Source: a bacterium
GTDB lineage: Bacteria; Planctomycetota; Planctomycetia; Planctomycetales; Planctomycetaceae
Direction of reading: 5' to 3'
DNA length: 64,000 nt
NCBI GenBank assembly: GCA_016125225.1
Contig: WGME01000026.1
Location: 1-64,000 of the forward strand
Numbering within the stretch: position 1 is the first letter of the stretch; the number at the start of each line of letters is the position of its first letter. Shown in pieces: positions 1 to 64,000 of the stretch. Below the pieces are notes generated by a model. That model was not told the origin of the DNA and did no database searches. It was given only the letters and a program-made list of their open reading frames with translations. The position numbers and the translations under genes were made by a program.

Positions 1-55
1 AAGGCTGGATCTTGGACCATTGTGCGTCCGTAAGCAGAACTTCCCTGAGCGCCAT
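1..55 (-). CDS. IS5-family transposase, N-terminal fragment cut by window edge
   Basis: Reading the minus strand from the ATG at 55-53 gives MALREVLLTDAQWSKIQP, after which the frame leaves the window. This matches the start of IS5-type DDE transposases, which open with a short basic stretch and then a (L)TDxQWxxIxP motif. An AAGGAG ribosome binding site lies about 7 bases upstream, at roughly 63-68. Only 18 residues are visible, so the catalytic core cannot be checked. The DDE-transposase call rests on the N-terminal motif and on the broken gene next to it. Confidence 0.6.
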   Translation of the reverse strand, partial: MALREVLLTDAQWSKIQP

Positions 56-120
56 CGAAAGACTCCTTTCGACTGCTCTCTTAACCGAAAACCAGCCAGG
101 GCGCAAGTTTAATTCATTGA
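1..120 (-). mobile_element. Terminal part of an IS5-like insertion sequence
   Basis: The element contains the 5' end of the transposase and about 60 bases of leader. Its outer boundary is not fixed: no partner inverted repeat is visible because the other end lies outside the window. The boundary should fall near 110-125, because the neighbouring GYF reading frame becomes recognisable from about 124 and is preceded by an in-frame TGA at 118-120. Confidence 0.45.
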
Positions 121-156
121 GGTTTTGAAACCGCCTCTAGGAACGGCCCTCTGTCG

Positions 157-660
157 TTGGCTGAAATACAGAAGTTTATTGCAGCCGGGAAGATCAGCCG
201 CCAGACACCGGTCTGGCGTACGGGAATGCCAAACTGGATTCCGGCATATGACTCAGAATTGGCGGAAGAGTTCGAATCCACGGCCGAACCGCCCCCTTTG
301 CCGCAGAGCCCATCAACAGTTGCAGCGACGAACTTGTTAGTTTATCTCGCCGTTTTCGTGGGGACGGTGACAATCAATTCTGCAATAAGTCCCGCCGTGA
401 CCTCTACTGCCACTGAGCTTTACGGCACGGCAGGTGAGGCTTTCGGATATGCAGCATCGTTGGCCATTGCAATACTCGTTTCCTTCAGTGTGGTTGGGCT
501 TTGGCAACAATTCTGGCGATATGTCCAGAGCGTCTCTCAATACGTCGAATCAAAGAGAGGGTTTGCAAAGTACAAACGAGCCATCTGGATCGTCATTGGG
601 ATTTTTTCGGTTTCCGGCCTGCTGATTGTCTACTTCGCAGTCTCACAGACACAGCAATAA
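157..660 (+). CDS. GYF_2-domain membrane protein, 5' end apparently lost
   Basis: The frame starts with a GYF_2 (DUF4339) domain lacking its first strand: the frame reads RNGPLSLAEIQKFIAAGKIS and then VWRTGMPNWIPA, the usual G-P-x-S-x-x-E and W-R-x-G-M-x-x-W pattern. Three hydrophobic segments follow, at about residues 61-85, 92-118 and 140-165. Such proteins are usually small membrane proteins whose GYF domain binds proline-rich peptides. No ATG or GTG precedes the domain; the nearest starts are CTG at 151 and TTG at 157, and an in-frame TGA sits at 118. The family normally begins with a W-Y motif that is absent here, so the insertion element at the window edge has probably removed the start. 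It may be a pseudogene or may use a start supplied by the element. Confidence 0.6.
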   Translation: MAEIQKFIAAGKISRQTPVWRTGMPNWIPAYDSELAEEFESTAEPPPLPQSPSTVAATNLLVYLAVFVGTVTINSAISPAVTSTATELYGTAGEAFGYAASLAIAILVSFSVVGLWQQFWRYVQSVSQYVESKRGFAKYKRAIWIVIGIFSVSGLLIVYFAVSQTQQ

Positions 661-783
661 CTCCGATCCAGTTCAACCGAGATTGCCGGAAGAGTCGACA
701 CAGGCCGTCACACGGGCCCGAATGTGTGCTGGCAAAGGTTCCCTAGCGGACATGACGCGGGCCTGTGGCATCTTGGCGGCGGA

Positions 784-1062
784 TCACGGATGGAATGTTG
801 TCCCGGCGTCTCTGCGGCCCGCGGAGAGCGTTTCCGCGTGATCAGCGAGGGAATTGCGGTCGGCTCCGGTCAGCATCTGCCAGACAGCAAGCAAGCGCCG
901 CAGGGTGGCATCGGGTTGGTCACTGGGATTGTCCAGGAACAAATCGGCTGAGATCGGAGCGACATTCGACGCAGAAAGCGCGCCGGATTGCGCGCCGCCT
1001 GAAATGGGATTTGCAGTTTTCCAGCTAGAAATATGCAGGTGGTCGAATCCAGCCGGGCCTAG
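784..1062 (-). pseudogene. Open minus-strand frame, probable decayed gene remnant
   Basis: Between the GYF gene and the glycosyltransferase, the minus strand is open from a TAA at 1065-1063 to a TGA at 786-784. Its product looks protein-like in the second half (TLRRLLAVWQMLTGADRNSL, helix-forming, followed by ADHAETL). No ATG or GTG is present; the only usual alternative start is a TTG at 942, without a ribosome binding site, which would give 52 residues. I read it as the tail of a gene whose beginning has been lost. I do not recognise the family. The rest of 661-1066 shows nothing else. Confidence 0.3.
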
Positions 1063-1066
1063 TTAT

Positions 1067-1822
1067 TTATGCGGGGGTGTCGGCGGTTGTGGTGCGGGGG
1101 TCGCCGCAGGGGAATTCCAGGGCTGCGATTTCGCGGTGCAGTACGCTGTAGTAGTGCGTGAGCCGTCGGGAGGCATCATCGAGTGCTCCGCCGAACGAAC
1201 GCTTTTCATCGAGGTACACCAACGGCACCGGGAACTCGACGATCTTCAGGCAGTACCGGGCCGCCTGCACCCAGAGCTGCAACGGCATCGCATAACCCAG
1301 GTCGGTAATGTGGAAGTGCTGCAACGCTGACACGCGATAGGCTTTGAAACCACAGAACGCATCGGTGATGTTCAGACGAAACCGGCGATTCAGCCACGCC
1401 GTGATTTCCATGTTGATGCGGCGGCGATCTTCAGGCGGCAGGCTGTCGCCATCAAACGATTGCAGGTAGCGACTGCCGGATACGATATCGACCGGACCTG
1501 CGGGGGATTCATCAATCGCGACAGCCATCGCGGGAATCAGTTTCGGCTCGTGCTGGCCATCACAATCGATCGTGACGAGAATGTCGTACCCGTGGGATTG
1601 GGCATAGTCAAAAGCGGTGCGTAACGCTCCGCCATAGCCCTGATTAGGTTCGTGACGAATGGTGACGATGTCGTCGCGCTGGGCCAGTAACTCCGCGGTG
1701 CCATCCGTGGAACCATCATCGACGACGAGCACATCCTGGCTGTACTTCACGACTTCATCGAGAACCGGGCCAACGTGACTGGCTTCGTTATAAACCGGCA
1801 AGGCGGTGAGCACACGGGGCAT
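1067..1822 (-). CDS. Family 2 glycosyltransferase (dolichyl-phosphate sugar synthase-like)
   Basis: About 251 residues from the ATG at 1822 (MPRVLTALPVYNEASHV); the frame stays open to a GTG at 1855, which would add 11 residues unlike the family. It has the GT-A fold signature of family 2: PVYNE at the first strand, VVDDGSTDGT for nucleotide-sugar binding, NQGYGGALRTAFDYA, the metal-binding DCDGQHEP, and the GSRYL region. These enzymes move a sugar from an NDP-sugar to an acceptor such as polyprenyl phosphate, on the cytoplasmic face of the membrane. No C-terminal membrane helices are present, so it is the soluble short form. The next gene in the same direction is a SAM methyltransferase 130 bases away, and the two may be cotranscribed. 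Confidence 0.85.
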   Translation of the reverse strand: MPRVLTALPVYNEASHVGPVLDEVVKYSQDVLVVDDGSTDGTAELLAQRDDIVTIRHEPNQGYGGALRTAFDYAQSHGYDILVTIDCDGQHEPKLIPAMAVAIDESPAGPVDIVSGSRYLQSFDGDSLPPEDRRRINMEITAWLNRRFRLNITDAFCGFKAYRVSALQHFHITDLGYAMPLQLWVQAARYCLKIVEFPVPLVYLDEKRSFGGALDDASRRLTHYYSVLHREIAALEFPCGDPRTTTADTPA

Positions 1823-1953
1823 ATTGGCAACCTCGATGGCAGGCTCAGAGCACACGTTGATTGTAGGCTGGTGGTCATTGGGGTCAATCGGTCAGGCCGA
1901 TAACCCGCAAGGACGCACCACAGCCGGGTATACCACGCGGGTCGGGCAACCTT

Positions 1954-2757
1954 TCACGATGGAGACGTATTTTCGACCAATGGCTTGCAGCCGATGAAGT
2001 AATAATGCGGTGCACGGAAGAAAGGAATATAGGGAACTTTGCCCCGCCGTTGGGCCAGTTCGAGGGTTTCGAATTTCGATTGCAGGTAGGGAATGTGGTC
2101 GGGATTCAGGAACACATTGTCATTCGCGAACCACACGGTCCAGAAGGTGCGGGTGGACCACGGGTGTTTTACTAATCCATCGACGGGGTATTTACGGGCC
2201 ACGAAGAAATCCACGACGCCGAGTACACCACCGGGTTTGAGCATTCGATATGCCTGATCGACTGCGGCGAACCAGTCGGGAATCATTGTGAGAGAATACG
2301 ACATGGTGACGACATCGGCGGCTCCTTCCGGAGGCAGAAACTTTGTGGCGTCGGCATGCACCGTCGAGATGTTCGTCCAACCACGATCACGGATGCGTTC
2401 ACCGGCAACCTTGAGCAATGATGATGACAAATCAACCAGATAGCCCTGACGGAATTCGCTGATCCGACTGCCCCACCGCTCGGCATTTTCGCCCGTACCC
2501 GCTCCCAGATCGACCCACACGTCACCGGGGTTCACCGGCAATTTGGTGAACAGTTCTTCGCGGCCGTGCAGCAGCCGCCGTCGAAAGGCGTCGTATCCAC
2601 CGGCCTGGCCTTTGTAGAAACTTTCCAGCCGCTCTTCGTGAGTGTTGCCCGTCGCGCGAGAGACCACCAGATGCCACAGAATCCGCAGATCATTGAAGAA
2701 ACTGCCCGAAGGTTTCGCGGGCGGATTGGTCGTCGATGAAGCAGACTCGGATGTCAC
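1954..2757 (-). CDS. SAM-dependent methyltransferase, BtaB-like
   Basis: 267 residues. Motif I of class I methyltransferases is VDLGAGTGE at about 82-90, with an acidic strand-2 end ([10 protein letters not shown]) and the post-motif [10 protein letters not shown] at 153-162. The latter, with YLVDL, is typical of BtaB, the enzyme that methylates diacylglyceryl-homoserine to the betaine lipid DGTS. The Tyr/Phe-rich C-terminus (APHYYFIG) also fits that group. The partner BtaA (DUF3419), which makes the homoserine ether, is not in this window, so the substrate is inferred. It could be another lipid or quinone methyltransferase. Confidence 0.65.
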
Positions 2758-2810
2758 GGCTGAGTTGTTCCGTCAGAGGGAAGTGACTGAGTAGCAAACG
2801 AAATCGGCGT

Positions 2811-3725
2811 TTACTGGGCTTCCAGCGGGACAACTAATCCCAAATCGACCAGCTTCGCCCGGCATTCGTCCCGCTCACGAGAGCGTGTGAGTCCCTGCCA
2901 TGTGGCATCCTGCACGGCCATGAAGTCGTCTTGCGAATAGGGCGGGGCCTTGCCCGCAGCTCCACCTTGAGCGGTAAGCCGTTGAATAACGCCGCGTTCC
3001 AGACGGCTTAAGGTTCCCCCTTCCAGGCGATAATCTTCAAAGGCTTCCCAGGCGACGGGGAAGAGCGGTTTGACGATTTGATGACCAATCGTCGAGGCAT
3101 AGAGCCGAATTTCTTCCTGGGCGTGGCTATCCATCCGGAGAGCCAGGAAGTGGAACAGGTTATGGAGATCGACTTTCCAGTAGGCTTCGGTGTAGGTCGA
3201 CAGGGGCAGATCTTTGCGGGCCTGTTCGCGGGACACGCCAGCGGCCAGTCGTTCTTCGTAGACCTTGCGGGTCTGTTCGAGCAACGCCTGTTCCGAGGCG
3301 GTCAGTTGCTGACCAAGGTCCGGCGGCAACACGCCGTCACTCCCCTGGCGATTCGAGGTCGCCTGTGTCCGCCAGTGATCGGGCTCGGTTTCCTGAGCCG
3401 CATCGATCGCCACGGAATATCGCGTGCTGTATTCGTTGATGTTCGCGGTGCGATGCCGGACCCATTGCCGCCAGCAATCCATGGGGACGCGGACGAGAAT
3501 TTTAATTTCGGCCATCTCGAACGGGGTCGTATGCCGATGCCGCATGAGGTAGCGAATGAGCGTGCGGTCGTCGGAGACTTTTTTCGTGCCTTCCCCGTAG
3601 CTGACGCGGGCGGCCTGGACGATCGAAGAATCGTCCCCCATCACGTCGACGAGGCAGACAAACCCATCGTTGAGAACGGGGAACTTCTTCCACCGGAGTT
3701 CTTGAAGCAAGGCAGAATCAGACAT
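2811..3725 (-). CDS. thyX: Flavin-dependent thymidylate synthase ThyX
   Basis: 304 residues from the ATG at 3725 (MSDSALLQELRWKKFPVL); the frame is open to 3767, but that extension is not family-like. The ThyX signature RHRTANINEYSTRYS lies at about residues 90-104. It is preceded by MRHRHTTPFE, the FAD/dUMP-binding segment, and followed by the conserved YTEAYWKVDLHNLFHFLALR block. ThyX makes dTMP from dUMP with methylene-tetrahydrofolate and FAD as hydride carrier, replacing ThyA. The C-terminus is longer than in compact ThyX proteins. It lies 53 bases upstream of the methyltransferase gene on the same strand. Confidence 0.95.
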   Translation of the reverse strand: MSDSALLQELRWKKFPVLNDGFVCLVDVMGDDSSIVQAARVSYGEGTKKVSDDRTLIRYLMRHRHTTPFEMAEIKILVRVPMDCWRQWVRHRTANINEYSTRYSVAIDAAQETEPDHWRTQATSNRQGSDGVLPPDLGQQLTASEQALLEQTRKVYEERLAAGVSREQARKDLPLSTYTEAYWKVDLHNLFHFLALRMDSHAQEEIRLYASTIGHQIVKPLFPVAWEAFEDYRLEGGTLSRLERGVIQRLTAQGGAAGKAPPYSQDDFMAVQDATWQGLTRSRERDECRAKLVDLGLVVPLEAQ

Positions 3726-3925
3726 GGAAGGCGGTCTTCCGGTCGGGCATGCGGGGCTGAAATTCACACGGCGAAATTGCGTGTAACGTCTTTACCAGTG
3801 ACAGGTTATGGTACCAGTTGCGGAGTGGAAGCTGATAGCACCTGTCGCAGGAATCCGCGGATTCTCCGGAATTCGATAGACAAAGTCCACCACTCGCCGC
3901 ATCTTTAGCGTTGGAGATCGCTTCT

Positions 3926-4507
3926 GTGGACCGTTCTGGCCCGACAGCCTGGTCGCTCGAAATTGCGGACTGCGCGAGCAGTTTTGCCACGGGGGACGTG
4001 TCGGCATTGGGTCGGCTGTTTGATCTCACTGCGGCGCGGCTGTTGCGTTATGCACAAGCCATGACGCGGACGCAGGAAGACGCCGAGGATGCGGTACAGG
4101 CGGCCATCATGCGCATGGCGCAAAACCCTCGGTCGCTGGCTCAAGTGCGGCTACCCTGGCCGTATTTGCTCAAAGCCGTGCGGAACGAAGTTTTGCGGAT
4201 CACCACGCGGCGAAAACCGACGGCGTCGCTTTCGCTGCTGACCAATGCTGATCCGCCGGCCCTCGATGTGCCGCGGCTGGAACGGGACGAACGCGATGCG
4301 GGAGTTCAAGCGGCATTACAGCGTTTGCCCGCCGAGCAGGCAGAAGTCGTGGTTTTGAAGATTTGGGAGAACTTGACGTTTCAGGAAATTGCGGTGGTCA
4401 CAGGGGAATCGCTCAATACCGTGGCCAGTCGATATCGGTACGCGTTGACGAAGCTGGAAGCGTCGCTCAAGCGGATCGCAAGTGAGGTGGGCTATGTGGT
4501 CGATTGA
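3926..4507 (+). CDS. ECF-type RNA polymerase sigma factor
   Basis: 193 residues from a GTG at 3926, chosen because TTGGAGA at 3911-3917 is a well-placed ribosome binding site; a TTG at 3911 is also in frame. Region 2 appears as LFDLTAARLLRYAQAMTRTQ with EDAEDAVQAA. Region 4 is LQRLPAEQAEVVVLKIWENL followed by the helix-turn-helix TFQEIAVVTGESLNTVASRY. Region 3 is absent, as expected for ECF factors. The following small membrane-protein gene overlaps its end by 14 bases, suggesting translational coupling with a regulator of the sigma factor. The target promoters are unknown. Confidence 0.88.
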   Translation: MDRSGPTAWSLEIADCASSFATGDVSALGRLFDLTAARLLRYAQAMTRTQEDAEDAVQAAIMRMAQNPRSLAQVRLPWPYLLKAVRNEVLRITTRRKPTASLSLLTNADPPALDVPRLERDERDAGVQAALQRLPAEQAEVVVLKIWENLTFQEIAVVTGESLNTVASRYRYALTKLEASLKRIASEVGYVVD

Positions 4508-4862
4508 TGACAATTCCTCGCCAGAGACTGTGGAATGGATCCGGTCTGCTGGGCGGCTGCCCGTTGTGTATGACGATTTCCGAGCGCAGGTGATGGCTGC
4601 AGCCGTAGAGTCTCAGCAGCGGGGCAGCACCTGGCGACGTTATCAGGCCAGCATCACCTCGATTCTGGCGGTGAGTCTGCTATTCGTCTTGCCCGCCTAT
4701 TGCCGCTTTTCCATCGTGACAGGGTCACTCCCCCCCGAAGCGAGGGTGAAAATGTCTCTCCCGGCGACCAGTTCCGCCGGTGAGACCTATGAATGGCGAT
4801 TGGTCGAATCGTTCCAGGAGTTTCGCGACCAGTCAGCCCGGGCGATCCGTGGCACTCTGTAG
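4494..4862 (+). CDS. Small single-pass membrane protein coupled to the ECF sigma factor
   Basis: 122 residues from the ATG at 4494, inside the end of the sigma-factor gene. It has one hydrophobic segment (ITSILAVSLLFVLPAYCRF, about residues 52-72), giving a cytoplasmic N-terminal half of about 50 residues and a short outer part. This arrangement resembles a membrane-bound anti-sigma factor, but no zinc-binding H-x3-C-x2-C motif is visible and the N-domain is short. The function as an anti-sigma factor is inferred only from the overlap. Confidence 0.6.
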   Translation: MWSIDDNSSPETVEWIRSAGRLPVVYDDFRAQVMAAAVESQQRGSTWRRYQASITSILAVSLLFVLPAYCRFSIVTGSLPPEARVKMSLPATSSAGETYEWRLVESFQEFRDQSARAIRGTL

Positions 4863-4888
4863 ACTCTGCGAGCAAACGGTTATTACAG

Positions 4889-5572
4889 CTAACTTGTCAG
4901 CGTCTGGTCAGTCAGCAACACCGCCTGCGATTGAGCGACCCGGCCGGCGGGAATCGTCGAATCGGCTGCTAGCAGTCGCTGCAGCATCTCACGTTTGGCG
5001 GCTCCGGTGGCTAACCATAACACCTTGCGCGAGCGATTGAGCATCGGGTACGTGAGTGTCATCCGTTGGCGGCCTTGGTACTCCCCCGTGATGGCGACAT
5101 CGCGATCGGTCACGTCAAGCACCGGATCATCCGGCACGAGTGACGCCGTATGTCCATCGGTTCCCAGTCCCAAGTGGACGACGTCCAGCACCGGGGGTTT
5201 GCCAGCGAGTTGCTGCAACACATTGGTGTAATCCGCCGCAGCGATTTCCAGATCGAGCGATTCCACGGGCATGGCATGGATATTCGTGGCGGGAAGTTTC
5301 GTCGCGGCCTGCAGACTCGCCCGCAAATGGGTCAGATTGCGATCCGCATGACCAGCCGGGGCAACTCGTTCATCAATCTGGAAGAAGTGCACCTGTTCCC
5401 AAGGCAAATCTTCCAAGGCCAGACGTTGCAACATGATCCAGGGGGTCTTGCCACCACTAACCGCGAGCAGGAATTGACCACGGGAGGCGATCGCCTCGCG
5501 GGCTTGTCGTGCGAGCCAGTCCGCCGCTGCCTGGGCGACAGACGCTTCATCGGTCAGGGTTTCGATCTGCAT
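4889..5572 (-). CDS. pgl: 6-phosphogluconolactonase (DevB type)
   Basis: 227 residues from the ATG at 5572 (MQIETLTDEASVAQAAADWL). The SugarP isomerase-like fold is shown by LLAVSGGKTPWIMLQRL, the phosphate-binding loop, by HFFQIDERVAP with the D-E-R of the family, by NIHAMPVE, and by the catalytic-site block VHLGLGTDGHTASLVPDDP. It hydrolyses 6-phosphogluconolactone in the oxidative pentose phosphate pathway. No zwf or gnd lies in the window. Its 3' end faces the end of the sigma/membrane gene pair 26 bases away. Confidence 0.93.
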   Translation of the reverse strand: MQIETLTDEASVAQAAADWLARQAREAIASRGQFLLAVSGGKTPWIMLQRLALEDLPWEQVHFFQIDERVAPAGHADRNLTHLRASLQAATKLPATNIHAMPVESLDLEIAAADYTNVLQQLAGKPPVLDVVHLGLGTDGHTASLVPDDPVLDVTDRDVAITGEYQGRQRMTLTYPMLNRSRKVLWLATGAAKREMLQRLLAADSTIPAGRVAQSQAVLLTDQTLTS

Positions 5573-5742
5573 GGGCCACTCAAATTTAACGATTTTGCGG
5601 AAGATCACTGCGGTAACGATCGTACGGTGGTCGATGAAAAGAGTTGTGTCAAGCCGCGCCTGCAACCGGGGCGGAAAGTCTGTCAGCGGACAGAAATACA
5701 AGTCGAGTGTTTCCCGTGAATGGGGAAGACAGGAGAGTTGAG

Positions 5743-6027
5743 ATGAAGTGGGCGCTAAGGGCAATTCTTGTCTCGTTGGTCATGCTGTCCGCCGGAAGCT
5801 CGGCTTTCGCCGCTGGTGAAGGCCAGCCTAGCGACTGGGCTCGGTTCTACTACTATCCGTATGTGTACTATCCGCACAACTTTCAGGCTCCGCAGCAGTA
5901 CAATCACCTGTACTACCGCTACCCCCAGAGCCGTCAGATTCCGGTCTACAACAAAGACTGGCACAACTTCTATCCCACCGCTCGTCCGTATCACACGGGA
6001 TCACACTTCATTCTGGACGTGTTCTAA
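5743..6027 (+). CDS. Small secreted Tyr-rich protein
   Basis: 94 residues from the ATG at 5743, with an AGGAGAG ribosome binding site at 5731-5737. A signal peptide is clear (lysine, then LRAILVSLVMLSAGSSAFA, cleavage near residue 23-25). The mature part of about 70 residues is rich in Tyr, Pro, His and Asn (RFYYYPYVYYPHNFQAP, QYNHLYYRYPQ). No enzyme motif is visible. Similar short Tyr-rich exported proteins are common in planctomycetes but have no known role; a cell-surface or structural role is a guess. A palindromic hairpin with T-run follows at 6057. Confidence 0.75.
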   Translation: MKWALRAILVSLVMLSAGSSAFAAGEGQPSDWARFYYYPYVYYPHNFQAPQQYNHLYYRYPQSRQIPVYNKDWHNFYPTARPYHTGSHFILDVF

Positions 6028-6056
6028 GTCGTGAACGCTGAGACGCGATGAGATAT

Positions 6057-6091
6057 GAGGCCCGGGGATAACCATCCTTGGGCCTCTTTCA
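6057..6091 (+). terminator. Palindromic repeat copy 1, terminator-like
   Basis: GAGGCCCGGGGAT pairs with ATCCTTGGGCCTC around the loop AACC, with two G-T pairs, and is followed by TTTC. It is a diverged member of the palindrome family also seen at 24073, 46913 and 50560. It lies between the small secreted protein and recO, so it can end transcription of the former. Confidence 0.6.
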
Positions 6092-6112
6092 TCTGGTAAG
6101 ATCTGCCGAACC

Positions 6113-6856
6113 ATGTCAGCAGAGAAGACCGACGGCCTGATTTTACGAGTGACCGACTTCAGCGAAACCAGTCGCATTGTGGTGCTGTTTACGCGGGAAT
6201 TCGGAAAGATTTCTGCACTTGCCAAGGGGGGCCGACGGCTCAAAGGCCCCTTCGAGTCTGCTCTTGACCTCCTTTCAAATTGTCACGTAGTGTTCCTCCG
6301 TAAATCCTCGTCGGGTTTGGATCTGCTGACGGAAGCCCAGTTGATTGACCGGTTTCGTCCGCAGGAGCGTGACCTGACGTGCCTGTATGCTGGTTACTAT
6401 GTCGCAGAACTTTTGCAGAACCTGACCGAAGAATACGACCCGCATCCAGAGCTGTATCAAGCAGCCCTGGAAGCTCTGGAAGACTTCCGGCAAACGGACC
6501 AGATGCGTCGCGGGGTGTTACGCTTTGAACTGGTCATGCTGCGTGAAATGGGACAATTGCCCGACTTCGAAACCTGTGCCGCATGCGGCGGGGAATTGAC
6601 GGAGGGCCGAACGTTTGGCTTTTGGGTCTCGCAAGGGGGGCTGGTTTGCCCGGAGTGTCAACGGGAAGAATACAGCCAGATCACGATTCATGCCGGATCG
6701 GCCGCCGTACTCCGACGGTTGTCCGGCACGGGGGGAGAGAGTTGGCGACGACTGGAGTTGTCGCCGCAACAATACAAGGAGCTGAAACGTGTCACGACAG
6801 CAGCCATTTCGCATGTGCTGGGACGCCGTCCGAAAATGCTGAGTTACCTGCCGTGA
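6113..6856 (+). CDS. recO: DNA repair protein RecO
   Basis: 247 residues, the usual RecO length. The N-terminal OB fold begins with TDGLILRVTDFSETSRIVVL and contains KGGRR, the DNA-binding stretch. The helical middle part has YYVAELLQNLTEEYDPHPEL. A zinc-binding site follows: CAAC at 155-158 and CPEC at 179-182. RecO helps RecR load RecA onto SSB-coated single-stranded DNA in RecF-pathway repair. recR is not nearby. Confidence 0.95.
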   Translation: MSAEKTDGLILRVTDFSETSRIVVLFTREFGKISALAKGGRRLKGPFESALDLLSNCHVVFLRKSSSGLDLLTEAQLIDRFRPQERDLTCLYAGYYVAELLQNLTEEYDPHPELYQAALEALEDFRQTDQMRRGVLRFELVMLREMGQLPDFETCAACGGELTEGRTFGFWVSQGGLVCPECQREEYSQITIHAGSAAVLRRLSGTGGESWRRLELSPQQYKELKRVTTAAISHVLGRRPKMLSYLP

Positions 6857-6918
6857 GCTAGCCGACACTAATCCCCCTAAATAGACCCCGCTGCCCTGCG
6901 GAGCACTTAAGGTCACGG

Positions 6919-8577
6919 ATGACCCTTATGCCCCTTCGATTTCCGATCTCAGCGACTTCAGCCACCACTGGCCAATGGCATTGGCTCGTGGTCTCTGGCT
7001 TTTGTCTGCTGTGCTGTGTCGGTTGTGTCACCCCCTGGGAACGCTCGGCCTTGCTTGGTGGTCGAGATACCACCATCGATAACGTACAGGGTCCCACCGA
7101 ACGTCGGCTACGAAATCTCTTCCGTCAACAGGAAGAAGACGCTTACGCCAACAGCAACGGCTCGTTGAAGCCCATTCCCGGTACCGATGATTACCTCGCC
7201 GCGGAAAAGATCTACGAAGACGGCGACTACGAGAACGCCCAGAAGGCCTTCCACAAGGTCGCCCGCAAATACAAGAAGAGCGAAATTCGTGAAGATGCCA
7301 TCTTCATGGAGGCCGAAGCGTCTTATGAGATGGGCCACTATGCCAACGCGCAAGATAAGTATTCCGAGCTATTGAAAGATTTCCCGTCGACACGGCATCT
7401 CGATACGGTTTCGCAGCGGCTCTTTGAAGTCGCCCGCATCTGGCTCGATTTCCCCGAGGCCGCCCAACTCAGCGAAGTGCAACAGGTCAACTACGACGAA
7501 TTTGGCGAGAAACTTCCCGCTGTTGAACCGCCCGAGAAAAAGGGCTGGGGTACGGTTCTCTGGCCGAACTTGACCGATAAGTCACGTCCGCTGTTCGATC
7601 CGGAAGGAAACGGCGTGGGGGCGTTACGGTTGATCTGGTTGAACGACCCGACCGGCCCTCTGGCTGACGATGCTCTCATGCTGGCCGCAAGTCACTACGC
7701 GCGTTCCGGGAACTTCATCGAAGCCGACCGCCACTTCACGTTGCTGCGCGAGGAATACCCGAACAGCCCGCATGTGCAGTCGGCCTTCGTGCTCGGTTCG
7801 CATGTGAAGCTGATGTCTTACGAAGGGCCGAACTACGACGAGAAATCATTGGAAGACGCGGAACACCTCAAGGAAAGTACCTTGCGGTTGTATCCGAACA
7901 TCGAAGACCGGGCGCGCATCGAGACAGAACTGAAGAAGATTGAACTGGAAAAAGCCGCCCGCGACTGGGAACTGGTCGTCTTTCACGGCCGCAAGAACAA
8001 CCCCCGTGCCCAGGCCATTTACTGCCATCTCATTCTCGCTCGGCATCCCAACACCCCCTATGCAGACATGGCCCGTGCTCTGTTGAAAGAGCTCGGCCCG
8101 GCTTACAACTCTGGTGTGGCGTTGCTCGATCCACAGCCTGACAAGCCGAAGTACCGGCAGACGTTCAACCGGAATCGGACGCAGTTGACGAACACGCCTT
8201 CGTCGGTTCGAGAAGGGCCACAATCTTCGGCACCGACACCGTATCGTCCCTTTGAAGACGAAGAAGCCGTGGAACCGCCGGCCGAAGAGAAACCGACCCG
8301 TGCTCCCCGACGCTTCCTCCCTTGGGGTGGCGAACGGCGCATCGAAGAGGCCGAGGAACCCGACGAAACGGAACTGGAACCCCAATCACCTGGCGACGAG
8401 TTTATGGTGCCCGGTGAACGGACCATTGCCGATGAACAGGCGGCATCGACCGGGGGCGGTTGGACCCGCATGCTCAGTCCTCGCCGGTTCTTCCCGTCGC
8501 GTGAAGCCAAGCCGATCGACACCTCGGAACCTGGTCTGGACGAAATGTCCGAAACCGAGGACAACTCCGGGGAATAA
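6919..8577 (+). CDS. BamD-like TPR lipoprotein
   Basis: 552 residues with a lipoprotein signal (hydrophobic WLVVSGFCLLCCVG, lipid-attachment Cys about residue 34). Tetratricopeptide-type repeats lie at about 90-180 (AAEKIYEDGDYENAQKAFHK, then DAIFMEAEASYEMGHYANAQ) and 250-300 (DDALMLAASHYARSGNFIEA), as in the outer-membrane assembly lipoprotein BamD/ComL. After about residue 420 the protein is a disordered, Glu/Pro/Arg-rich tail that BamD lacks. It is about twice the length of BamD. An LptE-like gene follows, so both probably serve outer-membrane biogenesis. The exact BamD function is inferred from the family. Confidence 0.75.
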   Translation: MTLMPLRFPISATSATTGQWHWLVVSGFCLLCCVGCVTPWERSALLGGRDTTIDNVQGPTERRLRNLFRQQEEDAYANSNGSLKPIPGTDDYLAAEKIYEDGDYENAQKAFHKVARKYKKSEIREDAIFMEAEASYEMGHYANAQDKYSELLKDFPSTRHLDTVSQRLFEVARIWLDFPEAAQLSEVQQVNYDEFGEKLPAVEPPEKKGWGTVLWPNLTDKSRPLFDPEGNGVGALRLIWLNDPTGPLADDALMLAASHYARSGNFIEADRHFTLLREEYPNSPHVQSAFVLGSHVKLMSYEGPNYDEKSLEDAEHLKESTLRLYPNIEDRARIETELKKIELEKAARDWELVVFHGRKNNPRAQAIYCHLILARHPNTPYADMARALLKELGPAYNSGVALLDPQPDKPKYRQTFNRNRTQLTNTPSSVREGPQSSAPTPYRPFEDEEAVEPPAEEKPTRAPRRFLPWGGERRIEEAEEPDETELEPQSPGDEFMVPGERTIADEQAASTGGGWTRMLSPRRFFPSREAKPIDTSEPGLDEMSETEDNSGE

Positions 8578-8594
8578 AGTCGTCCGTCGTTAGC

Positions 8595-8613
8595 CGCTCG
8601 GCCTTGCCGAGCG
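8595..8613 (+). other. Stem-loop between the BamD-like and LptE-like genes
   Basis: CGCTCGGC and GCCGAGCG form a perfect 8-bp stem with a CTT loop. No T-run follows, so it may slow or process the mRNA rather than act as a full terminator. Confidence 0.5.
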
Positions 8614-8632
8614 CTTTCACGGAGTTCCCTGG

Positions 8633-9187
8633 GTGTCCGTCGTCGAGTCTTGCATGTCCGCCTGTGATCCACAGCGTCGAGCATTCCTTGGCACGTTCGT
8701 GTTCTGCGCCAGCGGTCTGGCCGGGTGTGGCTACATGGTCGGGAACACCTTCGGGCCGGAAGTCCGTACCGTCGATGTGCCCATCTTTCAGAACGACACC
8801 TTCCGCCGCGGCATCGAGTATCAGCTCACCGAAGCCGTGCAGAAAGAGATCCAGACTCGCACGCCATTCCGGTTAGCGAAGGGGCCCGGAGCCGATACCC
8901 GACTCACCGGTCGGATCATTGATGTCCGCAAGAATGTGCTGGGCGAAACACAAAACGATGACCCGCGCGAGTTGCAACTTTCGTTGTATGTCGCCGTGAC
9001 CTGGGAAGACCTGCGAACCGGACAACTGCTGGCGACTCAGGAAGTTCCCCTGCAACCCCAGGCCATCCCGTTAACCGGTACGGCGGAGTTCGCTCCCGAA
9101 GTCGGCCAAAGTCTGGCGACCGCCACCCAGGATGCCACCGACCGCCTGGCCCGGCAGATCGTCAACATGATGGAAGTGCCGTGGTGA
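8633..9187 (+). CDS. lptE: LptE-like LPS-assembly lipoprotein
   Basis: 184 residues from a GTG at 8633 with GGAG about 8 bases upstream; an ATG at 8654 is possible. A Tat-like or Sec lipoprotein leader (QRRAFLGTFVFCASGLAGCG) ends at the lipidated Cys. The mature part follows the LptE pattern: CGYMVGNTFGPEVRTVDVPI, then FRRGIEYQLTEAVQKEI and RLAKGPGADTRLTGRI, the N-terminal beta-alpha unit and the variable strand region. LptE plugs the LptD barrel and helps insert LPS in the outer membrane. Placing it after a BamD-like gene fits outer-membrane assembly in a planctomycete. Confidence 0.78.
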   Translation: MSVVESCMSACDPQRRAFLGTFVFCASGLAGCGYMVGNTFGPEVRTVDVPIFQNDTFRRGIEYQLTEAVQKEIQTRTPFRLAKGPGADTRLTGRIIDVRKNVLGETQNDDPRELQLSLYVAVTWEDLRTGQLLATQEVPLQPQAIPLTGTAEFAPEVGQSLATATQDATDRLARQIVNMMEVPW

Positions 9188-9352
9188 GTGGCTTTCCGGA
9201 ACGTGGCCTGGCTCGCAATGAGTGAGCGATACGGGGTCGGTCTCCGCGCGACAAAAGCCAGCCGGTGTCAGCAACACCCGACTTACTGATTGACTTCTGC
9301 TCAGATTCGCGGTTAGCTTTGGACACGCTTTTGTAAGTGTCTTTAACCGTGG

Positions 9353-10327
9353 ATGATCTCAATTATGGTTATGGTTGTCACGTCGAGGAAGGATTACCAA
9401 CCTATCAAACTACGGGCAGGTTTTACATTAATCGAATTGTTGACGGTGATGGCCATCATTGGGCTACTGGTGGCCTTGCTATTGCCAGCGGTGCAACAAG
9501 CCCGAGAGACGGCTCGCCGCACCCAATGCATTAACAATCTGCATAACATTTCGCTGGCGATGCATAACTATGAAGGCGCCCATCGTTCCTTCCCGGCGGG
9601 CTGGGTTTCCAGTGATTGCCCGTGGCTGCAGGTTTCACGACTCAAGCCCGAAGTGACGATCCATTTGACAGGAGCAAAATCCGTCAATTTGACTGGCTGG
9701 ATGTTCCTCCCCGACTACAGTTGGCACTGCCTGATCCTGCCTCAAATGGATCAGAATTTAGTCGAGCTCGATTCGTCGCTGCCCAAATTTGAAAATCCCT
9801 GCGCTCCCGCTGGACCCTCGCGCTCATTTCTGATCAACCCCTCGCCCAATTTGAAGTACATGGGCATTTCAATTCCCAGTTACACATGCCCCAGTGCCTC
9901 GGTGAGTGGGCGGCATCCCGCCGTGGGAGTGGGGACGGATTACCGCTGGGGCTATTCCACCTACCGGGGTAGTATTGGAACCGACGGCCTCAACGGAATG
10001 TTTGGTCAAGATAGTGGGGTTCGTTACAGCGATGTCACGGATGGCACCGCCCAGACGTTGCTTCTTGGCGATTCACTCTATGGATTCTGGTCTGATCAGA
10101 GCAGTTGTTGCGTGCGGATTCGTGACGATCAACCGCTATTTGATCATCACTGGCAGAGTTCTAACACTTTAGAACACTATTTCACCTTTGGCAGCAATCA
10201 TCCTCAGGCGGTGAACTTTGTTTTTGTTGATGGTTCCGCGAAATCGTTGAGTAAGCAGATCGATCCTGCCGTCTACCTCGCTATGGCAACTCGCAACGGT
10301 CGCGAGACCATCGCGGACTTGCCGTAA
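9353..10327 (+). CDS. DUF1559 type II pseudopilin-like protein (H-X9-DG)
   Basis: 324 residues. A prepilin cleavage and methylation site ([10 protein letters not shown], cleavage after Gly23, Glu at +5) is followed by the hydrophobic helix [20 protein letters not shown] and the conserved [13 protein letters not shown]. The DUF1559 C-terminal motif H-X9-DG is at 283-294 ([14 protein letters not shown]). The family is strongly expanded in planctomycetes and is thought to be exported and assembled by a type II/IV pilin-like system. The 23-residue leader is longer than usual, so the start may be one of the later ATGs at 9365 or 9371. It stands alone here without secretion genes. Confidence 0.92.
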
Positions 10328-10523
10328 TTCCCAAGCCCCGTCTATTCTTCCATCGGTCGTAACGGCTGAGCTTTCCGCTTCTTCTTGACCGGCTGGCTGC
10401 CACATACAGATTGAAGGGACCACAACACGCAGAAAGCGGTACGCGGCCCGATTTCCGGCTTCACCCTCTGTTAAGATCGGGGTACGCTACACCCACTTGG
10501 AGTTCTGCTCTGGGAGTTGTGGA

Positions 10524-11144
10524 ATGACCGCCCCCCGTAATCCGTATCAACCACGCCCTTGGCCAAAATTGACCGAGCCGGTGACGATTGTCTGGAAGCG
10601 GCCAGCGGCTTATCGGCTGTGTTCCTATGGGGAACTGCAAACACAAGCCCGAAATGAACGGTGGTTTGTGCGGCGGATTGTGTTCATCGTCATGGCTCTG
10701 CTGGTGAGCTATCCCCTCTCGTTGATTTTCTGGCAAGAGACCTGCCAGGTGCATCCGGGGCCCGTGACGAATCTGCTCGCGGAAGGGCTGGCAGTATTGG
10801 CCATCCCTCTGGATCTCGCGAACTTTCTGGTTCCGGGTCTGGAAAGGTGGCGAAACGCCTATGCGCTGCAATGCCAGCGCTGGTTGAAGTCCAGTCCGGA
10901 GGGGATTCTGCCCCTCTTCTCCGCCGGGTTAGTCTCACTGTCGCTGTTCTGGCTGTTTATGCTGTATGCCGTGAGCCCGATGGGAAGCTGGCTGCTCGCC
11001 CGGTTGTGCGGTTTCGATCACATGGATCTCTTCACATCGCAGATGGGTTTCGTCTATCGTCCGTTGGAATGGCTGGTCGATCGCTCGCAGACACTGAAGC
11101 GGTTCTACCAGATCTATTTTGAAGTGCAGGAAGAATTGGATTAA
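10524..11144 (+). CDS. Hypothetical integral membrane protein
   Basis: 206 residues from the ATG at 10524 (MTAPRNPYQPRPWPKL), preceded by GGGAG. Hydrophobic segments lie at about 57-80 (RIVFIVMALLVSYPLSLIFW), 92-110 and 140-168 (LPLFSAGLVSLSLFWLFMLY). The N-terminus is Pro/Arg-rich and cytoplasmic in character. No family is recognised. It is 52 bases upstream of the parvulin gene on the same strand, so the two may share a transcript. Confidence 0.6.
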   Translation: MTAPRNPYQPRPWPKLTEPVTIVWKRPAAYRLCSYGELQTQARNERWFVRRIVFIVMALLVSYPLSLIFWQETCQVHPGPVTNLLAEGLAVLAIPLDLANFLVPGLERWRNAYALQCQRWLKSSPEGILPLFSAGLVSLSLFWLFMLYAVSPMGSWLLARLCGFDHMDLFTSQMGFVYRPLEWLVDRSQTLKRFYQIYFEVQEELD

Positions 11145-11196
11145 GCCACTGAGGCAATGCTTGACGTTGTCTCGTGGCTCACAGGGATAAAGTGGG

Positions 11197-12063
11197 ATGG
11201 CTGTGGCCTACGGATTTTGGATGGTTCTGCTGTGTTTCGCGGCCGATGTGCCAGCGGTCAGCATCAATGGCAAGGCGGTCAATCCGGAAGCCTGGGCTTT
11301 TCTGACACTCACGCGTGGCGGTGATGAGAACCCGACAACCCGGGCCCAATTGATCGACCAACTGATCGAACGGGAATTGATGCGTGGCTATCTGGAAAAA
11401 TTGAAGGTCGTCGCCGATGCGGATGTGGTTGACTTGCGTTTGATTCAACTCGAAGAACTGATTCGACGACGCGGAAGTGAGCCAGCGGATGTGTTCGCCA
11501 AGCTGGGGCTGAGTGTCGAACAGCTGCGCAAGGAACTGGCGTTGGGAGTTGCCTGGGAACAGTATGTCGAACAGCAGGTGACCCCCAAGCAATTAGCCGA
11601 CTATTTCGAAGAGCATCGTTCGGAATTCGATGGCACGCGTGTGAAGGCCCGACAAATTTTCCGCAAAGCGATGACCGATGCGGAGGTCGTTGCGGCCGAA
11701 AAACTGCTGTCCCAGCTTCGGGCCGAAATTGCGGCAGGGAAAGTGACATTCGCGCAGGCGGCCGTTCAGTATTCGCAATCGCCGACGGCGAAAGCGGGGG
11801 GCGATGTCGGCTGGATCGTCGGTGTGGGACAACTCCCATTGAATGTGGCCCTCGTCGCACTCGCCCTGCAACCGGAAGAACTCTCGCAGCCGGTGCGATC
11901 TCCCTTCGGCGTGCATCTGGTCTATGTGTCCGAACGCCAACCGGGACAGTTGAGCCTAGAAGATGTACGACCGGAAATTCTGAAGCGACAATCGCCGATG
12001 CTCTGGTCCGCGGTCGTGGCACAGCTTCGCCAGAGTACGCGGATTGTTCGGCCAGCCCCGTAA
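11197..12063 (+). CDS. Parvulin-type peptidyl-prolyl isomerase, SurA/PpiC-like
   Basis: 288 residues. A short leader (GFWMVLLCFAADVPA) precedes a helical chaperone-like N-domain (about 20-140), the arrangement of SurA/PrsA. The parvulin domain is at about 147-255: KARQIFRKAMTDAEVVAAEK, then FAQAAVQYSQSPTAKAGGDV, GWI and VRSPFGVHLVYVSER. Parvulins speed proline isomerisation in exported proteins. With the BamD- and LptE-like genes upstream it fits periplasmic handling of outer-membrane proteins, although no physical operon joins them. Confidence 0.85.
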   Translation: MAVAYGFWMVLLCFAADVPAVSINGKAVNPEAWAFLTLTRGGDENPTTRAQLIDQLIERELMRGYLEKLKVVADADVVDLRLIQLEELIRRRGSEPADVFAKLGLSVEQLRKELALGVAWEQYVEQQVTPKQLADYFEEHRSEFDGTRVKARQIFRKAMTDAEVVAAEKLLSQLRAEIAAGKVTFAQAAVQYSQSPTAKAGGDVGWIVGVGQLPLNVALVALALQPEELSQPVRSPFGVHLVYVSERQPGQLSLEDVRPEILKRQSPMLWSAVVAQLRQSTRIVRPAP

Positions 12064-12300
12064 GTGAGTGGATCTCACGGAAATGTGAGCTTCTGGCGGT
12101 ATTTGTTGTCCCCGAACGGGCAGACTTAGTCAATAATTGGCGACGCAAGTGAAAACGGTCTGCCGGACCGAATTCCCGGGTCGGGAGAGTCTGTTCAGGT
12201 CTGGCGATGAAATCGCTCACAACGCGCCAGGGAATGTGCTTGCGAATTGCGGCACTGACAGGTCGACATACAATGGATGGAAGAGAATTGCACCATCCAC

Positions 12301-12327
12301 GCTTGGCGAATGGCATACTGGCCAAGC
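12301..12327 (+). other. Leader hairpin upstream of the DUF3300 gene
   Basis: GCTTGGC at 12301-12307 pairs with GCCAAGC at 12321-12327 just ahead of the ribosome binding site AGGGAAAGGA. It could affect translation of the large Tyr/Gly-rich protein. A 7-bp stem of this kind can also arise by chance. Confidence 0.25.
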
Positions 12328-12347
12328 CTGAGGGAAAGGAAACTGCC

Positions 12348-14981
12348 ATGCTACGGTCCAATTTTTCCAGGGCGTGGCTGCTGGGGGCGGCGGCCTGTCT
12401 GACAGGCACAACTCTGGCGGTGGCTCAACCCACGCTCGCTCCGCCTCCATTACCGGGTGACACCTCGCCCACGCTTGGTGCCGATGTCACCGCGGCGGAT
12501 GTCGCGACCGGCCCGGAAACCACCATCAAGGCTCGCGTGGTTGGACAGTCGAGTGATCTGGCCGCCCTTCCACCGGCACCGTTGCCGTTGCCCACGGATG
12601 ATGGGGTGACCCCGGCCACGGCAGCAGACACGGCGGCCATCCCCAAGTTGACCGTCAAGGAACTGGAAGCCTTGGTCGCACCAGTGGCGTTCTATCCTGA
12701 TGAAGTCCTCGACAACATTCTCGCCGCGATTCAGATGCCGTCCGCCATCCGCACGGGTGTGAGCCTGCTCGATGGCAAAGAATCGACGGAACTGGCGCAG
12801 GTCTTGAAAGACGGGCTGCCCGAAAGCGTCAAGTATCTGCAGACCAAGCAGGCTTCGGTCTTGCGGGAACTCGATCAGAATCTGTTGCTGATGTCGCGGT
12901 TGGGGCTGGCCGTGAAGGCCCAGCCGGAAGATGTCGTGACAGCGATCCGAAATGTGCGGACCGCAGCGGCTCAATTGCAGGCCCAGGCAGGAGCCACGAC
13001 CGATCAATATGCTTCCGGCGGGACCACCGCTTACTATGCGAACAACGGCGTCTACGCGGGCACCAGCTATCCGTGCTACGGCTATTACACCTACGGCTCG
13101 CCGAGCTACTACTACGGTAGTGGTTATGGATATGGCTACGGGTATGGTTATCCGTATTACGGATACGGCTATGGGTACTATCCGGGTTCGGTGTTGCGTC
13201 AGGTCACTCGTTTGACGCTGGGGATTCTCTACCTCACCAACGGACCGTACTACTACCCGTATGGTTATGGCTATGGCTACCCGTACTACCGGTATGGCTA
13301 TGCCGGGTATTATCCGTGGTATGGCTATGGTTACGCGGGCTACTATCCGTGGTACGGGTATGGAGGTTATGGCGGCTATTATCCGGGCTATTCGCCTTAC
13401 TGGAATTCGTTCGCGAACTACTATGGCCCGCGCGGCGGCTATGGTTCGGTCTACGGCAACTATGCCTATGGCCCATACGGTGCCCTGTATCGCAACGGTG
13501 CCAGCAACGGTGTGTTCTATGGCCCGAATGGCCGTGGAACCTACAGTGCGGCCAGCCAGTCGGTGCGCTATAACAACGGCATCACCGCTTTTGGTGCAGG
13601 GTATGGAGCCGGGACGGTCAACTTTGCGAACGGCAAATCGCTGAACGTTTCTGGTGCCGGGATCGCCGGGAAAACAACCTTCGGCAATACCACGTACTTC
13701 GGTGCCGCCGGCACAGCGTCGGCTCAAGGCTCGGGGGGACGCGGTGGCACGGCTTCCGGATGGATTAATGGCAATGCCACCGTGGTTGGGAATGCCGCCT
13801 CGTGGCATACGCAAGCCGCCGGACAAATCACTGGAAACAGTGGCATCAACGCCTTCGGAACCCATACCGGCAACGGCTCGCTCGTGGCCTACTCCAATGG
13901 CAGCTATGGCTGGAACCGGAATTCGTCGAACACGCTGAACGGCGTCAACGGCAGCGTCACAACCAACCACTCCGGTAGTGGTGTCTACGCAGGCGGCGGC
14001 AATGGCAGCTACAACGGTTCCACGTCGGTTCAAGGAAGCGGTGGACGCGGTGGCACTGTCAACACCACCTACAACCCCGGCAATGGACTCGATGTCAATG
14101 TGAACCCGAATAACCCCAACAACCTCGCGGCAAACGGGCAGGCAGGGAATCTGCGAAACAATTCAGCCAACAGCACCGCAAATCGGCTGTCGGGCTTGAA
14201 CGGCAACAATGCCACGCAGAACTTGTTCAGTGGCAGCAATAGTTCACAACTAAACAGTACGTCTCCACTGGCCAGCCTGTCGGGCAACGCCAATGGCGGT
14301 GCGTCCGGGTTGCGGAACCAGTTTTCAACTCCCGGCCAGATCGGTGCGAATTCCACGAATTCGTTCCGTGGCAGCCAAGGATTGAACACCAACTCGGCCA
14401 CGGGTTTTGGCAACCGCTTCGGGGGATATGGAAACCTCTCTCCCAACGCCAGTGGTCTGGGAGGCGGCACGCGGTTGAACAGCGGCAGCTTGCCAAGTCG
14501 GAATGGGGCCACGAACCTGGGCAATTCCAATCTGGGGGGACGTTCGCTGCCTTCCTCGGGAACCTTGGGCAACGGTAATGCGTTGGGCAATCGCAGTTCG
14601 ACGGGAGCCATCGGCAGCGGCCAATTGAGCAATGGCAACTTAGGATCTGGACAAGCGATTCGGACACCTTCGTCCGGTTCCGGCTTCAACAATCCTCAGT
14701 TGAGTACCCCCCGATTGCAGTCCCCTTCAGGGAATCTCGGCAGCAGTGGTTTCCGTAGCAGCCCGTCAATCGGCTCGGGGAACTTCGGTGGCAGTACCCG
14801 CAGCAGTCCGTCAATCGGTTCCGGGAATTTTGGCGGCGGTAGTCGCTCATTCGGCGGCGGATCGATTGGTGGAGGCCGTTCGTTCGGTGGGGGCAGCATG
14901 GGTGGCGGTCGCTCCTTTGGGGGTGGCGGTAGTGGTGGATTTGGCGGCGGGGGACGTGGTGGCGGCGGTGGTCGTCGCTAA
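12348..14981 (+). CDS. Large secreted DUF3300 protein with Tyr/Gly-rich and Gly/Asn-rich repeats
   Basis: 877 residues from the ATG at 12348, placed by AGGGAAAGGA and by a signal peptide (SRAWLLGAAACLTGTTLAVA). A DUF3300 domain lies at about 105-208 (ELEALVAPVAFYPDEVLDNI and the LPESVKYLQ segment). Residues about 224-370 are extremely rich in Tyr and Gly (repeated YGYGYG and YYPWYGYGYAGYY), broken by a short hydrophobic stretch (VTRLTLGILYLTNG). From about 370 the protein is Asn/Gly/Ser-rich with repeated blocks, and it ends in GGG-R-SFGGG repeats and GGGRGGGGGRR. The composition suggests an extracellular adhesive or matrix protein; no enzyme motif is seen after DUF3300. The repeated DNA makes this a likely site of length variation. 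Confidence 0.85.
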   Translation: MLRSNFSRAWLLGAAACLTGTTLAVAQPTLAPPPLPGDTSPTLGADVTAADVATGPETTIKARVVGQSSDLAALPPAPLPLPTDDGVTPATAADTAAIPKLTVKELEALVAPVAFYPDEVLDNILAAIQMPSAIRTGVSLLDGKESTELAQVLKDGLPESVKYLQTKQASVLRELDQNLLLMSRLGLAVKAQPEDVVTAIRNVRTAAAQLQAQAGATTDQYASGGTTAYYANNGVYAGTSYPCYGYYTYGSPSYYYGSGYGYGYGYGYPYYGYGYGYYPGSVLRQVTRLTLGILYLTNGPYYYPYGYGYGYPYYRYGYAGYYPWYGYGYAGYYPWYGYGGYGGYYPGYSPYWNSFANYYGPRGGYGSVYGNYAYGPYGALYRNGASNGVFYGPNGRGTYSAASQSVRYNNGITAFGAGYGAGTVNFANGKSLNVSGAGIAGKTTFGNTTYFGAAGTASAQGSGGRGGTASGWINGNATVVGNAASWHTQAAGQITGNSGINAFGTHTGNGSLVAYSNGSYGWNRNSSNTLNGVNGSVTTNHSGSGVYAGGGNGSYNGSTSVQGSGGRGGTVNTTYNPGNGLDVNVNPNNPNNLAANGQAGNLRNNSANSTANRLSGLNGNNATQNLFSGSNSSQLNSTSPLASLSGNANGGASGLRNQFSTPGQIGANSTNSFRGSQGLNTNSATGFGNRFGGYGNLSPNASGLGGGTRLNSGSLPSRNGATNLGNSNLGGRSLPSSGTLGNGNALGNRSSTGAIGSGQLSNGNLGSGQAIRTPSSGSGFNNPQLSTPRLQSPSGNLGSSGFRSSPSIGSGNFGGSTRSSPSIGSGNFGGGSRSFGGGSIGGGRSFGGGSMGGGRSFGGGGSGGFGGGGRGGGGGRR

Positions 14982-15018
14982 TCAGTTTGCTGTCGTCTGA
15001 AATGACAGACATACTCAG

Positions 15019-15063
15019 CAGCCCGGGGGGCAGTTGCGATTGCCCGCGGGCTGTTGTTTTTTT
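15019..15063 (+). terminator. Rho-independent terminator after the DUF3300 gene
   Basis: CAGCCCG at 15019-15025 pairs with CGGGCTG at 15047-15053, with further G-C pairs inside, and is followed by TTGTTTTTTT. It lies 37 bases after the DUF3300 stop codon and ends that transcript before the next gene. Confidence 0.75.
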
Positions 15064-15166
15064 CGGGCTTGTGTCACGATATCGGAAACTGAACGGCCAC
15101 GGCCAAAATCAGTTCGTGGCGACTCAATCACGCTCCTCGCGATTCACCGGTAAACCGGAAGCACCT

Positions 15167-16045
15167 ATGACCGCCAGTGTCACGCTCTCGCACGCCGCAC
15201 TCTATGGCTGGATGCAACGCGTTTTGCAGCGGTTTGGCATGTTTGCGGTGGATGCGGAACTGGTGATGGCTCGGGTGCTGGAAGCCGAGCGACGGGGACA
15301 GGTCCAGGCAGGTCTGGCACAACTCGCCGAGATCGTCACCGCCTTCGATCTGGGCGATATCGATCCCCGGGCTCGCACACTTACCAAGCTTGATCTGCCG
15401 GGCTATGCCCTGCTGGATGGTAGCACGGGGGTCGGACAGGTCGGTGCCAGCCGGGCTATGCAACTGGCCATCGAGAAAGCAAAAACCGCGGGTATCGCCT
15501 TGGTGGTGGTGAACCACAGCCAGCCCTGTGGCGACCCGTTGCTCTATTCGGAAATGGCAGCACAGGCAGGGTGCCTCGGCTTCTGCACGACGAATTCCGG
15601 CAAGGCGTTTTGGCCTCCACAGGCGGAAACTCGCCTCTTTGCCAGCCATCCTCAAGCTTGGGCGATTCCGGCAGGCCCCGATGCCGCCTGGGTTTCGCGA
15701 CAGTCCATCGGTCCGGAATCTCTGCCCGAGCCGACGTTCCTGCAGGGCCTGGTTTCACTGGCATTCACGGCAGGCTTGGCAGGCGGTCGGTTACCCGGCG
15801 CGAAAAAGAAAGCCTCCCCTTTTGGAGCAGGGGCAGAGCACGCCTGCCTCGCCATTCATGGGCCGACCGTGCAGCCGGAATCGGCCGATGCCCGCTGGTC
15901 CGATTCTCTTTTGCAGTCAGATTACCCCGGCTGGACGCGGGTCAATTTTGATCCCCTGCCAGAGACCTGGACAATTTCGGCCGAAACCTGGGAGGCTTTG
16001 ACCGAGACCGCCAAAACCAGCCGCATTCCTTTGCCGGAACAATAA
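15167..16045 (+). CDS. Divergent Ldh_2 (malate/L-lactate/ureidoglycolate dehydrogenase family) protein
   Basis: 292 residues from the ATG at 15167. The fold is recognisable by VDAELVMARVLEAERRGQVQ at the start, by GYALLDGSTGVGQVGASRAM, the nucleotide-binding region of this unusual NAD(P) family, and by MAAQAGCLGFCTTNSGKAFW. The family is usually 330-360 residues with a catalytic His in a D-S-H-G motif; here the matching place reads ERRGQVQAG, without His. The N-H-F-G motif is replaced by NHSQPCGDP. It may therefore be a non-catalytic or retooled member. Its own terminator-bounded position suggests it is transcribed alone. Confidence 0.65.
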   Translation: MTASVTLSHAALYGWMQRVLQRFGMFAVDAELVMARVLEAERRGQVQAGLAQLAEIVTAFDLGDIDPRARTLTKLDLPGYALLDGSTGVGQVGASRAMQLAIEKAKTAGIALVVVNHSQPCGDPLLYSEMAAQAGCLGFCTTNSGKAFWPPQAETRLFASHPQAWAIPAGPDAAWVSRQSIGPESLPEPTFLQGLVSLAFTAGLAGGRLPGAKKKASPFGAGAEHACLAIHGPTVQPESADARWSDSLLQSDYPGWTRVNFDPLPETWTISAETWEALTETAKTSRIPLPEQ

Positions 16046-16225
16046 ACTTTCCGGTCATCACGCGCTTTCCCGACCAACGGACCTGCTGCCAGATACGTAA
16101 GTTAACTGCGTCTTGTCACATGCCCCAACTTCCGATACGATCGGCAAGGTTGGCCAGTTCGCGGGCCCGTAACGACATCGGTCAACCAAGTATCGATCGT
16201 TCCTCTTTATCACGGACGACTACTC

Positions 16226-18334
16226 ATGCCATTGAGCCCTCCGTCTCGCGCGACAAGTCTCCTTGCTGGCCTGGTCTGTTTGCTGGTCGCGTCGACGATC
16301 GGTGCTCAACAACTCGCGACGCCCGCTGGTGCCAACGACTCCACCACGGCGAAACTCGTCGCCGATATGGTGAGCAAGTACCACATCAGCCAAAAGCAGA
16401 TCGACGACCGCATCTCCCAGATGCTCGTCAAACGCCTGCTCAAGGAACTCGATCCCCAGAAGCAGTACTTTCTGGAATCCGACATCGCCGAGTTCGACAA
16501 ATACCGCGATCATCTTGACGACCTGATCAAGGCCGGCAATGTCGATTTCGCCCGCATGGTTTTCAACCGCTATCTGCAACGCCTGGATGAACGTGTCGCC
16601 GTCGCTCATCAATTCATCGATGCCCCGCACGATTTCACCAAGGATGAATACCTCGAAGTCGATGGCGACAAAATCCCCTGGGCCAAATCAACCGCCGAAC
16701 TCGATGAACGCTGGCGGAAACGCATCAAGTACGATCTGTTGTCGATGAAGCTCGACAAGTCAGAGACGAAAGCGGAACCCGGCAAGAACGAAAGCCCGGG
16801 CAGCGAAGCTGGTAAGTTGGAAGCACCTGAAAAGCGGTTGCACAAACGCTACGACACGCTGAAGCGAACAGCCCACGATACCGAAGATTACGAAATCCTC
16901 GAGATGTATCTGTCGGCGATGGCTCACTGCTTCGATCCCCATTCCAGCTACATGTCGCCTAACACGCTTGACGACTTCAATATTCAGATGCGGTTGAGCC
17001 TCGAAGGCATTGGTGCGGCTCTCCGCTCTGAAGACGGGATTACCACCGTGGCCTCGGTGGTTCCGGGCGGCGCTGCCGAAAAAGATGGTCGCCTGAAAGT
17101 CGGCGACAAGATCACCGCAGTCCGTCAGGAAGATGGCGAGTGGGTCGACATTGTCGAAATGAAGCTCACGAAAGTTGTGCGGTTGATTCGTGGACCGGGC
17201 GGCACCACCGTGAACCTGAAAGTCCTCAACAGTGCTGGGGATTCGAGCGAAATTTCACTGATCCGTCAGAAGATCGAATTGAAATCGTCGGAAGTCAAAG
17301 GCGAAATCATCGATGCGGCAAAATGGGTTCCTGGCCTGCAGGCCAAAATTGGCGTCGTGAATATTCCGTCGTTCTACCGCGACTTCGGCGGGGCACAGCA
17401 GGGACTCGATGATTTCAAGAGCACCGCTCGCGATGTCGCTGCCGTCCTCAACGACTTCCGCACCAAAGGCGGCGTCGATGTGGTGATTGTCGATTTGCGC
17501 ATGAATGGCGGCGGGGCTCTCAGCGAAGCCATCGAAGTCACCGGACTGTTCATCGACGAAGGCCCCGTGGTGCAGGTGAAGGAACAGAACGGCCGCGTGA
17601 AAAGCCATGACGATACCGAAGCCGGCCTGATGTACGATGGCCCGGTGGTGGTGCTCTGCAATCGCCTCTCCGCTTCGGCCTCTGAAATTTTCGCGGCGGC
17701 GATCAAAGACTATCACCGGGGCATCATCGTGGGTGATGCCACCACCCACGGCAAAGGGACCGTGCAGAACGTCATGCCGGTCAGCAATCAACTCTTCAGT
17801 ATGCTGGGTGGACGCCAGAACCGCGGTGCCCTGAAGCTGACCATCAATCAGTTCTACCGCGTGAATGGCGATAGCACCCAGAACCTGGGTGTCCCCTCCG
17901 ATGTCGTCCTGCCGTCACTGCTCGATCACATGGATCTCGGCGAATCGTTCCTCGATAACGCCTTGGCCTTTGATCGCGTGGAACCCGCTTCACATGTGAT
18001 TTACGACATGGTGACGCCGGGCATCATTTCCTCCCTGCGTGATGCCAGCCAGCGACGTGTCGCCGTTGATACCGAACTGCAGAAAGTGCAGACCGATATC
18101 AACAAGTACCTCGAACGCAAAAGCCGTAAGTCGGTCTCGCTGAACGAAGAACAACTTCGCAAGGAACGGGCCGCAGACAAAGCCGCCGAAAAGGTAGCGC
18201 AGGAAGAGGAAGAAAAAGAAACCAAGGGCACCGAAGGCCCCATCTTTCCCGACAACGAGTACAACAAGGAAGTGTTGCACATCGCGGTCGATTACCTGCA
18301 ACTGTTGCGGCAGGCCAAGACCGCCGCTCGCTGA
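16226..18334 (+). CDS. Tail-specific protease of the S41 family (Prc/Tsp-like)
   Basis: 702 residues with a signal peptide (LLAGLVCLLVASTIGA). The N-terminal helical domain of Tsp is present (RISQMLVKRLLKELDPQKQY). A PDZ domain lies at about 252-335, with the substrate-binding IGAALRSEDG. The catalytic region contains CNRLSASASEIFAAAIKDY, with Ser484 as the predicted nucleophile and Lys510 in HGKGTVQ as the general base; the Ser-Lys spacing is one residue longer than in E. coli Tsp. A charged, coiled-coil-like tail lies at about 635-680. Tsp enzymes cut exported or tagged proteins from their C-termini in the periplasm. Terminator at 18359. Confidence 0.93.
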   Translation: MPLSPPSRATSLLAGLVCLLVASTIGAQQLATPAGANDSTTAKLVADMVSKYHISQKQIDDRISQMLVKRLLKELDPQKQYFLESDIAEFDKYRDHLDDLIKAGNVDFARMVFNRYLQRLDERVAVAHQFIDAPHDFTKDEYLEVDGDKIPWAKSTAELDERWRKRIKYDLLSMKLDKSETKAEPGKNESPGSEAGKLEAPEKRLHKRYDTLKRTAHDTEDYEILEMYLSAMAHCFDPHSSYMSPNTLDDFNIQMRLSLEGIGAALRSEDGITTVASVVPGGAAEKDGRLKVGDKITAVRQEDGEWVDIVEMKLTKVVRLIRGPGGTTVNLKVLNSAGDSSEISLIRQKIELKSSEVKGEIIDAAKWVPGLQAKIGVVNIPSFYRDFGGAQQGLDDFKSTARDVAAVLNDFRTKGGVDVVIVDLRMNGGGALSEAIEVTGLFIDEGPVVQVKEQNGRVKSHDDTEAGLMYDGPVVVLCNRLSASASEIFAAAIKDYHRGIIVGDATTHGKGTVQNVMPVSNQLFSMLGGRQNRGALKLTINQFYRVNGDSTQNLGVPSDVVLPSLLDHMDLGESFLDNALAFDRVEPASHVIYDMVTPGIISSLRDASQRRVAVDTELQKVQTDINKYLERKSRKSVSLNEEQLRKERAADKAAEKVAQEEEEKETKGTEGPIFPDNEYNKEVLHIAVDYLQLLRQAKTAAR

Positions 18335-18358
18335 TTTCCGCTGTGAAATGAGAACGTC

Positions 18359-18396
18359 AAACACCCCGCATCAACCAGATGTGGGGTGTTTGTGTT
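18359..18396 (+). terminator. Rho-independent terminator after the S41 protease gene
   Basis: AAACACCCC at 18359-18367 and GGGGTGTTT at 18383-18391 pair perfectly; GCAT/ATGT extend the stem around the loop CAACCAG, and TGTTT follows. The A-tract before and T-tract after could make it work in both directions. Confidence 0.85.
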
Positions 18397-18474
18397 TCCG
18401 GACCTCCGTCATTACGCTGGAATCCGACAGTTCGGTCGGACAGCCATCAACGGCCCTTTCCGGAGAGACGCGCA

Positions 18475-19467
18475 ATGCTCTGGCGACTTGCTGATCTCGG
18501 CCTGCTTTGTCTCTGCTTATCATCTACGATCGGGGCCGCCGAACGCACATTCACGGTTCGTGATTCCTTGAAACCGGCACCCGCCGCTACCGATGACGTC
18601 CGCGACGCTTTGAATGGTCTCGTCTGGACACCCGGCGAATTCACAGCCACCCGCATCGAATCCGACGATCCTGCGGGCCACACCATTATCCGCTTTCCGT
18701 CCGCTGTGCAGACCGGCGACGCCATCAACGATCAGGTCGCGTTAGTGTGGTATCACGCCGCGGTCGATGACGGTGCCTCGCCCTTCCCGGCGATGGTGGT
18801 GGTGCATGAATCGGGGTCGGCCATGCCGGTCGGCAAGCTCTTCGCGCAAGCCTTTGCCGCACAGGGAGTGCACAGTTTCCTCATCCATCTCCCCTACTAC
18901 GGCCTCCGTCGCCGTGAAGGCGTCCGTCCCGATGATCAGCCGTTTCAGTTGCTCATGCGGCAAGCCATCGCCGATGTTCGCCGGGCGCGTGATGTCGTTG
19001 CCGCGCTCCCCGAAGTCGATTCCCGCCGGATTTCCTTGCAAGGGACCAGTCTGGGCGGTTTCGTATCTGCCGCGGTCACCGGAGTCGATCAGGGTTACGA
19101 TGCTACATACATCATGCTCGCCGGTGGGGACCTGATGAGCTTGCTTGAAAACGGCGTGAAAGAGGCTGCCCAACTGCGGCAACGACTCGAACGCGCGGGC
19201 TATACCGGCGAGAAGCTCCGACAGATGCTGCACACCATCGAACCGACTCGTATCGCTCAGCGTTGCAACCCCGAGACCACCTGGCTCTACACCGCCGAGC
19301 AGGACAAAGTCGTTCCGTTAGCCAACGCCCTCGCGTTCCAACGGGCCGCCGGTCTGTCTGACGATCACCACATCCGCCTCTGGGGCGATCACACATCGAC
19401 CATCGTCTATTTCCCGATCATCATCAAGCATGTCGTGGAACATCTTCCCGTCGGCCACAAGCCATGA
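18475..19467 (+). CDS. Secreted alpha/beta hydrolase
   Basis: 330 residues from the ATG at 18475 with GGAGAG upstream. A signal peptide (LADLGLLCLCLSSTIGAA) suggests export. The alpha/beta hydrolase fold is shown by MVVVHESGSAMPVG, the oxyanion strand, and by QGTSLGGFVSAAVTG, with nucleophile Ser192. ETTWLYTAEQDKVVPLANA carries the likely acid Asp, and LWGDHTST the likely catalytic His. The overall pattern is that of dienelactone hydrolase or acyl-peptidase-like enzymes; the substrate is unknown. It begins 79 bases after the terminator, so it is probably transcribed separately from the protease. Confidence 0.8.
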   Translation: MLWRLADLGLLCLCLSSTIGAAERTFTVRDSLKPAPAATDDVRDALNGLVWTPGEFTATRIESDDPAGHTIIRFPSAVQTGDAINDQVALVWYHAAVDDGASPFPAMVVVHESGSAMPVGKLFAQAFAAQGVHSFLIHLPYYGLRRREGVRPDDQPFQLLMRQAIADVRRARDVVAALPEVDSRRISLQGTSLGGFVSAAVTGVDQGYDATYIMLAGGDLMSLLENGVKEAAQLRQRLERAGYTGEKLRQMLHTIEPTRIAQRCNPETTWLYTAEQDKVVPLANALAFQRAAGLSDDHHIRLWGDHTSTIVYFPIIIKHVVEHLPVGHKP

Positions 19468-19520
19468 CCCGCTAGTGTCTTTGCTGGTGGACCGGGGTCA
19501 GATAGTTCTGGGACCAGAGT

Positions 19521-20024
19521 TCAGCAGAGTGGATCGCATCTTATGTCTCTCGGCAGATAATTGTCGCCCACCATCAACGTACTGCATCGAATTACGGTTG
19601 AATAGATGCTGCAGTTCGCGCTGCGTTGCAAAAACGGCTCCAAGCCCGTCCACACAAAAACGACAGAACACAAGCCCGTACCGAAATGTTCAGGATGGCT
19701 CAACTCGTCGAGGTGGATGTGATAACCCGCATGTTCTACGGTCACCATATTCCTGGCGTTGCGAGCCAGTTGCTGCATGCCTGAGCGATCACCTCGAACA
19801 ATCATGCAGCCGGTACAATCCACGACGATTTCCAGCAGTGACCCAGCGACGATCCGTGTCTTCAGAATGACCATCGATCGATCAAACGGGCCGGGATCTC
19901 CCGTTGAGTCGAGAAGTATCTCACAGGGAGCCTGCTCGAACGCTGCAGCTAACACTTGCCAGCCTAGTGCATCAGCCTCAACGAGGCATTCCTGAGTCGC
20001 TGCGGAATACAGTATGCGTCGCAT
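19521..20024 (-). CDS. Orphan protein, Imm32-like in part
   Basis: 167 residues. I do not recognise it firmly. Residues about 78-125 (SGMQQLARNARNMVTVEHAG followed by YHIHLDELSHPEHFG) follow the pattern of Imm32-type immunity proteins: a helix with L-A, then G-x-H-x-HLD and a P-x-H. The last 35 residues look compositionally different and may result from a frameshift or a borrowed end. It follows the next gene upstream by 15 bases, so the two form an operon. The DNA here looks less GC-rich than the flanks, suggesting transfer. No toxin gene is next to it. Confidence 0.5.
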   Translation of the reverse strand: MRRILYSAATQECLVEADALGWQVLAAAFEQAPCEILLDSTGDPGPFDRSMVILKTRIVAGSLLEIVVDCTGCMIVRGDRSGMQQLARNARNMVTVEHAGYHIHLDELSHPEHFGTGLCSVVFVWTGLEPFLQRSANCSIYSTVIRCSTLMVGDNYLPRDIRCDPLC

Positions 20025-20039
20025 TGGCCGAGAGCTTGT

Positions 20040-20453
20040 TCAAAACTGAGGCGCTTCCTCAACATACTCACAAAAGTATCTTGCAGCTTGGGCCGGCTTA
20101 AATTCATACCAGCCGCGCAACGCGGGGTCTGGGCGTGAGAAGTCGAAGAATAACGCACCATGCTCAATTTCAACATGAATCTGCACATGCAGAGGAAAGG
20201 GCGGAGTGAAATCGTAAATCTGGAGTTCGTTCCGAATCCTGTCCCACTGCTTACGACCCTTCATGGGAAGATGGCACTCGATCTCCGAGCAGCAATAGGC
20301 GACCCCTTCGCAGAACACCAGCGACAATGTGATTATGCCGTTCTCATAGAAGGCTTCAACACGATAGTCGGGCGAGTGTCTTTGCGTGGGTATACCCAAC
20401 ACCGGACCGCGATTGGTAGATAAGATGCGACGAAAGACCGGGGAGATATTCAT
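20040..20453 (-). CDS. Orphan hypothetical protein, first gene of a two-gene unit
   Basis: 137 residues with an ATG at 20453. The sequence alternates short strands (YRVEAFYENGIITLSLVF, HVQIHVEIEHGALFFDFSRP), suggesting a small beta-rich cytoplasmic protein; no signal or membrane segment. No known family is recognised. It is 15 bases upstream of an Imm32-like gene and shares its lower-GC look, so a role as an immunity protein is possible but unproven. Confidence 0.5.
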   Translation of the reverse strand: MNISPVFRRILSTNRGPVLGIPTQRHSPDYRVEAFYENGIITLSLVFCEGVAYCCSEIECHLPMKGRKQWDRIRNELQIYDFTPPFPLHVQIHVEIEHGALFFDFSRPDPALRGWYEFKPAQAARYFCEYVEEAPQF

Positions 20454-20579
20454 TTCGATCTGGAGGCTTCAATCACCGTCCCAACAAAACACCACGTGCG
20501 TCCGGCTCATTCCGATTCATATAGATAATAGTGACCATCTGAGAACTGTGTGTCGAGGTAATGGTCTATATGGACTCGA

Positions 20580-20600
20580 CCACCGGTCATTGACCGGTGG
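20580..20600. repeat. Perfect 10-bp inverted repeat
   Basis: CCACCGGTCA and TGACCGGTGG flank a single T. No T-run follows on either strand. It sits 36 bases downstream of the DUF1501 gene end and upstream of the orphan pair. It resembles the REP-type palindromes moved by Y1 transposases, or an operator; only one copy was noticed. Confidence 0.5.
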
Positions 20601-20636
20601 CTAAGACGATCTCGACGATGATGATGCAATTGTCAT

Positions 20637-21989
<1,353 letters not shown>

Positions 21990-22158
21990 GGGAACACCGT
22001 AGACATGGCTGGCTGACAAACATCAAATGTGGACGTTTCGCCATCATACGCAAGCTGCTCGAATTCCAGCCAGCGCAAAACTGTCCGAGGGGCGATTGCC
22101 GCAGCATCGCTGTCAAACTTGTCAGGTCGGACGACATGACTTTGTGAGCAACAACATC

Positions 22159-22779
22159 TCAGCCAGCCTGGTCCTGCGAGGCAGCGGGGGCGACTGTAAG
22201 TTCCGAGGAATCGCCGCGGTTCCGGTACAGGCTGGGGTCAACCGCCGAGACCATCCCCTGCAACTGCACGCGATCCCCCAGAAACTGGTTGATACGGGCG
22301 GTCATCGTCCACGGGTCGGCCAGGACTTCGGCATAAGGAACGTAAAGCACCGAGACGTTGTCTTGCCGTTCCAGCCAGCGACGGACGCGCTGCAGATGGA
22401 GTTCAAACGATCGCCGAAGTTGATCAGCAGGAACAGTGGGAGTGATGCCCCGCCGGGCGAGCATCTTCGCCTGCGATTCAAGGACCTCCGTCAGGTCGCG
22501 TTCCATGAAGAGCACGCGATAGGTTTCGTCGGAGGGGAGATGCTCCAAATGTTGCGAAACCATCTTGATGGCACGGCCACGAGCCTGGGCAATCCACGAT
22601 GTCTCCTGATGCATCCGCTTGACGGGATCGAATTCGTAGTAACCGCGCGGGTTATCAATATCGGCGGTCCGCTGTTCATCGGCAAGAACGGGAATGCCCC
22701 CCTGGACCAGCATCTGCATCATCAGCGAGGTGCCAGAGCGCGGCAGGCCAGAGACCACAATGATATCGTTTTCCCACAT
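22159..22779 (-). CDS. Sulfotransferase-family protein
   Basis: 206 residues. The 5'-phosphosulfate loop is VSGLPRSGTSLM at about 9-20, and the 3'-phosphate-binding region is around VLFMERDLTEVLESQAKMLA. FELHLQRVRRWLERQDNVSV and YAEVLADPWTMTARINQFLG match the C-terminal part of Sulfotransfer_1/3 proteins. These move sulfate from PAPS to a hydroxyl or amine. The start codon is followed at once by the P-loop, so no signal peptide: it acts in the cytoplasm. A 20-nt repeat lies 30 bases upstream. Confidence 0.82.
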   Translation of the reverse strand: MWENDIIVVSGLPRSGTSLMMQMLVQGGIPVLADEQRTADIDNPRGYYEFDPVKRMHQETSWIAQARGRAIKMVSQHLEHLPSDETYRVLFMERDLTEVLESQAKMLARRGITPTVPADQLRRSFELHLQRVRRWLERQDNVSVLYVPYAEVLADPWTMTARINQFLGDRVQLQGMVSAVDPSLYRNRGDSSELTVAPAASQDQAG

Positions 22780-22809
22780 GACAGAGCTCTTATTCTAAGG
22801 CGAGAGTCT

Positions 22810-22829
22810 AGTGTCGAGAGTCCAGAGCC
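22810..22829. repeat. 20-nt intergenic repeat, copy 1
   Basis: AGTGTCGAGAGTCCAGAGCC occurs here and again exactly at 28458-28477. Flanking bases also agree loosely for about 20 more positions. Each copy lies 30-40 bases upstream of a minus-strand gene start. Confidence 0.7.
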
Positions 22830-22981
22830 AGAGGGCAGTAAGCTCGAAATTCAAAGCCAAGTACGGAGTGATCAGTGCCAAGTGGAAAACCCAGCAACAG
22901 AAATGCATCCAGGCAGGCACCACCACTTAGCACTCAGCTCTCAACCCGATCCAACCTTCTTCCCCTCACATCATCGCACCC

Positions 22982-23824
22982 CTAAAACTTCACTCCCAGC
23001 ACCGGTACAAACAGGACCGCAGACAGGCTGGAGACCCAGAGCCAGTGAAATAACCACGCGGGTAGGCCGTAGCGGCTGGCGGATCGTTCTGGATAGGCCA
23101 ACTCGATCGATTTCACCGCGCTGGTGACCATCGGTGGAGGCAACACGGGATGTTCGAGGATCGCGAGCGGAGAGCGTGACGGCCGCTGCGATACCAGTCT
23201 CGCGAGTTGATTACCGACCACCAGTTCGTGTTCAAAGACTTGGTCACCCGCTGAGATGCGGAGAGGATGATGACCGGGTTGCTCGGCTCGCAGATCCCAG
23301 CATACATAACCAGCCGGAATTGCGACCACAGGCCCGGTCGTGACTGCTACACCGTCTTCACTGTGCAGAGATACCGGCGTCCCAGCCGAGTTCGCATCGT
23401 TGAGGAAGACGGTCAAGACGATCGACTCACCCACAAGCAGCGGTCGCCATTGGTACCAAGCCGCCAACTGCGACAATAGCAGCAGCATTGGTACCGTCAT
23501 CACCGCGATTGGCAAAAGAGAGAGCCACAAAAGTCGCAGCCCTTGCCCCAGCATCGCCGTCTGTTCACGCAGGCAGACAAGCATGTTGTCGCGAAAGAGC
23601 GAGACAGCGAACAGGTTGGCCTGCAGATGCCGTCGCGTCTGGCGGATCGATTCGGGACGTGTGGTGTAACGGAAGCACAGCAGCATGCAGAATCCGCTGA
23701 TCATGGCAATCACCGTGCTCGACAACCACTCGGGAAGCCACGCGATGGGAGCAAGCAAGACCGCTCCCGCCGCGTTACCGAGGGAGTTCAAGCCGATCAG
23801 CAGATCTGTCAGCCCGGCGTTCAT
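22982..23824 (-). CDS. Oxa1/EMC3 (DUF106)-like membrane protein with outer beta domain
   Basis: 280 residues. Transmembrane segments lie at about 15-30, 37-52 (STVIAMISGFCMLLCF), 98-120 (LLWLSLLPIAVMTVPMLLLL) and 256-278. Between the second and third lies a basic amphipathic stretch (RYTTRPESIRQTRRHLQANL). A first helix, cytoplasmic coil, then membrane hairpin resembles the Oxa1 superfamily, in particular DUF106/EMC3. Residues about 130-220 are beta-rich and lie outside the membrane. It overlaps the RHH gene by 4 bases, so the two are translationally coupled. The insertase-like role is inferred from layout only. Confidence 0.5.
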   Translation of the reverse strand: MNAGLTDLLIGLNSLGNAAGAVLLAPIAWLPEWLSSTVIAMISGFCMLLCFRYTTRPESIRQTRRHLQANLFAVSLFRDNMLVCLREQTAMLGQGLRLLWLSLLPIAVMTVPMLLLLSQLAAWYQWRPLLVGESIVLTVFLNDANSAGTPVSLHSEDGVAVTTGPVVAIPAGYVCWDLRAEQPGHHPLRISAGDQVFEHELVVGNQLARLVSQRPSRSPLAILEHPVLPPPMVTSAVKSIELAYPERSASRYGLPAWLFHWLWVSSLSAVLFVPVLGVKF

Positions 23825-24009
23825 TCGAGATAGCCCAGTCCACGGAGTTGATCGGCCACCTGATCGTCGGCGTCGTCAAGCCCCTGCCGCGAAATTTCCT
23901 GTTCGATGCAGTGGGCCACGAATTCATCAAGACTGCTGTAGCCGAGTGCATCGACGGCCCGTTGAGCCCGTTCCCGCAGTTCGTCTGAGATCGTAATTTT
24001 GCTAGCCAT
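23821..24009 (-). CDS. Small ribbon-helix-helix-like protein
   Basis: 62 residues from the ATG at 24009 with AAGGAAT upstream. MASKITISDELRERAQRAVD is a strand plus first helix, and YSSLDEFVAHCIEQEISRQG is the second helix, the layout of RHH DNA-binding proteins. The acidic tail ends in LRGLGYLE. It overlaps the start of the membrane-protein gene by 4 bases. RHH proteins usually dimerise on DNA as repressors, but this one could instead be a small adaptor for its membrane partner. Confidence 0.65.
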   Translation of the reverse strand: MASKITISDELRERAQRAVDALGYSSLDEFVAHCIEQEISRQGLDDADDQVADQLRGLGYLE

Positions 24010-24072
24010 GAGATTCCTTAGCTGCTGAGTGCTGACCCATTCTTTGAAGATGATGAACACGAGGCTATGGAA

Positions 24073-24105
24073 GCCCAGGGATAGCAATCCCTGGGCGTCT
24101 TTTTC
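24073..24105. repeat. Palindromic repeat copy 2
   Basis: GCCCAGGGAT at 24073-24082 pairs with ATCCCTGGGC at 24087-24096 around AGCA. A T-run (GTCTTTTTC) follows on the plus strand only, although the genes on both sides are transcribed from the minus strand. Confidence 0.75.
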
Positions 24106-24217
24106 ACTTGCTGTTGAATCTGTGCCGTTATCAGAAGCGACTTAAACTCCGCCACTCAGCACTTGTCACTTGATCAAACCCATTGTTCTCAATCGCATGC
24201 AGACTTCACAACAATCG

Positions 24218-26272
24218 TCATGTCTGAAACAGATTCCGGCCGGTCATGGTCGAGGGGGCTGTGATGCCAAACTGGGCCAGGATGGACGGAGCCAGGTCGA
24301 TCAATGTGGGAGCCGTCTGTTTCAAGGGCTGGTTGCAGCACAGTAACCCCGGCACTTCCGACGCATCGCAACAATGGTCGGCGGACCATGCTGAATCGTT
24401 ATCGAGCAACACGTCTTCGGTGAGATCGCCCAGACAAGTGGCCCAGGATGCCCGATACCCCCGCGCATAACCAATGACAAGATCGGGAGCCAGGGCTGTC
24501 GCCTGCCCCGAGTAGACCTCATCGGCCCGATAGACTTTGCGGATCACCGGTTGATCGTTGAAGTCACGCACCCCTTCGAGACCCTGAACCAGTTCCTGCA
24601 ATAGCGCCTGCTGTTCTTCGCACGGTTCCACGATGCCATCGCGTTCGCGGCCTTTGAGATTCAGATACAACCCATTGATGCCAAGTCCATAAGCGACCGT
24701 TTGCGACCAGTCGCAATTCTGCAGGATTGAGGTGCAATCGGTCGGTCCGAGATAACCGAGGTCGCGCAGCCACGAATTGAGATTGAACTGGCGACCGAAG
24801 TTCGAGAAGCCATGATCACTCATGACCACAATCGTGGCTTTGTCGCCATAGCGGTCGTTGAGATCGCCGATCACCTGATCGAGTTTCTGATACAGGCGTT
24901 GAATGTGCTCGTAAAAATGGACTGCTTCGGCCGGGGCCCGTAACGGGTGGGGATCATCGGAGTCCCACCAGAACATATGTGATTGCAGGTCGCTACTGGA
25001 GAAGTAGAAGAAGAGCAGGCCGTCTTCGTAATGGTTGACCGCATACTCGAACAATGCCAGGCGTTCTTCCAGCACCTGCTGTGTCTGGCGGACATAGTCG
25101 TCATCGGAAAAGACGCCGTTGGAACGGGCCTTGTGGTCTTCCTGGAAGCCGGTGGTAGCGAAGAGCCCGAGTTCCTGCGAAATGTCAGTCGCAAAGGTCT
25201 TCGGTTCAGAAATGGTGACGGCCGGGGCGGAAGGATCGATGTTAACCGGTGAGACATACAACCGGAAATTGGGTTGCACTTCCTGCACAAAGAAGCGGGC
25301 GAGGCCGGTGATGTGCTGGCTGGGGAGCGGACTCGGCGAACTGAGCGCGAACGGAAGTTGCACCCACGGACTCCAGTCGCCCGCTTTGAGCGGGATGCGT
25401 TTTGATCCCAGATCGATGACGACAGAGTTCGCCGCGCGATCACGATAAACCCGCACCTGGCAGGTAACCGGACGCGGTTCGCGCAACAGCGAATTCTCCG
25501 GTCCCATGATGTCGATCGTCGCGGCATCCTGCTCGAAGATCACACGAGTCCGGCGGCCGCCCCCTTCTTCCACGCCGGAGAACGGCACATCCTCGGCAAA
25601 GTACTGGTAGGTGCCATACGAGCCGAGCAGGTCAGGTGTGCCCATGCCGCTCAGGCAGCGATGATGTCCGTACTGTGAAGGAGACGGCGGATAGTTCGAC
25701 GGGAGATCGTAAAATGTGGTCGGAATGCCTTGGGCATCGAGAAAATCCCAGAACGGCACTCCCTGACGCTTCAACACGGTCTCGGCCGGATGATGATTGA
25801 ACGGCCAGAAATCGAGTTGCAACCGATGATCGCCCCAGTTCCAGCCCGCTTCCGCGGGTAATGTTTCCGCTGCTGAAAAGAACGGGGCACATTGCCGCTC
25901 TGGATGGCGATGAATGAAGTCGAACAAACCATGCGAACCCGGTCCGGCGCCGTTAATGAAACTCGCCCAGGCGACGGGGCTTTGTGGCGGAATCGATGTG
26001 CCGAGCGGGCTGAATGTTCCCTGCCGGCTCATCTTCGACAGATTCGGCAAGCGGCCCGCCTGCATCATCGTGGCTGTGAGCTTGGGGTCCATGCCATCGA
26101 TGCCGATGACGATCACTTTTTTACCGAGGCTGCGCGAAGCCCGTGCGCCGCGGCCGATCCAATAGGCCGAGCCACCGGCTCCGAGTGCGGCCAAACTACC
26201 GATGCCCGCCGTCTGCAGAAACTTCCGGCGTGTTGAGGTGCGGCTGTTCGTGGGTTTCGGTTCGGACGACAT
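24218..26272 (-). CDS. Tat-exported AP-superfamily phosphodiesterase/nucleotide pyrophosphatase
   Basis: 684 residues with a twin-arginine leader (STRRKFLQTAGIGSLAALGA). The type I phosphodiesterase pattern is VIGIDGMDPKL (metal Asp at about 58), QSPVAWASFI with the probable Ser nucleophile near 98, VVMSDHGFSNFGRQF (metal Asp-His at about 485) and SADHCCDASEVPG. The family cleaves phosphate or sulfate mono- and diesters with two metal ions. It starts 1 base after the stop of a paralogue, forming a tight pair. The substrate is unknown; export suggests work on an envelope or extracellular polymer. Confidence 0.88.
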   Translation of the reverse strand: MSSEPKPTNSRTSTRRKFLQTAGIGSLAALGAGGSAYWIGRGARASRSLGKKVIVIGIDGMDPKLTATMMQAGRLPNLSKMSRQGTFSPLGTSIPPQSPVAWASFINGAGPGSHGLFDFIHRHPERQCAPFFSAAETLPAEAGWNWGDHRLQLDFWPFNHHPAETVLKRQGVPFWDFLDAQGIPTTFYDLPSNYPPSPSQYGHHRCLSGMGTPDLLGSYGTYQYFAEDVPFSGVEEGGGRRTRVIFEQDAATIDIMGPENSLLREPRPVTCQVRVYRDRAANSVVIDLGSKRIPLKAGDWSPWVQLPFALSSPSPLPSQHITGLARFFVQEVQPNFRLYVSPVNIDPSAPAVTISEPKTFATDISQELGLFATTGFQEDHKARSNGVFSDDDYVRQTQQVLEERLALFEYAVNHYEDGLLFFYFSSSDLQSHMFWWDSDDPHPLRAPAEAVHFYEHIQRLYQKLDQVIGDLNDRYGDKATIVVMSDHGFSNFGRQFNLNSWLRDLGYLGPTDCTSILQNCDWSQTVAYGLGINGLYLNLKGRERDGIVEPCEEQQALLQELVQGLEGVRDFNDQPVIRKVYRADEVYSGQATALAPDLVIGYARGYRASWATCLGDLTEDVLLDNDSAWSADHCCDASEVPGLLCCNQPLKQTAPTLIDLAPSILAQFGITAPSTMTGRNLFQT

Positions 26273-26273
26273 G

Positions 26274-28418
26274 TCAGGTCACCTCCTGCATCACGCGCAA
26301 TTCCGGCGGTGCGACCGGATGAGGCGTTGTCCCCACGGCGAGTGCCCGACCATCCATATACTCCGGCACGGGTGCCCCGAGTAATGTCAGAATCGTCGGA
26401 GCCATATCGATCAACCGCGGTTGCTCTTCGGGAATTAACCGGTTGCAGAATAGCACGCCGGGCACCACCGACGGATCGACACAATGGTCGCCACTCCAGG
26501 CTTTGGTGTTGTCGGAGAATACGGCCCGCGCGGTCTTGCCATTCGCCGAATCCCACGACACGCGATAACCCTCTTCGTAGCCGATAATCAAATCAGGGGC
26601 GTTGTCTTTGTAAGCACCCCGATAGGCTTTCGAGGCCCGATAGACCCGCCGGATTGCCCGTTGATGCTGGACCGGGTCAGTCAGTGAACCCAACTTGCTG
26701 GCCAGTTCGTCGACCAATTGTTCGGACTCTTCCCCCGGCTCGACAATCCCCTGGCTGAAGCGATCTTTACGATTGATGAAAATCCCCGTCAGTCCGATGC
26801 AGAAAGCGCGTGTGCGCGACCAGTCGATGCCGGCAAGATACTCGTCGCCACGCCATGAATCATCGACGACGAGGTAGCCAGCCTGTTCCAGCCAGCTATT
26901 GAGGTCGACACCGCGACGGAAGGTATTGAATCCATGATCGGATAAGACCATCAGCACAGTGTCGGGTTGTTCGCAGCGGGCCAAGGTGCGGCCGACGAGA
27001 TCATCCATGCGGCGGTAGAGATCTTCGATCACATCTTCTTGAGAGGGCAAAAGCGTTTCCGGGCGGGCTGGATGCTCGGGATCGTGATATCGCCAGAACA
27101 TATGCTGCATGCGGTCGGTCCCATCGAAGACACAGACCAGAAGTCCGTCTGTAACCTTGCTGAGACCATCAAAGAACATGGTTTCACGTTCGCGGTCGGT
27201 ATCGAGGCACTGCTGTAAAAAGACCTGATCGTGCAGCACCTGTTCGCTGAGGCCGGTGGTATCTTCCGCCAGTCCCAACGTGGCATATGGCCCCTGCCGT
27301 TTGGCGAGATAATTGGGATAGAGCTGCGGATACCCGATCGGTAGCACCGGCTGTTCGGGGTCGATATTGATCGGCGTGATATAGAATTCCACATGTGGAT
27401 CGGTCGATAACAGCAGGAAGCGACAGATGCCTCGTACCGATGACCACAGGCCCCAGCGGAACCGCAGACTGGTCCAGGCCGTGTATTCGCCCACGGTCAG
27501 TTCGATGGTCTGGCCATCGATCTCCAACTGAGCGCGTCCCGAATCCTGCAGACGCAGTGTGAACGGAATCTGTAGCGGTGCTGCGGTTGAATCTTTGGGA
27601 TGTTCCGGACCGACCAGCACGGATTCGACGACACCGTTCTGTAAGGTGACGTGGTAGCGATAGTCTTTGGCCGGTTCACCCTCAGTCTGTGGACGAGAGG
27701 TGTAATGCGAAAAGGTACCCTGCGTGCCTCGCAGATCGGGCACACACATCGCCGAGAGTTGCACGCCGCGCAGTTTCTCGGGAGGAAAGGTGATGGGAAC
27801 TCTCAGGATGGCACTGAAGACGCCATACTCACTCAGAATGCTCCAGAAGGGTTGGCTCTTGCGGAGCAACCTGACGACCGGTCGCGTGAAGGTCCACGAC
27901 CACGGCCCCAACTTCCACGTCCGCTTGGTCGATTGGATTTCGACCGAACTGAGCTTGGGGCGATAGGTCTGGGTATCGGGTGTGATGAAGTCGTAGATGT
28001 TGTGCTTGCCGGGATTCACACCGGTTTGAAACGTCGACCAGGCCACCGGCGAGATAGGAGGCAGTGTACTACCCAGCGGCCGGAAACACCCTTGAGATTG
28101 CAACCGGGCAAGGTTGGGCAACTCGCCCCTAGCCAGCAGTTCGCTGGTGACACGATAGTCGAGGCCATCGAGACCCAGCACCACCACGCGTTTCGCCTGC
28201 GGCGGATGGGGCACGCGTTTCTGCGTCAACTTGCGGAGCAGGTATCGAAAGGGCCACAGCAACAGCATCAAGACAGCGGAGGCCACCGCCAGAAAGACCG
28301 CGAGAAAAGAACCAGCAATGGTAAATCCGGCTCCCGGACCGATGTAAGCATGGGCGGGAGCCGGTAAAACCAGCACCGCGACTGCGATCAGTATCCCGTA
28401 ACGCAGTGCACGGTGCAT
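26274..28418 (-). CDS. Membrane-anchored AP-superfamily phosphodiesterase
   Basis: 714 residues from the ATG at 28418, with AAGGACC as ribosome binding site; a TTG at 28439 is in frame. A first hydrophobic segment (YGILIAVAVLVLPAPAHA) and a second (TIAGSFLAVFLAVASAVLML) anchor it. The catalytic domain repeats the motifs of its neighbour: VVLGLDGLDYRVTSELL, PISPVAWSTFQTG, VLSDHGFNTFRRG and WSGDHCVDPSVVPG. It is a paralogue of the following gene, but membrane-bound rather than Tat-exported. Having both side by side suggests two steps or two locations of one process. Confidence 0.87.
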   Translation of the reverse strand: MHRALRYGILIAVAVLVLPAPAHAYIGPGAGFTIAGSFLAVFLAVASAVLMLLLWPFRYLLRKLTQKRVPHPPQAKRVVVLGLDGLDYRVTSELLARGELPNLARLQSQGCFRPLGSTLPPISPVAWSTFQTGVNPGKHNIYDFITPDTQTYRPKLSSVEIQSTKRTWKLGPWSWTFTRPVVRLLRKSQPFWSILSEYGVFSAILRVPITFPPEKLRGVQLSAMCVPDLRGTQGTFSHYTSRPQTEGEPAKDYRYHVTLQNGVVESVLVGPEHPKDSTAAPLQIPFTLRLQDSGRAQLEIDGQTIELTVGEYTAWTSLRFRWGLWSSVRGICRFLLLSTDPHVEFYITPINIDPEQPVLPIGYPQLYPNYLAKRQGPYATLGLAEDTTGLSEQVLHDQVFLQQCLDTDRERETMFFDGLSKVTDGLLVCVFDGTDRMQHMFWRYHDPEHPARPETLLPSQEDVIEDLYRRMDDLVGRTLARCEQPDTVLMVLSDHGFNTFRRGVDLNSWLEQAGYLVVDDSWRGDEYLAGIDWSRTRAFCIGLTGIFINRKDRFSQGIVEPGEESEQLVDELASKLGSLTDPVQHQRAIRRVYRASKAYRGAYKDNAPDLIIGYEEGYRVSWDSANGKTARAVFSDNTKAWSGDHCVDPSVVPGVLFCNRLIPEEQPRLIDMAPTILTLLGAPVPEYMDGRALAVGTTPHPVAPPELRVMQEVT

Positions 28419-28457
28419 GGTGAGGTCCTTCGTTGCCAATCATTTCGTCGAGAGAAC

Positions 28458-28477
28458 AGTGTCGAGAGTCCAGAGCC
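28458..28477. repeat. 20-nt intergenic repeat, copy 2
   Basis: Exact second copy of the AGTGTCGAGAGTCCAGAGCC element at 22810. It is 40 bases upstream of the membrane-anchored phosphodiesterase start. A CCCTCAA-rich tract follows at about 28507-28550, as near the other copy. Confidence 0.7.
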
Positions 28478-28554
28478 GGAAGGCAAAACGCTATGAGCAC
28501 AAGATTCCGCCTCTCACCCTCAACTCTAAACCCTGAGCCCTCAACCTTCCAGAA

Positions 28555-30930
28555 CTACGGTTGCGGCCGAGACTCGGGCCGGGGATTCGCCGGTCCTTCA
28601 GCGGCGACCACTTCATCCAGCGGCTTACCGGGTGTCATCATCTTACCCGCAAAGGCGGGGTAAGTGGTGGCATAACGGTAGCTGCGGAACAAACCGCCGG
28701 GGCCACCCCCTGGTCCGCCCGGTCCACCACCGGGACCACCGCGTCCGCCCCCCGGAAACCCGCCCGGACCGCCACGACCTGCTTGAGGAGGGAATCCATT
28801 CGCAGATCCTGGTCCCCCGGCCGGGCTGTTACCGGGCGGGCCGAAGCCGGGAGGTCCGAATCCGGGCGGGCCAAAACCGGGACTCATCGGCCCCTGCTCC
28901 AACCGTTGAACTTGTTCGTCGGTGAGCAAGGTGGCCAAAACTAAGTCCACATCATCCTGGATCGCTTTCAAATCGCGTCGCTGATCGTCGCTCAATTTCA
29001 GACGGGCCTTATCGGTGTCTGACACGAGTTCGCCGGGCTTCGGCATGTTGCGGAAGTCGGATGGCTGCTGTTCCTGCCAGACGGTTTTCTGCTCGTCGGT
29101 CAGCAGGGCTTTCAATTTGCCATCGACTTCGGTCTGCAGCTTTGCCAGCTCTTCCCGCTGATCGTCATGCAGGCCGAGCATCATCTGCGATGGTTCGGGC
29201 AGCACGGTTCCTGGCTGCGGAGGTCCAAACGGTCGACGCATGCCTCCCGGTCCGCCACCACGATTCGAGCTGACCAGTTCCCAGACCATCGCCCCCTTCG
29301 GCGTGACCTCAAACACTCGGCCCGAAGTCCCTTCGCAAATGAACGTGTTACCGTTGGACAAGCGATGAGCCCCGGAAATCACCATCGAGAAGAACGACGT
29401 CTTATCGGGGGCGGCATAGCTCCAGATCGGTTCCTTGGGAGCAAACGTCCGGCCGTTGCGGGCATAGTTCTGCTTCTCGTACTTCGGAAGCACAATTTCA
29501 TCGACCGTCGAGTAGTTCTGGCCGCCGGGGCGGTTGCTGCCATTATTATAAATCAGCACATGACCAGCCCCCGGCAGACCGTCCGTAATCCAGTGGGCGT
29601 TGTGTTGCTGGAAGAGCTTTTGATCGGCGACGGTACCGGCACGGTAGGCCCGCGGGTTCCCCCAACGATAGATCAGGTCGCCCCCTTTGTTCGATCGACC
29701 GCCGGTGTGTCCCTGCGCTTCCCGGGTCGAGGCACTATGATCGATGATCCAGATTTCACTGAAACCATGCACGCTGACCATGATCTGATCGAGTTGGGCG
29801 TTGTAGGCGACGGCGTTGATGTGCGTCCAATCGCCTCCCGGGCCACCGGGTCCGCCACCAAATCCTCCGGGACCACCGCGGCCCGGTCCACCACCAAAGC
29901 CGGGGCCATTCGGGCCACCGTTGGGTCCACCCGGTCCCGCGTTCGGACCTCCGGGTCCACCGGGACCGAACCCAGGTTGCCCCGGACCGTTCCCCTGAGG
30001 ACCGTTGCCGGGAGGACCATTCGGACCGGGACCACCGGGGCCATTACCACCAGGGCCGGGGTTGGCGTTCGATGGCGGAGTAGGACCGCCCACATAACCG
30101 AGTGATCGCAACTTGGCCTGATCTTCCGGCCGAGCCATCATCTGATCGAAACTGCGGTCACCAAAGTTGACATCAACCAGCTCCGGGTGCTGAGCCACGC
30201 GACCGAAGTGCTCTTTGGTTTTGTCGTTGTCCTGAATCAGGTGATCCCAGACATGCCATTCCCAGACGATCTCTCCCGAGGTCGGACCAGTCGGCTTCAC
30301 TTCCAGTATGGCGTCGGCGATGAGATGTTCGCCCAATCCATTCGGACGTCGGCCCGCCGCAATCGCTTCATCCTTGGTCTTCTTCTCGGAGACAATCATC
30401 AGGATGTTGCCGTTAGGCATACGCGTGATGTCATGATGAGGCATCTGGCGATCATTGACGTACTTGAAGTCCCAGACGAGGTTGCCATCCCAGTCGAATT
30501 CCTGAATGCGTCCTCCGCCCCCCGGTCCGAACTGTGTTTGCTCTCCTTGAGGCAATGACCCTGGCCGCAACAGATGGCCATTCTCCAACAGGTAGGCGGA
30601 GAGTGCCGGTCGACTGCCGCAGTTCCAGGTGTGGACCACGCGGCCTTCCATGTCGACAAGGTAGGCTTTTTCAGAATTCAAAGGAGAAATGAGGGTATAG
30701 CCGGCGAGGGCAGCAGGCAGATTGACATGCACGCCCGGCTTGCGTTCCGGTTGTGATGCTCCCGGATCAGGTCGGCCGGGGCCACGATTTCTGGGACCGC
30801 CATCCTGTGCAGTGACGCTCGCCAGTTGGCTGATGACGATCAGGCAGGCCGCCATGCCCAGTCCGGTCGCGATGGCGCGGGGAACAGTTCGAAACGCAGC
30901 AGTACCCATTGCGAGCAGGCGTGGTACCAT
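28555..30930 (-). CDS. Aryl-sulfotransferase-like propeller protein with Gly/Pro-rich and LTxxQ regions
   Basis: 791 residues from the ATG at 30930 with GGAGAA upstream; an exported protein (AACLIVISQLASVTAQD). The ASST-type beta-propeller is shown by GYTLISPLNSEKAYLVDMEG, VVHTWNCG, VWDFKYVNDRQMPHHDITRM, ILEVKPTGPTSGEIVWEWHV and HNAHWITDG. A Gly/Pro-rich insert of about 80 residues lies at 285-365. After the propeller, two helical LTxxQ units occur at about 580-680 (LTDEQKTVW, LTDEQVQRL), as in Spy/CpxP-like proteins, then a second Gly/Pro-rich segment near 680-745. True ASST enzymes transfer sulfate between phenols in the periplasm; the catalytic His cannot be assigned with certainty. Confidence 0.8.
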   Translation of the reverse strand: MVPRLLAMGTAAFRTVPRAIATGLGMAACLIVISQLASVTAQDGGPRNRGPGRPDPGASQPERKPGVHVNLPAALAGYTLISPLNSEKAYLVDMEGRVVHTWNCGSRPALSAYLLENGHLLRPGSLPQGEQTQFGPGGGGRIQEFDWDGNLVWDFKYVNDRQMPHHDITRMPNGNILMIVSEKKTKDEAIAAGRRPNGLGEHLIADAILEVKPTGPTSGEIVWEWHVWDHLIQDNDKTKEHFGRVAQHPELVDVNFGDRSFDQMMARPEDQAKLRSLGYVGGPTPPSNANPGPGGNGPGGPGPNGPPGNGPQGNGPGQPGFGPGGPGGPNAGPGGPNGGPNGPGFGGGPGRGGPGGFGGGPGGPGGDWTHINAVAYNAQLDQIMVSVHGFSEIWIIDHSASTREAQGHTGGRSNKGGDLIYRWGNPRAYRAGTVADQKLFQQHNAHWITDGLPGAGHVLIYNNGSNRPGGQNYSTVDEIVLPKYEKQNYARNGRTFAPKEPIWSYAAPDKTSFFSMVISGAHRLSNGNTFICEGTSGRVFEVTPKGAMVWELVSSNRGGGPGGMRRPFGPPQPGTVLPEPSQMMLGLHDDQREELAKLQTEVDGKLKALLTDEQKTVWQEQQPSDFRNMPKPGELVSDTDKARLKLSDDQRRDLKAIQDDVDLVLATLLTDEQVQRLEQGPMSPGFGPPGFGPPGFGPPGNSPAGGPGSANGFPPQAGRGGPGGFPGGGRGGPGGGPGGPGGGPGGLFRSYRYATTYPAFAGKMMTPGKPLDEVVAAEGPANPRPESRPQP

Positions 30931-31044
30931 GACGGGTTCTCCGGAGAAGGCTCGACTCTGAGAGGTGGCAAACCGATGCGGCCTCGACGTTCCATGCGAG
31001 AAACCAGAACACCCGGGGCCAGATTTTTCCACTTAGGGGGCAAC

Positions 31045-33480
31045 TTACGGCGAATGAACGGCTTCCCTCTTGGGAGCCGTGAGATGAAGTTGCAACCGGG
31101 CACGGGCTTCGAGGGCCTGCAAGCGCGGGTCAGTCGGCAATTCCTGGCCGGTGATCAACAACGTGGCCTCCCGATGCCAGACCAGAAACTCCAGCCAAAC
31201 CGGCCAAGGCCACGGTGTTTGCCCCAGCGATTGGGCTAGCCACTGGTCAATCTGCTGGTTGCGGAACTCATCGGCAAGCCTGAGAGTTTCGCGGGCCTGC
31301 TCAATCTGACCCTGGTGGTATTGAGCCATCGCCAATGTCGGACGCATCCATTCCTGATAGCCTGCGGACATCGGGCCAAAGTCATCGCGGTAATCTCGCT
31401 GGACTTGTTCCAGTGCTGCGGCTGAGTCACCGGTCCGCAAGGCCAACTGCACATTCAAGGCTCGATCAAACATCGGCCCGGGACCGCCCGGCCCCCCCAT
31501 GTCCATTCCCTGACCCGGTCCTCCCATGCCGAAGCCGATGCGAAAATTCCGCTCTCGACGGGGAGATTTGTCAGGGTCGTCTGGCCGCGGTTTCTTCTCT
31601 TTTCGAAACGGAGGGGGGCCATCCATGGGACCGCGACCAAACCCTTTATCAGGGGGTTCCGGCGGCTCAAATTCGGCCAGCATCAACTGCAAGGCATCCA
31701 ACGGATAAGGAGATTCCGGAGCGATCAGGCAACTGCGAATCGCCGTCATCGCCACAAAGGGGTCTGAGCTTTTTCCGACCTGTTCGCAGAATTTGAGCGT
31801 CAACTGTCGATAGCGCTCAGTGTCGCCCGTGGCATAAAACAGCAACGGCACTCCCGCCCAACCGGGACCGTTTGGAGTTGACCCAAGATCGAGCGCATGG
31901 GCGTAATCCGCGGCGGCTTCCTGCCATAGTCCCAACCGTGCCAGAAGCTGTCCGCGACCCGACCAGACTAGGGCATGTTCCGGCTGCAACTCTCCGGCCC
32001 GTTGATATTCGGCAGCTGCCTGTGACCATTGCTGGTCGTCGATATAACCCCGCGCCCGGTCAATCAGAATGTTGGATTCCTTCAAGCGGCTGGCAAATTC
32101 CACCGCCTCTTCTTGCAGTTGCTCTACCGCTTCGCGGGCTTCCATGGCCCGGATCGCCAGGATCGTGCTGACCGTGGTCCCCATAATCAGCGAGACCAGC
32201 ACCATGGCCCCGGCGGTTAGCATCAGCTTGTTGCGGCGTGCGAATTTCCAGAACCGATAGGCTTTGGACGGAGCCCGCGCCTCGACGGGTTCTTCGTTGA
32301 GATACCGCCGGAGATCCGCCGCAAACTCGGCCGCGGAGGCATAACGATGGCGACGATCTTTCTCGAGAGCCTTCATCACGATGCGGTCGAGGTCGCCTTG
32401 CAACTGACTGGTGAGCTGCCTTCCATCCAGACCGCGATGTTGCGAGATCGTCGCGAGATTTGCCCCCAACGTCGATGATTTGCTACTGGGTGTCGGCGGC
32501 TGCTCTTCGCAGAGAATCTGCCGCAATTCGGCATACGAGGCGGCGGCCAGTCGCTTGGAATCAAAGGGGGTTGTCCCCGTTAACAACTCATACAGGACAA
32601 CACCCAGGGAATAAATATCGCTGCGGGTATCGACATCGAGGCCGCTCATCTCTGCTTGCTCGGGGCTCATGTACAACGGCGTGCCCACAAGCTGCGCGAA
32701 CCGTGTGTAAATGGTTCGTTCGGTGAGCGTCGGACCAATCGCCTTCGCCACGCCGAAGTCAATCACCTTCGCAACCGGTTGACCATCATGCAGCGTGACC
32801 AGCACATTCGAGGGTTTGATATCGCGATGGATGATCCCCTTCTGATGCGCATGCTGGATGGCCTGGCAAACGGTAATGAACAGCAGCAGCCGATCAGGAA
32901 TCGATAACACCGCGCGATCGCAAAACTCGTTGATCGGAATCCCACGAACGAGTTCCATGACAAAGTAGGGTCGTCCCGAAGATGTGGCACCAGCGTCCAG
33001 CACCTGCGCGATGTGCGGATGATCCATCATCGCGAGCGCCTGCCGTTCGGCTTCAAACCGGGCTATGACCTCGCGAGTATCCATGCCCGGCTTGATGACC
33101 TTGAGCGCCACCTTCCGCTTCAGCGGTTCCGATTGCTCCGCGACAAAGACCAGGCCAAATCCCCCTTCGCCAATCTGTTCCATGAGGCGATAAGGGCCGA
33201 TGACAGTGCCGGGTCGTTCGAGGATCTGGTTCTCAATGCCGGGTGAATTTTCAGCGGGTTGAATGGCACGTTGCAGTCCAACCCAGGCCGATTCAATAAC
33301 GGACGGTGGCCGATCGAGCAGGAGATTTTCACGGTCATGAGCCCGCAGCAAGGCGGCCACGCGGTCTTGAAGTTCCGGCTGATGTTTGCAGGCTTCGTTG
33401 AGGTAAGCCGCACGTTCCCCTGGCGACTCGATATCCAGCGCGGACAGAAACACCTGCATTTCGGACGTGTCTGCCGTCAC
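31045..33480 (-). CDS. Membrane serine/threonine protein kinase with TPR region
   Basis: 811 residues. Kinase domain at about 96-395: glycine loop IGEGGFGLVFVAEQ, ATP Lys127, HRDIKPSN at 218-225 and DFG at 241-243, with MSPEQ after the activation loop. It is therefore complete and should be active. A membrane helix at about 419-443 is followed by an outer TPR part (QWSQAAAEYQRAGELQPEHA) and a Gly/Pro-rich stretch near 640-670. An N-terminal helical segment precedes the kinase. The ECF sigma gene directly upstream is the arrangement known in planctomycetes, where the kinase is thought to control the sigma factor. Confidence 0.92.
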   Translation of the reverse strand: MTADTSEMQVFLSALDIESPGERAAYLNEACKHQPELQDRVAALLRAHDRENLLLDRPPSVIESAWVGLQRAIQPAENSPGIENQILERPGTVIGPYRLMEQIGEGGFGLVFVAEQSEPLKRKVALKVIKPGMDTREVIARFEAERQALAMMDHPHIAQVLDAGATSSGRPYFVMELVRGIPINEFCDRAVLSIPDRLLLFITVCQAIQHAHQKGIIHRDIKPSNVLVTLHDGQPVAKVIDFGVAKAIGPTLTERTIYTRFAQLVGTPLYMSPEQAEMSGLDVDTRSDIYSLGVVLYELLTGTTPFDSKRLAAASYAELRQILCEEQPPTPSSKSSTLGANLATISQHRGLDGRQLTSQLQGDLDRIVMKALEKDRRHRYASAAEFAADLRRYLNEEPVEARAPSKAYRFWKFARRNKLMLTAGAMVLVSLIMGTTVSTILAIRAMEAREAVEQLQEEAVEFASRLKESNILIDRARGYIDDQQWSQAAAEYQRAGELQPEHALVWSGRGQLLARLGLWQEAAADYAHALDLGSTPNGPGWAGVPLLFYATGDTERYRQLTLKFCEQVGKSSDPFVAMTAIRSCLIAPESPYPLDALQLMLAEFEPPEPPDKGFGRGPMDGPPPFRKEKKPRPDDPDKSPRRERNFRIGFGMGGPGQGMDMGGPGGPGPMFDRALNVQLALRTGDSAAALEQVQRDYRDDFGPMSAGYQEWMRPTLAMAQYHQGQIEQARETLRLADEFRNQQIDQWLAQSLGQTPWPWPVWLEFLVWHREATLLITGQELPTDPRLQALEARARLQLHLTAPKREAVHSP

Positions 33481-33603
33481 GATGAGGACTCAACACCTGG
33501 ATCTGATGACGTTGATGCCTGCCAATGGGTACTTCCTAACATCATCCATGCGAGAAACCGAGCAGCATGGGGCCAAAGATTTGTTCCCCACGACGGACAT
33601 CTC

Positions 33604-34197
33604 TCAGATCGTGGCCATTTCACGGACTAACCAGGCGCGGGCATAACTCCAGTGCCGTTTGACCGTCCGTTCCGAAAGATCCATCGCCGTCGCGACTTCG
33701 GGAACGGACAGACCGGCGAAATACCGGAGTTTGACGAGTTCGGCGAGTTCGGGATGCTCGGTTTCCAAGCGTTGCAATGCCACATCGAGAACCAGCAGGG
33801 CTTCCTCATCAGTCTCAGCGGCGGATGAGAAGTCCTCGGAAAAGGGTATCCGTTGCATCCCTCCGCCATGCTTCCCGGTCTGCTTCCGGCGAGCCTCTTC
33901 GATCAGAATCCGGCGCATCGATTCGGCGGCGGCGGCAAAGAAATGGCCGCGGTTGTCCCAGATTTCACCGGCTCCACTGGCCATCAACCGCACAAACGCT
34001 TCATGCACTAACGCAGTTGGCTGTAACGTTTTACCCGGCGACTCCTGACGCATTCGCTGGGCTGCAAGCCTCCGGAGTTCGTCATACACCAGGGGGAGGA
34101 TATCGCCTGCAGAGAATCGCTGGCTGCGGGCGTTCAACCACTGTGTGATGTCGTCCGACTCCGGCAATTTCTCGATCCTGATCAGTGATGCGGGCAT
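33604..34197 (-). CDS. ECF sigma factor linked to the Ser/Thr kinase
   Basis: 197 residues, in the planctomycete ECF group that sits beside Ser/Thr kinases. Region 2: LPLVYDELRRLAAQRMRQES and TALVHEAFVRLM. Region 4: LVKLRYFAGLSVPEVATAMD followed by LSERTVKRHWSYARAWL. The middle has the group's FFAAAAESMRRILIEEARRK. No membrane or anti-sigma gene is adjacent; the kinase 123 bases downstream is the probable regulator. The target genes are unknown, but the downstream co-oriented block is a candidate. Confidence 0.9.
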   Translation of the reverse strand: MPASLIRIEKLPESDDITQWLNARSQRFSAGDILPLVYDELRRLAAQRMRQESPGKTLQPTALVHEAFVRLMASGAGEIWDNRGHFFAAAAESMRRILIEEARRKQTGKHGGGMQRIPFSEDFSSAAETDEEALLVLDVALQRLETEHPELAELVKLRYFAGLSVPEVATAMDLSERTVKRHWSYARAWLVREMATI

Positions 34198-34502
34198 GAT
34201 GCAGTTCCTCCTACGTACTAACCCGCAAGTCTCTGCCCATTCAACACCCTACGCCCGGATTGAGACCGCAGCAATCTCCTTTTGAGACGAAACCCCCGTG
34301 GAACCGCCCCACCGATCGAATCAATCCCCCTGTCCGGACCGATCCCTGAGCGGTTTTTGCCGTGGGGGAGACTCTGCAAAGAGGCTGTAAGCTGGAAAAT
34401 GTCTTAGCCGTAAGGTGGCCAAGGTGGATCTTCACACCCAGCGCACCACCCTCGCCTGTAATCCGTGGTTCTACAATCGTCTGTTTTATGGCCGGGTTTT
34501 GA
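34198..34502. other. Intergenic region, no gene seen
   Basis: This stretch separates the ECF sigma gene from the quinone reductase gene, both on the minus strand, so it should hold the sigma gene's promoter and the end of the reductase transcript. I see no convincing promoter, hairpin or coding frame in it. Confidence 0.6.
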
Positions 34503-35501
34503 TTACGGAGTGAGCACGATTTTGCCGTGCAGCGTTCCGGCTCCGGAGAGGGTATTCGCTTCCTGAATGCGGTGGGCTTCCGCAGCGGCGGACAAAGGCA
34601 GCGTGGTGCCAATGACTGGTTGCCAACGTCCCTCATCATACAGCGAGTTCAGTTGTTCGGCGGCGGCGCGTTGCTCATCGGGCTTGGAGTTGAACATCGC
34701 AAAGCCGATCAATCGCAGGTCTTTGACATAGAACGGCCCAATCGGGAACGCCGGCCGAGCCTGACGCCCTGCCATAATGACGACTCGCCCACGCGGTGCC
34801 ATCAACGAAACGGTGCGATCCAATGTCGGTTCACGCTGTGTTTCAAACCACAGATGAATCCCACCATGCGGCATCGAGAACGCCCGGATCTGGTCATCGC
34901 AATCCTGATGGTTGTAGTTGACCACCTGGTCGGCCCCTAGACTGCGGCAGACGGCTTCGGTTTCCGGTCGACCAGCCGTGGCAATCACCTGAGCACCAGC
35001 GGCTTTCGCCAACTGCACGACGGCTGAACCGACTCCGCCAGCGCCCCCGTTCACAAGCACGACTTCGCCCGGCTTGATTCCGGCGTGCAGATACAATCCC
35101 AAGTGGGCAGTGAGACCCACAAGTGCCCCGGCGGCTGCCTGGCTGTCGCTCTCACCATCGGGCGTGTGGTACAGCCACCGCTCATCAACGGCGACACGTT
35201 CCGCGAATGTGCCTTGTCGACCGAATAAGCCCTGGTTGCTGCCCCACACCCGGTCGCCCACATGGAAGCGTTTCACCTGGCTGCCGACTTCGATGACCGT
35301 TCCCGCCACATCGCAACCGATGATGTAGGGGAATGTGGCCGCCATGGCGACACCGCCCCCGCGGATATAAGTATCAATCGGGTTGATCGACACCGCACCG
35401 ACCTGAATGAGGACATCGCTCGGCCCGACCACAGGGTCGGTGAGTTCGCCATATTCAATGACTGACGGATCGCCTGTTTGACGAATGAACGCCGCGTACA
35501 T
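34503..35501 (-). CDS. NADPH:quinone reductase-like medium-chain dehydrogenase/reductase
   Basis: 332 residues from the ATG at 35501, placed by GGAGAG. The zinc-free MDR pattern is MYAAFIRQTGDPSVIEYGEL, AVSINPIDTYIRGG, IGCDVAGTVIEVGSQVKRFH and GDRVWG. The dinucleotide fold is VNGGAGGVGSAVVQLAKAAG. The catalytic zinc ligands of alcohol dehydrogenases are absent, matching the Qor group, which uses NADPH to reduce quinones or enones. It lies 29 bases downstream of the YfhO-like gene and may be cotranscribed with it. Confidence 0.88.
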   Translation of the reverse strand: MYAAFIRQTGDPSVIEYGELTDPVVGPSDVLIQVGAVSINPIDTYIRGGGVAMAATFPYIIGCDVAGTVIEVGSQVKRFHVGDRVWGSNQGLFGRQGTFAERVAVDERWLYHTPDGESDSQAAAGALVGLTAHLGLYLHAGIKPGEVVLVNGGAGGVGSAVVQLAKAAGAQVIATAGRPETEAVCRSLGADQVVNYNHQDCDDQIRAFSMPHGGIHLWFETQREPTLDRTVSLMAPRGRVVIMAGRQARPAFPIGPFYVKDLRLIGFAMFNSKPDEQRAAAEQLNSLYDEGRWQPVIGTTLPLSAAAEAHRIQEANTLSGAGTLHGKIVLTP

Positions 35502-35530
35502 ATCACGTCTCTCCGAGCGGAGTCGAGAGA

Positions 35531-37573
35531 TCATGCGGAAGATCGTTGTCGACGAAGCGTGACGACAATCGCTGCGAGGCCCAGGCACGATAACCCACTC
35601 ACGACTGCCCCCCAATATACGGAGCGCGGACGGTAGCACCAAACTAACTGGTGGACCCCTGACGATAATTTCACGGCACGAAACCGACCGGACACGGGCG
35701 CATCCGTTACCAGCGCTCCATTAACCCAGGTTTGCCAACCCGGAAAATTGAGATCCTTCAACACCAGCTCTCCCCCGGTTTCGGATGTTGCCGTCACTTC
35801 GACGCGATGGGGTGCATACGATGTAATTGTTGCCATCGCGGTTGCATCGGCATCAACCCATGCGACTCGTCCCGGAGCCGAGAGCAAGCGGTAAAGATAA
35901 ATCGGCTCGCCAAACCGGCCCCAGGCGGGGTTCAACAACGGGTCAAAGCCTCCTTGCACGAACTCGACCGGCCAGCCACGCGACTCCAATGGTTCAAAGG
36001 ACAGAATGTGTGTGACGCCGGAATCCCGCAGCCAATCAACCCGCTCGGCTGAGTAAGCATGGAAATCGTCCGGAATGACCGGGGGGATTTGATATTGAGG
36101 ATCAAAATACTCCGACGGTCCCAAACCCAGATAGACCGGCACTGCCGAAACCCCGAGCAACGTCGGCAGATTGGGCCCCGGTGCATACAACCGCACCGGT
36201 TGCGGCTCTGCCAAAAGAGTTTTGCGGAACGGGCTGTCATCACGGAAGCGGATGGGGGGTGTCGACACGGTGACGGCATAGCTGACCGTTCGCGGAAGCC
36301 ACCACAAATCGGCCACCGTAAGCGACAAAACCAGGCCGATGATGTGCCATGACCAGCGCGGTCCGCACATCGCCACCATGCGCTGCGAACCCTGGCCTGC
36401 CAGAAGTGCGATGGCAAACGTCGTCAAAATCCCCGCTCGTCCCGGTCCGCGAAAGAAGTTGAAGCCGGGAACGGATTGCAGCAAGGGCATCAACCACCCT
36501 GTCGTATAGATCACACTCAGCACGGCGATGATCAGCCAGAATGCCGTCATGGGTCGCTCTGCGGGGTTCCGTAATCCCGACACGACTTGCATCACGGCGA
36601 TAGCCAGCGGCAACAGGCCGAAGTAAAGGTAGGCCTCCACGCGATTGGTTCCCGACGGGAATCGCAACCAGGTCAGCTTGTTGAGCGCGGCATCCTGATC
36701 GATAGCCGGGTCGTACCAGACCCAGGGTAGGACCATTTGCGAGAGATACAGCGGCGGGATGTGGCCATAGCCGGGGTCGTGTTCGCCTCCGACATCGGCC
36801 CGCTGGCTGCGGGTCTTCAGTTCCCACGTCGGGAGTAATTGCACAGCAGCCAGCCCGACACCCAAGGCAAATGCGATCGCCACCCAAGCTACATTCTGGC
36901 GGTGTGATGCAGGGAATGCGTCACCGCTTGATGATCTCGAAAACCAGAACATCCAGCCAACAAATGCTCCCCAGAGGAGCCAGGTCAGAAAGGCGATCTG
37001 ATAGTGTCCGCCGAGCAGTTGCAGACCGAGACTGAAACTCAAGCCGATGAGATACCGGGGCTGTTTGGTGACAAACCAGCCCTGCGTGCAGCCGATCACC
37101 AGCGGCAGATAAACGCCACCGAGAATCGCCCAATCCAGAAAAGCCCGCGGCGGGAACCAGCCATAAACATAGACCACCGCGGCTAACAATGAACCGGATA
37201 GGGTCAGCCCAATCTGCCGGGCACACCACGCCATCCCCAGAAAGGCGGCGATGTAATGCACGATCAATACGAAGCTCCAGGCGGTCGCAGTTTCCAGCCA
37301 TCCATAGGCCAGCCAATGCAGCGGATAAACTGCCCCGGTCTGACTTTCGCCGAGTACTGGATACCCCTGTCCTACCAGCGGGTTCCACAACGGAATTTCC
37401 CCCGCTTGCAGACGGTCAGCCAGAAACGTCTTCTGTGGCAAGGAATACGAATAAACATCGCCCCCCACCAACCCGCCCCCCAGCCACAACCGGCCGAAAA
37501 ACAGCATGGTCAACGCGACGGCGAGGATGATAGAAATGGTGGGAGTATGAATCGAACGACGGGCCTGCGCCAT
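35531..37573 (-). CDS. YfhO-like polytopic membrane protein
   Basis: 680 residues. An N-terminal signal-anchor (SIILAVALTMLFFGRLWLGG) is followed by GGDVYSYSLPQKTFLADRLQ and IPLWNPLVGQGYPVLGESQT, the Asp-containing loop that marks the YfhO/GT-C-like group. There are about ten membrane helices up to residue 430, then an outer soluble domain (about 440-650) and a last helix (VYWGAVVSGLSCLGLAAIVV). YfhO relatives transfer sugars from polyprenyl carriers to teichoic acid or lipids outside the membrane. The donor and acceptor are unknown here. Confidence 0.85.
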   Translation of the reverse strand: MAQARRSIHTPTISIILAVALTMLFFGRLWLGGGLVGGDVYSYSLPQKTFLADRLQAGEIPLWNPLVGQGYPVLGESQTGAVYPLHWLAYGWLETATAWSFVLIVHYIAAFLGMAWCARQIGLTLSGSLLAAVVYVYGWFPPRAFLDWAILGGVYLPLVIGCTQGWFVTKQPRYLIGLSFSLGLQLLGGHYQIAFLTWLLWGAFVGWMFWFSRSSSGDAFPASHRQNVAWVAIAFALGVGLAAVQLLPTWELKTRSQRADVGGEHDPGYGHIPPLYLSQMVLPWVWYDPAIDQDAALNKLTWLRFPSGTNRVEAYLYFGLLPLAIAVMQVVSGLRNPAERPMTAFWLIIAVLSVIYTTGWLMPLLQSVPGFNFFRGPGRAGILTTFAIALLAGQGSQRMVAMCGPRWSWHIIGLVLSLTVADLWWLPRTVSYAVTVSTPPIRFRDDSPFRKTLLAEPQPVRLYAPGPNLPTLLGVSAVPVYLGLGPSEYFDPQYQIPPVIPDDFHAYSAERVDWLRDSGVTHILSFEPLESRGWPVEFVQGGFDPLLNPAWGRFGEPIYLYRLLSAPGRVAWVDADATAMATITSYAPHRVEVTATSETGGELVLKDLNFPGWQTWVNGALVTDAPVSGRFRAVKLSSGVHQLVWCYRPRSVYWGAVVSGLSCLGLAAIVVTLRRQRSSA

Positions 37574-37604
37574 ACGCTAAAACCATTCTCAATCAAAGAG
37601 CGTC

Positions 37605-37910
37605 TCAGTCAGACAGTTCTCTTCGATCTTGCCAATAACCTGGACGACGGCTGGTATGGGCAATTGCCAGAATCCAAAGCACATCATCGATCACTTCAAA
37701 AACCACGAGATAAGGAAAAACAGGAACGCGACGATAACGGGATGTTCCGATCAAGTCGGCATGGGAATTAGGATCAGCGATCACATGGTCCAAGGTTTCT
37801 TCAACCAGTGATGAGAAACGGTACGCCAATCGAGGCTCTTGCTCGAGGTACCACTCGACTGCCGCAGTCAACTCAGCTTGCGCGTCAGGATGGAAGCGTA
37901 TCGGCAGCAT
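37605..37910 (-). CDS. ParE/RelE-family toxin
   Basis: 101 residues. FHPDAQAELTAAVEWYLEQE is the first strand and helices, then YRFSSLVEETLDHVIADPNS and YRRVPVFPYLVVFEVIDDVL, the typical R-R and P-Y strands, ending in ILAIAHTSRRPGYWQDR. The family either inhibits gyrase (ParE) or cuts mRNA on the ribosome (RelE); the long helical hairpin suits ParE. Its start overlaps the antitoxin gene end by 26 bases, giving coupled translation. Confidence 0.9.
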   Translation of the reverse strand: MLPIRFHPDAQAELTAAVEWYLEQEPRLAYRFSSLVEETLDHVIADPNSHADLIGTSRYRRVPVFPYLVVFEVIDDVLWILAIAHTSRRPGYWQDRRELSD

Positions 37911-38142
37911 ACTGTTGGAGCCTTTCTCGCAGTTGCTGTTGTATAGTCTCCCAGGGAACCCCCTTTACCTTTCCACTCTTAATCTCAGCGGCGCGGCGCT
38001 CCAATTCGCCTAACCATTCTGGCGCTAGGTCAGAAATCGAGACATCTGACAAACTATCAAGTAAGTCACACATCAGACGCTCCCGCTCTGCCTCGGGCAA
38101 TTCCAGAACAGTCGATAGAATGGATTGATACTGCGGGCTCAT
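37885..38142 (-). CDS. Addiction-module antitoxin (TIGR02574 type)
   Basis: 85 residues, upstream of the toxin as is usual. LPEAERERLMCDLLDSLSD is the family's N-terminal helical region, and WLGELERRAAEIKSGKVKGV followed by PWE is the conserved toxin-binding tail of the putative addiction-module component family. No classical DNA-binding fold is obvious. It neutralises the ParE/RelE-type partner. Confidence 0.88.
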   Translation of the reverse strand: MSPQYQSILSTVLELPEAERERLMCDLLDSLSDVSISDLAPEWLGELERRAAEIKSGKVKGVPWETIQQQLRERLQQYAADTLPS

Positions 38143-38215
38143 CGCATCTCCTTGTCATCACTGACCGTACCTCTTCACCATACCAACCCGGACAAATGCT
38201 TGCCGAGTCCAGTCT

Positions 38216-39667
38216 TCACCGAATCGTCTTCGGGGCCATCTGGCCTTCCGGGATGATGGTGACATAGGGTTGGTCTTTCAGGCGGCGATCGAAATCAGCT
38301 TTGGCGGCGGTGATCAACTCGGGATGTTCCAGCAATTCAATCGCGGCGGCCGATAAAAGCTGGGCGGCATAGATGGTGCCCTTTTCGCCGATCGTGGAGC
38401 CGATACTGGCGACGTTCTGCCAACAGTGCCCGGGACTGCCGACGGGAAAGCAACTGGTCCGCAGACCACACGTCGGCACATGCCAACTGATGTCGCCGAC
38501 ATCGGTCGACCCCCGCGCCAATGCCGTGCTGCTCGATAATGGATGCACCTTGTCATCCAGCGTCGTCGTAAAAGTCGTGCCGAACTGTTCGCGTAAGGGC
38601 TCCTGCAACCGCGCCGCAAAGGCATGTTCTTCCGGAGTAAATGTTGGCGCTGGCAACCGGTCGAACTGCTTCTGAATCAGTTCAGCCAACGGGGTGTTAG
38701 AAATCAGTTCGTGGCAGTCGGTATCAATCACGACGTTCAATTTCGTCTGCGACATCAGCGCCGCCCCTTTGGCGATGTCATGCACCCAGCGGAAGTAGCG
38801 TTCCACATCAGTGTGTTTATTCGCCCGCACGTAATACCACACTGTGGCGGATGCCGGCACCACGTTCGGAGCACCGCCCCCCTGCGTGATCACATAATGC
38901 AGCCGGGCATCTTCCTTGATGTGCTCTCGCATGAAGTTGACTCCGACGTTCATCAGTTCTACACCATCGAGTGCGCTGCGACCCTGATCCGGATTGCCCG
39001 AGGCATGGGCCGCCAGACCGCTGAAGGTAAACTTCGCCGAGATGAGGGCCTTCGATCCCCCATCCCAAACCTCGTTCTTGTTCGACGGATGCCAATGCAG
39101 ACAGACATCCAGGTCATCAAAGAGACCGTCGAGGGTCATGTAGACTTTACCAATGGTGGTCTCTTCGGCCGGTGTACCATACAGACGGATGGTGCCGGGC
39201 AGCTTGCGGGCTTCCATCGCGGCTTTGACGGCGATCGCGGAACCCAGCGCACCGGCCCCCAATCCACTGTGACCACAGCCGTGTCCCGGGGCTCCTTCTG
39301 TCAGCGGATCGAGTTCCGGCGATACCTTCTGCGACAGGTCGGGTAACGCATCGTACTCCGCGAGAATCCCGATGATCGGTTTGCCGGAACCATAACTGGC
39401 GATAAACGCGGTCGGCATGTTCGCCACGCCAGTTTTGACGTCAAAACCCGCCGCTTTCAGTTGCTCGACCAGCAGTGCCGACGACTTGGTTTCCGCGAGC
39501 CCCACTTCGGCATATTCCCAGATCGCCCGGTTCACCTGACGGATCGTTGAGGCATTCTGATTCACATTTTCGATGGCGGCCTGCTGTGCGGGAGAGAAGT
39601 CCGCCGTCTGTGACCAGCCCAGCACTGGAACGCAGCAAATGAATGTGCAAATGAACCCTCGATGCAT
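38216..39667 (-). CDS. Secreted M20-family amidohydrolase (AbgB-like)
   Basis: 483 residues from the ATG at 39667 with a signal peptide (GFICTFICCVPVLGWSQ). M20D features: RAIWEYAEVGLAETKSSALL, GILAEYDALPDLSQKV, the metal-binding PGHGCGHSGLGAGAL with Cys/His ligands, YGTPAEET with the catalytic Glu, and LHWHPSN. A dimerisation domain follows at about 225-330 (KFTFSGLAAHASGNPDQGRS). The family cleaves p-aminobenzoyl-glutamate, N-acyl amino acids or similar amides. Export is unusual, since AbgB is cytoplasmic. Confidence 0.88.
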   Translation of the reverse strand: MHRGFICTFICCVPVLGWSQTADFSPAQQAAIENVNQNASTIRQVNRAIWEYAEVGLAETKSSALLVEQLKAAGFDVKTGVANMPTAFIASYGSGKPIIGILAEYDALPDLSQKVSPELDPLTEGAPGHGCGHSGLGAGALGSAIAVKAAMEARKLPGTIRLYGTPAEETTIGKVYMTLDGLFDDLDVCLHWHPSNKNEVWDGGSKALISAKFTFSGLAAHASGNPDQGRSALDGVELMNVGVNFMREHIKEDARLHYVITQGGGAPNVVPASATVWYYVRANKHTDVERYFRWVHDIAKGAALMSQTKLNVVIDTDCHELISNTPLAELIQKQFDRLPAPTFTPEEHAFAARLQEPLREQFGTTFTTTLDDKVHPLSSSTALARGSTDVGDISWHVPTCGLRTSCFPVGSPGHCWQNVASIGSTIGEKGTIYAAQLLSAAAIELLEHPELITAAKADFDRRLKDQPYVTIIPEGQMAPKTIR

Positions 39668-39895
39668 CCGATTCGCCTTTCTGACTGAACGTTTTCCGGC
39701 GGACAGCGCTGTCACATGGCAGTCGTGATCATGCTTGAGTGCCCGGCATTTGACAAGCATGCTCGCCACTCAATGATCGCCGTAGCCTTGCCCGGTAAAC
39801 CCATGATTGTCACAGTGGCGCAACAGGGTTCCCTGTCTGCGATGCCGTTTCGCACATCAATCTTTCCGTCAGTAAAGCAGATATAAGACTTGGCT

Positions 39896-41176
39896 ATGCT
39901 TCGTCGTGAATTTTTGCAATCAACATGCGGCCTGAGTCTGGCGGCAGTCCTGTCACCAAATTGGTGTACCGCAGCCGACCCACAAATGGCGGTCGAACAG
40001 GCTCATGCCGAAATCTGGCGGCGGTTTATCGATCGTCATGGCATTCTACTCGACTTCACCGATCTGGATGGTTCCGTCGATCTTCCCACGCCCGCGGAAT
40101 GCCGCCTGGGTCAGCCGAACGCACTCGGTTGGTGGTCGCCCATCGAGAATGGGGCGATGTTCAATGGTATGTATATGGATGCAGCCGTGCTCCGCTGGCA
40201 GCAGACACAATCGGCCGAAGCAGCCAGCCAGGCCCGCCGGTTGATGGAAGGCCTGCTCACACTCAATTCCATCAGTGAACGCACGGGCTTTGTTGGTCGC
40301 GGGGTGAGCACTGATGGCCGCTCGCATTATCCGATGGGGTCCAACGATCAGACCTTGCCGTGGTTTTATGGACTCTGGCGGTATCTCGAATCAGGGTTAG
40401 CGACCCCGGAAGAACGGCAGCGCATCGTGACACGGATCACGCAGACCGCCGAGGCCATTCGCGATCTCGATTGGTCAATGCCCGCTGAAGAACCATTCCA
40501 TCGACGCGGATCGTTTGCTGGCTTTGAATTCGACAGCGCTCCGCGATTGCTGTTTGTGTGCCGCTTGCTGCACCATGTCTCGGGTGATTCCTCTTGGGGC
40601 ACATTATACCGGCAGTCTCTCGAAGCTCGGGGCGGAACCGAAAACCTCAGTCGACGGGAGATCTGTGCCCGGGGTATGGTGTTCCACTATGCGAAGTATC
40701 ATTCCTGGACCTCCTGCAGTAGTGTGGCGGTCCTTCGCTCGTTGTGGGAACTCGAAGACGATCCGGCTGTGAAGGCCGATTACGCCCGCGGCTTGCAGGC
40801 CAGTGCCGATCTGGCGGTGAAAAGCCTTCCCTTGGCCTACAAGTTCGATCACAACGACCCAACGGTGTTCGATCCTGACTGGCGGATGATGAATCGATTC
40901 TGGCAGCCCCAGACAACCGAGCAGGCCGCACAAGACCTGGCACATCGACAATTAAAAGAATTTCTCAAAGTCTCGCCGCGACGTGCCAGAGAGACCGAGT
41001 TTGTTCGTGAACCCACCTCCGCCGCGTGGGTGGTGAGCCTGGCCCCGGACAAAGACGTGCTGCGGCAACGAGCTCCAGAGATCGAGCGTGTCATTGCCCA
41101 TTACGATTACACGCGGCTGTATTACTCGCAGTTCTTCTGGGTGGAAGCAGTCTGGTGGCGTATGAAAACGATCTGA
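39896..41176 (+). CDS. Tat-exported alpha/alpha-barrel protein
   Basis: 426 residues from the ATG at 39896 with a twin-arginine-like leader (MLRREFLQSTCGLSLAAVLS). The middle is a run of helices with conserved aromatic and acidic residues: WWSPIENGAMFNGMYMDAAV, YPMGSNDQTLPWFYGLWRYL and RRGSFAGFEFDSAPRLLFVC. The helix pattern suggests an (alpha/alpha)6 toroid, as in polysaccharide lyases and unsaturated-glycan hydrolases. No specific family is assigned; a glycan-degrading role is a guess. It diverges from the M20 gene. Confidence 0.6.
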   Translation: MLRREFLQSTCGLSLAAVLSPNWCTAADPQMAVEQAHAEIWRRFIDRHGILLDFTDLDGSVDLPTPAECRLGQPNALGWWSPIENGAMFNGMYMDAAVLRWQQTQSAEAASQARRLMEGLLTLNSISERTGFVGRGVSTDGRSHYPMGSNDQTLPWFYGLWRYLESGLATPEERQRIVTRITQTAEAIRDLDWSMPAEEPFHRRGSFAGFEFDSAPRLLFVCRLLHHVSGDSSWGTLYRQSLEARGGTENLSRREICARGMVFHYAKYHSWTSCSSVAVLRSLWELEDDPAVKADYARGLQASADLAVKSLPLAYKFDHNDPTVFDPDWRMMNRFWQPQTTEQAAQDLAHRQLKEFLKVSPRRARETEFVREPTSAAWVVSLAPDKDVLRQRAPEIERVIAHYDYTRLYYSQFFWVEAVWWRMKTI

Positions 41177-41211
41177 GCGCAGACGCCAATTGTTTCCCTC
41201 GGAACTTGATC

Positions 41212-42231
41212 TCAGCGATGTTCTATTGGCGGCGGCACGCGAAATTTCACAATCCGTTGATTCCCCGCGTCGGCAATGTAGAGGTAGCCTCGCTTGTCGA
41301 AGACCATGCCGTGCGGATGGAGTAGTTGCCCCTCGGGTTTGTCAGTGCCTTCGATACCGAACAAAAATGTGCCGTCAGGATCGAAGTATTGCACACGATC
41401 ATTCAGGCTGCTGACCAGAATTCGATCGTAGGGATCGACGGCGATACCAATGGGGCCCAGGGTTGGTGACTTCTCGTTGAAGGAATAGCTCCCGAAACCG
41501 CCGGGCTCATCCGATTTGTTCCCCCAGCGCTGCAGGAATTTCCCTTGAGGAGAGAACTGATATACCAGCCCGGCTGCCCCGGCGGTGGCATAACAACGGG
41601 CCTGGCGATCTAAGGCGATGAAGTGCGGTCCGCCAAATCTCGAACCCGCAGATTCCGGCGGACCGAATTCGCCATCCCCCCGGCCATATCCGCCCCACTG
41701 CTGCAAGAAGTCACCCGCAGTCGTCAGACGTTGAATGCGGTGATTGCATTGGTCCGCGATCAGCAGTTGGCCATCTGGAGTGAAGAGGATGCCGCCGGGT
41801 TGTTGAAATTGTCCTGCATCCTGTCCTTTGGTGCCCCACTCCCGTACCAGTTCGCCAGTCTCGCGGTACACACCCACCTTGTGACCGACCATGAACGTCA
41901 GATAAATTAGATCATCGGGACCAATTGCAATCCCGCCGATCATGGTGCTTTTGCGTTCCGGGTTATCACGCGGGAGGGGGAATTCACCGAGATAGACGCC
42001 GTCTGTCGAGAATTTCTGAATGCGGGCATTGTTCAAATCGGTGACGAACAAGACCTGATGAGAATTGAAGGCCAGGCCAATCGGTGAATGAAACTCACCA
42101 GGACCCTCCCCCCGCTGACCCCATTCCAGCACGAATTCGTACTGCATATCAGCAGCAAGTAGCTGACATCTTCGTCCACTAACAAACGCAGTCAGCAGAA
42201 GAATCCCTGCAAGGAACAATCGCCGCTGCAT
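41212..42231 (-). CDS. Secreted NHL-repeat beta-propeller protein
   Basis: 339 residues from the ATG at 42231 with a signal peptide (RRLFLAGILLLTAFVSG). About six NHL repeats are seen, each with a G-x-F-x-x-P-x-G-I pattern (GEFHSPIGLAFNSHQVLFVT, GQFQQPGGILFTPDGQLLIA, TLGPIGIAVDPYDRILVSS, LLHPHGMVFDKRGYLYIAD), making a six-bladed propeller. Such proteins bind ligands or other proteins outside the cell; no catalytic residues can be named. It ends 35 bases from the convergent alpha/alpha-barrel gene. Confidence 0.85.
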   Translation of the reverse strand: MQRRLFLAGILLLTAFVSGRRCQLLAADMQYEFVLEWGQRGEGPGEFHSPIGLAFNSHQVLFVTDLNNARIQKFSTDGVYLGEFPLPRDNPERKSTMIGGIAIGPDDLIYLTFMVGHKVGVYRETGELVREWGTKGQDAGQFQQPGGILFTPDGQLLIADQCNHRIQRLTTAGDFLQQWGGYGRGDGEFGPPESAGSRFGGPHFIALDRQARCYATAGAAGLVYQFSPQGKFLQRWGNKSDEPGGFGSYSFNEKSPTLGPIGIAVDPYDRILVSSLNDRVQYFDPDGTFLFGIEGTDKPEGQLLHPHGMVFDKRGYLYIADAGNQRIVKFRVPPPIEHR

Positions 42232-42361
42232 GATGAATTCCTTCTGAGCAAAAGGATGTCGGCAGACTTTCAAAACGCGTGCACGCGATTCTTCTCGTGA
42301 TAGTTTTCTTGGCCTTGGCAATCCTACACGATCAAGTCGTGCAATCCACAAGTCGAGATGT

Positions 42362-43897
42362 TTAATCAACATGGGCTGGGGCTAATCGTTCGTCGGAGAG
42401 TTCCAAGCGATACAGCATCTGATTGTAGTCGTACCGTGGTGTGCGGTGGTCGTTACCGGAGAAGGTGTGCGTATAGGTCCCCTCGATATAAATCACGCGG
42501 CCACGATCGACATCGAACTCGTAATGATGCCGCGGATTGTAGAACGAATACTTGTCGTGCGTGATGATCTTCACGGCAGGTCCGAACGGGCCGGTGAAGT
42601 CTTTCGCTTCAGTGTACCAGACTTCGCCAAGCATGGATGTTCCGCCGACTTCCGTGGCGATGAGAACCCAGCGATCACGGTACGGGTTCCAGCGGACAGT
42701 CCCGCGATGGGCCACCACAGTTTTGCCGTTACTGGCAGCTTTGAGATGCCAGCGGGCGGACTCGACAGGTAAGTGCCCCTCTTTGATCCATTCGGCTTCT
42801 TCGACGCCGTTGAGTGCCGGAGTATTGCGTTTCCAGTCGTAGACGATGGTACCAACGGCATCGCGTTCCAACTGGTGGTCCTTCAAAGTGGTCCCGGGTT
42901 TCAAGGGCGTGAAGGCTTCGTACTCTTTCAGGTCGAGAAAGTCTTTGAGAGTTGCCTTCACACGTAGATTTGGAAAGGGATCACCAAAGACGATGAACTC
43001 TTCGCCGCCATTTAGGGTGAGTCTCTGCGCATGCCCATAGGGGAAGGCGGGACTCGTCAGCGGAATGGTCGTGGCATGCTCGAACGATCCCTTGGCCCCA
43101 TTCCACACGCAGATCCCCCGGCGATAGATTTCCAGTGGCGGGCGGATTTTGGCATACGCCGCCAGCATCAGCGAGTCACGCTGACCATCTTTGACGACCG
43201 ACACGCCGTCGATCCAGGTGGGACCCTGGCCGATCATCTGGCAGACACCTCGGGCAAAGCCGTCCTCATCCGTGAGGTAGTCGTAGTCCAAACCGTACCG
43301 TGTGAACGTGGACTCCTTTTGTAGGGGCAAAGCAAACGGATCGGAATTCTGCCTGTTCGGTAGCGGTGTGGTGGCTCCCGTCATATGAAAATGACCGAGC
43401 GGATAGCTGATACGATTGGTATCGCCCCAGAACCAGTAAATCTCATTCCGATAGACCGCCGCCTGAACGCTGTCATAGCCGGTGATCTTCGCCCGAAGCA
43501 GCAAACCCTCTTCGGGAGGAAGATGCCCGGTGAGGACGCTGTCCCGATAGATATCGGAACCACTCAACCGGCAAACACGCTCGGCGATGTTGAGCCGCGT
43601 GATTTCCAACTCCGCCCGCTCTCCCGGCGTGGTCTTCAGTTTCGCGCCCCGAAAGCCGAACCCATCGGGCCGATACGCATAGCCGTGACTTTTGACCGAG
43701 AACCAGACTTCGGTATCCATCAGACCCGGTTCATCGAACGCGACGATGCCGGCACTATCGGTGACATAAACGACGCCCGCCGTGGTTTCGAGTTCGACGA
43801 GTGGCACACCCCGGCGCGTCACATCATCGACGACCTGAATTTCGAACGGAGCGGACCAGCCTGCGGCGAGCAGCCAGAGAGTCAGGAAGTTGGTCAT
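42362..43897 (-). CDS. Secreted protein with regulatory-like N-domain and glycosidase-type propeller
   Basis: 511 residues from the ATG at 43897 with a signal peptide (MTNFLTLWLLAAGWSA). Residues about 17-110 look like a carboxypeptidase-regulatory or CNA-B-like beta-sandwich (FEIQVVDDVTRRGVPLVELE, YVTDSAGIVAFDEPG). The rest has repeated strands around YRNEIYWFWGDTNRISYPLG, as in five-bladed glycosidase-type (DUF4185/GH43-like) propellers, then GEVWYTEAKDFTGPFGPAVK. A glycan-binding or hydrolysing role is likely but not shown. It diverges from ppc across 272 bases in which nothing else was recognised. Confidence 0.65.
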   Translation of the reverse strand: MTNFLTLWLLAAGWSAPFEIQVVDDVTRRGVPLVELETTAGVVYVTDSAGIVAFDEPGLMDTEVWFSVKSHGYAYRPDGFGFRGAKLKTTPGERAELEITRLNIAERVCRLSGSDIYRDSVLTGHLPPEEGLLLRAKITGYDSVQAAVYRNEIYWFWGDTNRISYPLGHFHMTGATTPLPNRQNSDPFALPLQKESTFTRYGLDYDYLTDEDGFARGVCQMIGQGPTWIDGVSVVKDGQRDSLMLAAYAKIRPPLEIYRRGICVWNGAKGSFEHATTIPLTSPAFPYGHAQRLTLNGGEEFIVFGDPFPNLRVKATLKDFLDLKEYEAFTPLKPGTTLKDHQLERDAVGTIVYDWKRNTPALNGVEEAEWIKEGHLPVESARWHLKAASNGKTVVAHRGTVRWNPYRDRWVLIATEVGGTSMLGEVWYTEAKDFTGPFGPAVKIITHDKYSFYNPRHHYEFDVDRGRVIYIEGTYTHTFSGNDHRTPRYDYNQMLYRLELSDERLAPAHVD

Positions 43898-44169
43898 ACT
43901 GACGATTCCGTGAAGTTTTACGATCAGGCTGAACAAACCTGTGCCATCTTGGCGCGCACTATTCGCTGAAATACCCGGCAGCCAATGTGCGATTTCATCA
44001 GTATACCAGATCATTCTGCGGGAATGCGGTACGACCCCCGGGAACTGGCGGGGGTGGAATGCCGGTTGCTGCAGCATTTTTTCCCGTACCCGCGTAAAAC
44101 GTCCGCGCATCGTCTACCATTCTGGTGTTTGACGAATCCATTTTCACCGATGGCGAATGTGACCGACTG

Positions 44170-46905
44170 ATGACCACCTCGACACCGCTGCAGCTCGACA
44201 TTGAACTTCTCTTTGGTCTGTTGGATACCGTGCTGGAAGAGCAGCATGGACCTGAGGCCGTAAAGCTCTTGAAACAACTCCGTGGACTGGCGAAAGAACG
44301 CCGGGTCGGTGTGCCTGGAGCGGGAGATCGCCTGGTCTCCACGATTCATGGCCTCGATGAGGGGCAACTCACCACGGCCGTCCGTGCTCTGAGCATTTCC
44401 TTTGACCTAGCCAACCTCGCGGAAGATCTGCAGCGTGTCCGCGTCTTGCGTGACCGGGAAACCAGTTCACCGAAAGTCCCCCGCAAAGAATCGGTTGGTG
44501 ATGGCATTCGTCGACTGGCTGCGGCTGGGTTATCCGCGAGTGCAATTCAGGATCTGCTCAATCAACTCCGGATCGACCTGGTCTTTACGGCCCATCCCAC
44601 CGAGGCCAAACGCCGGACGACCCGCCGCGTCTTGAGGCGGCTGCGGGAAACCGTGCGGGATATGTCGACGCCGACCGCTGATGCCAGCGAACTGTTGAGC
44701 AATCTGACGTTGTTATGGCAGGTCGATCCGATCCGCCCTACGCGGCCCACGGTCATGAATGAACTCGATCGGGGGTTGTTCTTCTTCGATAACCTTTGGG
44801 AAGTGATCCCCGAACTGCGTCGTGACCTGCGGACCGCGTTGGCCGAAGCCTACCCCGATCAGACATTTCAGATCCCCGCCTTTGTGACATTCGGTTCCTG
44901 GATCGGCGGCGATCGTGACGGCAATCCGTTTGTGACGGCCGAGGTCACCGGCCAGGCATTAGAACGCCTGAGGCGTGCGGCGATCGAACGGCATCTCGGT
45001 GTCTGCCAGAGTCTGATTCAACTGTTGGTCATGTCGTCGCACTCCGTGGTTGTCGAATCCGAACTCACCGAAGCCCTCAAAGCCGCGATGAAGAAGTCAT
45101 CAGCGATCAAAGAAGCCGTATCGGGTGTCGCGGAGGTCGAAGTTTACCGCCGCTGGTTGAAGGTAATTCAGGTACGTCTGCAATCGACTCTCGCAGCCGC
45201 CAGTGGCACACAATCCGAAGGGATCATGTACCGCGATGCCCATGAACTTTCGGCTGATGTGCAATTGCTGGCTGACAGTCTGACTCAACACAAAGGTCAG
45301 CGGATTGCCAGGTCCTTACTCGATGCCTGGCTGGACCAGATTGAAACGTTCGGTCTGCAGTTCGCGGCGCTCGATGTGCGGCAGGATTCCCGTGTGCATG
45401 TCGACGTGCTCAAGGAAGTCTTTGCCAAAACCGGCCAATGTGCGGACTATGCCACCGCATCGGAAGCCGAGCGGTGTGAGTTGTTGACCACGGAACCGAC
45501 CGTCGGCAATGAAATTCTGCAAGGACTCTCGGAACAAGGGCGTGAAACCTTATCCCTGTTCAAACTGCTGGTGCGGATCGTGCGGGCGCACGGTGTGGAA
45601 CGGCTGGGCGGCCACGTCATCAGCATGACGCATTATCCCAGCGATCTGCTCGCCGTGTTGTGGTTCTGGAAATGGGCCTGGAAAGCGACGCCGGGCGATG
45701 GTTCCCGCAAGCTGACTTATCTGCCGATCATCCCGTTATTTGAAACGATTGATGACCTGCGGCGTGGTCCCGAAATTCTGACCGATTTGCTGGCGATTCC
45801 GCAGTATCAGGAATACCTGCGATCATCGACGACTGGCCAACCGACGCAAGTGGTGATGGTTGGTTATTCGGACAGCACAAAAGACGGCGGCTATCTCGCG
45901 GCGTGCTGGGGACTGTATCGCGTGCAGGATCGGCTGGCCGAAGTCGCCAGCACGAATGATCTGAAGCTGGTCGTTTTCCATGGGCGGGGTGGTGCGTTGG
46001 GCCGCGGTGGTGGTCCGGCTGCTCGAGCCATTCTGTCGTTGCCTCCCAAGTCGGTCGGTGGAGCCCTCCGCATGACCGAGCAGGGTGAAGTCCTTGCCGA
46101 ACGATATGACGACCCGCAGATCGCCAAACGGCATCTCGAACAGGTGACTTGGGCGACCATGCTGGTCTCGGCTGAGCCACAACCCGTGGTGGAATCATCG
46201 TGGCGGGAACTTGTCGACCGCATGTCGGTCAGCTCGTTCCAGTTCTATCGCCAACTGGTCGAACATCCCGGGTTTCTCGCCTACTTCGATCAGGCGACGC
46301 CGATCTCTGAGATTGAACGGTTGCCGATCGGTTCGCGTCCTTCTCGTCGACGGGAACGCAAATCGTTGTCTGACTTGCGAGCCATTCCCTGGACGTTCGC
46401 CTGGACCCAAAGCCGCCAGTTCCTGCCCGCCTGGTATGGACTCGGTACGGCCCTGTTGGCGGAAGCCCAAACCGACGGGGATAGCTGGACGACATTGCAA
46501 CTGTTGTATGGCCGCTGGCCGGTCTTCCAGGCGATGATCGATAACGCCGTCCTCGCCCTGGCCAAGGCCGACCTCGGTATTGCCCAGCGGTATGCCGAAA
46601 TGACCCCGGCCGACAGTCCGGCCCGTCAGGTCTGGTCGCTCATCGAAGCCGAATTCCACCAGACGAAAGCCGCCGTGTTGATGATCACCGGCGAGCCGGA
46701 ACTGCTGGCCAACACGCCTTGGCTGCAGCGCTCGATTCAGGAACGCAATCCCTCGGTCGATCCGCTTAACCTGATCCAAATCGAACTCATCAAACGCATG
46801 CGGACTGCGATGGACGGTGGCGACGAAGAAACCGCCACCCGCCTCGGTGAACTCGTGCGGCTGACCATTCAAGGAGTCGCGTCTGGCTTGCGAACCACGG
46901 GTTGA
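44170..46905 (+). CDS. ppc: Phosphoenolpyruvate carboxylase
   Basis: 911 residues from the ATG at 44170 (MTTSTPLQLDIELLFGLLDT); a GTG at 44125 would add 15 residues. PEPC signatures are all there: VFTAHPTEAKRRT with catalytic His at about 142, GSWIGGDRDGNPFV at about 242, VMVGYSDSTKDGGYLAACW at about 568, FHGRGGALGRGGGPA near 605 and the terminal IQGVASGLRTTG. It adds bicarbonate to PEP to make oxaloacetate, refilling the TCA cycle, in the cytoplasm. The length is normal. The regulatory aspartate/malate site is not assessed. Confidence 0.97.
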   Translation: MTTSTPLQLDIELLFGLLDTVLEEQHGPEAVKLLKQLRGLAKERRVGVPGAGDRLVSTIHGLDEGQLTTAVRALSISFDLANLAEDLQRVRVLRDRETSSPKVPRKESVGDGIRRLAAAGLSASAIQDLLNQLRIDLVFTAHPTEAKRRTTRRVLRRLRETVRDMSTPTADASELLSNLTLLWQVDPIRPTRPTVMNELDRGLFFFDNLWEVIPELRRDLRTALAEAYPDQTFQIPAFVTFGSWIGGDRDGNPFVTAEVTGQALERLRRAAIERHLGVCQSLIQLLVMSSHSVVVESELTEALKAAMKKSSAIKEAVSGVAEVEVYRRWLKVIQVRLQSTLAAASGTQSEGIMYRDAHELSADVQLLADSLTQHKGQRIARSLLDAWLDQIETFGLQFAALDVRQDSRVHVDVLKEVFAKTGQCADYATASEAERCELLTTEPTVGNEILQGLSEQGRETLSLFKLLVRIVRAHGVERLGGHVISMTHYPSDLLAVLWFWKWAWKATPGDGSRKLTYLPIIPLFETIDDLRRGPEILTDLLAIPQYQEYLRSSTTGQPTQVVMVGYSDSTKDGGYLAACWGLYRVQDRLAEVASTNDLKLVVFHGRGGALGRGGGPAARAILSLPPKSVGGALRMTEQGEVLAERYDDPQIAKRHLEQVTWATMLVSAEPQPVVESSWRELVDRMSVSSFQFYRQLVEHPGFLAYFDQATPISEIERLPIGSRPSRRRERKSLSDLRAIPWTFAWTQSRQFLPAWYGLGTALLAEAQTDGDSWTTLQLLYGRWPVFQAMIDNAVLALAKADLGIAQRYAEMTPADSPARQVWSLIEAEFHQTKAAVLMITGEPELLANTPWLQRSIQERNPSVDPLNLIQIELIKRMRTAMDGGDEETATRLGELVRLTIQGVASGLRTTG

Positions 46906-46912
46906 TCACTGA

Positions 46913-46942
46913 GACGCCCAGGGATTGCAATCCCTGGGCGTC
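46913..46942. repeat. Palindromic repeat copy 3, perfect 30-bp palindrome
   Basis: GACGCCCAGGGATTG is followed at once by its exact reverse complement CAATCCCTGGGCGTC, with no loop. No T-run follows. It lies 8 bases after the ppc stop and before the HD-domain gene. It belongs to the same family as 6057, 24073 and 50560. Confidence 0.8.
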
Positions 46943-47006
46943 CGGGCTTCGATCATCGCCGTCAATCCGTTACCATGCCGGAATTCTGATTCCGGAAGGA
47001 CAACGG

Positions 47007-48413
47007 ATGGTCCGCGATTTCGTCAATGAGTCACTGTCTCACGATCCCATTCACGGGTATATCCCGTTCATTGCGCGCAGCGGTCTGCCCGAAGGTGAAG
47101 TCGCCGAGCAGGACATCATCGACCATCCGTGGGTGCAGCGGATGCGACAGATTCACCAGCTGCAAACGGCCTGGTGGGTCTTTCCGTCAGCCGAGCACAT
47201 GCGGTTCCAACACATCCTCGGCGCAATGCACCTTGCCTCGCTGGCGACCGAGCATTGGTACGATTCGCTGGTCGAAGCCTGCCGCAATGTCCCTTCGCGG
47301 GCCTACGTCGAATCACTCCTGCGAATGGCGGCACTGCTGCACGATGTCGGTCACGGTCCATTCGGCCACTTCTTCGACGATCATTATCTTGAACAATTTG
47401 GCATCACGCATGAAACCATTGGTGGTGTGATCATCGAACAGGAACTCAGCGATCTCTTACGTAAGATTCGCCGGAATCCGCGTGGGCAGCTGCAGCCTCT
47501 GGAAGAACTCGATCCGGCACAAATCTCGTGGCTCATCCGGCGACCACGACCGGGCACCGCGGGCGAGGAAGGCCATCCCGACTGGTTGAAGAAACTGCGG
47601 TCGCTGTTCAGCGGTATCTACACCGTCGACAATATGGACTTCGTGCTGCGCGATGCCTACATGACTGGCTACAGCACCAAAGCCTTCGACATCTCCCGCA
47701 TCTTGCATTACTCGTTCTTCACGCCGGCCGGCCTCACCATTCATGCACGGGGCATGCAGACACTGATTCACTTTATCGAAACACGGGCCAATCTGTTCCG
47801 CGCGGTCTATTTCCATCGCACGGTCCGTGGTCTCGATCTCGCCTTGGAAGACCTGTTCCCCGAAACGATGCCGCACCTGTTCCAGGGCAATCCCATCGAG
47901 AACCTCACGGCGTATCGGCACTTCACCGAATCGAGTTTTCTGGTCGATGTTCATCGCTGGGCTGATGCTACCGATCCCGCATTGCACTCGCTTGGTCAGA
48001 AGTGGCAGTTGATTCTGTCGCGACAGATGCAGTGGAAAATGGCCTGCGAAAAGACACTCCACTTCCACACCGGCACCGCCGAGCGCACTTCGATCTTCTC
48101 GGCCCCCGATCTCGTCATGCATCGCTTGCGGGAAAAACTCCCGAAGGCGATCCGCGAGATTCCCTTGAAGATCGACGTGGCTCGGCACTATCACCGTCCG
48201 AGTGGACGGTTGCCAGCCGGTGGTCAGAACTATCTGCTTGACCCATCACTCGGCGATACGCAAGAACTGCACGATGACGAGTTGTTCCGAGCCCTCCCGG
48301 TGAGCTTCTGCATCTTCCGCGTCTATTCGAAAGACCATCAATACGATGCCGCAGTGACGAAAGCCTTGAATTCCATCCTCGGTGATGCCGTGGACGCAAA
48401 GACGAATATGTGA
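47007..48413 (+). CDS. HD-domain phosphohydrolase (dGTPase-like)
   Basis: 468 residues from the ATG at 47007 with GGAAGGA upstream. The HD motif is in LLRMAALLHDVGHGPFGHFF at about 104-124, with an earlier His in PSAEHMRFQHILGAMHLASL and a later Asp in YTVDNMDFVLRDAYMTGYST. RMRQIHQLQTAWWVFPSAEH matches the SAMHD1/dGTPase-type start (R-L-x-x-I-x-Q). The family splits dNTPs to nucleosides and triphosphate or hydrolyses other phosphate esters. The long C-terminal part (about 270-468) is less conserved. Cytoplasmic. Confidence 0.85.
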   Translation: MVRDFVNESLSHDPIHGYIPFIARSGLPEGEVAEQDIIDHPWVQRMRQIHQLQTAWWVFPSAEHMRFQHILGAMHLASLATEHWYDSLVEACRNVPSRAYVESLLRMAALLHDVGHGPFGHFFDDHYLEQFGITHETIGGVIIEQELSDLLRKIRRNPRGQLQPLEELDPAQISWLIRRPRPGTAGEEGHPDWLKKLRSLFSGIYTVDNMDFVLRDAYMTGYSTKAFDISRILHYSFFTPAGLTIHARGMQTLIHFIETRANLFRAVYFHRTVRGLDLALEDLFPETMPHLFQGNPIENLTAYRHFTESSFLVDVHRWADATDPALHSLGQKWQLILSRQMQWKMACEKTLHFHTGTAERTSIFSAPDLVMHRLREKLPKAIREIPLKIDVARHYHRPSGRLPAGGQNYLLDPSLGDTQELHDDELFRALPVSFCIFRVYSKDHQYDAAVTKALNSILGDAVDAKTNM

Positions 48414-48674
48414 GTGAGTCGCGGGACAAGCCGCAGATCTCAGGACAAGCAGTCAACCGGTCTCTCCGATTTTCCCTTATGACTGTCTTCAAAACACGTC
48501 GATGAGCGGGGCTCCCAAGTGCTGGCAGGCAGATCCTGATCAGTAGCGGTGGTTGCTCAACCGAACATCTCGCCGCCTCGGGTTGCGAATTCGTGGCGAT
48601 TCTTTCACTCTGTAGCGGTGGCGATGGAACGGGGGTGCTGCCGTTTTCCGCCAACAGACGACGAAGGAATGCCG

Positions 48675-49853
48675 ATGGTCGATGTGGTCGAATTGCTGGC
48701 GGATCTGGTCCGCTTGCCGAGTATCAATCCAATGGGTCGCCCCATTACCGGGCCGGAACTGTTTGAAGTCAGGGTCTCGAATTACCTCTGCGAGTATCTG
48801 CAGAAACTCGGCGTGCCTTGGGAGCGGGTCGAAATCGCTCCGGATCGCGCGAACGTGCTGGCCCGCTTTGAGGGAACGCCCGGGCAACCCACGATCGTGC
48901 TCGACGCCCATGAAGATACCGTGCCGGTGGAAGGCATGGTCATTCCGCCGTATGAACCGACCATCAAAGACGGCCGGATGTATGGCCGCGGCAGTTGCGA
49001 TGTCAAAGGGGGACTGGCGGCGATGCTGACCGCCTTCACGCGGCTGGTACAGAATCCGCCGAGTGTCCGGCCGACCGTCGTCTGCACGTTCACCTGTGAT
49101 GAAGAATCGACCAGCATCGGCATTAACCATCTGACCGATTCGTGGTCAGGGAAAGTGCCCGCCTACAAGTTATTGCCCAAAGCGCCCGATGTCGCCATCG
49201 TGGCGGAACCGACGTTGCTCGATGCCGTGGTGGCCCATCGTGGAGCGATTCGCTGGCAGATTTCGACGACCGGCCGGGCGTGTCACAGTTCCAAACCGCA
49301 CGAAGGCATCAACGCGATTTACCGCATGGGGCAGGTGCTGGAACATCTCGCCGCCTATGCCGAGTGGTTGCCGAAGTCGCGGCCGGAACATCCGCTGTGT
49401 GGACCGTCGACCTTGAGCGTGGGGGTGATCGCCGGGGGCATCAGCGTGAATGTCGTCCCCGACCGCTGCACCATCGACATTGATCGCCGCGTGTTGCCGG
49501 GCGAAGACGGTTCCAAGGTCATTCCCGAAGTGAAGGCGTATCTCGCAGAACGGCTCGACTTCGAGGTGGAGCACAGCCTGCCAAACATCGCCAGCCCGGC
49601 TTTGGGCAATGAACTCAATGGCGACTGGGCCGCGAAGTTGCTGAAGACGGTCGAACCGATTATCGGCGAGAAGAAACAGATCGGCGTGGCCTACGGCACG
49701 CATGCATCGCGGTTCGCCCAGGCGGGCGTTCCGGCGGTGGTCTTCGGTCCGGGTGACATCGCCCAAGCCCACACGAAAGACGAATGGATCTGCCTGGAGT
49801 CGCTGCGCCAGGGAATGGAATGTTACTATCGGTTCATCACGCAGACGTGGTGA
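48675..49853 (+). CDS. M20 metallopeptidase, ArgE/DapE-type deacylase
   Basis: 392 residues from the ATG at 48675, chosen because GAAGGA at 48663 is correctly spaced; ATG 48669 is too close. Zinc-site motifs: LDAHEDTVPVEGM, YGRGSCDVKGGLAAMLTAFT, TCDEEST (base Glu and ligand), VAEPT and DIAQAHTKDEW. The dimerisation domain is present (TTGRACHSSKPHEGINAIYR). The closest known activities are acetylornithine deacetylase and succinyl-diaminopimelate desuccinylase. Which one applies cannot be told from sequence, and no arginine or lysine synthesis genes are adjacent. Confidence 0.85.
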   Translation: MVDVVELLADLVRLPSINPMGRPITGPELFEVRVSNYLCEYLQKLGVPWERVEIAPDRANVLARFEGTPGQPTIVLDAHEDTVPVEGMVIPPYEPTIKDGRMYGRGSCDVKGGLAAMLTAFTRLVQNPPSVRPTVVCTFTCDEESTSIGINHLTDSWSGKVPAYKLLPKAPDVAIVAEPTLLDAVVAHRGAIRWQISTTGRACHSSKPHEGINAIYRMGQVLEHLAAYAEWLPKSRPEHPLCGPSTLSVGVIAGGISVNVVPDRCTIDIDRRVLPGEDGSKVIPEVKAYLAERLDFEVEHSLPNIASPALGNELNGDWAAKLLKTVEPIIGEKKQIGVAYGTHASRFAQAGVPAVVFGPGDIAQAHTKDEWICLESLRQGMECYYRFITQTW

Positions 49854-49924
49854 ATGAGCCGAGTGATGAGTGGCAAGTGCCTAGTGCGTAAAATGGAAGA
49901 CCGGCCACGCGGCGGTGGCGGCTT

Positions 49925-49962
49925 TAACCCTGAACTCTCAACCCTAGACCCTCAATCTTCCC
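49925..49962. repeat. CCCTCAA-like degenerate tract before the DJ-1 gene
   Basis: The 38 bases before the DJ-1 start read as imperfect units of CTCAACCCT/CCTGAACTC type. Similar tracts occur near 22937-22960 and 28507-28550. An AGTGGCAAGTGCCTAGTG tract lies 50 bases further upstream. Confidence 0.45.
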
Positions 49963-50538
49963 ATGACTTACAAAGTTCTGATGCCGATCGGTGATGCCAC
50001 CGAAGTGATGGACACCCTGTACCCCTACTTCCGCTTGCCGGAAGATGGATTTGAAGTGGTGGTCGCCGGGCCGGAAGCGCGGAAGTATCACGGTGTGATG
50101 CACGAGATTCCGCCCGATGCCAGCATTCCGTGGGACATCACCCGCGAACAGCCGGCGTACCACATCCAGGCGACGGTGGCCTTCCGTGATGTGAACCCAG
50201 CGGACTATGTCGGCCTGTTTCTCTCAGGCGGCCGAGCCCCGGAATACATCCGCTATGACCAGCATCTGCTCAAACTGACGCAGCACTTCTTCAACGAGAA
50301 GAAGCCCATCTGCAGTGTCTGTCATGGTGTCGAAATCGCCGCGGCCGCCGGCTGCATTAGCGGTCGCACCCTGACGTCGGTTGCCAAGTGTGCGCTTGAT
50401 ATCACCTCGTTCGGCGGGAAGTATGTGAACGCGGCGGTGCATGTGGATGACAATCTCATCAGCGGCCGCACCTGGCACGATAACACACCGATGATGCGGG
50501 AGTTCGTCCGTGCATTGAAAGAGTATGTCGCGCGCTAA
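49963..50538 (+). CDS. DJ-1/PfpI-family protein
   Basis: 191 residues. The family's nucleophile elbow is ICSVCHGVEIAAAAG with Cys120. VLMPIGDATEVMDTLYPYFR is the first strand-loop, YVGLFLSGGRAPEYIRY the oxyanion region with the G-G-R motif, and DDNLISGRTWHDNTPMMREF the end region with a His near the active site. Members are cysteine peptidases, glyoxalases, deglycases or chaperones. No signal peptide, so cytoplasmic. A strong hairpin terminator follows at 50560. Confidence 0.9.
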   Translation: MTYKVLMPIGDATEVMDTLYPYFRLPEDGFEVVVAGPEARKYHGVMHEIPPDASIPWDITREQPAYHIQATVAFRDVNPADYVGLFLSGGRAPEYIRYDQHLLKLTQHFFNEKKPICSVCHGVEIAAAAGCISGRTLTSVAKCALDITSFGGKYVNAAVHVDDNLISGRTWHDNTPMMREFVRALKEYVAR

Positions 50539-50559
50539 TCGATGTCATCATCAACGAAC

Positions 50560-50595
50560 GAGGCCCAGGGATCGCTATCCCTGGGCCTCTTTTTT
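50560..50595 (+). terminator. Palindromic repeat copy 4 acting as terminator
   Basis: GAGGCCCAGGGAT and ATCCCTGGGCCTC pair perfectly (13 bp) around CGCT and are followed by six Ts. It lies between two converging genes, so it ends the DJ-1 transcript. Confidence 0.85.
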
Positions 50596-50614
50596 CATCA
50601 GTACAATTCACGCT

Positions 50615-51805
50615 TTACCAACTCGGTTTCTCCGGCGGTGGCGGCAGCTCTTCGTAGCCGCGTCGGTCGAGCTTGCGGATTTCGGCGACGGTCTCGGTGA
50701 CATCGCCGTTCATGCTGAAGGGTGACGGAACTTCGCCGCCATCAAACTGGGTGTCGCTTGTCCGCGATGCCTGTGCTATGGCCAGCGTCTCCTTCGCGAT
50801 CTGCGGGACAGCGGCGGCCATCATCTTCGGGAAGTGACCAATCGCCGCCGAACGCCAGTCGTCGCCGGTCTCCAACCGCATGGTCAAGACTTCGGCCTTC
50901 AATACCTGGGAAGCAAACTCTTCGATCGAACCGGCCCCCTGCGAGGCATCCCACGGTTTGGCGGCCATTTGTAGTCCATCACGCAAACTTTCGGCGACCG
51001 GCTGGGCTTTGTCGGACCAGACGATTTCCGATTGCCCGGCAGATTGCACATGAATGATTCGTTGCGGCTTAAAACGGTACAGCACCTCCAGCACGGCCCG
51101 CGTTTCGGGTTCGCTCGCCGGTCCTGGACCGGACGATTCGCCGGGGCGATATCCCGCCGTGGGAAAGTTCTGATTGAGATTCACGCCATGATCATTGGCC
51201 AGTGACTTTACAGTCAAACCGTCGGGATTGGGATCACGCAGTAAGACAATTTGACGGCCCTGTAGCATTTCCGGTGCGTCGCCCAATTGCTGACTGAGGC
51301 TGTCGATCCATTTCACCGCGATGCGGTCGTCGCCGTTCAGACCGCAGACAATCAGGGAGAGTTCCCCGGCATTGCCGTACTTGCGGATGTGAATCGGTTT
51401 GCCCTTCACACTGTAGCCGACGATTTCCCAGGGCGACGCCACAGGTTTGGTGGCTGGTGGCTTGGCAGCGATGGTTTCCGGTTCCCGCGGGACCGGGTTG
51501 GAAATAGTGAGGGTGGGAATGCGGCCAGAAGAGACCACACCGTCAGCGAGTCCCAGATCGATGACTTGCCAGACGGGTTCCGGGCCTCCGCTGGGAGGCG
51601 AATGGATCACCCGCTCTTCGTGATCGGATTCCACATGGATCACCGGCCTGGCCAGAGTGATCGCGGAAGACTCCGCTTGATCCGAAACAATCTCGGAGGG
51701 AGACACTTCGGTTGGTGGTTGTGAGAGTTCATTTTCGCGCTGGACCAGCGCGGCGGACACGGCGACAAACAACACCGTGGGCGCAATCCACAAAGACAGA
51801 CGCAT
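50615..51805 (-). CDS. Degenerate M14 carboxypeptidase-like secreted protein
   Basis: 396 residues from the ATG at 51805 with GGAGG. Signal-anchor: LSLWIAPTVLFVAVSAALV. A disordered Pro/Glu-rich segment of about 100 residues comes before a domain with M14 (zinc carboxypeptidase, MpaA-like) landmarks: SLIVCGLNGDDRIAVKWID, LLRDPNPDGLTVKSLANDHG, VNLNQNFPT and RIIHVQSAGQSE. The first zinc pair H-x-x-E is replaced by N-G-D-D, so metal binding is doubtful. It may bind rather than cut peptides. Confidence 0.65.
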   Translation of the reverse strand: MRLSLWIAPTVLFVAVSAALVQRENELSQPPTEVSPSEIVSDQAESSAITLARPVIHVESDHEERVIHSPPSGGPEPVWQVIDLGLADGVVSSGRIPTLTISNPVPREPETIAAKPPATKPVASPWEIVGYSVKGKPIHIRKYGNAGELSLIVCGLNGDDRIAVKWIDSLSQQLGDAPEMLQGRQIVLLRDPNPDGLTVKSLANDHGVNLNQNFPTAGYRPGESSGPGPASEPETRAVLEVLYRFKPQRIIHVQSAGQSEIVWSDKAQPVAESLRDGLQMAAKPWDASQGAGSIEEFASQVLKAEVLTMRLETGDDWRSAAIGHFPKMMAAAVPQIAKETLAIAQASRTSDTQFDGGEVPSPFSMNGDVTETVAEIRKLDRRGYEELPPPPEKPSW

Positions 51806-51888
51806 GGATCCCTCCTTCATACGGCGTGGGGGAACGCCGGTGGAAAGAACGAAAGCCTGAAAGCGAGGCCGTGTCACCGAGGGGTGAC

Positions 51889-52572
51889 CTAATCTTCATC
51901 AATGCCCAGGCGATACTTCAGTTGCTCGAACTGGCGGGCAAACTCTTCGCTGGAAGCATGTACGTGTTCCGCTTCCGTGATGAACTTCATGTCCTCGTTG
52001 CAATTGAGGCCGAAGTCATCCAGCGTGTCCTGGAAGTCGACCAGCTCCTGGCCGTACATCACCAGCAGCTTGTGTTCATCGAGCTGCACTTCGAGAGGAA
52101 TCTGCGGGTTGAGCACCGCGATTCCCGTGCAGCCATCATCAATCAACAGGTCTTCGAAGTCGTACAGAATGCTCTTGAGAACCGGCAGATCGATCTCTTC
52201 GCGATACAGATCCTGATGTCCATGTCGCCGATCATGACTGGTTTCCAGCACAACATCGACGGTGTGACCTAGCGGTGCCAGCAGTTCCACGAAGGCATCC
52301 ATCAGATGTTCGCGGCTGACGGCAGCCATGATCACCGGAACCCGAATGCCCGACTCTTTATCTTTATAATGATCGTGACGATAACCGGCTTGCGGAACCA
52401 CCTGCAGATCATAAGACGGCCGCACGGCATCGCTGAGCATAAAGCTCCCATACCGCGCAATCCGCAAATGCGTTTCCAGCTGTTCTTCGCTCAAATTGTC
52501 AAAGCTACTACGTCCGTGACGGGGTTTTCCATCGCGGTACGTGTTCTTGAAAAACTTCTTCAAGAACCCCAT
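51889..52572 (-). CDS. Conserved hypothetical protein
   Basis: 227 residues from the ATG at 52572 (MGFLKKFFKNTYRDGKPRHG); the frame is open to 52842, but those codons do not look protein-like. The protein is acidic and rich in charged residues. YGSFMLSDAVRPSYDLQVVP, IDLPVLKSILYDFEDLLIDD and GIAVLNPQIPLEVQLDEHKL are the most structured parts. No signal or membrane segment. I know no function for this protein. Confidence 0.7.
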   Translation of the reverse strand: MGFLKKFFKNTYRDGKPRHGRSSFDNLSEEQLETHLRIARYGSFMLSDAVRPSYDLQVVPQAGYRHDHYKDKESGIRVPVIMAAVSREHLMDAFVELLAPLGHTVDVVLETSHDRRHGHQDLYREEIDLPVLKSILYDFEDLLIDDGCTGIAVLNPQIPLEVQLDEHKLLVMYGQELVDFQDTLDDFGLNCNEDMKFITEAEHVHASSEEFARQFEQLKYRLGIDED

Positions 52573-53043
52573 GGCAAGCACTCTTCTTTTGTGCCGTGAC
52601 TTCGGTCTCTCGGGGGAACTCCCCGGGAGCAGCCCCAGCCGGATTGGCAGGCCGAACCGCGTCACTTTCACGATCCGACGGGCAAATCTAGCACGCGCCA
52701 GTGATGATGCGGCCAAGTCCTGAAAATCTTGCGGTGAATTTCGAGTTCGGGAGGCAGGAGTACCGTTCAGGTAAGGACCGCCGACTTCGTTGACTTTTCG
52801 GCGGTTGTTGCCGGCCGTCATCCCGCGTGTTGACCTTTGCACTCAACAGCCGGTTCCAGACAAGCCGCTGCCAGGCCATCGCGGCTCTCTGACAATGCAA
52901 CCTGTTCAGAGGGGGAGGGGCTCGCGGAATTTTTGACGTAACCGGAGATTTCGTGTTACCGATTTTGTTTCCAATCGATTATTGTCAATGTCATCAGCCG
53001 TTCGGTTCTGAATGCGTTCAGCAAATTTGTTTCAGGTTTCGGC
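52573..53043. other. Intergenic region between divergent genes
   Basis: It should hold two divergent promoters. The only hint is TTGACG at 52933-52938, but the expected -10 position (TTACCG) matches poorly. A short inverted repeat GTAAC/GTTAC lies across the same place. I see no gene in it. Confidence 0.4.
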
Positions 53044-55077
53044 ATGTCCCCTCGTTCGGAAGCCGCCGATCTGTCTCCACGCACCGGTGATATGGCAGCG
53101 ATTGAACCGCTGCTGTTGCCGGACGCCAGCGATGCCGGTCTCGTCCGCCGCTTTCAATGGGGCCTCGCTGGCCTGGTGATGAGCCTGATCTTCCATCTCT
53201 GGTTGGTCAGCATGCTCGCCCACTGGATGATCGAAGAGCAGTGGGCGCTCTCGCCGGAACCGATTGAAACTCGCTTCCACAACGATGTGGCTTCGGAAGA
53301 AGAGGAAGTCACCATCGTGAATTATGAACTGGCCAATCCCGATGATCGGGAACTCGATCAGCGCACCGCCATCAATGCGGTGAGCATCGGGCAGGCACAG
53401 TCGGAGCATATGAGTCAGAAGATGGCTCCGACGTCGCTTAGGGAACTCGATCCCACACGCACCCAGCGTCCGATGTACGATGTCGCGGAGGGTCGCAAAT
53501 TCAGCGATCGATTGGTCGTCCCCGGCACCACGGGCGAATCGCTCATTCAGATGGATGCGGCGTTGGACCGCGTGACTTGGGAAATTGCCGGGCACCTGCA
53601 GGATCGCAAAGTGCTGGTGGTCTGGCTGCTCGATGCATCGGGGAGTCTCACAGATCAACGTCGCACGATTCAAAAGCGATTGAAACGCATCTACGGAGAA
53701 CTCGACGCCCTGAAGAATGAGGGACAGTTCGCGTTTCAGGACCAACCCCTGCTGACGGGTGTGGTGGCCTTTGGTCAGGGCACGCAGTTTCTGACTCGTG
53801 AGCCCACCGAACAATTCGAGGAAATTGAAACCGCATTCTCGGAATTGCAGAACGATGCCAGTGGCGTCGAAAATGTCTTTACAGCGGTTTCACAAGTGAT
53901 GGACCGCTGGTCGCATTACCGCATCGATCATGGCCGGCGCATTCTGCTGCTTACGGTGACCGACGAAGCGGGTGACGACCACGGCCGCCCGCTCGATCTG
54001 GCCATCGCCAAATGTCGCCGCTATGGCGCGTTGGCCTACGTCATTGGCCCCGCAGCCCCCTTCGGTCAACGCCGCGGCTATGTCCCCTACATTGCTCCGG
54101 AAGATAGCCAGACCTATCAACTCCCCGTCGATCTGGGCCCCGAAAGTGTCGTCGTTGAAACCATCGATCTTCCCTTCTGGTACAACGGCCCCCAGTACCG
54201 CAATCTGTCATCGGGCTTTGGACCCTATGCACTCTCACGGCTGGTAAAGGAAACCGGGGGCGTGTACTTCATGACCAACATGACCACGATGGCCGGACTC
54301 GCGACCATTGGCTCATACGACTCGCATATCATGAAAGCCTTTGAGCCCGACTACGGTTATGGCTCGCCGCAGGAGTTTCTGAATGACATGGCGAAGCACC
54401 CCATTCGCGCGGCGGTCTTTGCGACGGCTCAATACAGTCAGAACACAAATCTGAAAGCGGCGGGAACGCCACAGATGTCGTTCGTGCTCAACCCGCGCAC
54501 CTTCCGGCAGACCTTTGCTGAAGCCCAGAAGTCAGCCGCGATCACGCAACTGGCGGTCGATACCATTCTGAATCAGATGCCCGGCAACGTGGACAAGCTC
54601 TACGATGCGGAACCGTCACTCCGCTGGCGGCTCGATTTCAGTTTGAACTATGGTCGGCTGCTGGCTCATAAAGTGCGAGCCCTCGAATACAACGCCTGCC
54701 TCGCAGAGTTGAAGGTCAAATATACCGAGGTAGATATCGCCAACTCCGTGAATCGCGTGATCCTGCGTCCTGATCGTGAAGTCGGTTTCGCGGGAGGCAT
54801 GAAGCGTCTGGCCCGCACGGCTGAACAACATCTGCAACGGGTCGAGAAGGAAGCCCCGGGCACCCCCTGGGCGGTACTGGCGTCGCGTGAGTTGCAAGAC
54901 GGCTTTGGCTTGCGGGTGATCGAGCAGTATGTGCCGCCTCCACCACCGCCGAAGCCGAACCCCAATCCGACGGCTCAGCCGAAACCCAAAGCTCGGCCCA
55001 AGTTCGAGCCTCCGGCGCCCGGTCCGCCACCGAAACCTCCGGTCGCCAAAGCCCCGCCGCAGTTGCCTAAGCTGTGA
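53044..55077 (+). CDS. Membrane-anchored vWA-domain protein with proline-rich tail
   Basis: 677 residues. One membrane helix at about 40-61 (GLAGLVMSLIFHLWLVSMLA). A von Willebrand A domain at about 190-370 has the MIDAS motif DASGS at 197-201, ILLLTVTDEAGDD and AYVIGPAAPFG. The C-terminal 45 residues are Pro/Lys-rich (YVPPPPPPKPNPNPTAQPKP), TonB-like in make-up. vWA proteins of this type bind partner proteins through a metal ion outside the membrane. It directly precedes gyrA with 153 bases between, but is unlikely to be functionally tied to it. Confidence 0.82.
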   Translation: MSPRSEAADLSPRTGDMAAIEPLLLPDASDAGLVRRFQWGLAGLVMSLIFHLWLVSMLAHWMIEEQWALSPEPIETRFHNDVASEEEEVTIVNYELANPDDRELDQRTAINAVSIGQAQSEHMSQKMAPTSLRELDPTRTQRPMYDVAEGRKFSDRLVVPGTTGESLIQMDAALDRVTWEIAGHLQDRKVLVVWLLDASGSLTDQRRTIQKRLKRIYGELDALKNEGQFAFQDQPLLTGVVAFGQGTQFLTREPTEQFEEIETAFSELQNDASGVENVFTAVSQVMDRWSHYRIDHGRRILLLTVTDEAGDDHGRPLDLAIAKCRRYGALAYVIGPAAPFGQRRGYVPYIAPEDSQTYQLPVDLGPESVVVETIDLPFWYNGPQYRNLSSGFGPYALSRLVKETGGVYFMTNMTTMAGLATIGSYDSHIMKAFEPDYGYGSPQEFLNDMAKHPIRAAVFATAQYSQNTNLKAAGTPQMSFVLNPRTFRQTFAEAQKSAAITQLAVDTILNQMPGNVDKLYDAEPSLRWRLDFSLNYGRLLAHKVRALEYNACLAELKVKYTEVDIANSVNRVILRPDREVGFAGGMKRLARTAEQHLQRVEKEAPGTPWAVLASRELQDGFGLRVIEQYVPPPPPPKPNPNPTAQPKPKARPKFEPPAPGPPPKPPVAKAPPQLPKL

Positions 55078-55123
55078 TCATCAACGGCCGCAGTTGATAA
55101 GTCATTCCGGTTGTGTCACCTGA

Positions 55124-55152
55124 TTGTGATTTCTGCCGTTTTGAGGTAGAAT
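55124..55152 (+). promoter_or_regulatory. Candidate sigma-70-type promoter of gyrA
   Basis: TTGTGA at 55124-55129 and TAGAAT at 55147-55152 are separated by 17 bases, about 80 bases before the gyrA start. Both boxes match the vegetative consensus at four or five of six positions. Not tested experimentally. Confidence 0.4.
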
Positions 55153-55230
55153 TCGCACTTCCCAAGCGTGTGGAATTCATTTTCGCAAAGCGTTCCACTG
55201 CAATCGGTTATGGCATGAGGAGGCCTCGCG

Positions 55231-57978
<2,748 letters not shown>

Positions 57979-57985
57979 CGAGATC

Positions 57986-58405
57986 ATGCCGACCGATCCG
58001 CGTGTCTACTTCGCTGCGGAACGAACCCTGCTGGCTTGGATTCGCACGGGGATTTCGATTCTTGGCGTAGGGTTTCTGGTCGCCAAGTTCGGCCTGTTTT
58101 TGCGACTGATGGGCTATCGGGGGTGGATGATCGGCCAGCAGCATGTCTCGATGCTGTTAGGTGTGGCCTTCGCGCTCATTGGCAGCGGTTCCATAGCTTG
58201 GGCCGCCTGCCAGCACCATCGGTTTGCGAGCACGTTGCCCCCCGAAGAACGCCCGCGTGTTTATTCGGTCCGGTCGAGCATCGTGATCGCCTCCCTGCTG
58301 GCTATCATGGGGATTCTGCTGTCGGGGTACCTGGCGGTCAGTTCGCAAATTACACCGCCAGCGGCTAAGACCGATGGAGCGGCAACCGCGGGTAATTTGC
58401 CGTAA
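57986..58405 (+). CDS. DUF202 (YidH) membrane protein
   Basis: 139 residues. The family start ERTLLAWIRTGISILGVGF is clear, followed by three hydrophobic segments (about 20-40, 52-75 and 98-118). It starts 7 bases after the gyrA stop and so is likely on the same transcript. The family, called YidH, has no assigned function; in fungi it is fused to VTC subunits. Confidence 0.85.
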   Translation: MPTDPRVYFAAERTLLAWIRTGISILGVGFLVAKFGLFLRLMGYRGWMIGQQHVSMLLGVAFALIGSGSIAWAACQHHRFASTLPPEERPRVYSVRSSIVIASLLAIMGILLSGYLAVSSQITPPAAKTDGAATAGNLP

Positions 58406-58429
58406 ACCGTCCTCCGGGGGATACGGGCG

Positions 58430-58705
58430 ATGCTGCGAAACCTGGGGCCCAAGTCTTGCCAGATGCTTGCCGCAGCCGGAATCACCAGTCGTGACCAGTT
58501 GCAATCTCTCGGACCTGTGTTGGCATACGTGGCGGTCTTGAAAGTTTGGCCTGCGGCTTCTTTAAACTTGCTGTGGGCTTTGGCGGCGGGCCTGGATGAT
58601 CGCGACTGGCGCGAATTGACCGCTGCGGAAAAAGTCGACTTGCGGCAGCAATTGCAGGCGATCCACCCGGACCATTCGCCCCTTCCTCGTGACTTCTCCC
58701 GGTGA
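58430..58705 (+). CDS. TfoX C-terminal domain protein
   Basis: 91 residues. LRNLGPKSCQMLAAAGITSR, LGPVLAYVAVLKVWPAASLN and LLWALAAGLDDRDWREL match the C-terminal helical domain of TfoX/Sxy. The N-terminal TfoX part is missing, so this is the stand-alone form. In competent bacteria TfoX activates transport genes, but stand-alone C-domains have no proven role. It is 24 bases after the DUF202 gene. Confidence 0.85.
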   Translation: MLRNLGPKSCQMLAAAGITSRDQLQSLGPVLAYVAVLKVWPAASLNLLWALAAGLDDRDWRELTAAEKVDLRQQLQAIHPDHSPLPRDFSR

Positions 58706-58803
58706 ATTCTGGTAAACTTGGAGGAGAGCGGCGGTTCCGCCGCGTTTCCTTTTCCGGGATTCACCGCCTCCGCCAACGCAACCGATCGGGATCTGAGGAC
58801 GTC

Positions 58804-60261
58804 ATGGCCAGCGACGACGAAGACTTTTCCTCCTCATCTGGAGCCAACGATAACAAGCGTCGGATTGCCGGCATGTGCTGGAAAAAGGGAACCGATGCCA
58901 TGTCCAAGGAAAACTGGGACTACTGCATCGAAATGTTCGGGCAGTGCTGCACCCTTGTTCCCGACAATCTCGTCTATCGGCAGATGCTCCGGAAATCGGA
59001 GTACATGAAGTACAAAAACAATAAGACCGGCGCCGCCATGGCCAGCATGCGGCTGATGGGCACTCGAGGCAAAGTGAAAAAGGCCAAAGCCGCGAAAAAC
59101 TGGACGGACATGGCAGTCGCCGTGGAAGAAGGCCTCACGGTCAATCCGTGGGATGCCCAGTTGAATGCCGATCTGGGCGAAGCCGCCCGCAATCTCGGAT
59201 TCGACGACATTGCCGTGTTCGGCTTTGAAATGGCCGTGCAGAGTGAACCCAAGAACCTCGAATATCTCAAGGGATTTGCCGAAGTTCTGGCGACCAAAGG
59301 CGACTATGACCGCTCCCGTGCTCAATGGAAGAAGATCTACGAACTCGACCCGATGGATGGTCATGCCCGGTCGATGATGACCTTCACCGATACGCAGAAG
59401 CTCATCGACCGCTCCAAAATGGACGAGGCCAAAACGACTCGCGAAGTCCAGCAGGGCTACGAAGAATCGGTCCGCGGCAGCAAGACGAATCCCAACGAAG
59501 TCGAAACGCCGGGTGTTTCACTGGAAGCCGACCTGAAGCGGATGCAGCGGAAAGACCCGGCCAACAAAGACAATTATCAGAAACTGGGCGATTTGTACCG
59601 GAAAGAGGGCCGGTTGGAAGAAGCCCTGGAGCAATTCACCAAGGCTTTTGAAGTCAGCAACGATGTGGTCATCCGTGAACAGGCGGAAGATACACGACTC
59701 GATATGCTGCGGCGGAACCTGAGTCTGGCCAAGGAAGTGGCCACCAAAAAGCCCGACGATGAAAAAACGCGTGAGAACGTTATCGCCTTGACCAAAGAAT
59801 TGCTGGCGCAGGAAATTGAAATCTTCAGCCGCTGGAGCGAACGTCGCCCGCAGGATCTGCGACTGAAGTTTGAACTCGCGCAACGATTCATGCGGGACGG
59901 CAAGTTCTCGCCGGCGACGCAATTGCTGCAGCAGGCTGCGGGAGATGTCCGCATCGAAGGGCCGGCACTCCTAATGCTCGGCAAATGCTTCCTGAAGATG
60001 AAGCAGAACTCCCTCGCCTTGCGGCAGTTCGAAAAGGCTGTCGAGCGGTTCAACATCGCCGAGGCGAAAGACCAGTACGTCGAGTGCCACTATCTTCTGG
60101 CTCGACTCTATGAAGAGGGGAAAGATCTCGACAAGGCCGAATCGCACTACACCGAAGTGCTGGCGGCGGACTTTGGCTATAAAGATGCCTCCGCTCGCCT
60201 GGAAAAGATTCAGCGTGAGCGAGGCGGAGCCGGTGGTATGGCCGACCTGGGCGATATCTGA
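58804..60261 (+). CDS. TPR-repeat protein
   Basis: 485 residues from the ATG at 58804 (MASDDEDFSSSSGANDNKRR). Tetratricopeptide units are seen near 110-170 (NWTDMAVAVEEGLTVNPWDA, FDDIAVFGFEMAVQSEPKN), 255-290 (DNYQKLGDLYRKEGRLEEAL) and 350-460 (GKFSPATQLLQQAAGDV, GKDLDKAESHYTEVLAADFG). No signal peptide. TPRs are protein-protein scaffolds. The N-terminal acidic and Ser-rich segment is disordered. The protein is soluble and cytoplasmic; no partner can be named. Confidence 0.8.
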   Translation: MASDDEDFSSSSGANDNKRRIAGMCWKKGTDAMSKENWDYCIEMFGQCCTLVPDNLVYRQMLRKSEYMKYKNNKTGAAMASMRLMGTRGKVKKAKAAKNWTDMAVAVEEGLTVNPWDAQLNADLGEAARNLGFDDIAVFGFEMAVQSEPKNLEYLKGFAEVLATKGDYDRSRAQWKKIYELDPMDGHARSMMTFTDTQKLIDRSKMDEAKTTREVQQGYEESVRGSKTNPNEVETPGVSLEADLKRMQRKDPANKDNYQKLGDLYRKEGRLEEALEQFTKAFEVSNDVVIREQAEDTRLDMLRRNLSLAKEVATKKPDDEKTRENVIALTKELLAQEIEIFSRWSERRPQDLRLKFELAQRFMRDGKFSPATQLLQQAAGDVRIEGPALLMLGKCFLKMKQNSLALRQFEKAVERFNIAEAKDQYVECHYLLARLYEEGKDLDKAESHYTEVLAADFGYKDASARLEKIQRERGGAGGMADLGDI

Positions 60262-60310
60262 GCCGCAGAGATCAACTCGCCCAGTTCACTCTGACTTCCC
60301 AGAAGCAGGT

Positions 60311-60556
60311 TCAGGCACCCACCTGCTCACGATAGATGCGGGCAATGTCATCTTTGGTCACGGTGATTTCGCGTGAAAAGCCCGTGTGCATCCGCTCGTA
60401 AGTGACCTTCGAAGCCTGAGCCGGATGTTTGTGCACCTGCTGCGTCAGCCAGGCTTTGTCTTCATCGCTTAAAGTTCCCACGGAAGGGTCCCAAGCGGTT
60501 CGGGCTTCAATCACAAGCGAATCAACACGGGCATCGTATTTGGTGTAGGCAGGCAT
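60311..60556 (-). CDS. Small conserved hypothetical protein
   Basis: 81 residues from the ATG at 60556 (MPAYTKYDARVDSLVIEART). The sequence is compact and charged, with helices (GTLSDEDKAWLTQQVHKHP) and VTYERMHTGFSREITVTKDD. No membrane segment, no known family. It stands between two larger genes and ends 50 bases from the TPR gene, which comes from the other strand. Confidence 0.6.
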   Translation of the reverse strand: MPAYTKYDARVDSLVIEARTAWDPSVGTLSDEDKAWLTQQVHKHPAQASKVTYERMHTGFSREITVTKDDIARIYREQVGA

Positions 60557-60645
60557 GGTGGTCAGCAACCCCGGAGAAAGCAGCGGTTTTCCAAGTTCGA
60601 ATGATAGTCCGGCAGACCGCCGAATCCAAGGAAACGCGGGGAAGA

Positions 60646-62664
60646 TCAGCGGGGCGGTGCCAGCGTCACTTTCAAGGGTGTTTCCTTGCCGTCGCGGATG
60701 ACAATCACATCGATCTCTTGGCCTGCCTTGAATTTACGGAGCGCCAAGTCAAAATCGTCGAGACCTGTGATCTGGCTGTCTCCCAGGCGGATGATGCGAT
60801 CGCCCGCCTTCATGCCCCCTTTGTCGGCCGGACTGCCCGGAGCGGCTCCGCTAATTGCGTAGCCTTCGCCTTCACTGGCAAAATCGGGAATGGTGCCAAA
60901 GTAAGGGCGGCTGCCCCCGCGTTCCGCCATTTTTGGCTGGGGGACATCGACATAACCGGGGCGCTCAGGGTTGGTCGCCGTTTGAACCACCATCTGCTCC
61001 AGCAGATCGACCACGCGGAGTACGCCTTCGAGGTTCAGCTTTTCCCAGTCATCGCTCGGGCGGTGATAGTCGGGATGGCTGCCGGTGAAGAGGTGCAACA
61101 CCGGAATTTTTTTCCCATAGAACGACGAGTGATCGCTGGGACCGAAGCCTTCGGGCTTATAGGTGTATTTGAAGCCCGCGTGTTCATTGAGGGCATTGAG
61201 TTCCGGCTCCCAGCGGGGACTGGTCCCGGAGCCGTAGATTGTCAGCTTGTCATCCTGGAGGCGGCCGACCATATCCATGTTGAACATGGCAACGGTGTTT
61301 TCGAGCGGGAAGACCGGATCTTTCACATACCGTGCGGAACCAATCAAACCGAGTTCTTCTCCCGTGAACGCGATGAAGACCAGCTTGCGGGGCAAGGGTT
61401 CCGAACGGTGGGCCAGACGTCGGGCCAATTCGATCAAGGCGATGGTGCCCGAGGCATTGTCGTCGGCACCGTTATGAACTTCCTTCGATCCCGGGGCGAG
61501 CGAGTTGCTGCCACCGCGTCCGACGTGATCGTAATGGGCTCCAATCACGATGACCTCATCGGCCAGAGGACCGGAACCGTCAATAACGCCGATGACGTTG
61601 GAGACCGGGACTTCCTTGCGGTTGATGGTGACCGTTCCCGTGACACTGCAGCCTTGAAGGACGGCGGAATGGGGTCGCAGATCGCTATCGATTTCGGCTT
61701 CGAGTTCGGCGAGCGTCTTGCCCAACCCGGCCTTGAGCAGACGATTGCAAACCGCCTGGGTGATGTGCATGGCGGGAACTTTTGATTTGCCATCGCCATC
61801 CCCGGCATAACCAAAATGCATCAACTCATCATCGCGGGCGGATTCAGCGGCTTGTTGCAACGATTTCCAGTGGGCCACGGCTTTAGCGAGTTGATCGCGG
61901 GCCTCGGCAATCTTCTCATCCGCAACATCGGTCGTGGAGAGGAAGGTGTCGGCAAGTTTAGCGACTTCCGTGACGGCTTTGTTCAGACTCTCATTCCGTT
62001 CCGTCGCCGACTTCCCAGTTGTGTAGGGATCATTCACAAACAGGACGGCGGCGGCCCCATGCTGGGCGGCCTGACTCATTTTTGTCCGTAATTCGGCATG
62101 CCGCGAGATACCATGCGGACTGGCAAAGGGTCCATGCGGATCGGACTGACCGGGATTCCGCCGCATGATGATGGCGGTTTTGTTTTTGACATCGACGTTT
62201 TCAAAGTCGTTGTACTTGGTATCGGGATCGTCGATGCCATACCCGCAGAAGACGATTTCGCCAGTGAACTGACCGGTGCCACCGAACGAGCAGACTTCGA
62301 AATCGGTCTTCAGGGTCGTCGACACCATTTCACCTGACGGCAGACTGAAGGCGAGGGAGTTGTTCGCCCCGAGTTCAGCGCCGGCGACCAGATCGAAGGT
62401 CTGAAAGGCATTTCCGTTGACGGCGTTGACTTTCAGTCCGGCTGCAGCGAACTGCTGTTTCACAAACTCTGCCGCGAGATCGAGCCCTTTCAGCCCCACG
62501 CCCCGGCCTTCGAGTTCGTCACTGGCGAGATACTGAACGTCGTGCTGCAGGCGGGCTTTCGCTTCGGCGGCGGCGTCCGCGGCTAATAGCGTCGCTCGCT
62601 GGCCCAGCAGCATCAGAGTGAACAGCACAGAACACATAACCGGCAAACGAGGCAGGCAGAACAT
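60646..62664 (-). CDS. Secreted M28-family aminopeptidase with PA and PDZ domains
   Basis: 672 residues from the ATG at 62664 with AAGGAA upstream (MFCLPRLPVMCSVLFTLMLL, signal peptide). A PA domain lies at about 130-240 (KTAIIMRRNPGQ, AAQHGAAAVLFVNDP). The M28 domain has VIVIGAHYDHVG (zinc His), NGADDNASGTIALIELARRL (bridging Asp), AFTGEELGLIGSARYV (base Glu), MDMVGRL and GPSDHSSFYGKKIPVLHLFT (last His). A PDZ domain closes it at about 580-670. It should remove N-terminal residues or cut peptides outside the cytoplasm. It is divergent to the GNAT gene. Confidence 0.92.
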   Translation of the reverse strand: MFCLPRLPVMCSVLFTLMLLGQRATLLAADAAAEAKARLQHDVQYLASDELEGRGVGLKGLDLAAEFVKQQFAAAGLKVNAVNGNAFQTFDLVAGAELGANNSLAFSLPSGEMVSTTLKTDFEVCSFGGTGQFTGEIVFCGYGIDDPDTKYNDFENVDVKNKTAIIMRRNPGQSDPHGPFASPHGISRHAELRTKMSQAAQHGAAAVLFVNDPYTTGKSATERNESLNKAVTEVAKLADTFLSTTDVADEKIAEARDQLAKAVAHWKSLQQAAESARDDELMHFGYAGDGDGKSKVPAMHITQAVCNRLLKAGLGKTLAELEAEIDSDLRPHSAVLQGCSVTGTVTINRKEVPVSNVIGVIDGSGPLADEVIVIGAHYDHVGRGGSNSLAPGSKEVHNGADDNASGTIALIELARRLAHRSEPLPRKLVFIAFTGEELGLIGSARYVKDPVFPLENTVAMFNMDMVGRLQDDKLTIYGSGTSPRWEPELNALNEHAGFKYTYKPEGFGPSDHSSFYGKKIPVLHLFTGSHPDYHRPSDDWEKLNLEGVLRVVDLLEQMVVQTATNPERPGYVDVPQPKMAERGGSRPYFGTIPDFASEGEGYAISGAAPGSPADKGGMKAGDRIIRLGDSQITGLDDFDLALRKFKAGQEIDVIVIRDGKETPLKVTLAPPR

Positions 62665-62823
62665 GAGGCGGGCTTCCTTACTATCACGGCGGGGCATGAT
62701 AGAAATTGTAGGCAACGTCACAACGAGAACTCTACCCTGTTCGACCATTTCTCGATCGGATTTCTTTGCTGGACGGCTGACCGTTTGAGTGGCAGCATAT
62801 AGAAAACGCCAGCGAGCACGGGC

Positions 62824-63390
62824 ATGACCACACATTATTACAAACGCTATCGGATGGAATGCGATCTCACCCAAGGGGCCATCTCCATACCTGCCTTGCC
62901 CGAAGATTATGTCTGGCAGAACTGGCGTGCAGGGTGTGAAGATCGGCATGCCTGGGTCAAGTTGCAGAGTTTTCGCGAAGAAGTCGACGCGACCGTGTTT
63001 GAGTGCCTGGGTGATTATCAGGGCTGCCTGCATCTGATGCGTGATATTGCCGGCCAAGATGGTTTCCTGTCGGACGCCACCTGGTTGATCAGCCTGTTCA
63101 ATCCCGCCGATGGTAAACGGGAAGACTGCGGCACCATTCAAGCCGTTGCCTTAACCGAGACGCTGGCCTCGATTCAGAATGTCGGCGTGACCCCGATGCA
63201 TCGCGGGTTGGGTCTCGGCCGGGCGTTGGTTTCCCGGTGTCTTGCTGAATGTCAGGCTGCGGGCCTGCATCGAATCGGATTGGAAGTCACCGCGGGGAAT
63301 CTGGCCGCAGTCCATTTGTATCGAACTCTGGGATTCAAGGTGACGCGCACCATGTACCGCACGGTCGATGTCTCTGCCTGGTTGGTGTAA
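62824..63390 (+). CDS. GNAT-family N-acetyltransferase
   Basis: 188 residues. Acetyl-CoA-binding motif A is VGVTPMHRGLGLGRALVSRC at about 120-139 (R-x-x-G-x-G/A), followed by HRIGLEVTAGNLAAVHLYRT and LGFKVTRTMYRTVD, the usual N-x-x-A-x-x-x-Y end. The N-terminal part is a weakly related substrate-binding region. The acceptor could be an amine, amino acid or protein N-terminus; nothing in the context decides. Confidence 0.88.
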   Translation: MTTHYYKRYRMECDLTQGAISIPALPEDYVWQNWRAGCEDRHAWVKLQSFREEVDATVFECLGDYQGCLHLMRDIAGQDGFLSDATWLISLFNPADGKREDCGTIQAVALTETLASIQNVGVTPMHRGLGLGRALVSRCLAECQAAGLHRIGLEVTAGNLAAVHLYRTLGFKVTRTMYRTVDVSAWLV

Positions 63391-63424
63391 CGCCGTTTCG
63401 AATCCCCGGAAGAAACTGCCGCCG

Positions 63425-64000
63425 ATGTCGCCCAGCCGTTCGCAGTTGCCGTCGACTCGCTCCTCGGTACTGCGCTGGATCGGTTTGATTCTGGTGGTGT
63501 TGGTCTTCGCAGTCCTTGTCAGTCAGAGACAGCATCTGTTCTCTCTGCAGGAGTTCGCGGCGCGGGAAACCCAGCTCCGGCACTTCATTGAGCAGCACCC
63601 ATTCCTGGCAATAGTGATCGGGTATGCGGTCTACTCCGTCGCGACGGGTTTATCGATTCCCGGTGCCACGATCCTCACGCTGGTGTATGGCTGGTTGTTC
63701 GGATTCTGGCGAGGGTTGCTGGTGGTCAGCTTCGCGTCGACATCGGGAGCCACACTGGCCTTTCTGCTGAGCCGGTTTTTCTTTCGTGAGGCCCTGCAAC
63801 GTCGGTTTGAATCACGCCTGCAAAGCTTCAATACTGCGATCGAACGCGAAGGACCGTACTACCTGTTGACGTTGCGGCTGATTCCTGCGGTCCCCTTTTT
63901 TGTCATCAACGTGGTGATGGGGCTGACGCCCATGAACGTCGGCACGTTCTGGTGGATCAGCCAGTTGGGCATGTTCCCAGCCACGGCGGTGTATGTCTCC
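63425..64000 (+). CDS. TVP38/TMEM64 (SNARE-associated/DedA-like) membrane protein, cut by window end
   Basis: 192 codons from the ATG at 63425, without a stop before the edge. An N-terminal helix (VLRWIGLILVVLVFAVLV) is followed by FLAIVIGYAVYSVATGLSIP and TILTLVYGWLFGFWRGLLVV, the family core. FASTSGATLAFLLSRFFFRE and TLRLIPAVPFFVINVVMGLT come next, with the R-x-x-P and re-entrant loop pattern. The family is related to DedA and VTT-domain proteins, thought to move or scramble lipids or carriers. Coupled to GNAT by 34 bases. Confidence 0.85.
   Translation, partial: MSPSRSQLPSTRSSVLRWIGLILVVLVFAVLVSQRQHLFSLQEFAARETQLRHFIEQHPFLAIVIGYAVYSVATGLSIPGATILTLVYGWLFGFWRGLLVVSFASTSGATLAFLLSRFFFREALQRRFESRLQSFNTAIEREGPYYLLTLRLIPAVPFFVINVVMGLTPMNVGTFWWISQLGMFPATAVYVS

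Follow-up and report, generated by a model that had tools for sequence, protein, structure and literature searches.

A REP-like palindrome dispersed through a planctomycete genome and most likely moved by a divergent HUH/Y1 transposase

Introduction

Four hairpins in a stretch of 64,000 nucleotides of planctomycete DNA (the window) are, in our reading, copies of a REP-like, non-autonomous palindrome that is moved most likely by a low-copy, divergent transposase of the HUH/Y1 type, and we put the probability of this reading at roughly 0.8. The palindrome is dispersed through the genome, is biased in its location, occurs inside genes and stands on both sides of the transposase gene, and the similarity of the hairpins tracks that of the transposases. 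Transposition by this protein family, here called P0014 after its member in the same genome, and the chemistry involved would follow by analogy with TnpA-REP. REP systems described in the papers cited here rest mostly on a GTAG guide beside the hairpin, and the set described here is one without that guide. Transposases and hairpins that change together across distant planctomycetes form naturally matched sets with which site choice by single-strand transposases can be tested. The palindrome also supplies an environmentally common phylum with terminator-like hairpins and with peptides inserted in frame, and it accounts for repeats that annotation leaves without a name.

Results

The palindrome unit and its copies in the window

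The unit is 30 bp long, with the consensus GA[A/C]GCCCAGGGAT-NGCN-ATCCCTGGGC[T/G]TC. All four hairpins of the preliminary description were found where it had placed them (Table 1). They had been said to share one core, which is exact in three copies; the copy at 6057 has decayed and carries two core mismatches, both of them G.T pairs on the + strand (GCCCGGGGAT/ATCCTTGGGC). The copy at 46913 had been described as having no loop, and here the description was mistaken: the loop is TGCA, which is self-complementary, so that the palindrome is continuous. The stems do stay paired within the core, as had been claimed, but the copy with its core at 24073 has an A.G mismatch directly outside it (GAA...GTC). 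Chance does not account for the similarity of the four hairpins: at up to one mismatch, the window contains 16 arm matches, while 5.35 were expected and the maximum in 100 shuffles was 11. As RNA, all four fold strongly (z -3.5 to -6.4).

Table 1. Positions of the palindrome copies, the transposase gene and other repeats; window positions count from the first letter of the window, the others are given by genome (G000) and contig (C).
Feature	Sequence	Position	Context and properties
Palindrome copy, decayed	window	6057-6086	between + strand 94-aa ORF (5743-6027) and + strand recO-like gene (6113-6856); RNA fold -26.3 kcal/mol, z -4.1
Palindrome copy, exact core, loop AGCA	window	24070-24099 (core 24073-24096)	behind - strand phosphodiesterase-like gene (24218-26272); RNA fold z -3.5 (+ strand), -3.8 (- strand)
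Palindrome copy, exact core, loop TGCA	window	46913-46942	13-bp stem GACGCCCAGGGAT; starts 8 nt past stop codon of PEP carboxylase gene (44125-46905), followed by HD-domain gene at 47007; RNA fold -30.5 kcal/mol, z -5.6
Palindrome copy, exact core, loop CGCT	window	50560-50589	13-bp stem GAGGCCCAGGGAT, then TTTTTT; between convergent genes, DJ-1/PfpI-like (49963-50538, +) and peptidase M14-like (50615-51805, -); RNA fold z -6.4
P0014 gene	G000:C27	934671-935210	180-aa protein; outside the window
Palindrome copies flanking P0014 gene	G000:C27	934656 and 935237	581 bp apart
Second palindrome family, L172	C27	55338
Second palindrome family, L188	C27	364831/364901
Second palindrome family, L202	C27	646888/646944
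Possible second-family repeat	window	20580-20600	CCACCGGTCATTGACCGGTGG-CTAAGAC
Y1_Tnp locus L167	G000:C3	52000-58300	gene at ~2800-3400 of the locus
Distant P0014 homologue, L168	G000:C19	32000-37500	hairpin at 2325 of the locus
Strongest window hairpin	window	18358-18392	CAAACACCCCGCATC...GATGTGGGGTGTTTG

The consensus extends a short way beyond the core. In the 70 flanks of the 35 exact copies of the genome, G occupies position -3 in 65, A position -2 in 66 and A or C position -1 in 63, and positions -4 to -8 carry less than 0.3 bit. The conserved G and A are paired, facing the C and T of the opposite arm. The loop reads NGCN in 32 of these 35 copies. In every one of them each strand has two of its three reading frames open, the third being closed in some, and in 14 copies all six frames are open. 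A scan of the window with Rfam returned no family at gathering threshold, and no paper among the matches listed names the palindrome; supplements lay outside the scope of that search, which does not establish absence from print.

Copy number, chance controls and distribution

A genome-wide count of the motif, proposed in the preliminary description as a check, bore out the idea of a dispersed family. The genome containing the window (G000; 6.35 Mb in 42 contigs) holds 35 exact cores of the form GCCCAGGGAT-loop-ATCCCTGGGC and 101 dispersed palindromes with a 4-nt loop and at most three mismatches; the reversed control pattern gave zero in both counts. The arms are almost always paired. On both strands of 864 kb there are 22 exact arms, of which 16 make 8 exact pairs, 4 stand opposite an arm that has mutated and the remaining 2 have no partner arm at all. 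A DNA uptake sequence was rejected on these grounds, two true single arms on both strands comparing with about 1.4 expected per strand.

The case for compensating changes in the stems, which had been taken as a sign of selection or spread, is weaker genome-wide: 64 copies offer 640 pair positions, of which 599 show no change, 7 have changed on both sides, 25 belong to the wobble class and 9 fall elsewhere. We also looked for strand-asymmetric wobble as a sign of selection at the RNA level, and in the sense orientation G.U pairs numbered 10 and A.C pairs 6 (p=0.45). Given this result, compensation alone is no proof of RNA-level selection.

The palindrome is patchily distributed. Exact matches occur in 5 of 59 relatives (own genome included), with 35 in G000, 14 and 4 in congeners and 1 each in two others, and in a set of 294 phylum genomes of 90% completeness or more, G000 among them, 5 have the palindrome (35, 5, 4, 1 and 1 copies). 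At least 100 loci in GTDB species genomes carry it; among the matches listed, 93 are titled as planctomycetes, and the 7 others include Omnitrophota, Synergistales, Nitrospira, Bacteriovoracaceae and two Vicinamibacteraceae. Distant planctomycete lineages thus share the core, yet most of the genomes sampled lack it.

Copies lie behind genes and, in frame, within them

Positions were classified with a simple codon-usage gene caller, which makes the gene ends approximate, for 64 matches in G000, drawn from 864 kb taken whole (the window and 800 kb of contig C27) and from loci chosen for holding copies. Of these, 23 lie between two + strand genes, 15 between two - strand genes, 14 between convergent and 4 between divergent genes, and 8 inside called genes, including a three-mismatch match at C27:592954 that may be due to chance. 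Divergent gaps are avoided, with 4 of the 56 intergenic copies against 33% of intergenic bases (p=6e-6), and convergent gaps are enriched, with 14 of the 56 (p=8e-4). The excess at gene 3' ends that the preliminary description had suggested looking for is therefore strong. The same arrangement was seen for 103 copies in 100 loci of other genomes, where 27 are convergent, 47 co-directional, 4 divergent, 15 inside genes and 10 undetermined, and where the co-directional copies lie at a median of 33 nt past the upstream stop codon and 82 nt ahead of the next start.

Since the unit length of 30 bp is divisible by three and each strand offers two stop-free frames out of three, a copy can sit inside a gene. 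Several conserved genes carry in-frame copies, among them leuS of G000 (L035) and uvrA of the congener G001. The cysS gene has an in-frame copy in G001 and a decayed one in G000, and ubiD has in-frame copies in G001 and in a further congener, G002, and a decayed one in G000. Further hosts in other genomes are carB, from a record whose title reads Vicinamibacteraceae, mnmG, and genes for an aldehyde dehydrogenase and an epimerase, among others. All three frames are used, giving AQGxxSLG, PGxAIPG and PRDGxPW. A set of 15 in-gene calls was checked apart from L043, L057, L091, L097 and L129, and one of them, L120 (P0013), looks like a spurious antisense ORF. Compared with solved homologues, the CarB copy falls within 18 extra residues, the LeuS copy within an unaligned stretch of about 34 residues and the MnmG copy in a loop that is longer by about 6 residues; in UvrA (L162, G001:C55) the aligned core stops where the palindrome sits. 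The L162 frame itself is UvrA-like and at least 1698 aa long; its UvrA-type halves are repeated and its C-terminus is extended. No clean net insertion is seen in CysS, UbiD or the aldehyde dehydrogenase, where the copy lies in a loop of variable length, and a search of CysS and UbiD orthologues for clean empty sites found none because the palindrome occupies variable loops. No clean empty site with a target duplication was recovered.

The UbiD copy is shared by all three congeners and absent from G003, and the CysS copy is shared by G000 and G001 and absent from G002 and G003, so that these in-gene copies are a mix of shared and private ones. Within the genus we also compared gene ends through BLASTP best-matching genes (46-92% identity), which covers part of G000. 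Two further copies are common to congeners (L152 with L040, L164 with L027), and the bases around them have diverged. At the G000 end matching L150 an unrelated hairpin stands instead of a copy; the end matching L159/L165 has a pair of tagged repeats from another family; and the G000 ends that correspond to L158 and to either gene of L160 have no family copy within about 200 nt. The preliminary description named, as grounds for refuting it, copies confined to orthologous places in relatives with no mobility signature, and this is not the pattern, some being shared with congeners and others absent at matching gene ends.

These positions raise the question whether the hairpins are ordinary intrinsic terminators, whose common sequence would come from gene conversion or from a sequence preference of the host termination machinery. 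Stable hairpins soon past stop codons, the avoidance of divergent and enrichment of convergent gaps, the two convergent genes of L160 that each have their own copy, and the unrelated hairpin of a congener at one matching gene end are all as expected of terminators. T runs follow some copies, such as TTTTTT at 50560 in the window, and no T run is found at either side of the copy at 46913; over 38 copies, the mean T content in 12 nt is about equal on the two sides (4.7 sense vs 4.3 antisense). In most terminator-like hairpins of G000 the stem is unrelated to that of the palindrome, which accounts for 15 of the 60 strong 3'-end hairpins in 864 kb, and the family is therefore one hairpin type among several. 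Terminators of the ordinary kind would also fit poorly with in-frame copies within genes, with a presence in 5 of 294 phylum genomes and with the transposase link described below, and we consider this explanation unlikely. A terminator role for copies of a mobile palindrome is nonetheless plausible, by analogy with REPs in other phyla, which in the excerpts of Di Nocera et al. 2013 (PMC3733652) are also located behind genes.

The palindrome flanks a divergent transposase gene

The P0014 gene of G000 lies between two palindrome copies (Table 1). Among 100 loci fetched with the palindrome, six have a P0014 homologue within about 50 nt of it (L048, L051, L107, L111, L123 and L126). Protein searches found homologues, most of them distant, in 20 of 59 relatives (E<=0.001, own included) and in 13 of 392 phylum genomes (E<=1e-15, own included), with 1 to 4 matches each. 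G000 has one close copy of the gene vs 101 palindromes, and G002 (64% complete) has 4 palindrome copies and no close P0014 homologue.

Homologues found by protein rather than by palindrome are in many cases likewise flanked by hairpins. We considered 25 loci, made up of the six best of the relatives search and 19 new ones from the phylum search, a set that leaves out L244 and the weaker relatives matches. In the 24 with enough flank (L272 having too little for the both-sides count), a strong hairpin stands upstream of 18, downstream of 17, on both sides of 14 and on neither side of 3; ten thus lack one on at least one side, 3 of those on both. Among 130 control genes of similar size, drawn from G000 only, a strong hairpin stands upstream of 8, downstream of 23 and on both sides of 3.

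The flanking hairpin differs by lineage and often keeps an outer AAGCCC. The similarity of hairpin arms correlates with that of the transposases (r=0.62, n=20, p=2e-4, palindrome-selected loci excluded), and also within the close clade (r=0.32, n=14, p=0.002). For these correlations arms were read by eye, L270, L272, L273, L280 and L286 were dropped for want of a clear hairpin, and several loci share a genome. For three genomes the hairpin read beside the gene was predicted to be dispersed in its own genome, and the prediction held in two of them. That of G203 occurs 26 times there, counting the 2 copies flanking the gene, and in none of nine other genomes; that of G051 occurs 5 times in G051, again counting 2 at the gene, and in none of nine others. 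The prediction failed for the variant beside the G001 gene (CCCAGGGAC, searched with the outer G-C pair), which is not dispersed, with no match in G001, 4 in G051 and 1 in G000; the G001 copies by the transposase gene have an imperfect outer pair. In seven homologues (L051, L123, L269, L275, L276, L278 and L282) a palindrome lies inside the transposase gene, past the HUH strand. Quite different palindromes, for example CCAAGGCGACGAC... and AAGCCGGAGCC..., stand on both sides of the distant homologues L242, L243, L244, L279 and L284, and the arrangement of a flanked gene is therefore wider than the GCCCAGGGAT family. Directly upstream of another distant homologue, in L168, we noted a very long near-perfect hairpin (GCCCGCAGCGCCAGCAAGGGCGA...).

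A transposase of the RAYT type had been named in the preliminary description as something to look for beside the repeats. A protein of the HUH/Y1 type that resembles a RAYT does lie between palindrome copies, here and in other planctomycetes, but it is not a canonical RAYT. The latter was rejected as the mover, no palindrome copy within 5 mismatches being present at the Y1_Tnp loci examined (2 of 4 matches in G000, 1 of 9 in G001 and 7 from other genomes). Those examined in G000 and G001 carry other hairpins nearby, and we accordingly regard the system as RAYT-like.

P0014 itself matches no Pfam family and no relevant PDB sequence, and among NCBIfam models only an unrelated weak one. As a family, however, the proteins align with Y1 transposases (hhalign 97%, E 7e-11). 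When eight members were scanned with PF01797, three scored above cut-off, three below, and two, P0014 included, had no match; four of the five members given match NCBIfam REP_Tyr_transpos, all below cut-off. An AlphaFold2 model of the member at L111 is of moderate confidence (pLDDT 67.7, pTM 0.67), and its best solved matches in Foldseek are IS608, the hairpin-bound E. coli TnpA-REP (4er8) and ISDra2 (prob 0.92-0.98, E ~0.02). HxH is found in 31 of 31 rows of the protein alignment, which leaves out the frameshifted L107, and Y[IV]xxH in 29, the other two (L051 and L283) being truncated. There is also a conserved N-terminal WLPGDPRG region. Alignment and model together give the P0014 family a predicted HUH/Y1 transposase fold, and its members are putative enzymes.

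An HUH/Y1 protein with hairpins at both ends, and a fold nearest to IS608, ISDra2 and TnpA-REP, would also suit a true IS200/IS605-like insertion sequence whose ends are the hairpins and whose MITE-like leftovers are the dispersed copies. We regard this as quite improbable, since G000 has no multi-copy full element and a single close gene for its 101 palindromes, the 13 matching phylum genomes hold only 1 to 4 matches each, the dispersed copies are mostly single palindromes instead of LE-RE pairs, and the class 1 signature Y---Q is absent, Y+4 being H and not Q. Two half sites of 10 nt, separated by a variable centre of 4 nt that usually reads NGCN, would suit a DNA site bound by a chromosomal protein dimer with a role in architecture, repression or replication. 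We regard this as highly improbable in view of spacers of 2, 3, 5 and 6 nt in other genomes, some of them non-planctomycete, a position tied to gene 3' ends and not to promoters, and a sequence that changes with the neighbouring transposase lineage.

Discussion

If the palindrome is a REP-like element moved by the P0014 family, the transposase would most likely recognise the hairpin as single-stranded DNA, as TnpA-REP does, and by the same analogy it may cut and rejoin at the hairpin foot, which would scatter the copies. Copies would survive where they are least harmful, that is behind stop codons and, in frame, in variable protein loops, and many of those behind stop codons could act as terminators or as 3'-end mRNA hairpins.

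The closest comparison is with the REPtron and its TnpA-REP, class 2 in the excerpts of Quentin et al. 2018 (PMC6006769). The traits in common are many dispersed, mostly extragenic palindromes, a low-copy, flanked Y1 HUH gene with HUH motif and catalytic tyrosine, one palindrome type per transposase, a location at 3' ends and intragenic copies; a palindrome within the transposase gene is also described there, for subclass 2.4. In contrast to class 2, 29 of 31 rows have H at Y+4 and Y---NP is absent, no GTAG/GTGG tetranucleotide stands at the hairpin foot, the stem is symmetric, and the P0014 family has its conserved N-terminal WLPGDPRG region. Class 3 (TnpA-Y1) is described in the same excerpts as found mainly in Planctomycetes, Acidobacteria and Proteobacteria, a host range to be set beside P0014 searches made within Planctomycetota. 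It resembles the P0014 family in its atypical dispersed flanking hairpins and extended N-terminal conservation, and differs in its signature (YV[VI]xEQ, Y----Q, against Y[IV]xxH) and in its CnGA foot, the conserved GA here being paired stem and C standing at -5 in 20 of 70 flanks. The signatures given there for class 1 (Y---Q), class 2 (Y---NP) and class 3 (YVxxEQ) all fail to fit Y[IV]xxH. The element appears to work like a REP and the protein to resemble TnpA-REP; we do not place the system in class 2 or class 3, whose motifs and hairpin feet were tested and are absent.

Three other systems share some traits. In TIRtrons, genes for tyrosine transposases (TIRYT) are flanked by long inverted repeats, sometimes self-complementary, that form modest repeat families, and R. 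baltica is noted as rich in such genes and flanking repeats (Di Nocera et al. 2013, PMC3733652, in excerpt). TIRYT probably corresponds to subclass 2.1 (Y---NP, no REP found) according to the excerpts of Quentin et al. (PMC6006769). The GGGGWSAS motif of TIRs (PMC3733652) is absent from our 30-bp consensus, a weak exclusion in that only some TIRs share it. Rickettsia palindromic elements (RPE), as excerpted from PMC10969869 and PMC3733652, also place in-frame palindromes in unrelated housekeeping genes; they are, however, about 150 bp long, against 30 bp here, and the present palindrome has a linked transposase family. The CGTC REPs, including RPE-4 and RPE-6, are said in the same excerpts to lack a dedicated transposase. 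With IS200/IS605 (class 1) the HUH/Y1 fold and the hairpins at both ends are held in common.

A broader proposal, which we put forward tentatively and at somewhat less than even odds, is that Y[IV]xxH marks a fourth branch of Y1 single-strand transposases, scattered through Planctomycetota, that moves symmetric palindromes without a guide tetranucleotide. The same hairpin would then form on both strands, REP and inverted REP would be indistinguishable, and the cut site would have to be chosen by another rule. A 30-bp unit open in two of three frames might in turn let the host make transcript ends and in-frame peptide insertions in essential proteins.

G000 also carries other repeats. Contig C27 bears a second family of palindromes, GCCCCCGGTNNNNNACCGGGGGC, which is tagged with GTCTTA/TAAGAC and sometimes closely paired (REPIN-like), and a related repeat in the window possibly belongs to it (Table 1). 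The L167 locus has a Y1_Tnp gene (E 1.7e-25) and, close to it, the hairpins CCCCAGGCGTGAGCCTGGGG, with GTAG in front, and CCCCACGCTCACGCGTGGGG; it is apparently a RAYT/REP system of its own. The hairpin that ranks strongest in the window is of the ordinary terminator-like kind and lies outside the family.
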